Below are positions 1-49,042 of a stretch of DNA of 49,042 nt, one piece after another. Below the pieces are notes generated by a model. That model searched no databases and had not been told where the DNA came from. It saw nothing but the letters and a program-made list of their open reading frames with translations. The DNA lies in NCBI RefSeq assembly GCF_913773995.1, contig NZ_CAJYES010000075.1, positions 1 through 49,042 on the forward strand, read 5' to 3'. Position numbers and translations under genes: made by a program. Numbering within the stretch: position 1 is the stretch's first letter; each line of letters starts with the position of its first letter. The DNA comes from an uncultured Pseudacidovorax sp. (GTDB taxonomy: Bacteria > Pseudomonadota > Gammaproteobacteria > Burkholderiales > Burkholderiaceae_C).

Positions 1-1260
1 GACGCGGACGCCGACCCGTCGTTGCAGCAGCAGGTCGCGCAGGCCCGGCAGCATCGTTTTGCGATGGGCGACCAATGGCACGCCGCCAGCCGCTGGCCGG
101 GCGCGGCCTTCTCCTTCGTCGAGGCCGCGGGCCTGGGCTATCTGGGCCGGCTGGGCCGCTGGCTGCGGCCGGGTGTGCAGGAACGCGCGCGCGACGACCT
201 CGATGGCCTGCCCGCGCGCTACCGTTCGGTGTGCCGGCCGCAGCTGCTGGGCCTGGATGCCGACGCACGCGTGGCGCTGGCGGCGCGGGTGCTGCAGTCC
301 ATGGGCCTCGTGCGTGGGCTCGCGCCCCTGGTGCTGCTGGTGGGCCATGGCAGCCAATCGGCCAACAACGCGCATGCAGCGGCGCTCGACTGTGGGGCGT
401 GCTGCGGCCAGACCGGCGAGGTCAATGCGCGCAGCTTGGCGCAGCTGCTCAACGATGCAGCCGTGCGCGACGGCCTGAAGGCGCAGGGCATCGACGTGCC
501 CGCGGCCACCGTGTTCGTGGCCGCGCTGCACAACACCTCGACCGACGAGATCGAGGGCTTCGACCTCGACCGGCTCCCGCCCGACGCCCGCACCCGCTGG
601 GACCGGCTGCAGCCCGTCATCGAGGCCGCCGCGGACCAGGTGCGCCGCGAGCGCGTACCGCGCCTGGGCCTGGATCCGAAGGCGCCGGCAGAGGTGCTGC
701 GTCGTCAGCTGCGCCGCCGCGCCAACGATGGGGCGCAGACGCGTCCGGAGTGGGGTCTCGCGGGCAATGCCGCCTTCCTGATCGCACCACGCCATCGCAG
801 CCGGAACGTGGACCTGGGCGGGCGTGTCTTCCTGCACGACTACGACGCCGCGCAGGACCCGCAAGGCCAACTGCTGACCCAGCTGATGACCGCGCCCATG
901 CTGGTCACGCACTGGATCAACTGGCAGTACCACGCCTCCACCTGCGACCCCGTGCGGCTGGGCAGCGGCAACAAGCTTCTGCACAACGTGGTGGGCGGCA
1001 CGCTGGGAGTGTTCGAAGGCAATGGCGGCGACCTGCGCATCGGCCTGTCGCGTCAGTCGCTGCACGATGGCCAGCGCTGGGTGCATGAGCCGCTGCGGCT
1101 CACCGTGGTCATCGACGCGCCGCGGGCGGCCATCGATGCGGTGATCGCCGGGCATGCCGTGGTGCGCGACCTGCTGGCCAATGGCTGGCTGCATCTGTGG
1201 CGCTTCGAGGGCCAGGCCTTGCAGCGTCTGGCGCAAGGCCAGTGGCACATGCTGGCCTGA
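1..1260 (+). CDS. dabA: Inorganic carbon transporter subunit DabA (DUF2309/UPF0753), 3' part only
   Basis: The reading frame is open from the first base, so the start lies outside the window. The product is the C-terminal ~419 residues of a DabA protein, the cytoplasmic zinc-dependent carbonic-anhydrase-like subunit of the DabAB (DAC) bicarbonate/CO2 accumulation complex. Family signatures seen are GHGS followed by a block ending LDCGACCG, then NARSLAQLLN, THWINWQYHAS and LHNVVGG. In DabA the zinc site is formed by Cys, Asp, His and Cys; the His of GHGS and the first Cys of CGAC are present 15 residues apart, as in the family. The other two ligands would lie upstream of the window. The membrane partner DabB would be expected upstream and cannot be seen. 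It ends TGA at 1258-1260 and converges on the fasciclin gene. Confidence 0.93.
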   Translation, partial: DADADPSLQQQVAQARQHRFAMGDQWHAASRWPGAAFSFVEAAGLGYLGRLGRWLRPGVQERARDDLDGLPARYRSVCRPQLLGLDADARVALAARVLQSMGLVRGLAPLVLLVGHGSQSANNAHAAALDCGACCGQTGEVNARSLAQLLNDAAVRDGLKAQGIDVPAATVFVAALHNTSTDEIEGFDLDRLPPDARTRWDRLQPVIEAAADQVRRERVPRLGLDPKAPAEVLRRQLRRRANDGAQTRPEWGLAGNAAFLIAPRHRSRNVDLGGRVFLHDYDAAQDPQGQLLTQLMTAPMLVTHWINWQYHASTCDPVRLGSGNKLLHNVVGGTLGVFEGNGGDLRIGLSRQSLHDGQRWVHEPLRLTVVIDAPRAAIDAVIAGHAVVRDLLANGWLHLWRFEGQALQRLAQGQWHMLA

Positions 1261-1274
1261 AGGCACGGACGCAC

Positions 1275-1306
1275 AAAAGAAAAAGGGCCCGCCGTAAAGC
1301 GGGCCC
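1275..1306 (-). terminator. Rho-independent terminator for the fasciclin gene
   Basis: GGGCCCGC (1285-1292) and GCGGGCCC (1299-1306) form a perfect 8-bp stem with a 6-nt loop. On the minus strand the stem is followed by a T-rich tract (complement of 1275-1284). It lies about 130 bp beyond the fasciclin stop codon and in the gap between two convergent genes. Confidence 0.75.
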
Positions 1307-1397
1307 CAAGACAGTCCGGGTGTGGAGGGGAAGCAAGAGTCGGAGAAGATCGGACTGCCGAGAACGAAGTATGTCGGGGTGCCCTGAGTGGCACCTG

Positions 1398-1426
1398 ACG
1401 GTCCGCACGCAAAGGTAACGGACCGT
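1398..1426. repeat. Short inverted repeat just downstream of the fasciclin gene
   Basis: ACGGTCCG (1398-1405) and CGGACCGT (1419-1426) are perfect inverted copies with a 13-nt spacer. The pair begins 13 bp past the fasciclin stop codon and could be a 3' stem-loop protecting the transcript, upstream of the real terminator. No T-tract follows. Confidence 0.4.
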
Positions 1427-1438
1427 TCTGCGCCTTCG

Positions 1439-2005
1439 TTACTTGGGCAGCAGGACCTTGTCGACGACGTGGATCACGCCATTGGACTGGTAGACATCGG
1501 CGATGGTCACGTCGGCCGAGCCGCCCTTCTCGTCGGTGATCTTCACGGTGCTGCCGCTGCGCGTGGCCTTGAGGCTGCCGCCCGCCACGGTCTTGAGCAT
1601 GGCCTGGCCCTTGCCGTCGTCGATCATCTTCACGAGGGCTGCCGAGTCCACCTTGCCGGGCACGACGTGGTAGGTCAGGATGGTCGTCAGCTGGCCCTTG
1701 TTCTCGGGCTTGAGCAGCGTGTCGACGGTGCCGGCGGGCAGGGCCGCGAAGGCCGCATTGGTGGGCGCGAAGACGGTGAAGGGGCCCGGGCCCTTGAGGG
1801 TGTCGACCAGGCCGGCGGCCTTGACGGCGGCGACCAGCGTGGTGTGGTCCTTGGAGTTGACGGCGTTGTCGATGATGTCCTTGGTGGCGTACATCGGGGC
1901 GCCGCCCACCGTCACCTGGGCCGATGCGCCGATGGCGGCACCGCCGAGTGCGAAGGCGGTGAGGGTGGCGGCGAGGATGCGGGTGGTCTTCTTCGAGAAA
2001 GTCAT
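1439..2005 (-). CDS. Secreted fasciclin (FAS1) domain protein
   Basis: The product is 188 aa. The N-terminus MTFSKKTTRILAATL... to GASA is a Sec signal peptide with likely cleavage near residue 30. The rest is one FAS1 domain: LVAAVKAAGLVDTLKGPG, FTVFAPTNAAFAALPAG (the H1 box), LTYHVVPGK and the closing VIHVVDKVLLP (H2 box). FAS1 proteins are extracytoplasmic adhesion or cell-surface proteins; the bacterial relatives include mycobacterial MPT70/MPT83. The start is fixed by AAGGAG seven bases upstream; a longer open frame to 2299 runs through repeat DNA and is not used. A promoter motif matching those of the nearby sigma factor lies at 2055-2082, so the gene is probably a target of that sigma factor. 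Confidence 0.93.
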   Translation of the reverse strand: MTFSKKTTRILAATLTAFALGGAAIGASAQVTVGGAPMYATKDIIDNAVNSKDHTTLVAAVKAAGLVDTLKGPGPFTVFAPTNAAFAALPAGTVDTLLKPENKGQLTTILTYHVVPGKVDSAALVKMIDDGKGQAMLKTVAGGSLKATRSGSTVKITDEKGGSADVTIADVYQSNGVIHVVDKVLLPK

Positions 2006-2054
2006 GCAAGGCTCCTTGGGCTGTTGTACCGCCGGATATGCGGCAGGCTCTCCA

Positions 2055-2082
2055 GATACGGGCCTGTGGCAAGGCTGGATGG
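2055..2082 (-). promoter_or_regulatory. ECF-type promoter of the fasciclin gene
   Basis: On the minus strand CCATCC (2082-2077) is followed after exactly 16 bases by CGTATC (2060-2055), about 50 bases before the fasciclin ATG. The same arrangement, (C/G)CATCC-N16-CGTA, stands before the sigma gene and before the DUF3455 gene. From memory, the mycobacterial SigK consensus is CCATCC spaced 15-17 from CGAATA, which the motif resembles. Inference: recognised by the sigma factor at 3784-4362. Confidence 0.7.
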
Positions 2083-2248
2083 CATCGGCCTGTACGGCGT
2101 CGGGGAATGCATCCGGCGCGCGTCCTTTTGCGTAGACGCGCGCGAACTGCGGGTGCACGTTGGCGTTCGCAGGTGCTGTGCTGTGCTGTGCTGTCCTGTT
2201 GAGCGCTCTGGAATGGGCTTTCGCTTGCGTTGGTTGATGGGGCGCAAG

Positions 2249-2419
2249 TGCTGCGCCGCGAAGCGGCAGAGGGCACCGGCATGCGCGCTCCCGGTGCACG
2301 CTCGCGCTGACCGACTTGTTGCACGAGTGATGTGCTCGCCCTCCACCGACGTGCTTTCGGCACTGCGCGGCGCCGCGAATAGCACCTCCGCACGCACACC
2401 GGCGCCCTCCGCCTCGACG
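2249..2419 (+). repeat. Left arm of a ~170-bp inverted repeat (dispersed intergenic element)
   Basis: This stretch recurs in reverse complement at about 2747-2920 with long identical blocks (for example the segments around GCTCGCCCTCCACCGAC and CTCCGCACGCACACCGGCG), interrupted by substitutions and small indels; by eye roughly 80% identity. It is not part of a recognised gene. The two arms enclose ~330 bp containing REP-like palindromes. Similar sequences are, to my recollection, often mis-annotated as short hypothetical proteins in Comamonadaceae. Confidence 0.75.
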
Positions 2420-2437
2420 GTGTGTCCGAACGGCCGT

Positions 2438-2514
2438 GTTTGGCGCTCAAGGCTTTCAAATCCGTTCGGCCAGAACCGCCGGGTTTGGTGCTCAGGGCTT
2501 TCCAATCCGTTCGT
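2438..2514 (+). repeat. 45-bp tandem duplication
   Basis: A block beginning GTTTGGCGCTCAAGGCTTTC at 2438 is repeated beginning GTTTGGTGCTCAGGGCTTTC at 2483, a period of 45 bp with a few differences. Both copies end in a CCGTTCG half of the REP-like palindrome, suggesting duplication of part of such an element. Confidence 0.6.
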
Positions 2515-2624
2515 CCTGAGCCTGTCGAAGGGCGGAACGGCGCCGTTCGCGATGCCCGATGTTCCCCCGATCGATGCATCACAACCCCCATGGGGTGGGG
2601 CTTCGACAGGCTCAGCCCGAACGG
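2507..2624. repeat. REP-like palindrome pair (CTGAGCCTGTCGAAGG type)
   Basis: CCGTTCGTCCTGAGCCTGTC... at 2507-2530 is met in inverted orientation by a 24-bp copy at 2601-2624 (core GACAGGCTCAG); 22 of 24 positions match. Between them lie about 70 bp. The same family reappears at 27239-27325. Such repetitive extragenic palindromes are typical of Comamonadaceae intergenic DNA. Confidence 0.8.
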
Positions 2625-2746
2625 TGGTCGGTAGGCTGGGCTTGAAGTTAGTCGGTTGGCCCGGCCTGAACAATCTAGGGCCGGCTCCCCTGCGTGGCGC
2701 CTGGGCCCAAACCCCACGACCCGGAAAAGAAAGGGTTCGCGCGCAG

Positions 2747-2920
2747 CGTCGAGGCGGAGGGCGCCGGTGTGCGTGCGGAGGTGCCATTCGCGGCGCCGTG
2801 CAGTGCCCCAACCATGTCGGTGGAGGGCGAGCACTCATCTGGCAAGGCAAGCCGGTCAGCGCGAGCGTGCGCCGGGAGCGCGCAGGCCGGCGTCCTCTGC
2901 CGGTTAGCGGCACAGCAGCG
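2747..2920 (-). repeat. Right arm of the ~170-bp inverted repeat
   Basis: Reverse-complement copy of 2249-2419; see that entry. An open frame of 87 codons (2675-2938, minus) runs along this arm and its translation resembles that of the other arm, which is explained by the shared repeat and not taken as a gene. With the left arm and the enclosed palindromes it accounts for most of the ~1-kb gene-free stretch 2006-2990. Confidence 0.75.
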
Positions 2921-2990
2921 ACACGCGCAGAACCGCAAGCGACTCAGGTGCCGCCCGACCCCATCTACCCAAGCACCGCAACGAACCCCA

Positions 2991-3740
2991 TCACAGCGTC
3001 TTCTCGATCAACGCCCCATGGAACAGCACCGGCCCCGTCGGCCCACGGTCGCCGGGCACGCCGCCCTTGGGTTCCAGGCTGACCGCAAGCGCCGGTGCCT
3101 GCTGCAGCATCTGTGCGCTGGCCGCCAGGCGCATGCCCGCGGGCGAATCCACCACCCCCAGCGACTGCGGCGTGCGCCCGGGCGGCAGGGCCCACAGTTG
3201 CAGCGACCGGTCCGGCGCCACGTTGAAGTCGCCCACCCGCTGCAGCGTGAGCTGACGGTGCTTCGCATCGAAGGTCACCAGCATCGAGGCGGCCGAACGG
3301 TCGTCGTTCAGCACAGCCACGTACTTCACCTGCTGCGCCTCGCGCGCCTGATGCCAGAACTGCAGGCCGATCACGCCCGCCAGCACCGTGGCCGCCAGGC
3401 CCGCGGCCGAGGCCCCGCGCCATATCGCCAGGCTTCCCCACCAGCCGGTGGTGCGGGCCGGCGGCGTCGATGCCGCCTTCTGCTGGGCCAGACGGCTCTC
3501 CTGCAGGTCGGCGTCGACCAGGTTGCGGATGCGGGTCCACACCGCGGCGGGCGGGTTCACCGCGGGCGCGAGTTCGACGAAGCCCGTGAGCCGCTCGCGC
3601 CACAGCAGCGCGCTCGCCCGCACGGCGGGCTGCTCGCGGGCCAGGGCCTCGAAGCGTCGGCGTGCGCCGCCGCGCAGAGTGCCCAGGGCATGGGCGGCCG
3701 ACAACAGGGCCAGCAGGCGGGCATTGGCGGCGATGTTCAT
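2991..3740 (-). CDS. rskA: Anti-sigma factor, RskA (anti-sigma-K) family
   Basis: The product is 249 aa. Residues 1-95 form the N-terminal sigma-binding region (LLALLSAAHALGTL, then ALLWRERL and WTRIRNLV), a single transmembrane helix follows at about 109-128, and residues 131-249 form the periplasmic RskA C-terminal domain with VKYVAVLNDD, LWALPPG and the closing GPTGPVLFHG segment. RskA-type proteins hold an ECF sigma factor inactive at the membrane and release it after regulated proteolysis. A GAGGAG lies just upstream of the ATG. The gene follows the sigma gene by 43 bp on the same strand, the usual sigma/anti-sigma operon order. The inducing signal cannot be read from the sequence. Confidence 0.9.
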   Translation of the reverse strand: MNIAANARLLALLSAAHALGTLRGGARRRFEALAREQPAVRASALLWRERLTGFVELAPAVNPPAAVWTRIRNLVDADLQESRLAQQKAASTPPARTTGWWGSLAIWRGASAAGLAATVLAGVIGLQFWHQAREAQQVKYVAVLNDDRSAASMLVTFDAKHRQLTLQRVGDFNVAPDRSLQLWALPPGRTPQSLGVVDSPAGMRLAASAQMLQQAPALAVSLEPKGGVPGDRGPTGPVLFHGALIEKTL

Positions 3741-3783
3741 GAGAGTCTCCTCGGGCCGTTGGCGGTGGAAGGACGAGGCCGGG

Positions 3784-4362
3784 TCATGACGCCTGCTCCA
3801 TGCAGCCGCGCAGCTTTTCCAGCCCGCGCCGGATCCAGGTCTTGATGGTGCCCAGCGGCTGCGCCAGTCTGGCGGCCAGTTCGCTGTGGCTCAGGTCGCG
3901 CAGATAGGCCAGCGACAAGGCCTCGCGCTGGGCATTGGGCAATTGCTGCAGGCACTGGTGCAGGAGCCAGGCCTGCTCGCTCGCATCGGCCAGCTCCTGC
4001 GGACCGGGTTCGGCCGCGGGCAGGGTGTCGGCCAGCGTCTCGCTGAACTCCTGCGTCACGTCGCTGCCCTGGCTGGTCTGGCGGCGCAGCAGGTCGAGTG
4101 CCCGGCTGCGCACGATCAGCGACATCCAGGCCATCGGCGGGCTGAGCGTCGCGCGGTAGTCGGGCGCCGAGCGCCAGATGGTGAGGAAGGCCTCCTGCAA
4201 GACGTCCTCTGCCCACTCGTGCTGCCGCACCACGCGCATCGCGAGGCCGAAGAGCCGGGACGAGGTGCGTTCGTACAGCACCTGGAGGGCGGAGGCGTCG
4301 CGGCGGGCGACACGGTCGAGCAGACGCAGCAGCTCGTCGTCGGGCGTCGTGGCAAAAGGCAT
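3784..4362 (-). CDS. sigK: ECF RNA polymerase sigma factor, SigK-like
   Basis: The product is 192 aa. Region 2 (about residues 25-95) contains ALQVLYERTSSRLFGLAMR, the -10 binding segment WAEDVLQEAFLTIWR and SLIVRSRALDLLRR; region 4 (about 135-185) contains LPNAQREALSLAYL and the helix-turn-helix LSHSELAARLAQPLGTIKTW. The start MPFATT has no clear Shine-Dalgarno, but a promoter motif at 4397-4424 places the transcript start near 4388, which excludes the longer open frame to 4557. The gene is first in an operon with the RskA-like anti-sigma factor. The same promoter motif upstream of this gene implies autoregulation. The sigK name rests on the RskA partner and the fasciclin neighbour. Confidence 0.9.
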   Translation of the reverse strand: MPFATTPDDELLRLLDRVARRDASALQVLYERTSSRLFGLAMRVVRQHEWAEDVLQEAFLTIWRSAPDYRATLSPPMAWMSLIVRSRALDLLRRQTSQGSDVTQEFSETLADTLPAAEPGPQELADASEQAWLLHQCLQQLPNAQREALSLAYLRDLSHSELAARLAQPLGTIKTWIRRGLEKLRGCMEQAS

Positions 4363-4396
4363 CAGGGGATTGTGCTGGAGCGGCGGCCATCCGTCG

Positions 4397-4424
4397 GGTA
4401 CGCACGCCACGACCGGACGGATGC
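4397..4424 (-). promoter_or_regulatory. ECF-type promoter of the sigma/anti-sigma operon
   Basis: On the minus strand GCATCC (4424-4419), 16 bases, then CGTACC (4402-4397). It ends 34 bases before the sigma ATG and matches the fasciclin and DUF3455 promoters in both boxes and in spacer length. This suggests the sigma factor transcribes its own operon. Confidence 0.65.
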
Positions 4425-4474
4425 GGGTCGCTGCCGCCGTCGAATTCACAAATCCTTCAACTTTCGCAGGGTAT

Positions 4475-4502
4475 GCATCCGCACCATGGCAGCCGCCGTA
4501 AG
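4475..4502 (+). promoter_or_regulatory. ECF-type promoter of the DUF3455 lipoprotein gene
   Basis: GCATCC (4475-4480), 16 bases, then CGTAAG (4497-4502) on the plus strand. Back-to-back with the sigma-operon promoter 50 bp away. The predicted leader to the ATG at 4602 is about 90 bases and carries an AAGGAG Shine-Dalgarno. Confidence 0.6.
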
Positions 4503-4601
4503 TCGAGGAGGGGCAGGCAGCAAGGACAGGTCGCGGAGGGCGACCGCCGACTGCCACCCCTGAACCTCAACCCTGTTGCTGCCCATCGAAAGGAGCATTC
4601 C

Positions 4602-5150
4602 ATGCGCATGACCGCCCCCCTGGCCACCGTGGCCGCCGCCGTCCTTCTGTCCGCCTGTGCCACCGCGCCCATGCCGGCCCCGTACTCCCAGGCCAGCCTG
4701 CCCGCACCGGTGCAGGTCCCGGCCGGCCAACGCGTGGCCCTCGAGACGGTGGGCGCCGGCACCATCACCTACGAATGCCGTGCCAAGGCCGACATGGCCG
4801 GCCAGTTCGAATGGTTCTTCGTGGGCCCCGACGCCCGCCTGATGGACCGCAGCGGCAAGGCCATCGGCCGTTACTACGGCCCGCCCGCCACCTGGGAGAG
4901 CATGGACGGCTCCAAGGTCACCGCCACGCAGGTCGCCGTCGCGCCGGGCGGTGCCGGCAACATCCCGCTGCAGCTGGTCAAGGCCAACCCGGCGATGGGC
5001 ATGGGCGCCATGCAGGGCGTGAGCTACATCCAGCGCGTGGCCACCAAGGGCGGCGTCGCACCCATGATGCCCTGCGGCCAGGCGACCCTGGGCCAGAAGC
5101 AGGTTGTCAACTACCAGGCCGACTACATCTTCTACAAGCCGACGATGTAA
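4602..5150 (+). CDS. DUF3455 domain lipoprotein
   Basis: The product is 182 aa. It opens with a lipoprotein signal peptide ending in the lipobox LLSAC (Cys near residue 19), followed by a Pro/Ala linker and a DUF3455 domain recognised from GTITYECRAK, WFFVGPDARLMD, YYGPPATWE, SKVTATQVAVAP and the closing YQADYIFYK. DUF3455 proteins have no established function; they are secreted or lipid-anchored. The ATG is preceded by AAGGAG six bases upstream, which sets the start over the longer open frame from 4473. It is divergent from the sigma operon and has its own copy of the shared ECF promoter motif, so it is probably in the same envelope-stress or surface regulon as the fasciclin protein. Confidence 0.88.
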   Translation: MRMTAPLATVAAAVLLSACATAPMPAPYSQASLPAPVQVPAGQRVALETVGAGTITYECRAKADMAGQFEWFFVGPDARLMDRSGKAIGRYYGPPATWESMDGSKVTATQVAVAPGGAGNIPLQLVKANPAMGMGAMQGVSYIQRVATKGGVAPMMPCGQATLGQKQVVNYQADYIFYKPTM

Positions 5151-5159
5151 GGCACATTT

Positions 5160-5182
5160 CCCTCTCCCCTTGCGGGAGAGGG
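5160..5182. terminator. Stem-loop after the DUF3455 gene (dispersed palindrome, possible terminator)
   Basis: CCCTCTCCC (5160-5168) and GGGAGAGGG (5174-5182) form a perfect 9-bp stem with a 5-nt loop, ten bases after the DUF3455 stop. No long T-run follows. This palindrome type is a common intergenic repeat in proteobacteria and may serve as a transcription end. The remaining ~145 bp before glgB shows nothing else I can name. Confidence 0.5.
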
Positions 5183-5327
5183 TCACAAGACGGGGCGGCG
5201 GCCGGACCCCCCGTGTTGTTCGGGCAGGACGTGGGCATCCGTCCGACAAGGCACCGCGGCTTTGCCGTCCGGCCTCCTTCCTGCTGGCGGGGTACAACCT
5301 TCGTTGACCTTCACGCCCCCCGGCATC

Positions 5328-7277
5328 ATGTCCTCAGCCTCTGCTCCATCCTCCCGATTCGGCCCCCTGGACGTGCACCTCTTGCGGGAGGGCAGCCATG
5401 CGCGGCTGTACGAGCGCCTAGGCGCGCACCCCGACGGAAGCCATGGCTTCCGTTTTGCCGTCTGGGCTCCGAACGCCAGCCGTGTCAGCGTCATCGGTGA
5501 CTGGAACGGCTGGAACGACGAAGCCGACCGGTTGCAGGTTCGCCCCGACGGCAGCGGCGTGTGGGAATGTGAGGGCATCCCGGCCAAACCCGGTCAGGCC
5601 TACAAGTACCGCATCTGGGGCCCCGATGGCCGCTATGTCGGCGAGAAGGCCGACCCCTTCGCCTTCAGTGCCGAACTGCCTCCGGCCACCGGCTCACGCA
5701 TCTGGGCCGGCGCGCATGAATGGGGCGACGCCGCCTGGATGAAGGGCCGCGCAGCGCGCAACGCCCTCGACGCGCCCATGAGCACCTACGAGTTGCACAT
5801 GGGCTCCTGGCGCCGGCGCGACGGCCAGTTCATGGGCTACCGCGAGCTGGCGCATGCCGTGGGCGAATATGTGGGCTGGATGGGCTTCACGCACGTGGAG
5901 CTGATGCCGGTCACCGAGCATCCCTTCTATGGCTCCTGGGGCTACCAGACCACCGGTTACTTTGCGCCGACGGCACGCTACGGCTCGCCCGAGGACTTCA
6001 TGTACTTCGTCGATCACCTGCACCAGCAGGGCATCGGCGTCATCCTGGACTGGGTGCCCTCGCACTTTCCCACCGACGCGCACGGCCTGGCCGAGTTCGA
6101 CGGCACGCACCTCTATGAGCATGCGGATGCACGGCAGGGTTTCCATCCGGAATGGAACTCGGCCATCTTCAACTACGGCCGCAACGAAGTGCGCGCCTTC
6201 CTGATCTCGTCGGCGCTCTACTGGCTGGACCGCTTCCACATCGACGGCATCCGCGTGGACGCTGTGGCCTCGATGCTTTACCTGGACTACGCGCGGCAGC
6301 CGGGCGAATGGATCCCCAACGTGCATGGTGGACGCGAGAACCTGGAGGCGGTGTCCCTCCTGCAAGACCTCAACCGCGCCGTCTACCGCGAGCATTCCGA
6401 CACCTTCACCGTGGCCGAGGAATCGACCGCGTGGCCCAACGTGTCGCGGCCCATCGAGATGGGCGGGCTGGGCTTCGGCATGAAGTGGAACATGGGCTGG
6501 ATGCACGACACGCTCGACTACGTGCACGACGACCCGGTCTACCGCCGCTACCACCACCACCGCCTCACCTTCTCGCTGGTGTATGCCTTCACCGAGAACT
6601 TCGTGCTCCCGCTCTCGCACGACGAGGTGGTCTATGGCAAGGGCTCGCTGATCGGCAAGATGCCCGGCGATGAATGGCAGCAGTTCGCCAACCTGCGGGC
6701 CTTCTTCGGCTACATGTGGGCGCACCCCGGCAAGAAGCTGCTCTTCATGGGTGGCGAGTTCGGCCAGCGGCGCGAATGGACGCACGAGGGCGAGCTGGAA
6801 TGGTGGGTCAGCGACCAGTGGGGCCACCGCGGCGTGCAGCAGTTCGTGCGCCAACTCAACCGCGTGCTGCGCGAAGAGCCGGCCCTGCATCAGCTCGACT
6901 TCGACCCCGCCGGCTTCCAGTGGCTCGAGGCCGACGATTCGGACCGCAGCCTCTACATGTTCCTGCGCAAGCCGCAGGGCGGTGGTGCGCCGGTGCTCGT
7001 GATCTGCAACATGACGCCCGTGCCCCGCCCGGGCCTGCGGGTGGGCGTGCCGGTGGCCGGCAACTGGACCGAACTCATCAACAGCGATGCACAGGAGTTC
7101 GACGGCAGCGGCTGGGGCAACCTGGGCGGCGTCCAGACGGTGCCGGTGCCCTCGCACGGCCAGGCCCAGTCGCTGGTGCTGGCGGTGCCCCCCCTGTCCA
7201 CGCTCTACCTGCGGGCGCCGCTGTCGCCCGATGTCTCCGACGTCTCCGGTGTTCTCGAGAAAGGTCCTGTCCGATGA
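5328..7277 (+). CDS. glgB: 1,4-alpha-glucan branching enzyme GlgB (GH13_9)
   Basis: The product is 649 aa and introduces alpha-1,6 branches into linear alpha-glucan. The N-terminal CBM48 domain shows YERLGAHPDG and FAVWAPNASRVSVIGDWNGW. The GH13 barrel carries the family motifs DWVPSHFP (from residue 241), GIRVDAVASM with nucleophile Asp311, VAEEST with acid/base Glu364 and LSHDEVV with Asp432; the 53- and 68-residue spacings match Escherichia coli GlgB. It lacks the extra N1 domain of longer GlgB proteins. The chosen ATG begins MSSASAPSSRFG; it has no strong Shine-Dalgarno, and an in-frame TTG at 5262 is a less likely alternative. It is first in the operon and its stop overlaps the glgE start (ATGA). 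With GlgE it makes branched glucan. Confidence 0.96.
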   Translation: MSSASAPSSRFGPLDVHLLREGSHARLYERLGAHPDGSHGFRFAVWAPNASRVSVIGDWNGWNDEADRLQVRPDGSGVWECEGIPAKPGQAYKYRIWGPDGRYVGEKADPFAFSAELPPATGSRIWAGAHEWGDAAWMKGRAARNALDAPMSTYELHMGSWRRRDGQFMGYRELAHAVGEYVGWMGFTHVELMPVTEHPFYGSWGYQTTGYFAPTARYGSPEDFMYFVDHLHQQGIGVILDWVPSHFPTDAHGLAEFDGTHLYEHADARQGFHPEWNSAIFNYGRNEVRAFLISSALYWLDRFHIDGIRVDAVASMLYLDYARQPGEWIPNVHGGRENLEAVSLLQDLNRAVYREHSDTFTVAEESTAWPNVSRPIEMGGLGFGMKWNMGWMHDTLDYVHDDPVYRRYHHHRLTFSLVYAFTENFVLPLSHDEVVYGKGSLIGKMPGDEWQQFANLRAFFGYMWAHPGKKLLFMGGEFGQRREWTHEGELEWWVSDQWGHRGVQQFVRQLNRVLREEPALHQLDFDPAGFQWLEADDSDRSLYMFLRKPQGGGAPVLVICNMTPVPRPGLRVGVPVAGNWTELINSDAQEFDGSGWGNLGGVQTVPVPSHGQAQSLVLAVPPLSTLYLRAPLSPDVSDVSGVLEKGPVR

Positions 7278-9340
7278 GCGCTCCCGTTCTGCTCAGCGCC
7301 CAGCCCCTGGTGCATCCCATCGGTCTCGAAGACGGCCGGCAGCGTGCCGTCATCGATGCGGTGCTGCCCTGCGTGGACAACGGCCGCTTCGCCGCCAAGT
7401 GCGTCGCCGGCGAGCCCTTCGCGGTCGAGGCGCACTGCTTCGCCGAAGGCCATGACATGCTGCGCGTGATGCTGCACTGGCAGCGCGAGGGCGACACCAC
7501 CTGGACCGAGGTGGAGATGGCGCTCAAGTGGAACGACGAATGGCATGCGCGCTTCGTGCCGCCGGTGCCGGGCCGCTACCGCTACACAGTCGAGGCGTGG
7601 GTCGATGCCTTCGAGTCGTGGCATCACGAACTGGAGCGGCGCGTGGACGCCGCGGACATCCGCATCGCGGCCCGCGTGGGCGCGGCCGAGATCCTGGCCG
7701 CCGCCGGCAGGGCGCGCGAGGCCGGCCAGTCGCAGGACGCCACGCGCCTGCAGGGATGGGCGCATGCGCTGGAGGCCCGCGCGGCCGACGCGAGCGAGGA
7801 TGCCGCCCTGCTCAAGGCCCATGCCCTGGACGAGGGCTTGGCGGCCATCGTTCGCCGCTATCCCGACCGCAGGCATGCCACGGCGCTCAAGCCCGGCTTT
7901 CCCCTGGTGGCGGACCGGGCGCTGGCCCGCTACTCGACCTGGTACGAGCTCTTTCCCCGCTCCGCTTCGCCCGAGCCCGGCCGCCATGGCACCTTCGCCG
8001 ATGTGCAGGCGCTGCTGCCCGGCATCGCGAAGATGGGCTTCGACGTGCTGTACTTCCCGCCCATCCACCCGGTGGGCCGGATGCAGCGCAAGGGCCGCAA
8101 CAACGCGCTGGTGACGGAGGAGGGCGACGTCGGCAGCCCCTGGGCCATCGGCGCGGAGGAGGGCGGCCACGACGCGATCCTGCCTGCCCTTGGGACGCAC
8201 GAGGACTTCCGCGCGCTGGTCAAGACGGCCCGCGGCCATGGGCTGGAGATCGCGCTGGACATCGCCTTCCAGTGCGCCCCCGACCACCCCTGGGTCCAGG
8301 AACATCCGGCCTGGTTCAAGTGGCGCCCCGACGGCACCGTGCAGTACGCCGAGAACCCGCCCAAGAAATACCAGGACATCTATCCCTTCAACTTCGAGAG
8401 CGAGGATTGGCAGGGCATGTGGGTCGCCCTCAAGGGCGTGCTGGACCACTGGATCGCCCAGGGCGTGACCGTGTTCCGCGTGGACAACCCGCACACCAAG
8501 GCCTTCCCCTTCTGGGAGTGGGCAATCACGGAGGTCAAGCGCGAGCACCCGGAGGCCATCTTCCTGGCGGAGGCCTTCACCCGCCCGAAGGTGATGCACC
8601 GGCTGGCCAAGCTGGGCTTCTCTCAGTCGTACACCTACTTCACCTGGCGCAACACCAAGCAGGAGCTGGTGTCGTACTTCACCGAACTCTCGACCCGTCC
8701 GGGGCTGGACTACTTCCGCCCCAACGTATGGCCCAACACGCCCGACATCCTGCATGCGCAGCTGCAGACCGGCTCGGACGCCATGTTCCGCCTGCGGCTG
8801 GTGCTGGCCGCCATGCTGAGCGCGAGCTACGGCATCTACGGGCCGGCCTACGAGCTGAAGGAGCATCTGCCGCGCAACGAAGGCAGCGAGGAATACCTCG
8901 ACTCCGAGAAATACCAGCTTCGCCACTGGGACCTGGGCCGGCCGGACAGCCTGGCACCCTACATCGCGCATCTCAACGCCATCCGCCGCGCGCATCCCGC
9001 GCTGCAGCGCAACGACGGCCTGACCTTCCTGCCCATCGACAACGCCCAGCTCATCGCCTGGGCCAAGCAGTCGCCGGACGGGCAGGACGTGATCGTCACC
9101 GTGGTCAACCTCGACCCGGACCACGCGCAGTGGGGCATGCTGGACTTCGACCCGGTGGCGCTCGGCCTGGGCGTGGAGCCCGGCCAGTGGTTCCAGATGC
9201 ACGACCTGCTGGGCGGCGAGCGCTTCCTGTGGCAGGGCGGGCGGCATTACATCCGCCTCGATCCGGCGGTGAACGTGGCACATGTCATGCAACTGCTGCG
9301 CAAGACGCGCAGCGAGCGCGACTTCGACTACTACCAATAA
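7274..9340 (+). CDS. glgE: Alpha-1,4-glucan:maltose-1-phosphate maltosyltransferase GlgE (GH13_3)
   Basis: The product is 688 aa. GlgE transfers maltose from maltose 1-phosphate to the end of an alpha-1,4-glucan, releasing phosphate. The N-terminal domain (about 1-200) includes the helical insert after [16 protein letters not shown]; the barrel shows [26 protein letters not shown], the GlgE hallmark [27 protein letters not shown] with nucleophile Asp404 and [12 protein letters not shown] with Glu433. The 29-residue gap between Asp and Glu equals that of Streptomyces GlgE (Asp394/Glu423). The ATG overlaps the glgB stop. Its substrate is expected from the maltokinase half of the next gene. Confidence 0.97.
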
Positions 9341-9374
9341 CAGCAACAAGTCACTGAAAGAGGAGGCGCGCCGC

Positions 9375-12724
<3,350 letters not shown>

Positions 12725-12728
<4 letters not shown>

Positions 12729-13639
12729 ACGACTTCAGCATGCAGCTGCTGCCCCTGCGGGCCTTCCTGTACCAGATCGCGGCCTTCCTGCCGCGACTGC
12801 TGTTCGCGGCCCTGGTGTTGGTGGGCGGCTGGCTCATCGCGAAGGTGGTGCGCTTTGCCGTCACCAAGGCGTTGCGGGCCGTCAACTTCCCGGTGCTGAC
12901 CGAACGGGCGGGGCTGGACGGCTTCCTGCGCCAGGGCGGGGTGAAGGTGGACACCACTGGCCTGGTGGGACTGCTGGCCTATTGGGCCGTCATCCTGGCG
13001 GCGCTGATCATCGCCTTCAACAGTTTGGGGCTCACCTACATCACCGACCTGCTCGGACGGGTGATCTGGTTCGTACCCAATGTGTTCGTCGCGCTGCTGG
13101 TGCTGGCCTTCGGCGCCTACTTCGCGCGCTTCGTGGGCGATGCCGTGCGCACCTACGGCCGCAACGTGGGCATGCCCGACGCGACCTTCTTCTCGCGCAT
13201 CGCGCAGTACGCCATCCTCGTGTTCGTGATCCTGATCGCGCTCGACCACCTGCGCATCGGCGGCGACATCGTGCGCGAGAGCTTCCTGGTGATCCTGGCC
13301 GGCTTCGTCTTCGCGCTGGCCCTGGCCTTCGGTCTGGCGGGCAAGGACTGGGCAGCGCGGCACATCCAGCAATGGCTGCCGCCGGAGGGCGACGGCGCGC
13401 CGCGCACCGGCAGTGCCGTGGCTGCCGCCGTGGCGGCCTCGTCGCCGGCGGCCCAGGCGGCTGCGGCCGATGCCGCCGCCGCCACCACGGTGCTCGACCC
13501 GCTGCCCGAAGTGCAGACCACCCCAACGCCGGCCGCGCCACAGGTGGATGGCGAGACGCTGCCGCGTCCCGCCTCGGCCCGCGGCGCGGACGATCCGCTG
13601 ATCCCGCGCCGACCGGTCGATCCGCCGCCCCCTCTTTGA
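12725..13639 (+). CDS. Multi-pass membrane protein with conserved TM-helix (MscS/CmpX-like) repeats
   Basis: The product is 304 aa. Five hydrophobic helices are visible at about 22-42, 80-100, 114-134, 158-176 and 185-205. The pattern [12 protein letters not shown]...TEKAL-like helix followed by [19 protein letters not shown] and the FGLAGKDWA segment resembles the PF05552 TM-helix repeats of CmpX-type proteins related to small mechanosensitive channels. The canonical MscS beta domain is not seen; after residue 220 the chain is an Ala/Pro-rich, probably disordered tail. It overlaps treS by four bases (ATGA), so it is co-translated with trehalose/glucan enzymes, which fits a role in osmotic response. 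Ion conduction is inference only. Confidence 0.75.
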
Positions 13640-13661
13640 CATGGAAAGCTGAAAGCGAACG

Positions 13662-15572
13662 ATGAGACGTGAGCACAAGATGCCCTTCGGCGCCACGGTG
13701 CTGGAGGGCGGAGGCGTTCGTTTTCGCCTGTGGGCGCCGGGCGTGGCCGAGGTGGTTCTGGAGCGGCGCGCACGCGGAGCTGCCTGGGCCACCCACCCCA
13801 TGAAGGCGATCGGCAGCGAGGGCTGGTTCGGCTGCGATGTGCCCATGGCCGCGGCCGGCGACGACTACCGCTTCGTGTTGCCCGACGGCCTGAAGGTGCC
13901 CGACCCGGCGTCGCGCCACAACCCCGACGACGTCCATGGCCCGAGCCGCGTGGTGGCCCCTGCCGCCTACGAATGGCACGACGACGACTGGCAGGGCCGG
14001 CCCTGGCGCGAGGCGGTGGTCTACGAGCTGCACATCGGCAGTTTTACGCCCGAAGGCACCTTCGACGCCGCCCGCAAGAAGCTGCCCGAGCTGGCCGCGC
14101 TGGGCGTGACGGCCATCGAGATGATGCCGGTGGCCGACTTTCCCGGCACCCGCGGCTGGGGCTACGACGGCGTGTTGCAGTTCGCGCCCGAGGCCTCGTA
14201 CGGCCGGCCCGAGGCGCTCAAGGCCTTCGTCGATGCAGCCCATGGCCTCGGCCTCATGGTGCTGCTAGACGTGGTCTACAACCACTTCGGCCCCGAAGGC
14301 AACTACCTGCATGCCTACTGCCCGCAGTTCTTCAACCCGGCGCACCAGACGCCCTGGGGCGCCGCCATCAACTACGACGGCGACCATGCGCGGCCGGTGC
14401 GCGACTTCTTCGTGCACAACGCGCTGTACTGGATCGAGGAGTTCCGCTTCGACGGCCTGCGCATGGATGCGGTGCATGCCATCCGCGACGACTCCGATCT
14501 GCACATCGTGCGCGAGATCACCGAGGCCCTGCACAAGGGGCCGGGCCGCGAGCGCGCGGTGCATGTGGTGCTGGAGAACGAACACAACCATGTGCACCTG
14601 CTCACCCGCGATGCCGAGGGCCGTCCTCGCGACGCCACGGCGCAGTGGAACGACGACTTCCACCACGCGGCCCATGTGCAGGCCACCGGCGAGATCGACG
14701 GCTACTACCTCGACTACGCCAGCGAACCCAAGGCGCTGGTCGGCCGATCGCTGGCGGGCGGCTTCATCTACACCGGCCAGCCTTCGGTGATGCGCGACGG
14801 CGATCCGCGCGGCGAGCCGGCCGATTCGCTGCCGCCCACGGCCTTCGTGTCCTTCCTGCAGAACCACGACCAGATCGGCAACCGCGCCTTCGGCGAGCGC
14901 ATCGAGGCGCTGGCGCCAGCCCACCGGCTGCGGGCCCTGCGCGCGGCGCTGCTGCTGTCGCCGCATGTGCCGCTGATGTTCATGGGCGAGGAATGGGCGG
15001 CCAGCGCGCCCTTCCTGTACTTCTGCGACTTCGGCCCTGAACTGGCCCAGGCCGTGACCGACGGCCGCCGCCGTGAGTTCGGCCGGTTCGAAGGATTCAC
15101 CAGTGCCGAGGCGCGGGCGCGCATCCCCGACCCCAATGCCGAGAGCACCTTCACGGCCAGCCGCCTCGACTGGGCCGAGCGCGATCAGCCCGGCCACCGC
15201 GAGCGCGTGCACGAGGTGCGCACGCTGCTGGCCGTGCGCAAGCGCCGCGTGGTGCCGCATCTGCCGGCCAAGGCCGGCAGCGGCCGCTGGCAACTGGCCG
15301 GCGACCTGCTCTTCCTGCAGTGGGAGATGGTTCCCTCGCAGCCGGACGGTCTGTGCTGGCTGCAGATGGTGATCAACCTGGGCGACACCGAGCAACTGGG
15401 CGCCGCCCCCACCGGCCGTGTGTTCCACAGCTGGGGCTGCCATCTGGCACCGGGGCCCAGCCCGCGCCTGCCATTGCTGGCACTGTCGCCAGGCGGCGGC
15501 TGTGCGGCCCTGCTGCAGCTGCCTTCCTTCGACGACGACGACGACGCTATTTCCGTGTTCGAAGCGCCTTGA
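13662..15572 (+). CDS. treZ: Malto-oligosyltrehalose trehalohydrolase TreZ (GH13_10)
   Basis: The product is 636 aa and releases trehalose from the maltooligosyl-trehalose ends made by TreY. The N-terminal CBM48-like domain begins MPFGATVLEGGGVRFRLWAP; the barrel has VVYELHIGSFTPEGTF, DVVYNHFGPEGNY, FDGLRMDAVHAI with nucleophile Asp269, VLENEHN with Glu305 and QNHDQIGN with Asp403. HVPLMFMGEEWA is also typical. The start at 13662 gives MRREHKMPFG; an internal ATG at 13680 is possible and neither has a strong Shine-Dalgarno. The C-terminus has a run of five Asp before the end. It sits 22 bp after the membrane protein gene and 92 bp before malQ/treY. Confidence 0.95.
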   Translation: MRREHKMPFGATVLEGGGVRFRLWAPGVAEVVLERRARGAAWATHPMKAIGSEGWFGCDVPMAAAGDDYRFVLPDGLKVPDPASRHNPDDVHGPSRVVAPAAYEWHDDDWQGRPWREAVVYELHIGSFTPEGTFDAARKKLPELAALGVTAIEMMPVADFPGTRGWGYDGVLQFAPEASYGRPEALKAFVDAAHGLGLMVLLDVVYNHFGPEGNYLHAYCPQFFNPAHQTPWGAAINYDGDHARPVRDFFVHNALYWIEEFRFDGLRMDAVHAIRDDSDLHIVREITEALHKGPGRERAVHVVLENEHNHVHLLTRDAEGRPRDATAQWNDDFHHAAHVQATGEIDGYYLDYASEPKALVGRSLAGGFIYTGQPSVMRDGDPRGEPADSLPPTAFVSFLQNHDQIGNRAFGERIEALAPAHRLRALRAALLLSPHVPLMFMGEEWAASAPFLYFCDFGPELAQAVTDGRRREFGRFEGFTSAEARARIPDPNAESTFTASRLDWAERDQPGHRERVHEVRTLLAVRKRRVVPHLPAKAGSGRWQLAGDLLFLQWEMVPSQPDGLCWLQMVINLGDTEQLGAAPTGRVFHSWGCHLAPGPSPRLPLLALSPGGGCAALLQLPSFDDDDDAISVFEAP

Positions 15573-15664
15573 GAAGATGTGAACGATCCGCCAAGCCCGC
15601 CCGGCCAGGACGGATCATTCGCACCCTCTGACCCTCTCACCGTTCCTTCTGCGACTGCACTTCC

Positions 15665-18600
15665 ATGCTCGACGCCCTTTATCGCGCCTGCGCCCGCTGC
15701 GGCCTTGCTCCCCGCTATCACGACGTCTGGGGCCGCGAGGTGACCGTCGAGCCGCAGCACCTGGCCAGCCTGCTGCATGAGCTGGGGCTGGGCCGCCACG
15801 GTCCGCACGACGAGGCCGCCTGGCAGGCGGAGATCGACGAGCTGGACGCCGCCGAATGGCGCAGGCCCCTGCCGCCGGTGGTGCTGGCGCAGGCCGATTC
15901 GCTGCGGGTGCCGCTCACGCTGCGCTGGCCCGAAGGCGAGATCCCGCCGCCCTGGACGCTCCAGCTGGAGCAGGGCGGCGCGCACGAGGGCGTGATCGAC
16001 TTCGGGCAGGGCGAGAGCGGGCGCCGCCACGTCGACGGGCGCACCGTCATTGAGCGCCCGGCAGTGCTGGATCTGCCCGAAGCGCTGCCCATGGGCTATC
16101 ACCGGCTGCGCGTGGGCACGGCCGAGGTCCTGGTCATCGCCGCGCCCGCTTGCTGCCAGCCGCCTCCGGGCGATGCCGAGGGCGTGCGTCATTGGGGCGT
16201 GGCTGCGCAGCTCTATGGCCTGCGCTCGGACACCCAATGGGGCATGGGCGACTTCGCCGACCTCGGCCGGCTGGTCGAGCAGGCGGCCGGGCTGGGCGCC
16301 CAGGCGGTGGGTCTCAATCCGCTGCATGCGCTGTTCCTGGACGATCCGGCGCAGTGCAGCCCGTACAGCCCGTCGTCGCGGCTGTTCCTCAATCCGCTCT
16401 ACATCGCCATCGAGGCGCTGCCCGAATACGCCGACTGCCTGGAGGCGCGCCGCCTGGTGGAGTCGGAGCCCTTCCAGGCGCGGCTCAGCCACCTGCGTGC
16501 GCAGTCGCTGGTCGACCATGAAGGCGTGGCCGCCGCCAAGCTCGAAGTGCTGGCGCTGCTGCATGCGCATGTGCAGGCCCGTCGCAACACGCCGGAGCCC
16601 GGCCTGGTCGCCCGGCAGCGCGAGGAGGCCTTCCGCGCGTTCTGCCGGGAGCGAGGCGAGGCCCTGCAGCGCCACGCCACCTTCGAGGCCCTGCGCCGCC
16701 ATCTGCGTGCCCGCGACCCCGACTGCTGGGGACCGCCCTGCTGGCCCGCGGCCTACCGCGATGCTGGCTCGGCCGAAGTCAGGGCCTTCGCCCAGCAGCA
16801 TGCGACGCAGGTCGAGTTCCAGGCCTGGCTGCAGTGGCTGGCCGCCAGCCAGCTCGATGCCGCCGCACGCCAGTGCCAGAGCCGCGGCATGGCCCTCGGC
16901 CTGTACCTGGACCTGGCCGTGTCGGTGGACCGCCATGGCGCGGACGCGTGGGCCGGCGGCGACGTGTTCGCACCCGGCGCCAGCGTCGGCGCACCGCCCG
17001 ACGCCCTCAACCAGCTGGGCCAGGACTGGGGCCTGCCGCCCATGCGGCCCGCCGCCCTGCGCGCCAGCGGCTACGGCCTGTTCATCGAGGCGCTGCGTGC
17101 CAGCATGCGCAACGCCGGCGCGGTGCGCATCGACCATGTGATGGGGCTGACGCGGCTGTTCTGGATCCCGCCCGGCGAGAAGGCCGCGAGCGGCGCCTAC
17201 GTCGCCTATCCGGCCGAGGAGATGATGGCCATCGTCGCCCTCGAAAGCCGGCGCCAGCGCTGCGTCGTCATCGGCGAGGACCTGGGCACCGTCACCGACG
17301 AGACGCGCGCCCTGATGCAGCGCTATGGCCTGCTGTCGTACCGGCTGATGGTGTTCGAGCGCGAAGGCGCGGCCTTCAAGCGGCCGGCGGCCTATCCGGC
17401 CCAGGCCCTGGCGGCGGTGAGCACGCACGACCTGGCGACGCTCGAAGGCTGGTGGTCGGGCGACGACCTGCGCGAGCGCATCCGGCTGCAGCTCTATCCC
17501 AGCGACGAGATGGCGCGCCAGCAGCTGGCCGAACGTGCCGCCGACCGCGTTCAGCTGGCCTTTGCGCTGGAGGACGCCGGCCGGCTGGATGCCGAGGCCG
17601 GCGCGCGCCTGTTGGGCAGCGGCGACTTCGGCACCGAGGCGGCAGCGGCCGTGCATGGCTGGCTGGCCCAGGCGCCTTCTCGGCTCCTGATGGTGCAGGC
17701 CGAGGACCTGCTCGGAGAGCGTGGCCAGGCCAACCTGCCGGGCACGGTGAATGAGCATCCCAACTGGCGCCGGCGCCTGGCGTTGCCGGTGGAGCAGTGG
17801 GCGCAGGCGCCGCGTGTGGCGGCCATCGCTGCCGCCGTCGCGGCCGAGCGTCCCGCGGTGGGTGGCGCGGCGGCGGCGGAAGGCCCGGTGCGGCATCCGC
17901 TGCGCCTGCCGCGGGCCACCTACCGGCTGCAGTTCCATGCCGGCTTCACCTTCGACGATGCCATCGCCATCCTGCCCTACCTGCAGCGACTGGGCATCAG
18001 CCATGTCTACTGTTCGCCGCTGCAGCGGGCGCGGCCGGGCAGCACGCATGGCTACGACGTGGTGGCGCATGACCAGATCAATCCCGAGCTGGGCGGCGAG
18101 GCCGGCTTCATGCGCTTCTGCGCCGCGCTGCAGCGCCATGGCATGGGCCAGATCCTCGACCTCGTGCCCAACCACATGGGCGTGCTCGGTGGGGACAACC
18201 CCTGGTGGGAGGACGTGCTGGAGAACGGTCCCGCCTCGCTCTACGCCAACCATTTCGACATCGAGTGGCAGCCCGCCGATCCAGAGCTGGCGGGCAAGGT
18301 GCTGCTGGCGGTGCTGGGCGGCGCCTATGGCCAGGTGCTGGACGACGGAGAGCTCAAGCTGGCGCTGGACGCGGCCACCGGCCGGCTGTCCATCCACTAC
18401 CACGACCACTGCTGGCCGGTCGCGCCCGAGAGCTATGCGCCCGTGCTGCGTTCGGCCGAGCCGTTGATGGCCGGTACTGAGGACTCCGCGGCGCTCGCTG
18501 GCGTGGCGCAGGCCTTCGCATCGCTGCCCACCGGCGCCGACGAGGCCGCGCGGCGCGCCCGCGACAAGACCGCCGCCCAGGCCCGCCTGGCCGCGCTGCT

Positions 18601-20764
18601 CGGTGAATCCACCGCCTTCGGCAGCGTCCTGCAGTCGGCCGTGACGCGCTGGAACCATCCGCGCCACCGCGAGGCGCTGCATCAGCTGCTGGAGGCGCAG
18701 CACTATCGGCTGGCCTTCTGGCGTGTGGCCTCGGACGAGATCAACTACCGACGCTTCTTCGACGTCAATGAGCTCGCCGCGCTGCGCATGGAGCGGCCGG
18801 AGGTCTTCGAGGCCACGCATGCCCTGCCGCTGGACCTGGTGGCGCGCGGGCTGGTCGACGGCCTGCGCATCGACCACCCCGACGGCCTGCACGATCCTGC
18901 GGTGTACTTCGACCGCCTGCAGCAGGGCTTCGCGCGGCGCACCGGCCGCCGCCTCGCGGCCGACGACGGCAGCGGCCGGCCCGAGCGGCCCCTGTACGTC
19001 GTCGCAGAAAAGATCGCCGCCGGCCACGAGGAGGTGCCCGAGGCCTGGGCCATCCATGGCACCACCGGCTACCGGTTCGCCAATGTGGCGGCCGGTGTGC
19101 TGGTGGACACCGAAGCCGAGGCCGCCTTCGAGCGCATCTGGCGCGGCTTCACCGGCGAGCTGGCGCCGTTCCACGAGGTCGAGTACCAGGGCAAGCGCGC
19201 CGTGACGCGCAATGCGCTGGCCTCCGACCTGACCATGATCGCCGCCGCGGCACTGCGCATTGCCCGCGCCGACCGGCGCACCCGCGACTACACCCTCAAC
19301 AACCTGCGGCGCGCCCTGGCGGAAGTGGCCACCTGCATGCGCGTCTACCGCAGCTATGTCACCGCGCGCGGCCTCTCCGACCAGGACCGGCACTACATCG
19401 ACGATGCCATCGAGGCCGCGCGCGAGCGTGGCGAACTGGCCGACGACAGCATCTACGACTTCGTGGGCCAGGCCCTGCGCGGCGAGTTGCATGCCGGCAA
19501 TCCTGTGCTGCATCCGCAGGTGCTGGCCCTGGCGGCGCGCTTCCAGCAGTTCAGCGCGCCGGTGGCGGCCAAGGGCGTGGAGGACACGGCCTTCTACCGC
19601 TGGTACCCGCTGGCCTCGCTCAACGAGGTGGGCGGCGATCCGGCCACCTTCGGCTTCACGCTGGAGGAGTTCCACGAAGCCAGCGCCGACCGGGCCCGCC
19701 GCTGGCCGCACACGCTGCTGGCCAGCTCCACCCACGACAACAAGCGCGCCGAGGACGTGCGCATGCGGCTGCATGCCCTGTCGGAGCTGCCGGCCCTGTG
19801 GCGCCTGGCCCTGCGCAGGTGGCATGCGCTGACCGAGCCCGAGGCGCAGGTGGCCATGCTCGAACATGGCGTGTCGCCCTCGCGCGCCGACGAGTACCTG
19901 CTGTACCAGACCATGCTTGGCATCTGGCCGGCGGCCGGCGCTGACCAGCAGGCCCGCGAGGACCTGGCCGAGCGCCTGGTGCGCTACATGCACAAGGCTG
20001 CCCGTGAAGGCAAGCGCCACACCAGTTGGGTCACGCCCGACGAGGAATACGAGGGCGCCCTCGAGATGTTCGTGCGCGGCGTGGTCGACAGCGAAGAGTT
20101 CCGCGCCGACTTCGAGCCGCTGGTCGCACGGCTGGCCTGGTGGGGCGGCCTGAATTCGCTCGTGTTCACGGCGCTCAAGTTCTGCTCGGCCGGCGTGCCG
20201 GACACCTACCAGGGCACCGAGTGCCTGGACTTCAGCCTGGTCGACCCCGACAACCGCCGCCCGGTGGACTACGAAGCGCGCAGCGAGTTGCTGGCTGGCC
20301 TGGAGGCGCTGGCCGCACGGCCCGAGCGCATGCCCGAGGCGCTGGCGGAACGCATGACGCCCGCACGCCTGGGCGAGGCCAAGCTGTGGACGGTCTGGCG
20401 CCTGCTGCAGATGCGCCGCGAGCAGGCGGCGTTGATGCGCGACGGCGACCATCGGCCGCTGATGGCCAGCGGCGATGCCGACGACGCCGTCATCGCATTC
20501 ACCCGACAGGCGGGCCAGGATGCGATGGTCTTCGTGGCCGGCCGCTTCTTCGCCAGCCAGGACGCGGACCGCCGCGATGCGCCACCGCCTGCCGGCTGGG
20601 ACGCGCACCCGTGGGCGGGCACCCGCCTCACGCTGCCGCGCTGCGACGGCGGATGGCGCGACGTGCTCAGCGGCCGCCATGTCGAAGGCGGCGAGGTCGC
20701 CGTCGACACCCTGCTGCAGACGCTGCCCTGCGCCGTGCTGGTGCCCGCGGAACACGCCGTGTAG
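15665..20764 (+). CDS. treY: 4-alpha-glucanotransferase-maltooligosyltrehalose synthase fusion (MalQ-TreY)
   Basis: The product is 1699 aa. Residues 1 to ~735 form a complete GH77 amylomaltase (MalQ): ALFLDDPAQCSPYSPSSRLF, GLYLDLAVSVDRHGADAW, VRIDHVMGLTRLFWIP with nucleophile Asp490, VIGEDLGTV with Glu538 and STHDLATLEGWW with Asp589. From R743 onward a complete GH13_26 TreY follows: PRATYRLQFHAGFTFDDA, LDLVPNHMGV, GLRIDHPDGLHD with Asp1070, VVAEKIAAGHE with Glu1115 and SSTHDNKRAEDVR with Asp1358. MalQ rearranges maltodextrins, and TreY converts the reducing end of maltodextrin into a trehalose unit for TreZ to release. Both catalytic sets are intact and no frameshift or internal stop separates them, so the fusion looks functional. 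The linker (about 700-742) is Ala-rich. The start ATG lacks a clear Shine-Dalgarno. Confidence 0.94.
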   Translation: MLDALYRACARCGLAPRYHDVWGREVTVEPQHLASLLHELGLGRHGPHDEAAWQAEIDELDAAEWRRPLPPVVLAQADSLRVPLTLRWPEGEIPPPWTLQLEQGGAHEGVIDFGQGESGRRHVDGRTVIERPAVLDLPEALPMGYHRLRVGTAEVLVIAAPACCQPPPGDAEGVRHWGVAAQLYGLRSDTQWGMGDFADLGRLVEQAAGLGAQAVGLNPLHALFLDDPAQCSPYSPSSRLFLNPLYIAIEALPEYADCLEARRLVESEPFQARLSHLRAQSLVDHEGVAAAKLEVLALLHAHVQARRNTPEPGLVARQREEAFRAFCRERGEALQRHATFEALRRHLRARDPDCWGPPCWPAAYRDAGSAEVRAFAQQHATQVEFQAWLQWLAASQLDAAARQCQSRGMALGLYLDLAVSVDRHGADAWAGGDVFAPGASVGAPPDALNQLGQDWGLPPMRPAALRASGYGLFIEALRASMRNAGAVRIDHVMGLTRLFWIPPGEKAASGAYVAYPAEEMMAIVALESRRQRCVVIGEDLGTVTDETRALMQRYGLLSYRLMVFEREGAAFKRPAAYPAQALAAVSTHDLATLEGWWSGDDLRERIRLQLYPSDEMARQQLAERAADRVQLAFALEDAGRLDAEAGARLLGSGDFGTEAAAAVHGWLAQAPSRLLMVQAEDLLGERGQANLPGTVNEHPNWRRRLALPVEQWAQAPRVAAIAAAVAAERPAVGGAAAAEGPVRHPLRLPRATYRLQFHAGFTFDDAIAILPYLQRLGISHVYCSPLQRARPGSTHGYDVVAHDQINPELGGEAGFMRFCAALQRHGMGQILDLVPNHMGVLGGDNPWWEDVLENGPASLYANHFDIEWQPADPELAGKVLLAVLGGAYGQVLDDGELKLALDAATGRLSIHYHDHCWPVAPESYAPVLRSAEPLMAGTEDSAALAGVAQAFASLPTGADEAARRARDKTAAQARLAALLGESTAFGSVLQSAVTRWNHPRHREALHQLLEAQHYRLAFWRVASDEINYRRFFDVNELAALRMERPEVFEATHALPLDLVARGLVDGLRIDHPDGLHDPAVYFDRLQQGFARRTGRRLAADDGSGRPERPLYVVAEKIAAGHEEVPEAWAIHGTTGYRFANVAAGVLVDTEAEAAFERIWRGFTGELAPFHEVEYQGKRAVTRNALASDLTMIAAAALRIARADRRTRDYTLNNLRRALAEVATCMRVYRSYVTARGLSDQDRHYIDDAIEAARERGELADDSIYDFVGQALRGELHAGNPVLHPQVLALAARFQQFSAPVAAKGVEDTAFYRWYPLASLNEVGGDPATFGFTLEEFHEASADRARRWPHTLLASSTHDNKRAEDVRMRLHALSELPALWRLALRRWHALTEPEAQVAMLEHGVSPSRADEYLLYQTMLGIWPAAGADQQAREDLAERLVRYMHKAAREGKRHTSWVTPDEEYEGALEMFVRGVVDSEEFRADFEPLVARLAWWGGLNSLVFTALKFCSAGVPDTYQGTECLDFSLVDPDNRRPVDYEARSELLAGLEALAARPERMPEALAERMTPARLGEAKLWTVWRLLQMRREQAALMRDGDHRPLMASGDADDAVIAFTRQAGQDAMVFVAGRFFASQDADRRDAPPPAGWDAHPWAGTRLTLPRCDGGWRDVLSGRHVEGGEVAVDTLLQTLPCAVLVPAEHAV

Positions 20765-20859
20765 GCCCTGTCCTGCGCGGGTGCCCGCCTGCGCCTGCTG
20801 CGTTTGGTCACATGGCGCCGTCATCATGGATGTCTACCCAAGGTCCGACGGAGACAGCC

Positions 20860-21099
20860 ATGACCACTCTGCAAAGTGCCGTGTTCCCCGGCAGCGTGCT
20901 GCAGCACCCCGAGCGCATCCACCTCGACTGCCGAGAGGACGTGAGCTACTGGATGGGCGAGTTCGGCGTCACCGAGTCGCTGCTGCGCCTGGCGGTGGAG
21001 CGCGTGGGCGATTCGCCCGGTGCCGTGCGCCGGCTGATGCGCGATGGCTGGGGTGCCCGTCCGCCCGCGGCCGCACCGTGGCCGACGCTCACTGCCTGA
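20860..21099 (+). CDS. DUF3606 domain protein
   Basis: The product is 79 aa. RIHLDCREDVSYWMGEFGVTESLLRLAVE followed by VGDSPGAVRRLM is the DUF3606 signature (a short helical domain of unknown function, often near stress genes). ACGGAGAC upstream of the ATG supports this start; an in-frame ATG at 20830 would add ten residues. It follows the glucan/trehalose operon by 95 bp and precedes the DUF3182 gene by 70 bp. Confidence 0.8.
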   Translation: MTTLQSAVFPGSVLQHPERIHLDCREDVSYWMGEFGVTESLLRLAVERVGDSPGAVRRLMRDGWGARPPAAAPWPTLTA

Positions 21100-21169
21100 A
21101 AGCACCTACGCGGCCGGCCGGCCGCCTTCGCAGCATCGGTCCATTGCCACCGGACACTGGAGAGCACCG

Positions 21170-22336
21170 ATGCCCGTTCTGGATCTCGAGGATGGCCGCG
21201 CCCATCCGCTGATGCCCGCGCCGGGCGCTCCGCCTGGCGAAACCTGGCTGTGGCACATGGCGGGCCGCGGTTACGACAGTGCCCATGAGCGCGCCGCCCG
21301 CACCGATTTCGCGCAGCGGCTGGCCAGCCTCCAAGGCTTCCGCTTCGTCGGCGACTTCGACCCTCAGCGACCCGCCAGCGCGCCGCAGTACGTGGTGCCC
21401 AACGACACCCTCACGTCTTCCGATGCCACTGCGGCCGGCATCCAAGGCCCGCATGACCTGTTCGGCGGCGTGGTGCCCCATCCCTTCGTCGCCACCAAGG
21501 CCATCACCCATCCGCTGGTGGCGCCGGATGCGGCGCAGCCCGAGGGCTGGTCGGCCGACTTCCACACCCACGCCGCCGATGCCGTGCTGCATGGCTACAC
21601 CGCATTCAGCCTGGCCGACGCCCGCCGCGCCGGCCGGCTGGTGCTGGCCCGAGGGCCGGTGCGCGTGAAGGCTGTGCGCGGCACCGCCGGCCGTGGCCAG
21701 AGCGTGGCCCACGACACCGAGTCGCTGGACCGCCAGCTGGACGCGCTGGGCGACCCTGCCATCGCCGCCGACGGCGTGGTGCTGGAAGAGAACCTGCGCC
21801 ATCCGGACACGGTGAGCGTGGGCCAGGTCATCGTCGGCAGTCTGGTGCTCAGCTACCACGGCCATCAGCGGCTGACCTACGACAACCAGGGCGAGGCGGT
21901 GTATGGCGGCTCGCAGCTCACGCTCGTGCGCGGCGGCCTGGACGTGTTGATGGCCGAGCCCTTCCTGCCCGACGCACTGCGTCTGGCCGTGGCGCAGGCC
22001 CGCAGCTACCACGCGGCGGTGGAGCGCTGCTACCCGGGCTTCTTCGCCTCGCGCATCAACTACGACGTGGCCCAGGGCATGGACGTGCACGGCCAGTGGC
22101 GCTCGGGCGTGCTGGAGCAGTCGTGGCGGCTGGGCGGCGCCACCAGCGCCGAGATCGCCGCGCTGGAGCGCTTCCATGCCGACCCCACCCTGCAGCGCCT
22201 GCGCGCCGCCAGCGGCGAGTGCTACGGCGACGAGGTGCCGCCCGAAGGTGCCCAGGTCTACTACCGCGATGTGGACCCGAGCGTGGGCCTCATCACCCGC
22301 TATGCGCTGATCCTTCCCGATGCAGACCCAGCTTGA
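21170..22336 (+). CDS. DUF3182 family protein, ATP-grasp-like
   Basis: The product is 388 aa and matches the DUF3182 family as I know it. No function is established. Features seen: GPVRVKAVRGTAGRGQSV resembles the ATP-grasp nucleotide-binding lysine and glycine-rich loop, GVVLEENLRHPDTVSVG resembles the hinge acidic segment, and ASRINYDVAQG resembles the metal-binding Asn/Asp segment near the end of ATP-grasp enzymes. This suggests a carboxylate-amine-ligase-like fold but no substrate. GGAGAG precedes the ATG; the open frame extends further upstream without a good start. It overlaps the following hydrolase gene by 17 bp, so the two are probably co-translated. Confidence 0.8.
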   Translation: MPVLDLEDGRAHPLMPAPGAPPGETWLWHMAGRGYDSAHERAARTDFAQRLASLQGFRFVGDFDPQRPASAPQYVVPNDTLTSSDATAAGIQGPHDLFGGVVPHPFVATKAITHPLVAPDAAQPEGWSADFHTHAADAVLHGYTAFSLADARRAGRLVLARGPVRVKAVRGTAGRGQSVAHDTESLDRQLDALGDPAIAADGVVLEENLRHPDTVSVGQVIVGSLVLSYHGHQRLTYDNQGEAVYGGSQLTLVRGGLDVLMAEPFLPDALRLAVAQARSYHAAVERCYPGFFASRINYDVAQGMDVHGQWRSGVLEQSWRLGGATSAEIAALERFHADPTLQRLRAASGECYGDEVPPEGAQVYYRDVDPSVGLITRYALILPDADPA

Positions 22337-23096
22337 GACCCTGCAGATTCCTGTCGACGGCCAGAGGATCGACGGCACGCTGGTGGCCGCGGCCAAGGTG
22401 CCCGGCGTGCTGCTGGTGCACGGCTGGGACGGCAGTCAGGAACAATACCTCGCCCGTGCCCGCGAGATCGCCGCACTCGGCTGCGTGTGCCTGACCTTCG
22501 ACCTGCGCGGCCATGCCCGCCATGCTGCCCAGCGCCTGGATGTGACGCGCGAGGACAACCTGCGGGACGTGCTGGCCGCCTACGACACGCTGGCCGCCCA
22601 TCCCGCCGTCGACCCCACCGCCATCGCCATCGTCGGCAGCAGCTACGGCGGCTATCTGGCCGCACTGGTGACGGGCCTACGCCCCGTGCGCTGGCTGGCC
22701 ATGCGCGCGCCCGCCCTGTACCGCGACGAGGACTGGGAGGTGCCCAAGGGCCAGCTCAGCCGCAGCGATCTGGCCGCCTATCGCCTGACCTCCATCGCGC
22801 CGGAGGCCAACCGCGCACTGGGCGCCTGCGAGGCCTTCCGGGGCGACGTGCTGGTGGTGGAGTCGGAGCACGACAGCACCGTGCCGCACCCGGTCATCGC
22901 CAACTACCTGGGGTCGTTCCGTGCGGTCCGCTCGGTCACCTACCGCGTGCTGTCGGGCGCCGACCATGCCCTGTCCAAGGAAGGCTGGAGAAAGGCCTAC
23001 GGCGCGCTGCTGGTGACGTGGATGACGGAGATGATGCGCGGGCTGCATGTGGCGCCGGACATGGCCGCCTCGCGCGCTCCGGTCAGCCCGCCCTGA
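22320..23096 (+). CDS. Alpha/beta hydrolase (dienelactone-hydrolase/prolyl-oligopeptidase-like)
   Basis: The product is 258 aa. The alpha/beta hydrolase fold is shown by VLLVHGWDGSQ (oxyanion HG), the nucleophile elbow GSSYGG (Ser108), VVESEHDSTVP (likely Asp185) and SGADHAL (His216). No signal peptide is present, so it acts in the cytoplasm on an unknown ester, amide or peptide. Its ATG lies inside the end of the DUF3182 gene, overlapping by 17 bp, which indicates a shared role with that protein. It converges with the iclR gene, leaving 22 bp between stops. Confidence 0.88.
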   Translation: MQTQLETLQIPVDGQRIDGTLVAAAKVPGVLLVHGWDGSQEQYLARAREIAALGCVCLTFDLRGHARHAAQRLDVTREDNLRDVLAAYDTLAAHPAVDPTAIAIVGSSYGGYLAALVTGLRPVRWLAMRAPALYRDEDWEVPKGQLSRSDLAAYRLTSIAPEANRALGACEAFRGDVLVVESEHDSTVPHPVIANYLGSFRAVRSVTYRVLSGADHALSKEGWRKAYGALLVTWMTEMMRGLHVAPDMAASRAPVSPP

Positions 23097-23118
23097 GTCG
23101 CCCGCCTGCCACCCGCCT

Positions 23119-23919
23119 TCAGGTGGGTTCGTTCGTGGCCTGCTGGTGCAGCGCGTCCAGGCTCGCCGCGAAATTTGCCGGGTTGCCTCCCAGCGCCGCC
23201 GTGGCATTGCGGGCGGCCTCCAGCACCTGCCGGCAGGCGCTGCGCATGGCGTCGCCCTGTTCGAGCCGCTGGCGCGGGCCGGAGATGGCCAGCACGCCCT
23301 GCAGCTCGCCGCCCACGCCGAATACCGGCGCGGCGGCGGAGGCCGTCTCGGGGTCGCGCTCGCCCCAGGAGGTGGCCCAGAACTGGGCGCGGATGGCGTC
23401 GGCTTCCGGCAGCTCGGGAAGGTCGGGCTCGCCTTGCAGGCCGAAAGCCATCAGCACCTTGCCGGATGCGCCCTGGCCGATGGCGTAGCCCTGGCCGATC
23501 TGCACCGAGGCGCGCACCGAGCGCGCCGGCTCCACGCGGAACAGGGCCACCCGCTGCAGACCGTGCCGCACGTAGAAGGAGGCCGTCTCGCCGCTGGTGG
23601 CGCTGAGCCGCTCCAGCAGCGGCTCGATCACATGCCCCACTTGGAAGGAGTGCTGGTACACCGCCGCCAGCCGCAGTGGCTGCGGCCCGATGGCGTACTG
23701 CCCGTCCGGCAGGCGCCGCACGAAGCCGCCGTGCTCCAGCGCGCCCAGCAGGCGCAGCACCGTGCTCTTGTACAGGCCCGTGCGGCGCGACAGCTCCGAC
23801 AGCGTCAGCCGCGGGTTGTCGGCGTCGAAGGCGGCCAGCAGCGCGAAGGCCCGGTCGAGCACGGCCACGCCGCTGGACTCGGGGGCGTCGGCGGGAGAGG
23901 AGGCGTCGTCGTCGGTCAT
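23119..23919 (-). CDS. IclR family transcriptional regulator
   Basis: The product is 266 aa. A winged helix-turn-helix at about residues 20-75 includes VLDRAFALLAAF, LTLSELSRRTGLYKSTVLRLL and GGFVRRLPDGQYAIG; the GAF-like effector domain (about 85-255) includes GQGASGKVLMAFG and VFGVGGELQGVLAISGP. It is divergent from a tricarboxylate-type binding protein, CoA-transferase and lyase operon. A perfect 17-bp palindrome, GTTCTGTGCAACAGAAC, and an extra half-site lie between the genes, so it most likely controls that operon and responds to the imported or activated acid. Confidence 0.92.
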   Translation of the reverse strand: MTDDDASSPADAPESSGVAVLDRAFALLAAFDADNPRLTLSELSRRTGLYKSTVLRLLGALEHGGFVRRLPDGQYAIGPQPLRLAAVYQHSFQVGHVIEPLLERLSATSGETASFYVRHGLQRVALFRVEPARSVRASVQIGQGYAIGQGASGKVLMAFGLQGEPDLPELPEADAIRAQFWATSWGERDPETASAAAPVFGVGGELQGVLAISGPRQRLEQGDAMRSACRQVLEAARNATAALGGNPANFAASLDALHQQATNEPT

Positions 23920-24045
23920 GGCGGCAGCGGGGCAGAAGGGGCGGTTCGCGGGAGCGGCGCGCAGTGTGACATGCCCGCGCTCCGGCCTTCCTGCGCGGGA
24001 TGTGCCGAGGGTTAACCCGATAGTCCAAGCGGATGAGGCGGCCTA

Positions 24046-24084
24046 GAGTTCTGTCTAACGGATTTGAGTTCTGTGCAACAGAAC
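24046..24084 (+). promoter_or_regulatory. Candidate IclR operator: palindrome plus extra half-site
   Basis: GTTCTGT (24068-24074), GCA, ACAGAAC (24078-24084) form a perfect inverted repeat. A further GTTCTGT stands at 24048-24054, exactly 20 bp upstream (about two helical turns), within the direct repeat GAGTTCTGT. The site ends 23 bp before the TTG start of the binding-protein gene and lies between divergent genes. Confidence 0.65.
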
Positions 24085-24107
24085 AGCCGCCATCCAGGAG
24101 ACTCCCC

Positions 24108-25076
24108 TTGAAGACCTTCCCCCGTCTGGCGCTCTGCGCCACGCTGGCGCTGCACGGCGCCCTGGCCGCCGCGCAGGCCGGCTTTCCCACCCAGCCCATC
24201 AAGATCGTCGTGCCCTTTCCGCCGGCCGGCGGCACGGACGTGCTCACGCGGCTCGTGGTCAACGAGATCACGGCCAAGGACACGCGCTGGAACTTCGTCA
24301 TCGACAACAAGCCGGGGGCCGGCGGCAACATCGGCCTGGACGCCGTGGCCAAGGCCCGCAAGGACGGCTACACCTTCGGCGCCGGCCAGACGGCCAACCT
24401 GGCCATCAATCCCGCGCTCTACAGCCGCATGCCCTTCGATGCGGCCAAGGACTTCGCGCCGGTGGTGCTGTTGGCCTCGCAGCCGGTGGTGCTGGTGGTG
24501 CGGGCCGATTCGGCCATCCACACGCTGGCCGACCTCAAGACCCAATCGAAGAGCCGCCAGCTGACCATGGCCTCGGCCGGCACCGGCACGGTGGGCCACG
24601 TGGCCGGCGAAATGTTCGCGCGCCGCGCCGGCATCCAGGTGATGCATGTGCCGTACAAGGGCGCCGGCCCGGCCATCACCGACATGCTGGGCGGGCAGAC
24701 CGACATCTATTTCGCCACGCCGCCCAGCGTCATCTCGATGGTCAAGGCCGGCAAGCTGCGCGCCGTGGCCGTCACCTCGGGCCAGCGCATCGAGGTGCTG
24801 CCCGACGTGCCGACGGTGGCCGAGTCGGGCTACCCCGGCTTCGTCGCCGAGGACTGGAAGGCCCTGGTGGCGCCCGCAGGCACGCCGGCCGAGGCGGTGG
24901 ATGCGCTCAATGCCGTGGCCAATGTCGCGCTCAAGCGCCCCGACGTGATCGCCCGCCTGCGCGACGAGGGCAGCGCGGCCCGCGGCGGCACGCCGGCCGA
25001 GCTGGGTGCCTTCATGAAGAGCGAGCAGACGCGCTGGGGCACGGCCGTGCGCGAGTCCGGCGCGCGGGTGGATTGA
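24108..25076 (+). CDS. Tripartite tricarboxylate transporter substrate-binding protein (Bug/TctC family)
   Basis: The product is 322 aa. A TTG start is chosen because CAGGAG lies seven bases upstream and it yields a proper Sec signal peptide (KTFPRLALCATLALHGALAAAQA, given here only as residues 2-24). The mature protein shows Bug-family motifs: PIKIVVPFPPAGGTDVL, VIDNKPGAGGNIG, MHVPYKGAGPAITDMLGG and LPDVPTVAESGYPGF. Bug proteins bind a carboxylated solute in the periplasm for TctAB-type permeases. The nearest tctBA pair is 5.6 kb downstream. The gene is divergent from iclR and leads an operon with a CoA-transferase (3-bp gap) and a citryl-CoA-lyase-like protein, so its ligand is probably a di- or tricarboxylate catabolised by them. 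Confidence 0.9.
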   Translation: MKTFPRLALCATLALHGALAAAQAGFPTQPIKIVVPFPPAGGTDVLTRLVVNEITAKDTRWNFVIDNKPGAGGNIGLDAVAKARKDGYTFGAGQTANLAINPALYSRMPFDAAKDFAPVVLLASQPVVLVVRADSAIHTLADLKTQSKSRQLTMASAGTGTVGHVAGEMFARRAGIQVMHVPYKGAGPAITDMLGGQTDIYFATPPSVISMVKAGKLRAVAVTSGQRIEVLPDVPTVAESGYPGFVAEDWKALVAPAGTPAEAVDALNAVANVALKRPDVIARLRDEGSAARGGTPAELGAFMKSEQTRWGTAVRESGARVD

Positions 25077-25079
25077 AGG

Positions 25080-26279
25080 ATGGGTGCTTCGTTGCAGGGC
25101 ATCCGCGTCCTCGATCTCACCAATGTGCTGGCCGGGCCCTTCGCCTGCCACCAGCTGGCCCACATGGGCGCCGACGTCATCAAGGTGGAAAGCCGCCAGG
25201 GCGGCGACCTGGCCCGGCAACTGGGGGCCGACCCCGAACTCAACCGCCGCCACATGGGCGTGTCCTTCCTGGCGCAGAACGCGGGCAAGCGCTCCATCAC
25301 CGTCGACCTCAAGAAGCGCGAAGGCAAGGAGGTGCTGCGCCGCCTGGTGCGCACGGCCGATGTGTTGGTGGAGAACTTCCGCCCCGGCGTGATGCAGCGC
25401 CTGGGCCTGGGCTACGACAAACTGCTGGCCGAGAACCCGCGGCTCGTCTACTGCGCCATCTCCGGCTTCGGCCAGGACGGCCCGCTGCGCGACCTGCCGG
25501 CCTATGACCAGATCATCCAGGGCATGTCGGGCACCATGAGCATCACCGGCGCGCCCGACAACGCGCCCTACCGCGTGGGCTACCCCATGGCCGACACCAT
25601 CGGCGGCATGACGGCGGCCTTCGCCATCGCGGCGGCACTGGCCGACCGGCAGCGCACCGGCGGCACCTTCATCGACGTCTCCATGCTCGAAGCGGTGATG
25701 GCGACCATGGGCTGGGTGGTCTCCAACCACCTGATCGCCGGCCGCGCGCCGCAGCCCATGGGCAACGACAACTTCACCGCCAGCCCTTCCGGCACCTTCC
25801 GCACGGCCGACGGGCTGCTCAACATCGCCGCCAACAAGCAGGAGCAGTTCGAGGCCCTGTGCCGCGTGGTGGAGCGGCCCAACCTGCCGCAGGACCCGCG
25901 CTTTTGCGAGCGCCAGGGCCGCCTGCAGCACCGCGCCGAACTCAAGGCCCTGCTCGAAGCGGCGCTGGCCGCGCGCACCACCGAGGCCTGGTGGCCGCTG
26001 CTCAACCAGGCCGGCGTGCCGGCGGGGCCGGTCTACACCGTGGGCGAGGCGCTGGCGCATCCGCAGGTGGCCGGCCGCGGCATGATCGGCCGCTTCGACG
26101 ACGTGCCGGGCGTGGGCCGCGACATCCGCGTGGTGCGCACCGGCTTCAAGATCGACGGCCAGGCGCCGCGCGTCGACACGCCGCCGCCCACGCTGGGCCA
26201 GCATTCCAGCGAGATCCTGGCCAGCCTCGGCTACTCGGCCGGGGAGATCGCGCAACTGCAAGACGAACAAGCCATATGA
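25080..26279 (+). CDS. CaiB/BaiF-type (class III) CoA-transferase
   Basis: The product is 399 aa. Class III motifs are GIRVLDLTNVLAGPFACHQLAHMGADVIKVE at the N-terminus, KRSITVDLKKREGKE, ADVLVENFRPGVM, AISGFGQDGP and YPMADTIGGMTA, whose Asp172 aligns with the catalytic aspartate of formyl-CoA transferase. TGGTFIDVSMLEA follows as usual. It would move CoA from a donor such as succinyl-CoA to the acid brought in by the neighbouring binding protein. It starts 3 bp after that gene and its stop overlaps the ATG of the next gene. The next gene encodes a citryl-CoA-lyase-like protein, so citrate, citramalate or a relative is the natural guess for the acid; this is inference. Confidence 0.92.
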   Translation: MGASLQGIRVLDLTNVLAGPFACHQLAHMGADVIKVESRQGGDLARQLGADPELNRRHMGVSFLAQNAGKRSITVDLKKREGKEVLRRLVRTADVLVENFRPGVMQRLGLGYDKLLAENPRLVYCAISGFGQDGPLRDLPAYDQIIQGMSGTMSITGAPDNAPYRVGYPMADTIGGMTAAFAIAAALADRQRTGGTFIDVSMLEAVMATMGWVVSNHLIAGRAPQPMGNDNFTASPSGTFRTADGLLNIAANKQEQFEALCRVVERPNLPQDPRFCERQGRLQHRAELKALLEAALAARTTEAWWPLLNQAGVPAGPVYTVGEALAHPQVAGRGMIGRFDDVPGVGRDIRVVRTGFKIDGQAPRVDTPPPTLGQHSSEILASLGYSAGEIAQLQDEQAI

Positions 26280-27157
26280 CCGATCCCGCATCCCTGCCGG
26301 CTGGCGCTTCCGCCGGCGGCGCCAAGCCTGCCCCCGATGCCCGCCGCACCACCGAGGACTGGTGGCGCACCTCGATCATCGACATGTCGCCGGGCGTCAT
26401 CCGCTACCGCGGCTACCCGATCCAGGACCTGATCCGCGAGCGGGTGAGCCTGGCCCAGATGATCTGGCTGATGACCCGCGGCGACCTGCCCACGCCCGGC
26501 CAGGCCGCGCTGCTGGAGGCCGCGCTGATGGCCGCCGTGGACCACGGCCCGCAGGCGCCCAGCATCGCCATCGCCCGCATGGCCGCCACTTGCGGCGTGG
26601 GCCTGAACAGCGCCATGGCCTCGGCCGTCAACGTGCTGGGCGACGTGCACGGCGGCGCCGGCGAGCAGGCGGTGGAGCTCTACGAGGACATCGCCGCCCG
26701 CATCGATGCCGGTGCCGACGAGGACCGCGCCGTGCAGCAAGGCCTGAACGCCTTCATCGCCGCGCGCGGCAAGGTGGTGGCGGGCTTCGGCCACCGCTTC
26801 CATCCGGTGGACCCGCGCTCGGCGCCGCTGCTGGCGCTGGTGGACGAGGCCGCGGCGGCCGGCGAGGTGGGCGGGCGCTTCGCCCGCATCGGCCGCGCGG
26901 TGGAGGCGCGCCTGTCTGCCACCAAGGGCAAGCCCATTCCCATGAACATCGACGGCGCCACCGCCGTCATCTATGCCGAGTTGGGCTTTCCGGCGCCGCT
27001 GGCGCGCGGGCTGTTCTGCCTGTCGCGCTCGGTGGGCGTGCTGGCGCATGCGTGGGAGCAGACCGCGCAGAACGTGCGCATCAAGGGCCCGATTCCGCGG
27101 CAGTACCAGCCCACCTACGACGGCCCGCCGCAGCGCGAGGTGCCGGCCCGGCGCTGA
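26276..27157 (+). CDS. Citryl-CoA lyase / citrate synthase-like protein
   Basis: The product is 293 aa, well short of the ~430 aa of a normal citrate synthase but close to the short citryl-CoA lyase group. Citrate-synthase fold features are RGYPIQDLI, MIWLMTRGDLPTPGQ, the His in NVLGDVHGGAGEQA, GFGHRFHPVDPR and GVLAHAWEQ near the end. The absent N-terminal region and the CoA-transferase encoded directly upstream (ATGA overlap) argue for cleavage of a CoA thioester to acetyl-CoA plus a keto acid, not citrate formation. Together with the binding protein the operon reads as import, CoA activation and cleavage of a tri- or hydroxydicarboxylate. Confidence 0.85.
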   Translation: MTDPASLPAGASAGGAKPAPDARRTTEDWWRTSIIDMSPGVIRYRGYPIQDLIRERVSLAQMIWLMTRGDLPTPGQAALLEAALMAAVDHGPQAPSIAIARMAATCGVGLNSAMASAVNVLGDVHGGAGEQAVELYEDIAARIDAGADEDRAVQQGLNAFIAARGKVVAGFGHRFHPVDPRSAPLLALVDEAAAAGEVGGRFARIGRAVEARLSATKGKPIPMNIDGATAVIYAELGFPAPLARGLFCLSRSVGVLAHAWEQTAQNVRIKGPIPRQYQPTYDGPPQREVPARR

Positions 27158-27190
27158 CGATGGCGCACCGTCGTCTGCGGGCGCGGCGGC

Positions 27191-27360
27191 GGGGCAGGGG
27201 CGCGGCGGCGGGGCAAGGGCGCAATGCCAGTCAGATAGCCCGTTCGCCCTGAGCTTGAGACAACCCGTTCGCCCTGAGCTTGTCGAAGGGCTTGCGCCAG
27301 GCTTCGACAAGCTCAGCCCGAACGGACTTTGATGAACTGCCTGGCATTGGGGCAGGGGCG
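27191..27360. repeat. Composite REP-like intergenic repeat
   Basis: CCCGTTCGCCCTGAGCTTG occurs at 27239-27257 (truncated copy) and again from 27264 to 27290 with its full tail TCGAAGGG; an inverted copy lies at 27301-27325 (GCTTCGACAAGCTCAGCCCG...). Outside these, CAATGCCAG (27222-27230) and CTGGCATTG (27341-27349) extend the inverted repeat, and GGGGCAGGGGCG occurs at 27191 and 27349. It fills most of the 285-bp gap between the lyase and HAD genes and is the same family as 2507-2624. Confidence 0.8.
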
Positions 27361-27442
27361 TGCATGCGGGGCGCAGAGGGGCATCGGCGGCTATGCTCGC
27401 CGGCTTTCCGTCGTCTTCCTTTCCCCAGCCTGACTGCCCCGC

Positions 27443-28141
27443 ATGTCCTCTGCCGCATCCCCCTTCCCCTTCGACGCCGTGCTCTTCGACTGCGACGGCG
27501 TGCTGGTCGATTCCGAGCCGATCACCCACCGCGTGCTGGTGACGATGCTCCACGAGCTGGGCTGGGCCATCACCGAGGAAGAGGCGATGCAGGTCTTCAT
27601 CGGCAAGGCCGTGAAGGACGAGGCTGAGCTGATCTACCAGCGCACTGGCGTGCGCATCGACCGCGCCTGGCTCGACCGCTTCTGGGCCCGCCGCAACGAG
27701 GCGCTGGAGCGCGAGCTGGTGGCCATTCCCGGTGCTGTGGAAGCCGTGCGCGCGCTGCACGACCGGCTGGACGGCCGCATCGCCTGCGCCTCGGGCGCCG
27801 ACCGGCGCAAGGTCGAACTGCAACTGGCCAAGGTCGGCCTGCTGGACCTGCTCGAAGGCCGCATCTTCAGCGGCCACGAGACGCCGCGCAGCAAGCCGCA
27901 TCCCGACGTGTACCTGGCCGCCGCCGCCGCCCTGGGCGTGCCGGCCGCGCGCTGCGCCGTGGTGGAAGACACCGTCACCGGCGCCACCGCGGGCGTGGCC
28001 GCAGGCGCGACCGTCTTCGGCTACAGCCCGGGCGGGCCGGGCCACAGCGGCAGCCAGGCCTTGCTGTCGGTCGGCGCGGCGACCACGTTCGAGGACATGG
28101 CCCGGCTGCCCGCTCTGCTGGCCGCGTGGTCCGGCCGCTGA
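27443..28141 (+). CDS. HAD-superfamily phosphatase (phosphoglycolate phosphatase/beta-PGM-like)
   Basis: The product is 232 aa. HAD motif I is FDCDGVLVDSE with nucleophile Asp16 and Asp18; motif II is the Ser of CASGADRRKVELQL; motif III is the Lys in TPRSKPHPDVYL; motif IV is VVEDTVTGATAG. The small alpha-helical cap follows motif I (HRVLVTMLHELGW...), typical of subfamily IA enzymes acting on small phosphorylated metabolites such as sugar phosphates or phosphoglycolate. The exact substrate cannot be read. It stands alone after a repeat region and 59 bp before a small cysteine-cluster gene. Confidence 0.92.
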   Translation: MSSAASPFPFDAVLFDCDGVLVDSEPITHRVLVTMLHELGWAITEEEAMQVFIGKAVKDEAELIYQRTGVRIDRAWLDRFWARRNEALERELVAIPGAVEAVRALHDRLDGRIACASGADRRKVELQLAKVGLLDLLEGRIFSGHETPRSKPHPDVYLAAAAALGVPAARCAVVEDTVTGATAGVAAGATVFGYSPGGPGHSGSQALLSVGAATTFEDMARLPALLAAWSGR

Positions 28142-28200
28142 GCCCGGCCTCTGCCCCGCGTCCGTCGCGCCGCCGCCCTCGCCGCCTTGCCCCTGCCACC

Positions 28201-28533
28201 ATGGGCGACCCCCGACCCCATCGCGTCATCCACCTGCAGCCCGAAGCGCCGGAGAAGCCGCCCTATGGCGCCCCGTGCAACGGCTGCGGCGTGTGCTGTG
28301 CGCATGCACCCTGCCCGTTGGGCATCGTCGCCAGCCGGCGCACGCAGGGCGCCTGCGCCGCGCTGGTCTGGCAGGGCGAGGCGCAGGTCTACCGCTGCGG
28401 GCTGATCGTGCAACCCGAGCGCTGGCTGCCGCGCCCACTGCGCCGCGCCGCCCCGCTGCTGGCGCGCCTGGCCCGGCGCTACATCGCGGCGGGCAAAGGC
28501 TGCGACGCGCACTTGGAGACCGAGAAGGGATGA
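28201..28533 (+). CDS. Small Cys-cluster protein (YkgJ/Fe-S or zinc binding)
   Basis: The product is 110 aa. A dense cluster, PCNGCGVCC, with Cys at 26, 29, 32, 33 and 38, and further Cys at 52, 66 and 101, resembles the YkgJ-type metal-binding cluster (CxxCxxCC) proposed to hold Fe-S or zinc. The C-terminal part is basic and helical. Start ATG at 28201 chosen because the upstream open frame (from 28126) is Pro/Arg-rich and overlaps the HAD gene end. Function unknown. It is immediately followed by a 60-bp tandem repeat. Confidence 0.75.
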   Translation: MGDPRPHRVIHLQPEAPEKPPYGAPCNGCGVCCAHAPCPLGIVASRRTQGACAALVWQGEAQVYRCGLIVQPERWLPRPLRRAAPLLARLARRYIAAGKGCDAHLETEKG

Positions 28534-28664
28534 GCGCCCGCCCGGCCGCTCCGAAGGGCGCTCGCACCGCAGGCGAAGCCGGAGGTTCCCGATGCGCCCG
28601 CCCGGCCGCTCCGAAGGGCGCTCGCACCGCAGGCGTCCCAATGCTCGCCCGCCCAGCCGCTGGC
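28534..28664 (+). repeat. 60-bp-period tandem repeat
   Basis: A 42-bp unit starting GCGCCCGCCCGGCCGCTCCG is present without a mismatch at 28534-28575 and 28594-28635, a period of 60 bp. A decayed third start (GCTCGCCCGCCCAGCCGCTG) follows near 28643. The array lies between the Cys-cluster gene and the next membrane protein gene; it also contains inverted CCGAAGGGCG/CGCCC-type elements. Confidence 0.85.
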
Positions 28665-28687
28665 ATGCGCGTTGCACGCCGGTCGCC

Positions 28688-29308
28688 ATGACCTCGCCAT
28701 CCCGTGTCAGCGCCGTGCAGTCCGGCCATGGCAGCATCGCCGGCATGCCCGCCGCTCCTCGTCCTGGCCAGTCCACCTGGCCCGCCACGCTCGCCCTGGC
28801 GGCCGCCATGGTGCTGTACGTGGGCGGGCTGCAGCTGTGGGACCAGCTCACTCCGAGCGCGCGGGCCGTGGCCCAGGGGCAGCCGCTCACCATCGGCCCC
28901 GCCCGCTTCGTGCCCGCTCCCGGCTGGCAGATGGACGTGGCCCGCTCGCGGCCCGGCCAGTCCTTGGTGCTGGTCAAGAGCGGCCACAGCTTTTCGGTGC
29001 AGACCGCCGCCTGGCATGGCGACGCCGACGGCCTGCTGCGGCGCGAACAGCGGCTGCTGGAGCGCGGCTACCGCCTGCGCGTGGAAGGCGAGCCCTCGGG
29101 CTTCTTCACCGACTGGGGCCTGCAGGGCACCACCTTCGCCTACTACGGGGCGCGCACGAGCGGCCGGCTGTGGCTGGTGATGGACGAGGCGCGTGCCACC
29201 GTCGTCACCGTCGACTTCTACGGCCCCAACCAGGACACCGACGCCGGCGCGCAGGCGCTGACCGAGGCGCAGGACATGCTGGCCTCGATGGACCTGGGTG
29301 CCGCATGA
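28688..29308 (+). CDS. Membrane-anchored protein of unknown function, coupled to the PrsW-like gene
   Basis: The product is 206 aa. One transmembrane helix spans about residues 31-51 (WPATLALAAAMVLYVGGLQLW), leaving a ~150-aa domain, probably periplasmic, with GPARFVPAPGWQMDV, SFSVQTAAWHGDADGL, GFFTDWGLQGTTFAYYG and a C-terminal LTEAQDMLASMDLG. I do not recognise the family. The ATG at 28688 gives the first sensible start after the repeat array; an in-frame start further up would run through the array. Its stop overlaps the PrsW-like ATG by four bases, so the two proteins probably work together. Confidence 0.7.
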   Translation: MTSPSRVSAVQSGHGSIAGMPAAPRPGQSTWPATLALAAAMVLYVGGLQLWDQLTPSARAVAQGQPLTIGPARFVPAPGWQMDVARSRPGQSLVLVKSGHSFSVQTAAWHGDADGLLRREQRLLERGYRLRVEGEPSGFFTDWGLQGTTFAYYGARTSGRLWLVMDEARATVVTVDFYGPNQDTDAGAQALTEAQDMLASMDLGAA

Positions 29309-30543
29309 GACCGCTTGTCGTGCCGGTCGCGCCTTCACCCGCATCCGCCCATGAGCCCAAGGCCCTGGCGCGCCTGCAGGCCTTCGAGGCCGAGGAGCCC
29401 TTCTTCCAGCCGCGGCGCGCCGCCTTCTGGCTGATGGTGGCGCTGCTGCTGCTCGGGCTGTGGTCCATGGGCCAGCTCTACCTGTCGGGCCTGCGTGTGG
29501 TGCCGGTGGCGGCGCTGCTGGCCACGCTGGCCTGGGCGCTGTATGCGCGCCTGTTCATGGCCGCCTTCGGCGCCATGGACCTGCTGGCGCAGCACCGGCC
29601 CGCGGCCTACGGCCTCGCCTTTGCCTGGGGCGGCCTGGCCGCGCCCACGCTGGCGGCGCCGGCCAACCGCGCCATCCAGAGCCTGGCGGCCAAACAGGTC
29701 TCGCCCGAGTTCGCCGCCACCTGGGGCCCGGCCCTGGCCGGCCCCATCACCGAGGAATTCCTCAAGCTCGCGGGCGTGCTGCTGCTGGTGCAGATGGCGC
29801 GCCGGCAGTTCCGCACCGAGCTGTCGGTGCTCATCGTCGGCGCCATGGCCGGCCTGGGTTTCCAGGTGGTGGAGAACCTGGCGTACACCGTGCGCGCGGC
29901 CATCAACTTCCCGCTGGAGAACCAGGTCTACCCGGTGTTGTGGAACCTGCTGAGCCGCGGCGTGCTGTCGGGCCTGTGGACCCACGCCGCCTTCAGCGCG
30001 GTGGCCGCCTATGGCGTGGCCTGGTACCTGCGGCACACCGAGCGCAGCCGGCCGGTGCGTGTGGGCGTGGCCGTGGCCTGTTTCGGACTGGCCTGGGCCA
30101 TGCACTTCGTCTGGAATTCGCCCTGGCTCGAAAGCTGGTTCCCCAACAGCAGCCTGGGCGTCAGCCTGCTGATGGTGACCAAGGGCCTGCCCCTGCTGCT
30201 GGCCGCGGTCCTGATCTGGCGCGCCGCCACGCGCGAGACCGGTGCCTACCTGCATGCCCAGGCCGAGGCGCTGGTGCCCGAGCGCGACCTGCTGGCCGAC
30301 GACGAGCGCGAGCGCCTGGGCGATCCGCTGGAACGCCTGCGCGCCCGGCGTGCCATCGGCCGCGACTACGGCCGCCGCGCGCGGCGGCTCAAACGCCGGC
30401 TGCAGCGTGAGCAACTGCGGCTGGTGCTCAAGGCCTCCATCTATGGGCGGGGGCGCAGGACGCTGAAGAACGAGCGGCGAATCCGGCGCCTGCGCGAGAC
30501 GCTCGGCGTGCTGATGGAGCCGCGGGTGGGGCGCCTGCCCTGA
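29305..30543 (+). CDS. PrsW-like intramembrane protease
   Basis: The product is 412 aa with several transmembrane helices (first at about 40-60, then 64-90, 155-165 onward). PrsW signatures are PITEEFLKL with Glu150-Glu151, GFQVVENLAY with Glu190, WTHAAFSAV with His227 and WAMHFVW with His267, the conserved acid and histidine set of the PrsW/CPBP-related family. In Bacillus PrsW cleaves an anti-sigma factor; here no target is adjacent except the coupled membrane protein. The C-terminal ~100 residues are cytoplasmic, highly charged and Arg-rich (RRARRLKRRLQREQLRL), longer than in typical PrsW. ATGA overlap with the upstream gene. Confidence 0.87.
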   Translation: MRPLVVPVAPSPASAHEPKALARLQAFEAEEPFFQPRRAAFWLMVALLLLGLWSMGQLYLSGLRVVPVAALLATLAWALYARLFMAAFGAMDLLAQHRPAAYGLAFAWGGLAAPTLAAPANRAIQSLAAKQVSPEFAATWGPALAGPITEEFLKLAGVLLLVQMARRQFRTELSVLIVGAMAGLGFQVVENLAYTVRAAINFPLENQVYPVLWNLLSRGVLSGLWTHAAFSAVAAYGVAWYLRHTERSRPVRVGVAVACFGLAWAMHFVWNSPWLESWFPNSSLGVSLLMVTKGLPLLLAAVLIWRAATRETGAYLHAQAEALVPERDLLADDERERLGDPLERLRARRAIGRDYGRRARRLKRRLQREQLRLVLKASIYGRGRRTLKNERRIRRLRETLGVLMEPRVGRLP

Positions 30544-30577
30544 GGGCGTCAGACCACCGGTGCGGGCGGATGAAAGC

Positions 30578-30603
30578 TTGCCAAACGGCAATGTGACGTT
30601 CAC
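30578..30603. promoter_or_regulatory. Two small palindromes upstream of tctB (possible operator)
   Basis: TTGCC-AAAC-GGCAA (30578-30591) and, two bases on, GTGA-CGT-TCAC (30593-30603) are both perfect inverted repeats, about 100 bp before the tctB ATG. They may be binding sites for a regulator; none is encoded next to tctBA on this strand. Confidence 0.35.
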
Positions 30604-30632
30604 GTGCTGCGCGAAGGGCGCGACCTAACATT

Positions 30633-30684
30633 CTTCGGCACCCCCCAGGGTGGCGGCACTGCGCGATTTTTGGCAGTGCCGAAG
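30633..30684 (+). promoter_or_regulatory. Leader with two mutually exclusive hairpins upstream of tctB
   Basis: CTTCGGCAC (30633-30641) can pair with GTGCCGAAG (30676-30684), while GGCACTG (30655-30661) can pair with CAGTGCC (30674-30680). Both use the same 3' strand, so only one can form. The structure ends 14 bp before the tctB ATG and could hide or expose its ribosome binding site. Structural reading only. Confidence 0.35.
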
Positions 30685-30698
30685 CAACGAAGGAATCC

Positions 30699-31136
30699 AT
30701 GAAGCACAGAGACACGCACGACCTGGTCGGCGGCATCGCCCTGGTCGTCATCGGCGTATTTTTCGGCCTGTATGCCAGCCGCTACACCATGGGCACCGCC
30801 GGCCGCATGGGCCCCGGCTACTTCCCCATCGTCCTGGGCTGGCTGCTCGCGCTGCTGGGCCTGCTGGTGGCGTTGCCGGCGTGGTGGCGGCAGGGTTCGC
30901 CCATCAAGGTGCAGTGGCGCAACCTCGCGACCGCTACTGCCAGCATCGTGCTGTTCGCGGCGCTGCTGCAGACTGCGGGCGTGGTGGTGGCCTCGGTGGC
31001 CACGTCGATGGTGGCGCTGATCCCGGCGTGCATCCCGATGCGGCAGAAGCTGATGGTCTCCGTGGCCGTGGCTGTCCTGACCGTGCTCATCTTCGTGGTC
31101 GGCCTGCAGATGAACGTCCCCACCTGGCCCTGGTAA
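30699..31136 (+). CDS. tctB: Tripartite tricarboxylate transporter small permease TctB
   Basis: The product is 145 aa with about four hydrophobic helices, beginning DLVGGIALVVIGVFFGLYASRY and followed by the family motif GRMGPGYFPIVLGWLLALLG. TctB is the small membrane subunit that pairs with TctA to carry carboxylates delivered by a Bug binding protein. GAAGGAATCC precedes the ATG. The tctA gene starts 9 bp after the stop. No binding protein gene is in this operon, which is unusual because tctC usually leads tctCBA. Confidence 0.93.
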   Translation: MKHRDTHDLVGGIALVVIGVFFGLYASRYTMGTAGRMGPGYFPIVLGWLLALLGLLVALPAWWRQGSPIKVQWRNLATATASIVLFAALLQTAGVVVASVATSMVALIPACIPMRQKLMVSVAVAVLTVLIFVVGLQMNVPTWPW

Positions 31137-31145
31137 GCAAGACCC

Positions 31146-32669
31146 ATGGATCTGGCGAACAACCTTCTTCTCGGGCTCCAGGTGGCGATGGAGCCGATGA
31201 CCCTGGCCTATTGCTTCTTCGGCGTGTTGCTGGGCACCGTCGTCGGCGTGCTGCCGGGCATCGGCGCGCTGGCGGCCATCTCGCTGCTGCTGCCCATCAC
31301 GTACCACATCGAGCCGACGGCGGCCATCATCATGCTGGCGGGCGTGTACTACGGCGCGCAGTACGGCGGCTCCACCGCGGCCATCCTGCTCAACCTGCCG
31401 GGCACGCCGTCGTCGGCCGTCACCTGCCTCGACGGCTACCCCATGGCCCAGAAGGGGCGGGCGGGTCTGGCCCTGTTCATCACCACCATCGCGTCGCTCG
31501 TCGGCGCGATGACGGGCCTGGTGCTGCTGGTGCTGTTCTCGCCGGCCATTGCCGAGATCGGGCTGAGGTTCGGCCCGGCCGAGTTCTTCTCGATGATGGT
31601 GCTCGGCCTGGTGGCCGCCTCGTCCATGAGCATCGGCTCGGCGGCCAAGGGCCTGGCCATGGTGGTGCTGGGGCTGCTGATGGGCATGGTGGGCACCGAC
31701 GTCAATTCGGGCGTCGCCCGCTTCGACTTCGGCATCATCGAACTGACCGACGGCATCAACCTCGTGGCGCTGGCCATGGGCCTGTTCGGCGTGGCCGAGG
31801 TGGTGCGCTGCATCAACTCGCCGGACATGGAGCGCAAGCCCGAGCCGGTGTCGATGAAGTCCATGGTGCCCTCGCGCGCGGAGTTCCGCGAGAGCGTCGC
31901 GCCCATGATGCGCGGCTCCGCCCTCGGCGCGGCGCTGGGTGCGCTGCCGGGCGTGGGCCCGTCCATCGCGGCCTTCATGTCCTATGCCATCGAGAAGCGC
32001 GTGGGCCGCGACCCCAAGGCCTTCGGCAAGGGCGCCATCGCCGGCATCAGCGCGCCCGAGTCGGCCAACAACGCCGCGGCGCAGACCGCCTTCGTGCCGT
32101 CGCTCTCGCTGGGCATTCCGGGCGATGCGGTCATGGCGGTGATGCTGGGCGCGCTGATCATCCACGGCATCCAGCCGGGGCCGATGCTGATCAGCGAACA
32201 GCCGGCGCTCTTCTGGGGCCTGGTCGTGAGCTTCGCGCTGGGCAACATCATGCTGGTGATCCTGAACCTGCCGACCATCGGCATCTGGGTCGCACTGCTG
32301 CGCATTCCCTTTGCCTGGATGTATCCGGCCATCCTCGTCTTCGTGGCGCTCGGTGTGTACAGCGTCAACAACAACGAGTTCGACATCTACATGGTGGCCG
32401 TGCTGGGCGTAGTCGGCTACGCGCTCATGGTTCTGAAGTTCGAGCCCGCGCCGCTGCTGCTGGGCTACATCCTCGGCCCCATGCTCGAAGAGAACCTGCG
32501 CCGCACGCTGCTGCTGTCCCGCGGCGACCCGATGGTGCTCATCGAGCGCCCGATCAGCGGCAGCCTGCTGGGGGTGACGGCGGTAATGCTGGTGTGGACG
32601 ATCTGGAGCACGGTGCGCAGGCAGATCGCCGCAAAGCGGCAGCTGGACCTGGCGGAAGCCGCCGCCTGA
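31146..32669 (+). CDS. tctA: Tripartite tricarboxylate transporter large permease TctA
   Basis: The product is 507 aa, the normal TctA length. Many transmembrane segments are evident and the conserved blocks are GTVVGVLPGIGALAAISLLLP, YYGAQYGGSTAAILLNLPGTPSS, RFDFGIIELTDGINLVALAMG, the second repeat GALPGVGPSIAAFMSYAIEKR and PESANNAAAQTAFVPSLSLGIPG. It forms the main permease with TctB, driven by the ion gradient. It converges on the MarR gene with a 30-bp gap. Its binding partner may be the Bug protein at 35067-36044 or at 24108-25076. Confidence 0.96.
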   Translation: MDLANNLLLGLQVAMEPMTLAYCFFGVLLGTVVGVLPGIGALAAISLLLPITYHIEPTAAIIMLAGVYYGAQYGGSTAAILLNLPGTPSSAVTCLDGYPMAQKGRAGLALFITTIASLVGAMTGLVLLVLFSPAIAEIGLRFGPAEFFSMMVLGLVAASSMSIGSAAKGLAMVVLGLLMGMVGTDVNSGVARFDFGIIELTDGINLVALAMGLFGVAEVVRCINSPDMERKPEPVSMKSMVPSRAEFRESVAPMMRGSALGAALGALPGVGPSIAAFMSYAIEKRVGRDPKAFGKGAIAGISAPESANNAAAQTAFVPSLSLGIPGDAVMAVMLGALIIHGIQPGPMLISEQPALFWGLVVSFALGNIMLVILNLPTIGIWVALLRIPFAWMYPAILVFVALGVYSVNNNEFDIYMVAVLGVVGYALMVLKFEPAPLLLGYILGPMLEENLRRTLLLSRGDPMVLIERPISGSLLGVTAVMLVWTIWSTVRRQIAAKRQLDLAEAAA

Positions 32670-32699
32670 CGCCTGCCGGCGCGCAGGCCGGCGCCGTCA

Positions 32700-33302
32700 T
32701 CAGACGGCGTCGTCCTCGGCCGTCAGTGGCCCCTCCGAGGTCTTGAGCACGTCGAGCACCGTGTCGCACATGGCGTACATCTGGTCCACGAAGGCCGGGC
32801 CCAGGGCCGCTTCGAGTTCCTGGTAGACGGCCTCCATGTCCTCGCTCACATCCGCGAACATCTGGTTGGCCCGCGGCGAGAGCGACACATGCTGCCGGCG
32901 TTGATCGTCCGGGTGCCGCTCGCGCTGCACCAGTCCCATGCCTTCCATGCGCGCGAGCACGCCGCTCAGGCTGGGGCTGGAGATATGGCAGATGGCGCAG
33001 AGCTCCCGCGGCTCCAGCGTGCCGCGCACATGGAGCGCGCGAAGGATGCGGAACTGCTGCTCCGTCAGCCCCGTCTTCTTGAGCACATGGCGGAAGCGGC
33101 CCACGATGGCGGCACGCACCTGCAGCAGCAGCAGGGGAAGGTTGCGCCGCGGCTGCGCGCGGGCTGAAGGGGCGGGGGAGGGTCGACGCTGGCTGCTGCG
33201 CGCGGCGGGCTTGTTCGTCAAGATGCGGCTTCGGTCGGGCGGCCTCCCGATGGGGCGGCCTGCGGGTCGCCCGGATGGTACTGGAGCCCCCTTGCTCAGC
33301 AC
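32700..33302 (-). CDS. MarR family transcriptional regulator (HpaR-like)
   Basis: The product is up to 200 aa. The winged helix spans about residues 78-140: LTEQQFRILRALHVRG, ELCAICHISSPSLSGVLARMEGMG, LVQRERHPDDQRRQHVSLS. RNLPLLLLQVRAAIVGRF just before it is typical of the HpaR (homoprotocatechuate regulator) subgroup. The GTG at 33302 follows the stop of the ThDP-enzyme gene by only 3 bp and would be translationally coupled; a TTG at 33221 is an alternative start that removes a poorly conserved, Pro/Arg-rich stretch. As last gene of the Bug/ThDP operon it probably regulates that operon in response to its aromatic or keto acid substrate. Confidence 0.87.
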   Translation of the reverse strand: MLSKGAPVPSGRPAGRPIGRPPDRSRILTNKPAARSSQRRPSPAPSARAQPRRNLPLLLLQVRAAIVGRFRHVLKKTGLTEQQFRILRALHVRGTLEPRELCAICHISSPSLSGVLARMEGMGLVQRERHPDDQRRQHVSLSPRANQMFADVSEDMEAVYQELEAALGPAFVDQMYAMCDTVLDVLKTSEGPLTAEDDAV

Positions 33303-33305
33303 TCC

Positions 33306-35057
33306 TCAGAGCGGCGCGATACGCGCGTGCAGCAAGGCGCTGCGCCCTTCGTCCAGCGCGCGGATGCAGCGGGCGACGGCCGCCTCGACATCGGCCGGAT
33401 CGACCAACCGCTCGCCATGCGCGCCCGCCGCCTCGGCCACGCCGGCGAAGTCCATGCCGGTGGGCAGCACCGAGGCGTACTCGTCCGTCGCGTAGGCCCG
33501 GCCCTTGGGGTACATGCGCAGGGTGGCTTCCTTCACCGCGGACCAGCCGCCGTTGTCGAGCACGACGGTGAAGATCGGCAGGCCGTACTCCCGCGCCACG
33601 GCCAGCGTGGAGGTGGCATTGCTGAAGTAGAAGGTGCCGTCCCCCACGAAATGCACCACGCGGGCGTCCGGCCGCGCCAGCTTGACGCCCAGCGCCGTGC
33701 CGGCCGAAAAGCCCAGCCCCCCGCCCGGCAGCCCCAGCAGCGTGCCCGGCTCGTTGCGGGGCACCTGGTCGAACACCGTGAGCGTGTTGCGGATGCCTTC
33801 GTTGATCACGGTGTCGCGGCTGTCCAGCGCCCGGTGGATGGCGGCGCACAGGAAGGCCGGGTTGATGGCGCCGCGCTCGCCGGGCGCCTGCGCCGCGGCG
33901 TCGATCCTGCGCTGGCGCTCGGCATGTTCGCGTTCGAGCTTCCTCGTCCGCTCGGCCGCCCGTGCCTCGAAGGCCGGTGTGGCGAGCGACTTCACGGCGT
34001 CGATCAGCTGGGCCAGCAGCAGTTCGCTGTCGCCCTCGACGCGTGCGTGGGTGGCAAAGCCCCACATCGGCATGTCGCGCTTGATGGCGTCGAGGTCCAT
34101 CTGCGCCCACCAGGCGTTCGGGTTGACGCGCGTGGTCTTCGGCACCCAGGGCACGTCGACGTCCAGCATCAGGCCGACGTCGGCCTTCTCTGCGAAGGGC
34201 CCAGGCAGGTAGCCGGCAAAGCAGGGGCTGTCGCGGCGGATGTTCAGGTGCACGCTGTTGAACTCGCACACGCGCATGCCGATGAGCCGCGCCAGCGCGT
34301 CCACCAGGGCGGGCGTGCGCAGATGGCGGCCGGCATAGGCGGTGACCAGCAGCGGGTCTTCGCTGGCCACGAGCTTTTCCGCGATCTGCTGGATCGGCGC
34401 CGGATGCGTGCCGCCGGCCTTGACGGGCCGATGGCTGGCCGCCGGAAAAGGATGCAGCTCCTGCGGCGGGCAGGGCGCGGCCAGCATCTCGCGCGGCAGC
34501 ATCAGGTACACGGGGCCCGGCGGATCGCTCTGCATCACCGAGTGCGCGCGGGCGATGACTTCGGCGGCCATCGATGGCCAGGGCAGCGTGTATTCCCACT
34601 TGACGTAGGGGCGCACCACGCTGCCCTGGTCGAAGGGTTCCTGCACGAAGTGCACATAGGTGTCGCGCCCGCCATCCACCTGGTTGAAGGTGGTGGCCGG
34701 CGCGCGGCCGGCCATCAGCAGCACCGGCACGCGCGCGCGGAACAGGTTGTGCATGGCCATGGCCGAGTTGGCCGTGCCGGCATCCACATGCACCAGCACC
34801 GCCTGGCCGCGGCCGGTGGCGATGGCGTAGCCCCCGGCCATGTGCAGGGCCGTGTTCTCGTGCGGGCAGAGCACCACCTGGGGCAACGTCCGCCCTTGCT
34901 CGCGCCACCGCGCCATCTCTTCGATGAGCGGCGCGTGGTCCGTCCCCAGGTTGCAGAACAGGTATTCGACGCCGTGGTTCAGCAGCGCCTGCAGCAGATG
35001 ATGCGAGGCCGTGTGGGCGGTGGTGTCGTCGTCGTCGGGGGAGCGTTGGAATTCCAT
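33306..35057 (-). CDS. Thiamine-diphosphate-dependent enzyme (acetolactate synthase/decarboxylase superfamily)
   Basis: The product is 583 aa with the three-domain layout of the family. The N-terminal PYR domain has GVEYLFCNLGTDHAPLIE and CPHENTALHMAGGYA with the cofactor-activating Glu67; the central domain follows; the C-terminal PP domain has HFVGDGTFYFSNATSTL with the ThDP/Mg motif GDG at 472-474 and the Asn about eight residues later, then VVLDNGGWSAVK. The family includes acetolactate synthases, oxalyl-CoA and benzoylformate decarboxylases; FAD-type or ADP-binding features that would pick one are not evident. It sits 9 bp after a Bug binding-protein gene and 3 bp before a MarR gene, so its substrate is probably the imported keto acid or its product. 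Confidence 0.88.
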   Translation of the reverse strand: MEFQRSPDDDDTTAHTASHHLLQALLNHGVEYLFCNLGTDHAPLIEEMARWREQGRTLPQVVLCPHENTALHMAGGYAIATGRGQAVLVHVDAGTANSAMAMHNLFRARVPVLLMAGRAPATTFNQVDGGRDTYVHFVQEPFDQGSVVRPYVKWEYTLPWPSMAAEVIARAHSVMQSDPPGPVYLMLPREMLAAPCPPQELHPFPAASHRPVKAGGTHPAPIQQIAEKLVASEDPLLVTAYAGRHLRTPALVDALARLIGMRVCEFNSVHLNIRRDSPCFAGYLPGPFAEKADVGLMLDVDVPWVPKTTRVNPNAWWAQMDLDAIKRDMPMWGFATHARVEGDSELLLAQLIDAVKSLATPAFEARAAERTRKLEREHAERQRRIDAAAQAPGERGAINPAFLCAAIHRALDSRDTVINEGIRNTLTVFDQVPRNEPGTLLGLPGGGLGFSAGTALGVKLARPDARVVHFVGDGTFYFSNATSTLAVAREYGLPIFTVVLDNGGWSAVKEATLRMYPKGRAYATDEYASVLPTGMDFAGVAEAAGAHGERLVDPADVEAAVARCIRALDEGRSALLHARIAPL

Positions 35058-35066
35058 GGGGCGTGG

Positions 35067-36044
35067 TCAGTTGGTCTGCGCGGCGAGGCCAGCGGCCCGC
35101 ACGGCCGGCGCGAAGGCGCTCTGCTCGGCCTGGATGCGCTTGCGGACGGCATCGGGCGCGGCGTAGTCGGCCTCGTGGCCCAGACGCACGAAGGCCTCGC
35201 GCGTGCCGGGGTTGGCGAGTACCTTGTTCAGCTCGGCGGACAGCTTGTCGACCACGGCCCGCGGCGTCTTCGCCGGCGCGTAGAGCGCGAGCCACACCTC
35301 GAACTCGGTGCCCGGAAAGCCGGCCTCGGCCAGGGTCGGCACGTCCGGCAGAAAGGGCGAGCGCTTCTCGGATGCGACGGCCAGCGGGCGCAGCTTGCCG
35401 TCCTGGATCTGCGCGTTGAGCGGCGCCAGGTCGGCCATCACCATCACGGTCCGCCCGGTCACCAGATCGGCGATGGCGGGCGTGAAGCCGTTGTAGGGCA
35501 CGTGGATCATCTTGGCGCCGGCGCGCTGGATCAGCATCTCGGTGCCGATGTGCGCCATCGAGCCGATGCCGTTGCTCGCATAGGCCAGCGCGCCGTCGCG
35601 CGCCTTCGGGTCGGCGAGCAGGTCCTTCGCGCTCTTGTAGGGCTGCGTGGCCGACACCGCGAGGAAGTAGGGCAGGCGCGACACCTGCCCCACCGGCGCG
35701 AAGTCGTTGAGCGGCACGAAGGGCAGCTTGGCCTGCGTGAGCGGCAGCAGCGTCATGGTGGAGCCGCCCGTCAGCAGCAGCGTGTAGCCGTCCGGCGCCG
35801 CGCGCGCCACGGCCTCGGCCGCGATCACGGTGTTGCCGCCGGGCTTGGACTCGACGACGAAGTTCTGGCCCATCGCTGTCCCCAGCGACTGGGCCACGAG
35901 GCGGGCAGCGGCATCCACGCCGCCCCCGGGGGCGTAGGGAATGAGGATGCGCACGGGCTTGGACGGATAGGCCTCCTGGGCCAGGCCGGCCCCCGCGACC
36001 ACGGACAGCGCGACCGCGAGGACGTAACGAAGTAGCTTCACCAT
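35067..36044 (-). CDS. Tripartite tricarboxylate transporter substrate-binding protein (Bug/TctC family)
   Basis: The product is 325 aa. A Sec signal peptide (MVKLLRYVLAVALSVVAGAG, cleavage near residue 22) precedes the Bug domain: PVRILIPYAPGGGVDAAARLV, VVESKPGGNTVIAAE, MIHVPYNGFTPAIADLVTG and LPDVPTLAEAGFPGTEFEVW. It delivers a carboxylated ligand to a TctAB permease. First gene of a minus-strand operon with a ThDP enzyme and a MarR regulator. The tctBA pair lies convergent 2.4 kb away and is a plausible partner. A palindrome at 36093-36106 lies about 50 bp upstream of the ATG. Confidence 0.93.
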   Translation of the reverse strand: MVKLLRYVLAVALSVVAGAGLAQEAYPSKPVRILIPYAPGGGVDAAARLVAQSLGTAMGQNFVVESKPGGNTVIAAEAVARAAPDGYTLLLTGGSTMTLLPLTQAKLPFVPLNDFAPVGQVSRLPYFLAVSATQPYKSAKDLLADPKARDGALAYASNGIGSMAHIGTEMLIQRAGAKMIHVPYNGFTPAIADLVTGRTVMVMADLAPLNAQIQDGKLRPLAVASEKRSPFLPDVPTLAEAGFPGTEFEVWLALYAPAKTPRAVVDKLSAELNKVLANPGTREAFVRLGHEADYAAPDAVRKRIQAEQSAFAPAVRAAGLAAQTN

Positions 36045-36092
36045 GTCTGTCTCCTGAGTCGTGACTGCCTGGGGCGTCGCTCGGGTGGCAGA

Positions 36093-36106
36093 TCACTAAT
36101 ATGTGA
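36093..36106 (-). promoter_or_regulatory. Candidate operator upstream of the Bug/ThDP/MarR operon
   Basis: TCAC-TAATAT-GTGA (36093-36106) is an inverted repeat with an AT-rich centre that stands out in this GC-rich DNA, 49 bp upstream of the ATG. Size and symmetry suit a MarR dimer, and a MarR gene is the third gene of the operon. No experiment or consensus is available to me. Confidence 0.45.
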
Positions 36107-36181
36107 GCGATTTGGGGATGCTAGGGGGGAAGGGGGGGTGGGGGGTCAGCAGTTACCCGGAGGGGGCTTCGCCGCGGCGAT

Positions 36182-36750
36182 GTGCGCGGTGGCCGCTGTG
36201 CGACGGACAGGCGCCTGTTCCCCTTGACGCAGCGGGGGGCCGCCATCGCGTTCCGGATCGTCCCCCTTCACGAGCTTGACGTGGTGCAGCGCAAGCTGGT
36301 GCGTCTGCCGTACAGCGTCCACGTCGCGACAGCCTCACCCGACCCGGTGCTCGGCGATGGCGCCGGCTTTCGGCTCATTACGCACGACACCTCGACCGGC
36401 CAGTTCCCGGACATCGCGTGGCTGAAGAGCCGCTTTCCCAATGCCCGGCCGCTGCTGGCGTCCAACAACGCAACGTGCAAGCTCGCATAAGCAGCCAGGG
36501 CATCGGCATCGCCGTGCTGCCCCAGGTGATGGGCAAGCAGCTGGGCGGCCTGCGCCGGCTGAGCCTGCCGGAAGAGCCGCCCGCCCGGGAGATCTGGATG
36601 GGTTACCGCGACCTGCGGCGGCTGAACCGTCTGCGGACATTCATTGCGATGGTGAATGAGCATTTGGCGGGGCTCCAGGGGGTGAGCTGTGTTTGCCTGC
36701 TGCGTAGTTGGTGCCAGCGTCACAGGGCGAAGATGGCAGTAAGGCGCTGA
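36182..36750 (+). pseudogene. LysR-type regulator remnant (5'-truncated, frameshifted)
   Basis: Two overlapping frames together spell the substrate-binding half of a LysR regulator: first RIVPLHELDVVQRKLVRLPY and FPDIAWLKSRFPNARPLLAS up to about 36475, then in the other frame VQARISSQGIGIAVLPQVMG and EIWMGYRDLRRLNRLRTFIA. Restoring one G after 36475 would join them as NNATVQARISS. The DNA-binding helix-turn-helix and about half the effector domain are missing upstream. The gene is thus both truncated and frameshifted. It marks the left edge of the low-GC accessory segment. Confidence 0.8.
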
Positions 36751-36801
36751 TTTGAGCGCTCTGGGACCGCGGTATGTGGAGCGGTAACGCCTCATCAATT
36801 C

Positions 36802-39800
36802 CTACATGACGACGCAGTCCTTGGCCGACCATTGAGAAAACGCCCGATGAATATGTGCGTAAGTCTGAAAGACACGCTGTCTCTCCTCGGTGCGTAGCAA
36901 TTTAGGCCCGTCCATCTTTTTGAGCCAATCACGCTCGCCCCAATTACACCAAACTAGAACCTGGCGGGTTTCATTTAGGTAATGGCGAAGCAGGTCTGCC
37001 CGAATATAGAACAACTGGTGCTTGTTGCCAAAATAGCCCTCACCTGCTCGCCGATAGAGTGTGGCGGGCCGTCCACTTGAATCGAAGAAGTCGATTCCAC
37101 GGTCTCGACAAGAGATACCAAGGCGCTGGATTAGACTCGGCGCGGGAATGTCGAATCCTGAGACAGTGTTATGCGGGGAGTGATAGGACTCCCATCTGAA
37201 CCCGATGGAGGGTAGCTCAATTTTGACACCTGGAATATGGCGGGTGACGGGAATTTTGAATTCAAGAACAGAACCCTCTTGGTCGCCAGTTGCTGCATCT
37301 GGCAATGAAATGCGCTTAATGGTGAGCGACTGCTGTTTTCCGACGCTGAAGTCCTGCTCATAGTTTTCGAACGCCCATCTCAGTTGCCGGCGGTATCGAT
37401 CATTGCGGTTTAGAAGAGACTGCGCAAAGTTGTGACGGTGACCTGGTTCGCCAGCGAACAAGTAATACTCATCGGCTCCATCTGGGATCTTGTGATTTCC
37501 AGGGTAATCAATCGACATGAACTTCGAGCGAAGTGTGTCTACATCCTTCTTGGCAACGAAAACGCCTCGCAGGAAAGCAAACAGTTCACGGTCATGAGCA
37601 GCATCAGTCCCTTGGACAAATCCTTCAACGAGCACCCAATCGCCTTGGTGTCCGTTGATTTCCGGGACCACCAGGAGGGACTGCCAACTTGGGGTGTAGC
37701 CGCCTGCAACCCAGTCCTCAGTGCTCGCAGCAGGTGACCCGAATAGGTCCGGCAAAGGCGGTGTCCAGTCGGGCGGCGCTTTGGGAAAAGTGGGATCTGC
37801 CCCACAGTCGGCAGGCCGGACGTCCTGGCGCCAATCCGGTAGCTTTCGGTGCGCATTGCGTTCTCCCCACATCTCAAAGTATGCGATCCAAGAGTACTTT
37901 TTCCCGTAGCGGTCGACCTTGTTTTCGTCGCGGGCATTCCAGGAGGTTTGGCCGATTTCGGAATCTAAGCGTTTGAATCGCTCGTCTCGATATCCTAGGT
38001 CGAATATGCGGCGCTCGATCTTTGCTCGTACTTGTACGTACTCAGGTTTCGTCTCGTCATAGTTCGCCCTATTGGGTATTAGAGAGCCGATCGTGTAGTT
38101 GCCGAAATCCATCTGGATGGCGTGGCCGATGGCATCCTGGATCGACGCGTCAGGCTTCCCGTCGCTAGCGAACCGCGACAGAGTGTTCGGGAATGGCCGA
38201 CTTAGGTGGCGGGTAGCCGTCTTCGGCAACTTTACACACGCGGCTCGGTGGGCAACTTCAATGATGCCAAGCGCGTAGTCCCGCATAAGGGCGTGGTGCG
38301 TTGCATAGCGCGCTCGCGGAGCGAACATTCGCCGATAAAGCTTCTGCGCCAAGTCTCCAAGCTGCGGTCGAAAAGATGACGCATTCTTTGAATCGATTAA
38401 AGAGAGGGTCGTACCGTAAGCGGCTGCAAGCACTCGCTCTGGCAGGTATGGGTCGTTGAAGTCTAGGGATTTCACAGCGTGGGAGAACAATACGTCCGGA
38501 TATTGCTCTCCGATTAGCACGAGTGCCTTGGTCGCCAAGTCGCGGTCGGCGCGAACAACCGTAGTTAGGACCAAAGAAAACAGCACAACAAGTTCGGCGG
38601 CTGTGGCCCGCGTCATTGTCACGGCATCCAGCTTCTCCGCCCACGTCAGCAGCCGATGAATCGTCGGCGAGGCATATCTACGTCGCAAGTATTCTGACCA
38701 GCGCAGGTCGCGGTCCGCCATGGGAAAGCGCGACAGAAACTTGTACAGTCGCTCGGCATGATAGGGATGATCGGGCTTTGTCGCGACCGCGGCCAACGCG
38801 TCTACGACGCGCTCCCAGGCCCGCGAATCGGCGCTCAAGTAATGGTTGATGACCAACCGCGTGCCCTCGGTGAATGCGGTCGGATTTCTCCAGAACAGTC
38901 CCTCAATGAACGGCTCGAAATACGCGTCGAGGTTTTGTGTTTCCCTTGGCAGTAAGAAAAGAAGCTCGCATTGCCTGGGAGGGAGCTTGGTCCTTACGCG
39001 CTCTGGGAATTCAGTGATCAGGGCTTGCGCCCACCCAGGCTCTGCGTATTGGCCGAAATTTGGATCAGTCAGCCGGAAGACCCTCGCGAGAGGGGAGGTG
39101 GCTGCAAGACTGCTTTTGATGGCCGCGGGGGTGGACGTATCCAGGTATGCCTTCAGCAGGTGCCTAGCGATCAAATGATCGCTGAACCGTTGATAAGGCA
39201 TCCGATACACCAATCGAGACTTGTACTGTCCGGACCGAGTTGAGTACCAGATGACGTCCTCCTCGATGAGCCCATTTGTTCGCATCGCTTCCAGAAGCTG
39301 GCGCCGTTGAACAGGGCGTAACGCAGGTGCGCTTGCCCCAATGATTCGGTCAGCCTCTGACGGGAGGACATAACCGCGGAATTTCGCTGCCATACAAGGT
39401 GCGAAGCCGGAAACCCGTTTGTCGGCAAGCCGGTCGTCTCCCTTCAGCAAGATCCAACATCCTTTATCTTGCAGCCCGAAGGCTCGCTCGATCGGCTGCG
39501 CAACGCGATTGACGAACGACTCCAACACGAACGTCATTCCCCGCTGTCCGGAGGCAATCCCCGCAAACCCTTTCGCAAGCTTCTTGCCCGAAAGGCTTTG
39601 TAGCGATTGGCAAATGAGCTTCAGCGTAAGCGGGCGAGAGAACTCGCGATCCAGCAGCGGAACCTCAGGGAGCGGTAGTTGGTAATACTGAAAGAAGGCT
39701 GCCTGTGCATCGAACTCCTGGTCGTCGAAGCCAGAGTGCCGAAGGCGGTGAAATTTCTCCAGGTCGGTCTTCTCAATGGCCATTGCCTCAAACGGCGTCC

Positions 39801-40686
39801 GACACGTCACGACCAACCCGACGTTGGGATGGTCGGCGACAAGTAATAGCAGTGTGCGGATCGCTTGCCGCCACTCGCGCCTTCGTCCCTCATTTACTCC
39901 ATCGACGATGAAGACAGTCCGACCCTTTGCTCCTCGACCAGCGTCCTCCAGCTCGGCAAACCTTTCATTGATCGATGCTGGTGCGCCTAGACGTGCGCAT
40001 AAATCTGCAAGTACGTGACCCTCGAAGTTCTTTGCTAGCACTAAGACTGTTGGAGACCCGTTAGCAAGCCGTTCGCTGGTGACGTCGCACAAAAAGTGCG
40101 TTTTGCCAGTGCCCCACTCACCACGAATTAGGAGGCTGGGGTCGAAAAGCAGCTTGAACGAGGCGCTTTTGGCGTATTCTGTCTCGTCACGAATGACGCT
40201 CAGGCAGCGGCTGATAGCATTCAAGTTGGTGCGCGCAGCGTTGCGCGCGGCAGAAGAACTTTCGTCCGGCGCAAGTTTGGCCTCCTCGGCCCGCCAATGG
40301 GCGACGTCCTCCAGCAATCTGACTTCGATCTGGGTGAGGCGTGCAACCCACTCCTCGCCAGCGTTGGCATCACGCGAACGCAGACGGCTCATCATTGCTG
40401 GGAGTGAAATGCTGGCTGTCTCAAAAATTTGGTCGATGTCCGCTCGTCGCTGGCTATGACTCTTCGCATGGCTCCATGCTTCGCCGAAATCATCGAGGAC
40501 CGCCTGGAAGCGCCGTCTCGCAGGATCGCCACATGAGATGTTGTCGATGGCGGTGGATAACGCGGCGATCCGAAGATTAGGCGCTCGTGGATCTACGCCG
40601 GGCGTATATCTTTGCCCTGCTAGGCATATTTGTTCTCTGCAAAGACTGGTCAGGGCCGCTGAGAGGGATGGCTGATCAAAAGGCAT
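36802..40686 (-). CDS. Large STAND/NACHT-like P-loop NTPase, putative anti-phage defense protein
   Basis: The product is 1294 aa. Residues 1-185 are helical with no domain I recognise. Walker A is RGEWGTGKTHFLCDV (GEWGTGKT at 189-196), Walker B is FIVDGVNEG at 259-267 with Asp262, and VVTCRTPFE at 292-300 supplies a sensor-1-like Arg296. After the NTPase core and a winged-helix-like segment (about 330-520) follow several hundred residues of helical sequence that could be a repeat sensor, and a C-terminal region with WVAGGYTPSWQSLLVVPEI and DWVLVEGFVQG. This architecture suits the STAND class that includes Avs and bacterial NACHT antiviral proteins, but no N-terminal nuclease, TIR or protease effector is visible. 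The ATG has AAAGGA just upstream. Base composition (about half G+C where I counted) and codon use differ sharply from both sides, indicating horizontal acquisition. No partner gene of normal size is adjacent. Confidence 0.8.
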   Translation of the reverse strand: MPFDQPSLSAALTSLCREQICLAGQRYTPGVDPRAPNLRIAALSTAIDNISCGDPARRRFQAVLDDFGEAWSHAKSHSQRRADIDQIFETASISLPAMMSRLRSRDANAGEEWVARLTQIEVRLLEDVAHWRAEEAKLAPDESSSAARNAARTNLNAISRCLSVIRDETEYAKSASFKLLFDPSLLIRGEWGTGKTHFLCDVTSERLANGSPTVLVLAKNFEGHVLADLCARLGAPASINERFAELEDAGRGAKGRTVFIVDGVNEGRRREWRQAIRTLLLLVADHPNVGLVVTCRTPFEAMAIEKTDLEKFHRLRHSGFDDQEFDAQAAFFQYYQLPLPEVPLLDREFSRPLTLKLICQSLQSLSGKKLAKGFAGIASGQRGMTFVLESFVNRVAQPIERAFGLQDKGCWILLKGDDRLADKRVSGFAPCMAAKFRGYVLPSEADRIIGASAPALRPVQRRQLLEAMRTNGLIEEDVIWYSTRSGQYKSRLVYRMPYQRFSDHLIARHLLKAYLDTSTPAAIKSSLAATSPLARVFRLTDPNFGQYAEPGWAQALITEFPERVRTKLPPRQCELLFLLPRETQNLDAYFEPFIEGLFWRNPTAFTEGTRLVINHYLSADSRAWERVVDALAAVATKPDHPYHAERLYKFLSRFPMADRDLRWSEYLRRRYASPTIHRLLTWAEKLDAVTMTRATAAELVVLFSLVLTTVVRADRDLATKALVLIGEQYPDVLFSHAVKSLDFNDPYLPERVLAAAYGTTLSLIDSKNASSFRPQLGDLAQKLYRRMFAPRARYATHHALMRDYALGIIEVAHRAACVKLPKTATRHLSRPFPNTLSRFASDGKPDASIQDAIGHAIQMDFGNYTIGSLIPNRANYDETKPEYVQVRAKIERRIFDLGYRDERFKRLDSEIGQTSWNARDENKVDRYGKKYSWIAYFEMWGERNAHRKLPDWRQDVRPADCGADPTFPKAPPDWTPPLPDLFGSPAASTEDWVAGGYTPSWQSLLVVPEINGHQGDWVLVEGFVQGTDAAHDRELFAFLRGVFVAKKDVDTLRSKFMSIDYPGNHKIPDGADEYYLFAGEPGHRHNFAQSLLNRNDRYRRQLRWAFENYEQDFSVGKQQSLTIKRISLPDAATGDQEGSVLEFKIPVTRHIPGVKIELPSIGFRWESYHSPHNTVSGFDIPAPSLIQRLGISCRDRGIDFFDSSGRPATLYRRAGEGYFGNKHQLFYIRADLLRHYLNETRQVLVWCNWGERDWLKKMDGPKLLRTEERQRVFQTYAHIHRAFSQWSAKDCVVM

Positions 40687-40734
40687 TTTTGTCCTTTACC
40701 AGTAGGAGTGCCTAGCTGTCCCTGCGGGACGGCT

Positions 40735-40872
40735 TTACTTGCGCTTCTTGGATCGTCGAACGAACGCGTGTAGTTCGCAGGAACAGCAACTACGACTTGT
40801 ATCGTCACAACGGGCTGGACCACGCAGCGTATCCACCAACGTCACGCTATTTGTTCGCCCTTGGTCTGTCAT
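40735..40872 (-). CDS. Possible 45-aa Cys-rich small ORF upstream of the STAND gene
   Basis: An ATG (40872-40870) opens a 45-codon frame ending TAA at 40735-40737, 48 bp before the STAND ATG and on the same strand. The peptide contains CDDTSRSCCSCELHAFVRRS and ends SKKRK, so four Cys sit close together followed by a basic tail. No Shine-Dalgarno is evident and the length could arise by chance, so it is offered only as a candidate. The rest of 40687-40987 contains nothing else I can identify apart from a short GTCCC/GGGAC stem at about 40715-40731. Confidence 0.25.
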   Translation of the reverse strand: MTDQGRTNSVTLVDTLRGPARCDDTSRSCCSCELHAFVRRSKKRK

Positions 40873-40987
40873 GGCCCAGCGATCCCGATTGTCTGAACAA
40901 GCCGCCTAAGCGTCCGCTCAACCGTATGGTTCACCCAGCGGCGGACGCTCGCCCCACATCATCCACCCCGCGCCTAGAATCGCCCCC

Positions 40988-43072
<2,085 letters not shown>

Positions 43073-43080
43073 GGCCGGGC

Positions 43081-43110
43081 GGCGGCGGGCTCAGCCGCCC
43101 GCCGCCGGCT
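43081..43110 (+). terminator. GC-rich hairpin after thiC (likely terminator)
   Basis: GGCGGCGGGC (43081-43090) and GCCCGCCGCC (43097-43106) form a perfect 10-bp stem with a 6-nt loop, 8 bp past the thiC stop, followed by GGCTTTGCT. The T-run is short, so termination efficiency is uncertain. Confidence 0.55.
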
Positions 43111-43184
43111 TTGCTGGTCTGACCGACAGCTGCGTAGGACGCGGCTGACAGCCTGCCGTGCTTCGGGAGGATCACGGTTTGCGC

Positions 43185-43391
43185 ATGACCCATCCTGCAC
43201 TCAAACTCATCGTGGAGGAGCCGCAACCCGGCGCCTTCGTCTGGAAGCTCCAGCAGACCGACGCCGACGGCCAGCCGATGCGCACCGTGCGCGAGGGCGA
43301 ATCGCCGGCCGACAGCTACGAAGCCGCACTGGCCAGCGGCACGCGCGCGCTGCAGACCGCCTTGCGCGAAGGCGAGACCTCCCCCGCTTGA
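43185..43391 (+). CDS. Small conserved-looking hypothetical protein
   Basis: The product is 68 aa: MTHPALKLIVEEPQPGAFVW, then KLQQTDADGQPMRTVREGE and a helical SYEAALASGTRALQTAL. I recognise no family. GGGAGG at 43165-43170 is 14 bases from this ATG but eight from an in-frame TTG at 43179, which may be the true start. It stands alone between thiC and the DUF3047 gene. The codon use matches its neighbours. Confidence 0.6.
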   Translation: MTHPALKLIVEEPQPGAFVWKLQQTDADGQPMRTVREGESPADSYEAALASGTRALQTALREGETSPA

Positions 43392-43495
43392 TGGCCGGCG
43401 CGGTGCCCGGTCCCCGCACCTCTTTGACCAGAGCCGGCGCGCGCTGACGGATTGATGCCTACCGCACCCCAAGAAAGGGCGCGAGCGGCGGCGGA

Positions 43496-43524
43496 TTGTC
43501 CCCATGCGGGAGACAAAGTAATTC
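43496..43524 (+). promoter_or_regulatory. Possible sigma-70 promoter of the DUF3047 gene
   Basis: TTGTCC (43496-43501), a 17-base spacer and TAATTC (43519-43524) resemble -35 and -10 boxes in a locally AT-richer patch, about 120 bp before the DUF3047 ATG. The rest of the 251-bp gap shows nothing further. Confidence 0.4.
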
Positions 43525-43642
43525 CTTTTGCAGGATTTATCGGCGGGCGTCCCTGCGGCACACTTTCGGCTGCCCGCGCGCGACCGGTTCCCTACCGTTT
43601 CGTCGCCACCCGAGCGCGAGGCGTCACCTGCGGGGACCGTCC

Positions 43643-44464
43643 ATGCACATCGCTTCCGTTTTCGTCTCTGCCCGCCGTGGCGCCGGCCTGCTCGTCGGTG
43701 CCGGGCTGGCCCTGGCGCTTGCTGCGCCGCTGGTGCAGGCGCAGGAGCCCAATGCGCTGACGCCCTTCTCGACCGCCGCCGGCGCGGTCCCGCCCGCACC
43801 CTGGCACTTCAGCACGCTGCCCAACAAGACGCCCACCCACTTCGACGTCGTCTCGGAAGACGGGCGCCGCGTCCTCAAGGTCGAGGCCAACGATTCCTAT
43901 GGCCTGCTGTCGCACCGCGTGCAGGTGCCCTTGAACGAGTCGACGGTGCTCAGCTGGCGCTGGCGCGTCGATCAGTTCGTCGATGGCGCCGACCTGCGCA
44001 CCCGCACGGGTGACGATGGCGCGGCCAAGCTGTGCGTGTTCTTCGACTTCCCGGCCGACCGCCTGCCGCTGCTGGAGCGCACGCGCCTCGGGGCGGCGCG
44101 CACCGTCTCGGGCGAAGACGTACCCAGCGAAGCCCTGTGCTACGTGTGGGACGCCAAGGAGGCCAAGGGCCAGATGCTGGTCAACGCCTTCACAAAGCGC
44201 ATGCAGATGGTGGTGCTCGAATCCGGCCCCGCCGCCCAGCCCGGCGCCTGGGTGAGCGAGCGCCGCAACGTGCTCGCCGACTACCGCCGCGCCTTCGGCA
44301 GCGAGGCACAGGGCGCGACGCCCGGCGTGGCGGCGGTGGTGGTTTCGGCCGATGCCGACAACACGCACGGCCACGGCCTGGCGTACTTCTCCGACCTGAG
44401 CCTCGTCGGCTCGACCGCGGCGCGCGCCGAGGCGCGGCCCACGGCCAGCGGCACAGCCGAATAG
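43643..44464 (+). CDS. DUF3047 domain secreted protein
   Basis: The product is 273 aa. A Sec signal peptide with a positively charged start (ARRGAGLLVGAGLALALAA, cleavage near residue 33 at VQA-QE) precedes a DUF3047 domain: FDVVSEDGRRVLKVEANDSYG, LSHRVQVPLNESTVLSWRWRVD, GDDGAAKLCVFFDFP, LCYVWDAKEAKGQM, RNVLADYRRAFG and VVVSADADNTHGHGLAYFSD-type ending (ADADNTHGHGLAYF). The fold is expected to be a periplasmic beta-rich domain; function unknown. It is followed 10 bp later by a DedA-rhodanese gene, so the two may be co-transcribed. Confidence 0.88.
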   Translation: MHIASVFVSARRGAGLLVGAGLALALAAPLVQAQEPNALTPFSTAAGAVPPAPWHFSTLPNKTPTHFDVVSEDGRRVLKVEANDSYGLLSHRVQVPLNESTVLSWRWRVDQFVDGADLRTRTGDDGAAKLCVFFDFPADRLPLLERTRLGAARTVSGEDVPSEALCYVWDAKEAKGQMLVNAFTKRMQMVVLESGPAAQPGAWVSERRNVLADYRRAFGSEAQGATPGVAAVVVSADADNTHGHGLAYFSDLSLVGSTAARAEARPTASGTAE

Positions 44465-44474
44465 CGGAGCTGCC

Positions 44475-45467
44475 ATGAACGACCTCATCTCGCTGCTCGC
44501 CACCCAGGGCCCCGCCGTGGTCCTGGTGGTGACGCTGGCTGCGCGGCTCGGCGCACCGGTCCCGGCCGTGCCGTTTCTGGTGGTGGCGGGTGGCCTGGCG
44601 ATGGGCGGCTCGGCGCTGAATGCCGTGGCCATCGTCCTCGCCTCGCTGCTGGGCAACATCCTGGGCGACGGCGCCTGGTTCCTGGCCGGGCGGCGCTGGG
44701 GCTATGCCGTGATGCGGCTGCTGTGCCGCGTTTCGCTCTCGGCCGACACCTGCGTCTCGCGCAGCGAAGCGATCCTCGGCCGCTGGGGCGGCCTGTCGCT
44801 GATCGCGGCCAAGTACGTGCCTGGCGTGTCGGTGGTGGCACCGCCCATGGCGGGCGCGCTGGGCATGTCGAACGCCCGCTTCCTGGCCTTCGAGACGGCC
44901 GGCGCCCTGGTCTGGACGCTGGGCTACCTGCTGCTGGGGGCGGTGTTCCATGCCGCCATCCGCGACGTGCTGGCGGTGCTCGCCAACGTGGGGCTGGCCG
45001 CCACCGTGCTCGGCGGCGTGCTGCTGGTGGCCTTTCTGCTGTGGCGCTACCAGCAGCGCCGGATGGCCCGCCGTGCCGACGACATCGTGACCATCAGCGT
45101 CGATGCGCTGCGCGCCGCACTGGCGCAGGGGAATGCGCCGACGGTGCTCGACATGCGGGGCGAACCGGTGCGGGCGATCGACCCGCGCGCCATTCCGGGC
45201 GCGGTCGGCTTCGCGCTGCGAGAGCTTCCGCAGGCACTCGGCCCATTGGCCGATGGCCGCGAGCTGGTGGTGTTCTGCGACTGCCCGGACGATGCCTCGG
45301 CCGTCGCGGCAGCGCGCGTGCTGATGGCCGCCGGACTGCCCCGGGTGCGCGTGCTGGAAGGCGGCCTCTCGGCCTGGACGGCCTCCGACCTCGCCGGCCG
45401 GGTGGAGGTGGTCGAGGTGCCCGCGCCGGTCGTTCCCGCGTCGCTGGGCGCGAGCGGCGCGGCCTGA
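44475..45467 (+). CDS. DedA-family membrane protein fused to a rhodanese domain
   Basis: The product is 330 aa. Residues 1-195 are a DedA/VTT membrane domain: VTLAARLGAPVPAVPFLVVAGGLA, GDGAWFLAGRRWGYAVMRLLC, LSLIAAKYVPGVSVVAPPMAGALGMS and AGALVWTLGYLLLG. DedA proteins are lipid scramblase or flippase-like membrane proteins. After a membrane exit at about 180 comes a cytoplasmic rhodanese domain (about 205-310): APTVLDMRGEPVRA, IPGAVGFALRELPQAL, VVFCDCPDDASAVAAA with Cys268 and Cys270, and LEGGLSAWTAS. A Cys at the rhodanese loop suggests sulfur-transfer or redox sensing. GGAGCTGCC precedes the ATG. It follows DUF3047 by 10 bp. Confidence 0.9.
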   Translation: MNDLISLLATQGPAVVLVVTLAARLGAPVPAVPFLVVAGGLAMGGSALNAVAIVLASLLGNILGDGAWFLAGRRWGYAVMRLLCRVSLSADTCVSRSEAILGRWGGLSLIAAKYVPGVSVVAPPMAGALGMSNARFLAFETAGALVWTLGYLLLGAVFHAAIRDVLAVLANVGLAATVLGGVLLVAFLLWRYQQRRMARRADDIVTISVDALRAALAQGNAPTVLDMRGEPVRAIDPRAIPGAVGFALRELPQALGPLADGRELVVFCDCPDDASAVAAARVLMAAGLPRVRVLEGGLSAWTASDLAGRVEVVEVPAPVVPASLGASGAA

Positions 45468-45575
45468 GCGGGCGGGGTCGCGCCCGTCGTACAGCACGGA
45501 CGGTGCACGGCGCCGGCCTCGGATGCGCCGCGGGGCCGCGCCGGAAGCAAGGCGTTTTCGTGGCACCCTCGCCCC

Positions 45576-46502
45576 ATGCAAGCGCTTCTCGATGCCATCC
45601 ATCACCTGCAACCGGGCGCCGACGCGCACCGCATCTTCCACGGCCGCGGCGGCCTGTACGCCGGCTGCGAACACCTGACGCTGGACGCCTACCCGCCGGT
45701 CTTCGTGCTCACCAGCTTCAGGCCGCTGGCCGACGACGAACTCGCGCAGGTGGGCGATGCGTTGCAGGCCCGCTGGTCGCAGGTGGCGCCCGGCGAGCCG
45801 CTGAACTGGGTCTACCAATGCCGCCACGAGGGTCGCAGCGAGACGCGGCTGATGGCCGGCGCCGTGCCCGAGCCGCATGTGGTGAGCGAAGACGGCGCCC
45901 GCTACCGCGTGCATGTGCTGCGTGGCCAGAACCACGGCCTCTTCCTCGACATGGCCGAGGGGCGGCGCTGGGTGCGGGCGCATGTCGCGGCCCGGCCGGG
46001 CGCCGCGGTGCTCAACCTCTTCGCCTACACCTGCGCCTTCTCGGTGGTGGCGCTGCAGGCGGGCGCGGGCCGCGTGGTCAATGTGGACATGAGTGCGGGC
46101 GCCATCGCCATCGGCCAGCAGAACCACCGGCTCAATGGCGTGGAAGGCGGCGCCAGCTTTCTGCCGCACGACCTGTTCAAGACCTGGGGCAAGGTCACGC
46201 GCGGCGGGCCCTACGACCTGGTGGTCGTCGATCCGCCCAGCTACCAGAAGGGCAGCTTCGTGGCGACCAAGGACTATGCGCGGCTCATGCGCCGCCTGCC
46301 CGAGTTGTTGGCGCCGGGCGGCCATGCGCTGCTGTGCCTCAACGCGCCGGAGCTGGGCGTGGCCTTCCTGCAGGACCAGATGCGCGAGCTGGCGCCATCA
46401 CTGCAGTTCGTCGAGCGGGTGGCCAATCCGGCGGCGTTCGCGGACGTGTCGGCCGACCGGGCTTTGAAGGTGCTGGTGTACGCGGCGCCCGCGGGCGCGT
46501 AG
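45576..46502 (+). CDS. Class I SAM-dependent methyltransferase (RlmI/RlmK-like)
   Basis: The product is 308 aa. The SAM-binding motif I is AVLNLFAYTCAFS at about 144-156, with the acidic residue Asp171 in NVDMSAGAI; the catalytic-like motif is VVVDPPSYQKGSF at 216-228, as in RlmI/RlmK and related 5-methylcytosine or N7-guanine rRNA methyltransferases. The N-terminal ~110 residues lack a clear PUA domain. RNA is the likely substrate, but the target base is not known. It follows the DedA-rhodanese gene by 108 bp and precedes the decayed AraC gene, convergent. Confidence 0.87.
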   Translation: MQALLDAIHHLQPGADAHRIFHGRGGLYAGCEHLTLDAYPPVFVLTSFRPLADDELAQVGDALQARWSQVAPGEPLNWVYQCRHEGRSETRLMAGAVPEPHVVSEDGARYRVHVLRGQNHGLFLDMAEGRRWVRAHVAARPGAAVLNLFAYTCAFSVVALQAGAGRVVNVDMSAGAIAIGQQNHRLNGVEGGASFLPHDLFKTWGKVTRGGPYDLVVVDPPSYQKGSFVATKDYARLMRRLPELLAPGGHALLCLNAPELGVAFLQDQMRELAPSLQFVERVANPAAFADVSADRALKVLVYAAPAGA

Positions 46503-46579
46503 TTCGCCGGGGGCTTGCGTGCCGGTGCGCCCGGGCGCACTCAATGCGCGGGGCCGAGGCCAGGCGATGACTGCGCCGC

Positions 46580-47623
46580 TCAGGCCTCAGGCTTCTGCTG
46601 CGCCGCCGCGGCCCGGAACGCACCCGGGCTCTGTCCCGTCCATTCCCGGAAGGCGCGCGAAAAGCTCTTCTCGTTGCGAAAGCCCACCGCCAGCGCCACC
46701 TGCTTGACCGGCCGCGCCGTGCGCTGCAGCAGCTAGATGGCCTGCTGCTGGCGCACCTCGTCCTTCAGGCCCTGCAGGCTCAGCCCTTCGGCCAGCAACT
46801 GCCGGTGCAGGGTGCGGCTGGAGATGTGCAGCAGCGCCGCCAGGCCCTCCGCGGTCGCGGCCTGCGCGCCATGGGTGCGCAGCGCCTCACGCACGCGCTG
46901 GCCCAGCAGCCGGTCGCGCCGGTACTGCAGCACGGTCAGCGGCAGGGCGCGGCGCAGCATGGTGCGCAGGGCGGCCTCGTCGCGCAGCAGCGGCAGCGCC
47001 AGGTAGCGCGCGTCGAAGCGAAAGCCCGCCCGCGTCGCGCCGAAGTGGATGCGGCCGCTGAACATCAGCCCGTAGGCATCCGCATGCGGGGGGGCGTCGA
47101 AGGGAAAGTGCGCCTCCTGCAGCCACAGCCGCGAGTCGATGGCCCAGCTGGCAAAGCCATGCAGGAAGCGCAGGCTGGAGACCAGGCAGAACTCACGGAA
47201 GCTGCCGAGTGGGCGCCGCTCCTCGATCCACACCGAGGCGACCTCGCCCTCCACCTCCAGCCGCAGCGCAATGTCGTCCACCAGCAGCCGGTGGTGGCGG
47301 CACCAGCGCTTGATGGCCACGCCCAGGTCCGGCGCGGTGATCGAAGCGCGGCACAGCATGCCGTGGCTGCCCCAGGGCAGGCGTCGGCTGAACCAGCCCA
47401 GGGCCTCGTCGTCCAGCTCCTGCATCGCATGCTCGTTGAGCGCCTCGAACTGCGCCGCGGTGACGCGGGCCTCGGGCCGCCACAGCTCGCGCGGCGTGAT
47501 CTGTGCCGCGCGCAGGGCCGCGCCGGGGTCCACGCCATAGCGGGCATAGCCCTGCACGATGGCTCGCACGAAGGCCATCGGCGTGGCCGCACGCTGGGGT
47601 TTGAGGAAGCGGGGAGAGGGCAT
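46580..47623 (-). pseudogene. AraC-family regulator interrupted by an in-frame TAG
   Basis: The N-terminal arabinose-binding-like domain (PF12625 type: FVRAIVQGYARYGVDPGAAL, YGLMFSGRIHFGA) and the first helix-turn-helix (AEGLAALLHISSRTLHRQL) are intact. After EVRQQQAI a TAG (46733-46735) stops the frame at 296 aa. Reading on without a shift gives LLQRTARPVKQVALAVGFRN and EKSFSRAFREWTGQSPGAFR, exactly the second helix-turn-helix and AraC signature, to a TGA at 46580-46582. A single base change (for example GAG to TAG) would explain it. The truncated protein lacks half its DNA-binding domain. It is divergent from the isovaleryl-CoA dehydrogenase gene, its likely target. Confidence 0.9.
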
Positions 47624-47655
47624 CTAGTGGATAACCCGAGACATCGGTCGATGGC

Positions 47656-47692
47656 GGGATTTGCAACCATTGTGTCGCCAAATGCGAATCCC
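47656..47692. promoter_or_regulatory. Inverted repeat between araC-type gene and ivd (candidate operator)
   Basis: GGGATTTGC (47656-47664) and GCGAATCCC (47684-47692) are inverted copies with one mismatch and a 19-bp spacer, in the 118-bp divergent gap. The local sequence is less GC-rich, as expected for promoters on both sides. Confidence 0.4.
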
Positions 47693-47741
47693 CCAGGCGT
47701 AAGCTGGACCGGCTTTCGCACACTTTCCACGGAGACGACGC

Positions 47742-48923
47742 ATGTCCGCACAACGCCTGCCCGGCCTGGACTTCGGCCTGGGCGACACCATCGACGCCCT
47801 GCGCGAGGCCATCGCCGATTTCTGCGCCCACGAGATCACGCCGCGTGCCGCGGACATCGACCGCGAGAACCTCTTTCCGCGCGACCTGTGGGCCAAGCTC
47901 GGCAGTCTGGGCCTGCACGGCATGACGGTGAAAGAAGAATTCGGCGGCACCGAGTTGGGCTACCTGGCCCACATCGTCGCCATGGAAGAGGTGTCGCGCG
48001 CCTCGGCCTCGGTGGGCCTGTCGTACGGCGCGCATTCCAACCTGTGCGTCAACCAGATCCATCGCAACGGCAGCGAGGCGCAGAAGAAGAAGTACCTGCC
48101 CAAGCTCGTCAGTGGCGAACACGTCGGCGCGCTGGCCATGAGCGAACCCAATGCCGGCTCCGACGTGGTGAGCATGAAGCTGCGCGCCGACAAGAAGGAC
48201 GGCTACTACGTCCTCAACGGCAGCAAGATGTGGATCACCAACGGCGGCGATGCCGACACGCTGGTCATCTACGCCAAGACCGAGCCCGAGATGGGTGCGC
48301 GCGGCATGACGGCCTTCCTGGTCGAAAAGGGCTTCAAGGGCTTCAGCGCCGGCACCAAGCTCGACAAGCTGGGCATGCGCGGCAGCAACACCTATCCGCT
48401 GTTCTTCGACAACTGCGAGGTGCCCGAGGAGAACATCCTGGGCGGCGAGGGCAACGGCGCCAAGGTGCTGATGAGCGGCCTGGACTACGAGCGCGCCGTG
48501 CTCTCCGGCGGGCCGCTGGGCATCATGGCCGCCTGCATGGATGCGGTGATTCCGTACGTGCACGAGCGCCAGCAGTTCGGCCAGGCCATCGGCGAGTTCC
48601 AGCTGATGCAGGGCAAGGTCGCCGACATGTACAGCACCTGGCAGGCCTGCCGCGCCTACGTGTACGCGGTGGGCCGCGCCTGCGACACGGCCGACCATGC
48701 GCGGACCTTCCGCAAGGACGCGGCCGGCGCCATCCTGTACGCGGCCGAGAAGGCCACCTGGATGGCCGGCGAGGCGATCCAGGCCCTGGGCGGGGTGGGC
48801 TACACCAAGGACTTCCCGGTCGAGCGCCTGTGGCGCGACGCCAAGCTCTACGAGATCGGCGCCGGCACCAGCGAGGTCCGCCGCATGCTGATCGGCCGCG
48901 AGCTGTTCGCAGAAACGGCCTAG
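47742..48923 (+). CDS. ivd: Isovaleryl-CoA dehydrogenase
   Basis: The product is 393 aa, the normal length. This FAD enzyme oxidises isovaleryl-CoA to 3-methylcrotonyl-CoA in leucine breakdown and passes electrons to ETF. Acyl-CoA dehydrogenase motifs are [46 protein letters not shown] and [20 protein letters not shown]. The catalytic base is placed as in IVD: Glu250 in [14 protein letters not shown], while the MCAD-type Glu position reads IGAGTSE with Gly373-Ala374. That combination separates IVD from other family members. It begins an operon whose rest lies beyond the window and is divergent from a broken AraC regulator. CGGAGACGACGC precedes the ATG. Confidence 0.95.
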
Positions 48924-48929
48924 CCTTTG

Positions 48930-49042
48930 CTCCCTCCCCCTCTGGGGGAAGGTTGGGATGGGGGCCTGCCACGGCTGCAAGCGCGGCGCCACGGTCGAAT
49001 GCCGCGGCCCCCACCCCTGCCCTCCCCCAGAGGGGGAGGGAG
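48930..49042. repeat. Large intergenic inverted repeat (37-bp arms)
   Basis: CTCCCTCCCCCTCTGGGGGA... at 48930-48966 is matched in reverse complement at 49006-49042 with only a few mismatches; about 40 bp separate the arms. Each arm itself contains a CCCCCTC/GAGGGGG palindrome-like core. It begins seven bases after the ivd stop and could end or attenuate transcription. The right arm runs to the last base of the window. Confidence 0.8.

Follow-up and report, generated by a model that had tools for sequence, protein, structure and literature searches.

What does a 1294-residue STAND NTPase do when it carries no recognisable effector? The window, by which we mean the whole 49,042-nucleotide stretch of Pseudacidovorax DNA that was analysed, holds an open reading frame (ORF) at 36802-40686 that a preliminary description had put forward as a candidate undescribed anti-phage system standing alone in a low-GC patch. 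The 1294-residue ORF is present, on the minus strand, which that description did not give, with its ATG at 40686-40684. The patch is there too: measured in 2-kb windows, GC content falls to 55-58% across the gene, whereas most of the window has about 66-74%. The ORF is more than a chance frame, since relatives occur at 22 genome loci with 58-66% identity (best segment) and dN/dS is 0.20-0.31. We use "headless" for Avs2-type proteins without the N-terminal nuclease head. The gene has the following parts.

36802..40686, minus strand: coding sequence of the headless Avs2-type STAND protein (ORF, with PADLOC and PDB sequence matches)
40692..40698, minus strand: in-frame stop TAA (40698-40696) overlapping a Shine-Dalgarno sequence AAAGGA (40697-40692), read from the sequence
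40138..40686, minus strand: helical linker, residues 1-183, with RYTPG at 26-30 (motif search; structure model without strands)
40099..40122, minus strand: Walker A, GEWGTGKT, residues 189-196 (alignment of headless proteins)
39886..39912, minus strand: Walker B region, FIVDGVNEG, residues 259-267 (same alignment)
39787..39807, minus strand: arginine motif, TCRTPFE with R296, residues 294-300 (same alignment)
36805..38889, minus strand: C-terminal region, residues 600-1294, with a predicted fold similar to terminase-bound Avs3

The NTPase motifs named in the preliminary description could all be located, the Arg sensor as TCRTPF (R296) at residues 294-299, and they are conserved among 16 headless proteins. 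Seven of the eight Walker A positions are invariant, and E190 is found in 15 of the 16; in the Walker B region, D262 occurs in 14 (E in the other two) and E266 in all; R296 is kept in 16 of 16.

Which kind of STAND protein is this? Six PADLOC Avs2 models match the ORF, the best being PDLC02164 (E=1e-162, residues 3-870 to model positions 166-1000 of 1504), and neither Avs3 nor Avs4 models appear among the eight PADLOC families matched at E up to 10. The sole PDB sequence match is again an Avs2, 9o4e (E=8e-57, residues 172-829 to 325-948). The likeness to Avs2 (PDLC02161-02166, NF041813, 9o4e) extends over the NTPase and adjoining regions, residues 3-870, and includes the single-gene layout and the STAND NTPase motifs (Walker A, Walker B, arginine); past about residue 940 the C-terminal region lies outside the PADLOC matches. 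With the NCBIfam Avs2 equivalog model NF041813 the protein scores 456.9 bits, below the cut-off of 1000, so annotation by that model would miss it. That 9o4e is not among the matches listed by the fold searches says nothing either way; for residues 1-640, Foldseek gave NLRC4 as the best match and Avs4 as the eighth. Pfam finds NACHT and AAA below threshold only, and the NACHT score of 16.6 bits is under the gathering score of 26.7, whereas a bNACHT protein would be expected to match. The clade 14 bNACHT proteins (bNACHT02, bNACHT12) do resemble the ORF as STAND-type defence proteins whose effector domain is described as not readily discernible, and they are a precedent for effector-less STAND defence, but they end in a short C-terminal SNaCT domain (PMC12169576), whereas the ORF has a long Avs-type C terminus. 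Judged by its sequence, the sensor belongs with Avs2 and hence represents no undescribed subtype. What survives of the original proposal is the Avs/STAND-type defence candidate that stands by itself in acquired DNA and has no recognisable effector; the novelty of subtype does not, since the profile search assigned the sensor to an existing one. Headless Avs2 is a variant of Avs2, and the absence of an effector across a whole lineage is the unusual part. We did not find an effector-less Avs2 in the open-licence literature (titles and abstract openings); an earlier description may exist.

Descriptions of Avs proteins give them three parts, a sensor, an NTPase and a fused effector. In Avs2 the effector is a PD-(D/E)xK head some 165 residues long, and the ORF has no such head. 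In six headed Avs2 proteins (L047, L048, L066, L113, L114 and L049 from the window's own genome), the nuclease motif DxG(V/I)(E/D)...QAK(Y/W/F) is found at residue 45-50, and Walker A follows at 330-367. In the four of these six where the pattern matches, an RYTP motif lies at 182-193, with a spacing of 155-174 residues from there to Walker A; the headed group L023-L042 has a spacing of 148. The headless proteins have RYTP at 26-52 and Walker A 163-166 residues further on, a spacing to be compared with 148-174 in these headed proteins. BLASTP of a distant headless protein, L160, against headed Avs2 aligned its residue 11 with residue 172 of L113 and with residue 176 of L047. The motif spacing and this alignment place the start of the headless proteins just behind the head.

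The preliminary description was correct that no known effector is visible in residues 1-185, and it raised the possibility of a new one there. We rejected a new effector domain in this part: the PADLOC profile, the motif spacing, the structure model and BLASTP identify a helical linker common with Avs2. Residues 1-183 are all-helical in the model. Only 13 of the 183 positions, mostly around the RYTP loop, are invariant across 18 headless proteins; five of these are polar, and no catalytic set is evident. Because whole-protein MAFFT set the headless N terminus against the nuclease head, the linker assignment is drawn from the PADLOC profile, motif spacing and BLASTP. When the linker alone was compared with headed N termini, hhalign gave P 0.006 over 20 columns at RYTP with one headed set and P 0.18 with the second set; ratios of linker conservation are confounded by unequal divergence. 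A mis-called start or a frameshifted head was rejected as well. The TAA upstream of the ATG means that the frame gives no longer product, and tblastn with ten heads detected no head remnant in the upstream DNA (up to 3 kb) of 20 headless genes, where the best E was 0.23, or at the L160 locus (best E 0.68).

Could the protein be an effector that its sequence does not reveal, with the linker or the C-terminal part catalytic or membrane-active? The beta-rich C-terminal third, residues 961-1294, has 24 positions invariant in the 18 headless proteins, several of them polar, which speaks for such an activity. However, the linker is helical and its few invariant residues cluster near RYTP, and the C-terminal region is common with headed Avs2 (L023-L042) and is therefore not a replacement effector. 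We regard this explanation as improbable. As a separate observation, the nuclease head of an Avs2-type protein in another genome (L050 886-5250, G419) is replaced by a DUF4062 domain (Pfam 7e-6), and this head matches (E 0.003) a separate DUF4062-like gene at L004, which lies upstream of the headless gene there at a distance of about 4 kb.

When 84,980 species genomes were scanned with a pattern-based method, 42 loci were returned. Among the 22 closest loci (L001-L022; the 58-66% group), 15 encode intact proteins of 1294-1323 aa from the first start codon with the same N terminus, three are truncated at contig ends (L006, L013, L016) and four have interrupted frames (L007, L011, L019, L021; L011 is also cut by a contig end). 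Going by record titles, the hosts belong to the Alpha-, Beta- and Gammaproteobacteria, Desulfobulbaceae/Desulfobacteraceae and Acidobacteria; MAGs are numerous among them. The other 20 loci (L023-L042) have 30-37% identity. Eighteen of them were measured: 15 proteins reach 1341-1375 aa through an N-terminal extension, and three are shorter. This headed group, with L111 and L131, is alike to the protein end (residues 192-1281 at 30-37% identity for L023-L042) and differs from headless proteins by the extension of about 150-180 residues before RYTP, in which a GVEFH...WQCKW-type nuclease is seen by eye, though not listed by the motif search. L131 (686-6123) and L111 (811-6162) are plasmid loci, from Vibrio and Synechococcus, with a radical SAM gene, a DUF6375 gene and the headed Avs2-like gene in one common order; the first two are possibly an undescribed Avs accessory pair.

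Among 60 related genomes, the only match besides the own genome is in G035, of the same family; its coordinates are those of the L018 genome, Inhella crocodyli (order Burkholderiales). Further afield, nine genomes in a phylum sample of 398 match the headless alignment. One, G752, which is of the same phylum and outside the class, encodes L160, a deep headless protein of 1294 aa with 32-35% identity to 17 other headless proteins, nearly end to end; seven are headed by eye (G468, G480, G508, G522, G601, G722, G808), and in G683, the ninth, the stretch ends short of the N terminus. A 42-kb IMG/VR contig carries an intact 1292-aa headless copy near RepB-type and DUF3987 genes. Directly behind that copy (L133 8128-9738) are genes for a 240-aa protein without a Pfam match and for a trypsin-like protein (26.0 bits, under the 27.6 cut-off). 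On a Paraburkholderia plasmid (L112 4567-8155), an IS66 element directly precedes a headless Avs2 C-terminal fragment (residues 910-1294, 75% identity). A phage origin of the gene was rejected: no PHROGs family matched, and a search of the phage collection turned up a single record (22% identity).

We then considered how the headless state arose and whether it is kept. Two trees were built, the first with 17 headless and 18 headed proteins and the second with 18 and 13. Headless rows were the 15 intact proteins of the 22 relatives, P0001 and L133, with L160 added in tree 2; the headed rows L028, L036 and L041 were omitted from both, and L050, L049_own, L040, L025 and L023 also from tree 2. In each, the headless proteins form one side of a branch, with support of 100/99 and 99/97, respectively, and the nearest headed group is L026, L035, L042, L111 and L131. 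The simplest reading is a single loss of the head, on trees that are both unrooted and carry long-branch warnings. The dN/dS range given above (NG86 method) is that of the 12 closest headless pairs; for pairs with P0001, synonymous sites are at or close to saturation. At the level of sequence, the headless state is the common trait of one lineage that selection maintains. A nonfunctional Avs2 decaying after head loss is very improbable. The four interrupted frames among 22 relatives and the plasmid fragment directly behind IS66 would fit decay; against it are the 15 intact copies with the same N terminus, the low dN/dS, the single headless group, one member of which has 32% identity, and the gene's own ribosome-binding site.

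The surroundings point to defence. That the gene stands alone was borne out by its flanks, as follows.

36681..40952, no strand: inserted patch with this gene only, without DNA match to the congeners examined
40982..41090, plus strand: thiC TPP riboswitch (Rfam RF00059), which borders the insert on the 5′ side
41207..43072, plus strand: thiC, flanking gene (ThiC_Rad_SAM match)
35067..36044, minus strand: TctC-family receptor gene, flank on the other side (profile match)

The riboswitch and thiC are divergent to the gene on its 5′ side, and the TctC receptor gene lies on the 3′ side together with a segment at 36.2-36.7 kb that is common to congeners and by eye is a putative LysR-type remnant. 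The DNA match that runs from thiC breaks off at 40953-40978 in all 14 congeners. The tctC side is also matched in the same stretch in four of these (G011, G010, G008, G001), and among the four only G008 has the 36.2-36.7 kb segment in the window's order. Between the flanks, G011 has Septu PtuA/PtuB, G001 has type I restriction-modification with DarT/DarG, and T6SS VgrG genes are present in G008 and G010, the former also having a Tle1-like protein. A contig of G006 that covers the thiC side only has type I restriction-modification with PrrC, and G007 has other genes at the site. These proteins were chosen by eye, and eight of the 14 congeners were compared by DNA matches only. The stretch from the thiC riboswitch to tctC (window 36681-40952; L117-L121) is a variable site in the genus.

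Around the relatives, the 128 neighbours within 4.4 kb, the nearest of 237 ORFs, matched 96 PADLOC families at 1e-20, and among 25 of these families are type I and IIG restriction models (at most three proteins each) and ZorD. By comparison, 134 control proteins, out of 203 ORFs from contig C2 of 20 of the same genomes, matched 21 families, none of them restriction-modification, with AbiEii and helicase models included; the ORFs of this test were chosen mechanically. On one side of the deep headless gene (L193 8505-12389) is a type I HsdR gene, and on the other an array of 17 repeats with a 66-nt period, next to Cas9. The congeneric site, the neighbours against controls and the surroundings of this deep member support the defence setting for which the preliminary description had proposed a check. 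An ORF for 158 aa (L193 12396-12872), starting 7 bases behind the deep headless gene, has no PADLOC match; the repeat array and Cas9 come after it.

Does a neighbour supply the missing effector? Besides the gene itself, no ORF of at least 100 aa recurs in more than four of 23 loci. The most widely shared neighbours are of restriction type, and a 1047-aa HsdR-like ORF is present in four of the 23. We also looked for headed Avs2 elsewhere in the same genomes with PDLC02164. The search covered 22 genomes of relatives, many of them incomplete MAGs, under 23 handles of which one was a duplicate. This model found the headless gene alone, with the exceptions of a 371-aa match in G446 (E 8e-4) and, on a different contig of G442, a C-terminal fragment of 169 aa. 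The window's own genome (G000) does encode a headed Avs2, on contig C246 (L110 3173-7387, minus strand), with a DGGVEAYY...QAKY head and 522 bits to PDLC02164. This copy would suit a regulatory or dominant-negative role, in which mixed oligomers tune or block nuclease-bearing Avs2. Such a role has little chance of being correct, given that the own headed copy is distant, at about 25-27% identity to the headless protein, and that none of the 22 relatives' genomes, many of them incomplete MAGs, shows a headed copy by this model.

The gene encodes an Avs2-class NTPase with conserved motifs and a helical linker, without a nuclease head or a constant partner gene, at a site where congeners keep defence genes. 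Avs1-4 are described as STAND sensors of phage terminase or portal with nuclease effectors as output (PMC12931631, PMC12724215). The predicted fold of residues 600-1294 matches terminase-bound Avs3 (PDB 8dgc), a protein with 13% identity to the ORF; the gene product probably detects a phage packaging protein, with an output that does not come from a fused nuclease head. We propose, with a probability of roughly 45%, that it is an effector-less Avs2-type sensor in phage defence whose output comes from an effector acting in trans. During infection, the C-terminal region would bind the phage large terminase, as its modelled fold suggests; ATP-bound protomers would assemble by analogy with other Avs proteins; the assembled N-terminal linker would recruit or activate an effector encoded elsewhere in the cell, and this would stop the infection. 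We propose a trans effector because none is fused or encoded next door.

Alternatively, the protein may bind the large terminase in an oligomer and in this way block the packaging of DNA itself, without any effector. This accords with the modelled terminase-sensor-like fold, the conserved NTPase motifs, the missing partner gene and the absence of headed Avs2 by PDLC02164 in the relatives' genomes. A stoichiometric blocker, however, would have no obvious need for a conserved NTPase switch, and the mode of action given for the known Avs1-4 is by nuclease effectors and altruistic death (PMC12931631). We consider sequestration rather unlikely, second to recruitment of a trans effector, the most likely of the explanations. 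There is an even chance that this is a terminase-sensor lineage without a fused nuclease that either jams the packaging motor or switches on an unlinked effector.

A sensor and NTPase lineage maintained without an effector raises the question of what its output is. Headless Avs2 offers a natural test of whether binding of terminase is protective by itself or whether NLR-like sensors signal to separate effectors. If our reading is true, headless Avs2 would be an immune receptor of bacteria whose signal acts in trans, or one that neutralises the phage without killing.
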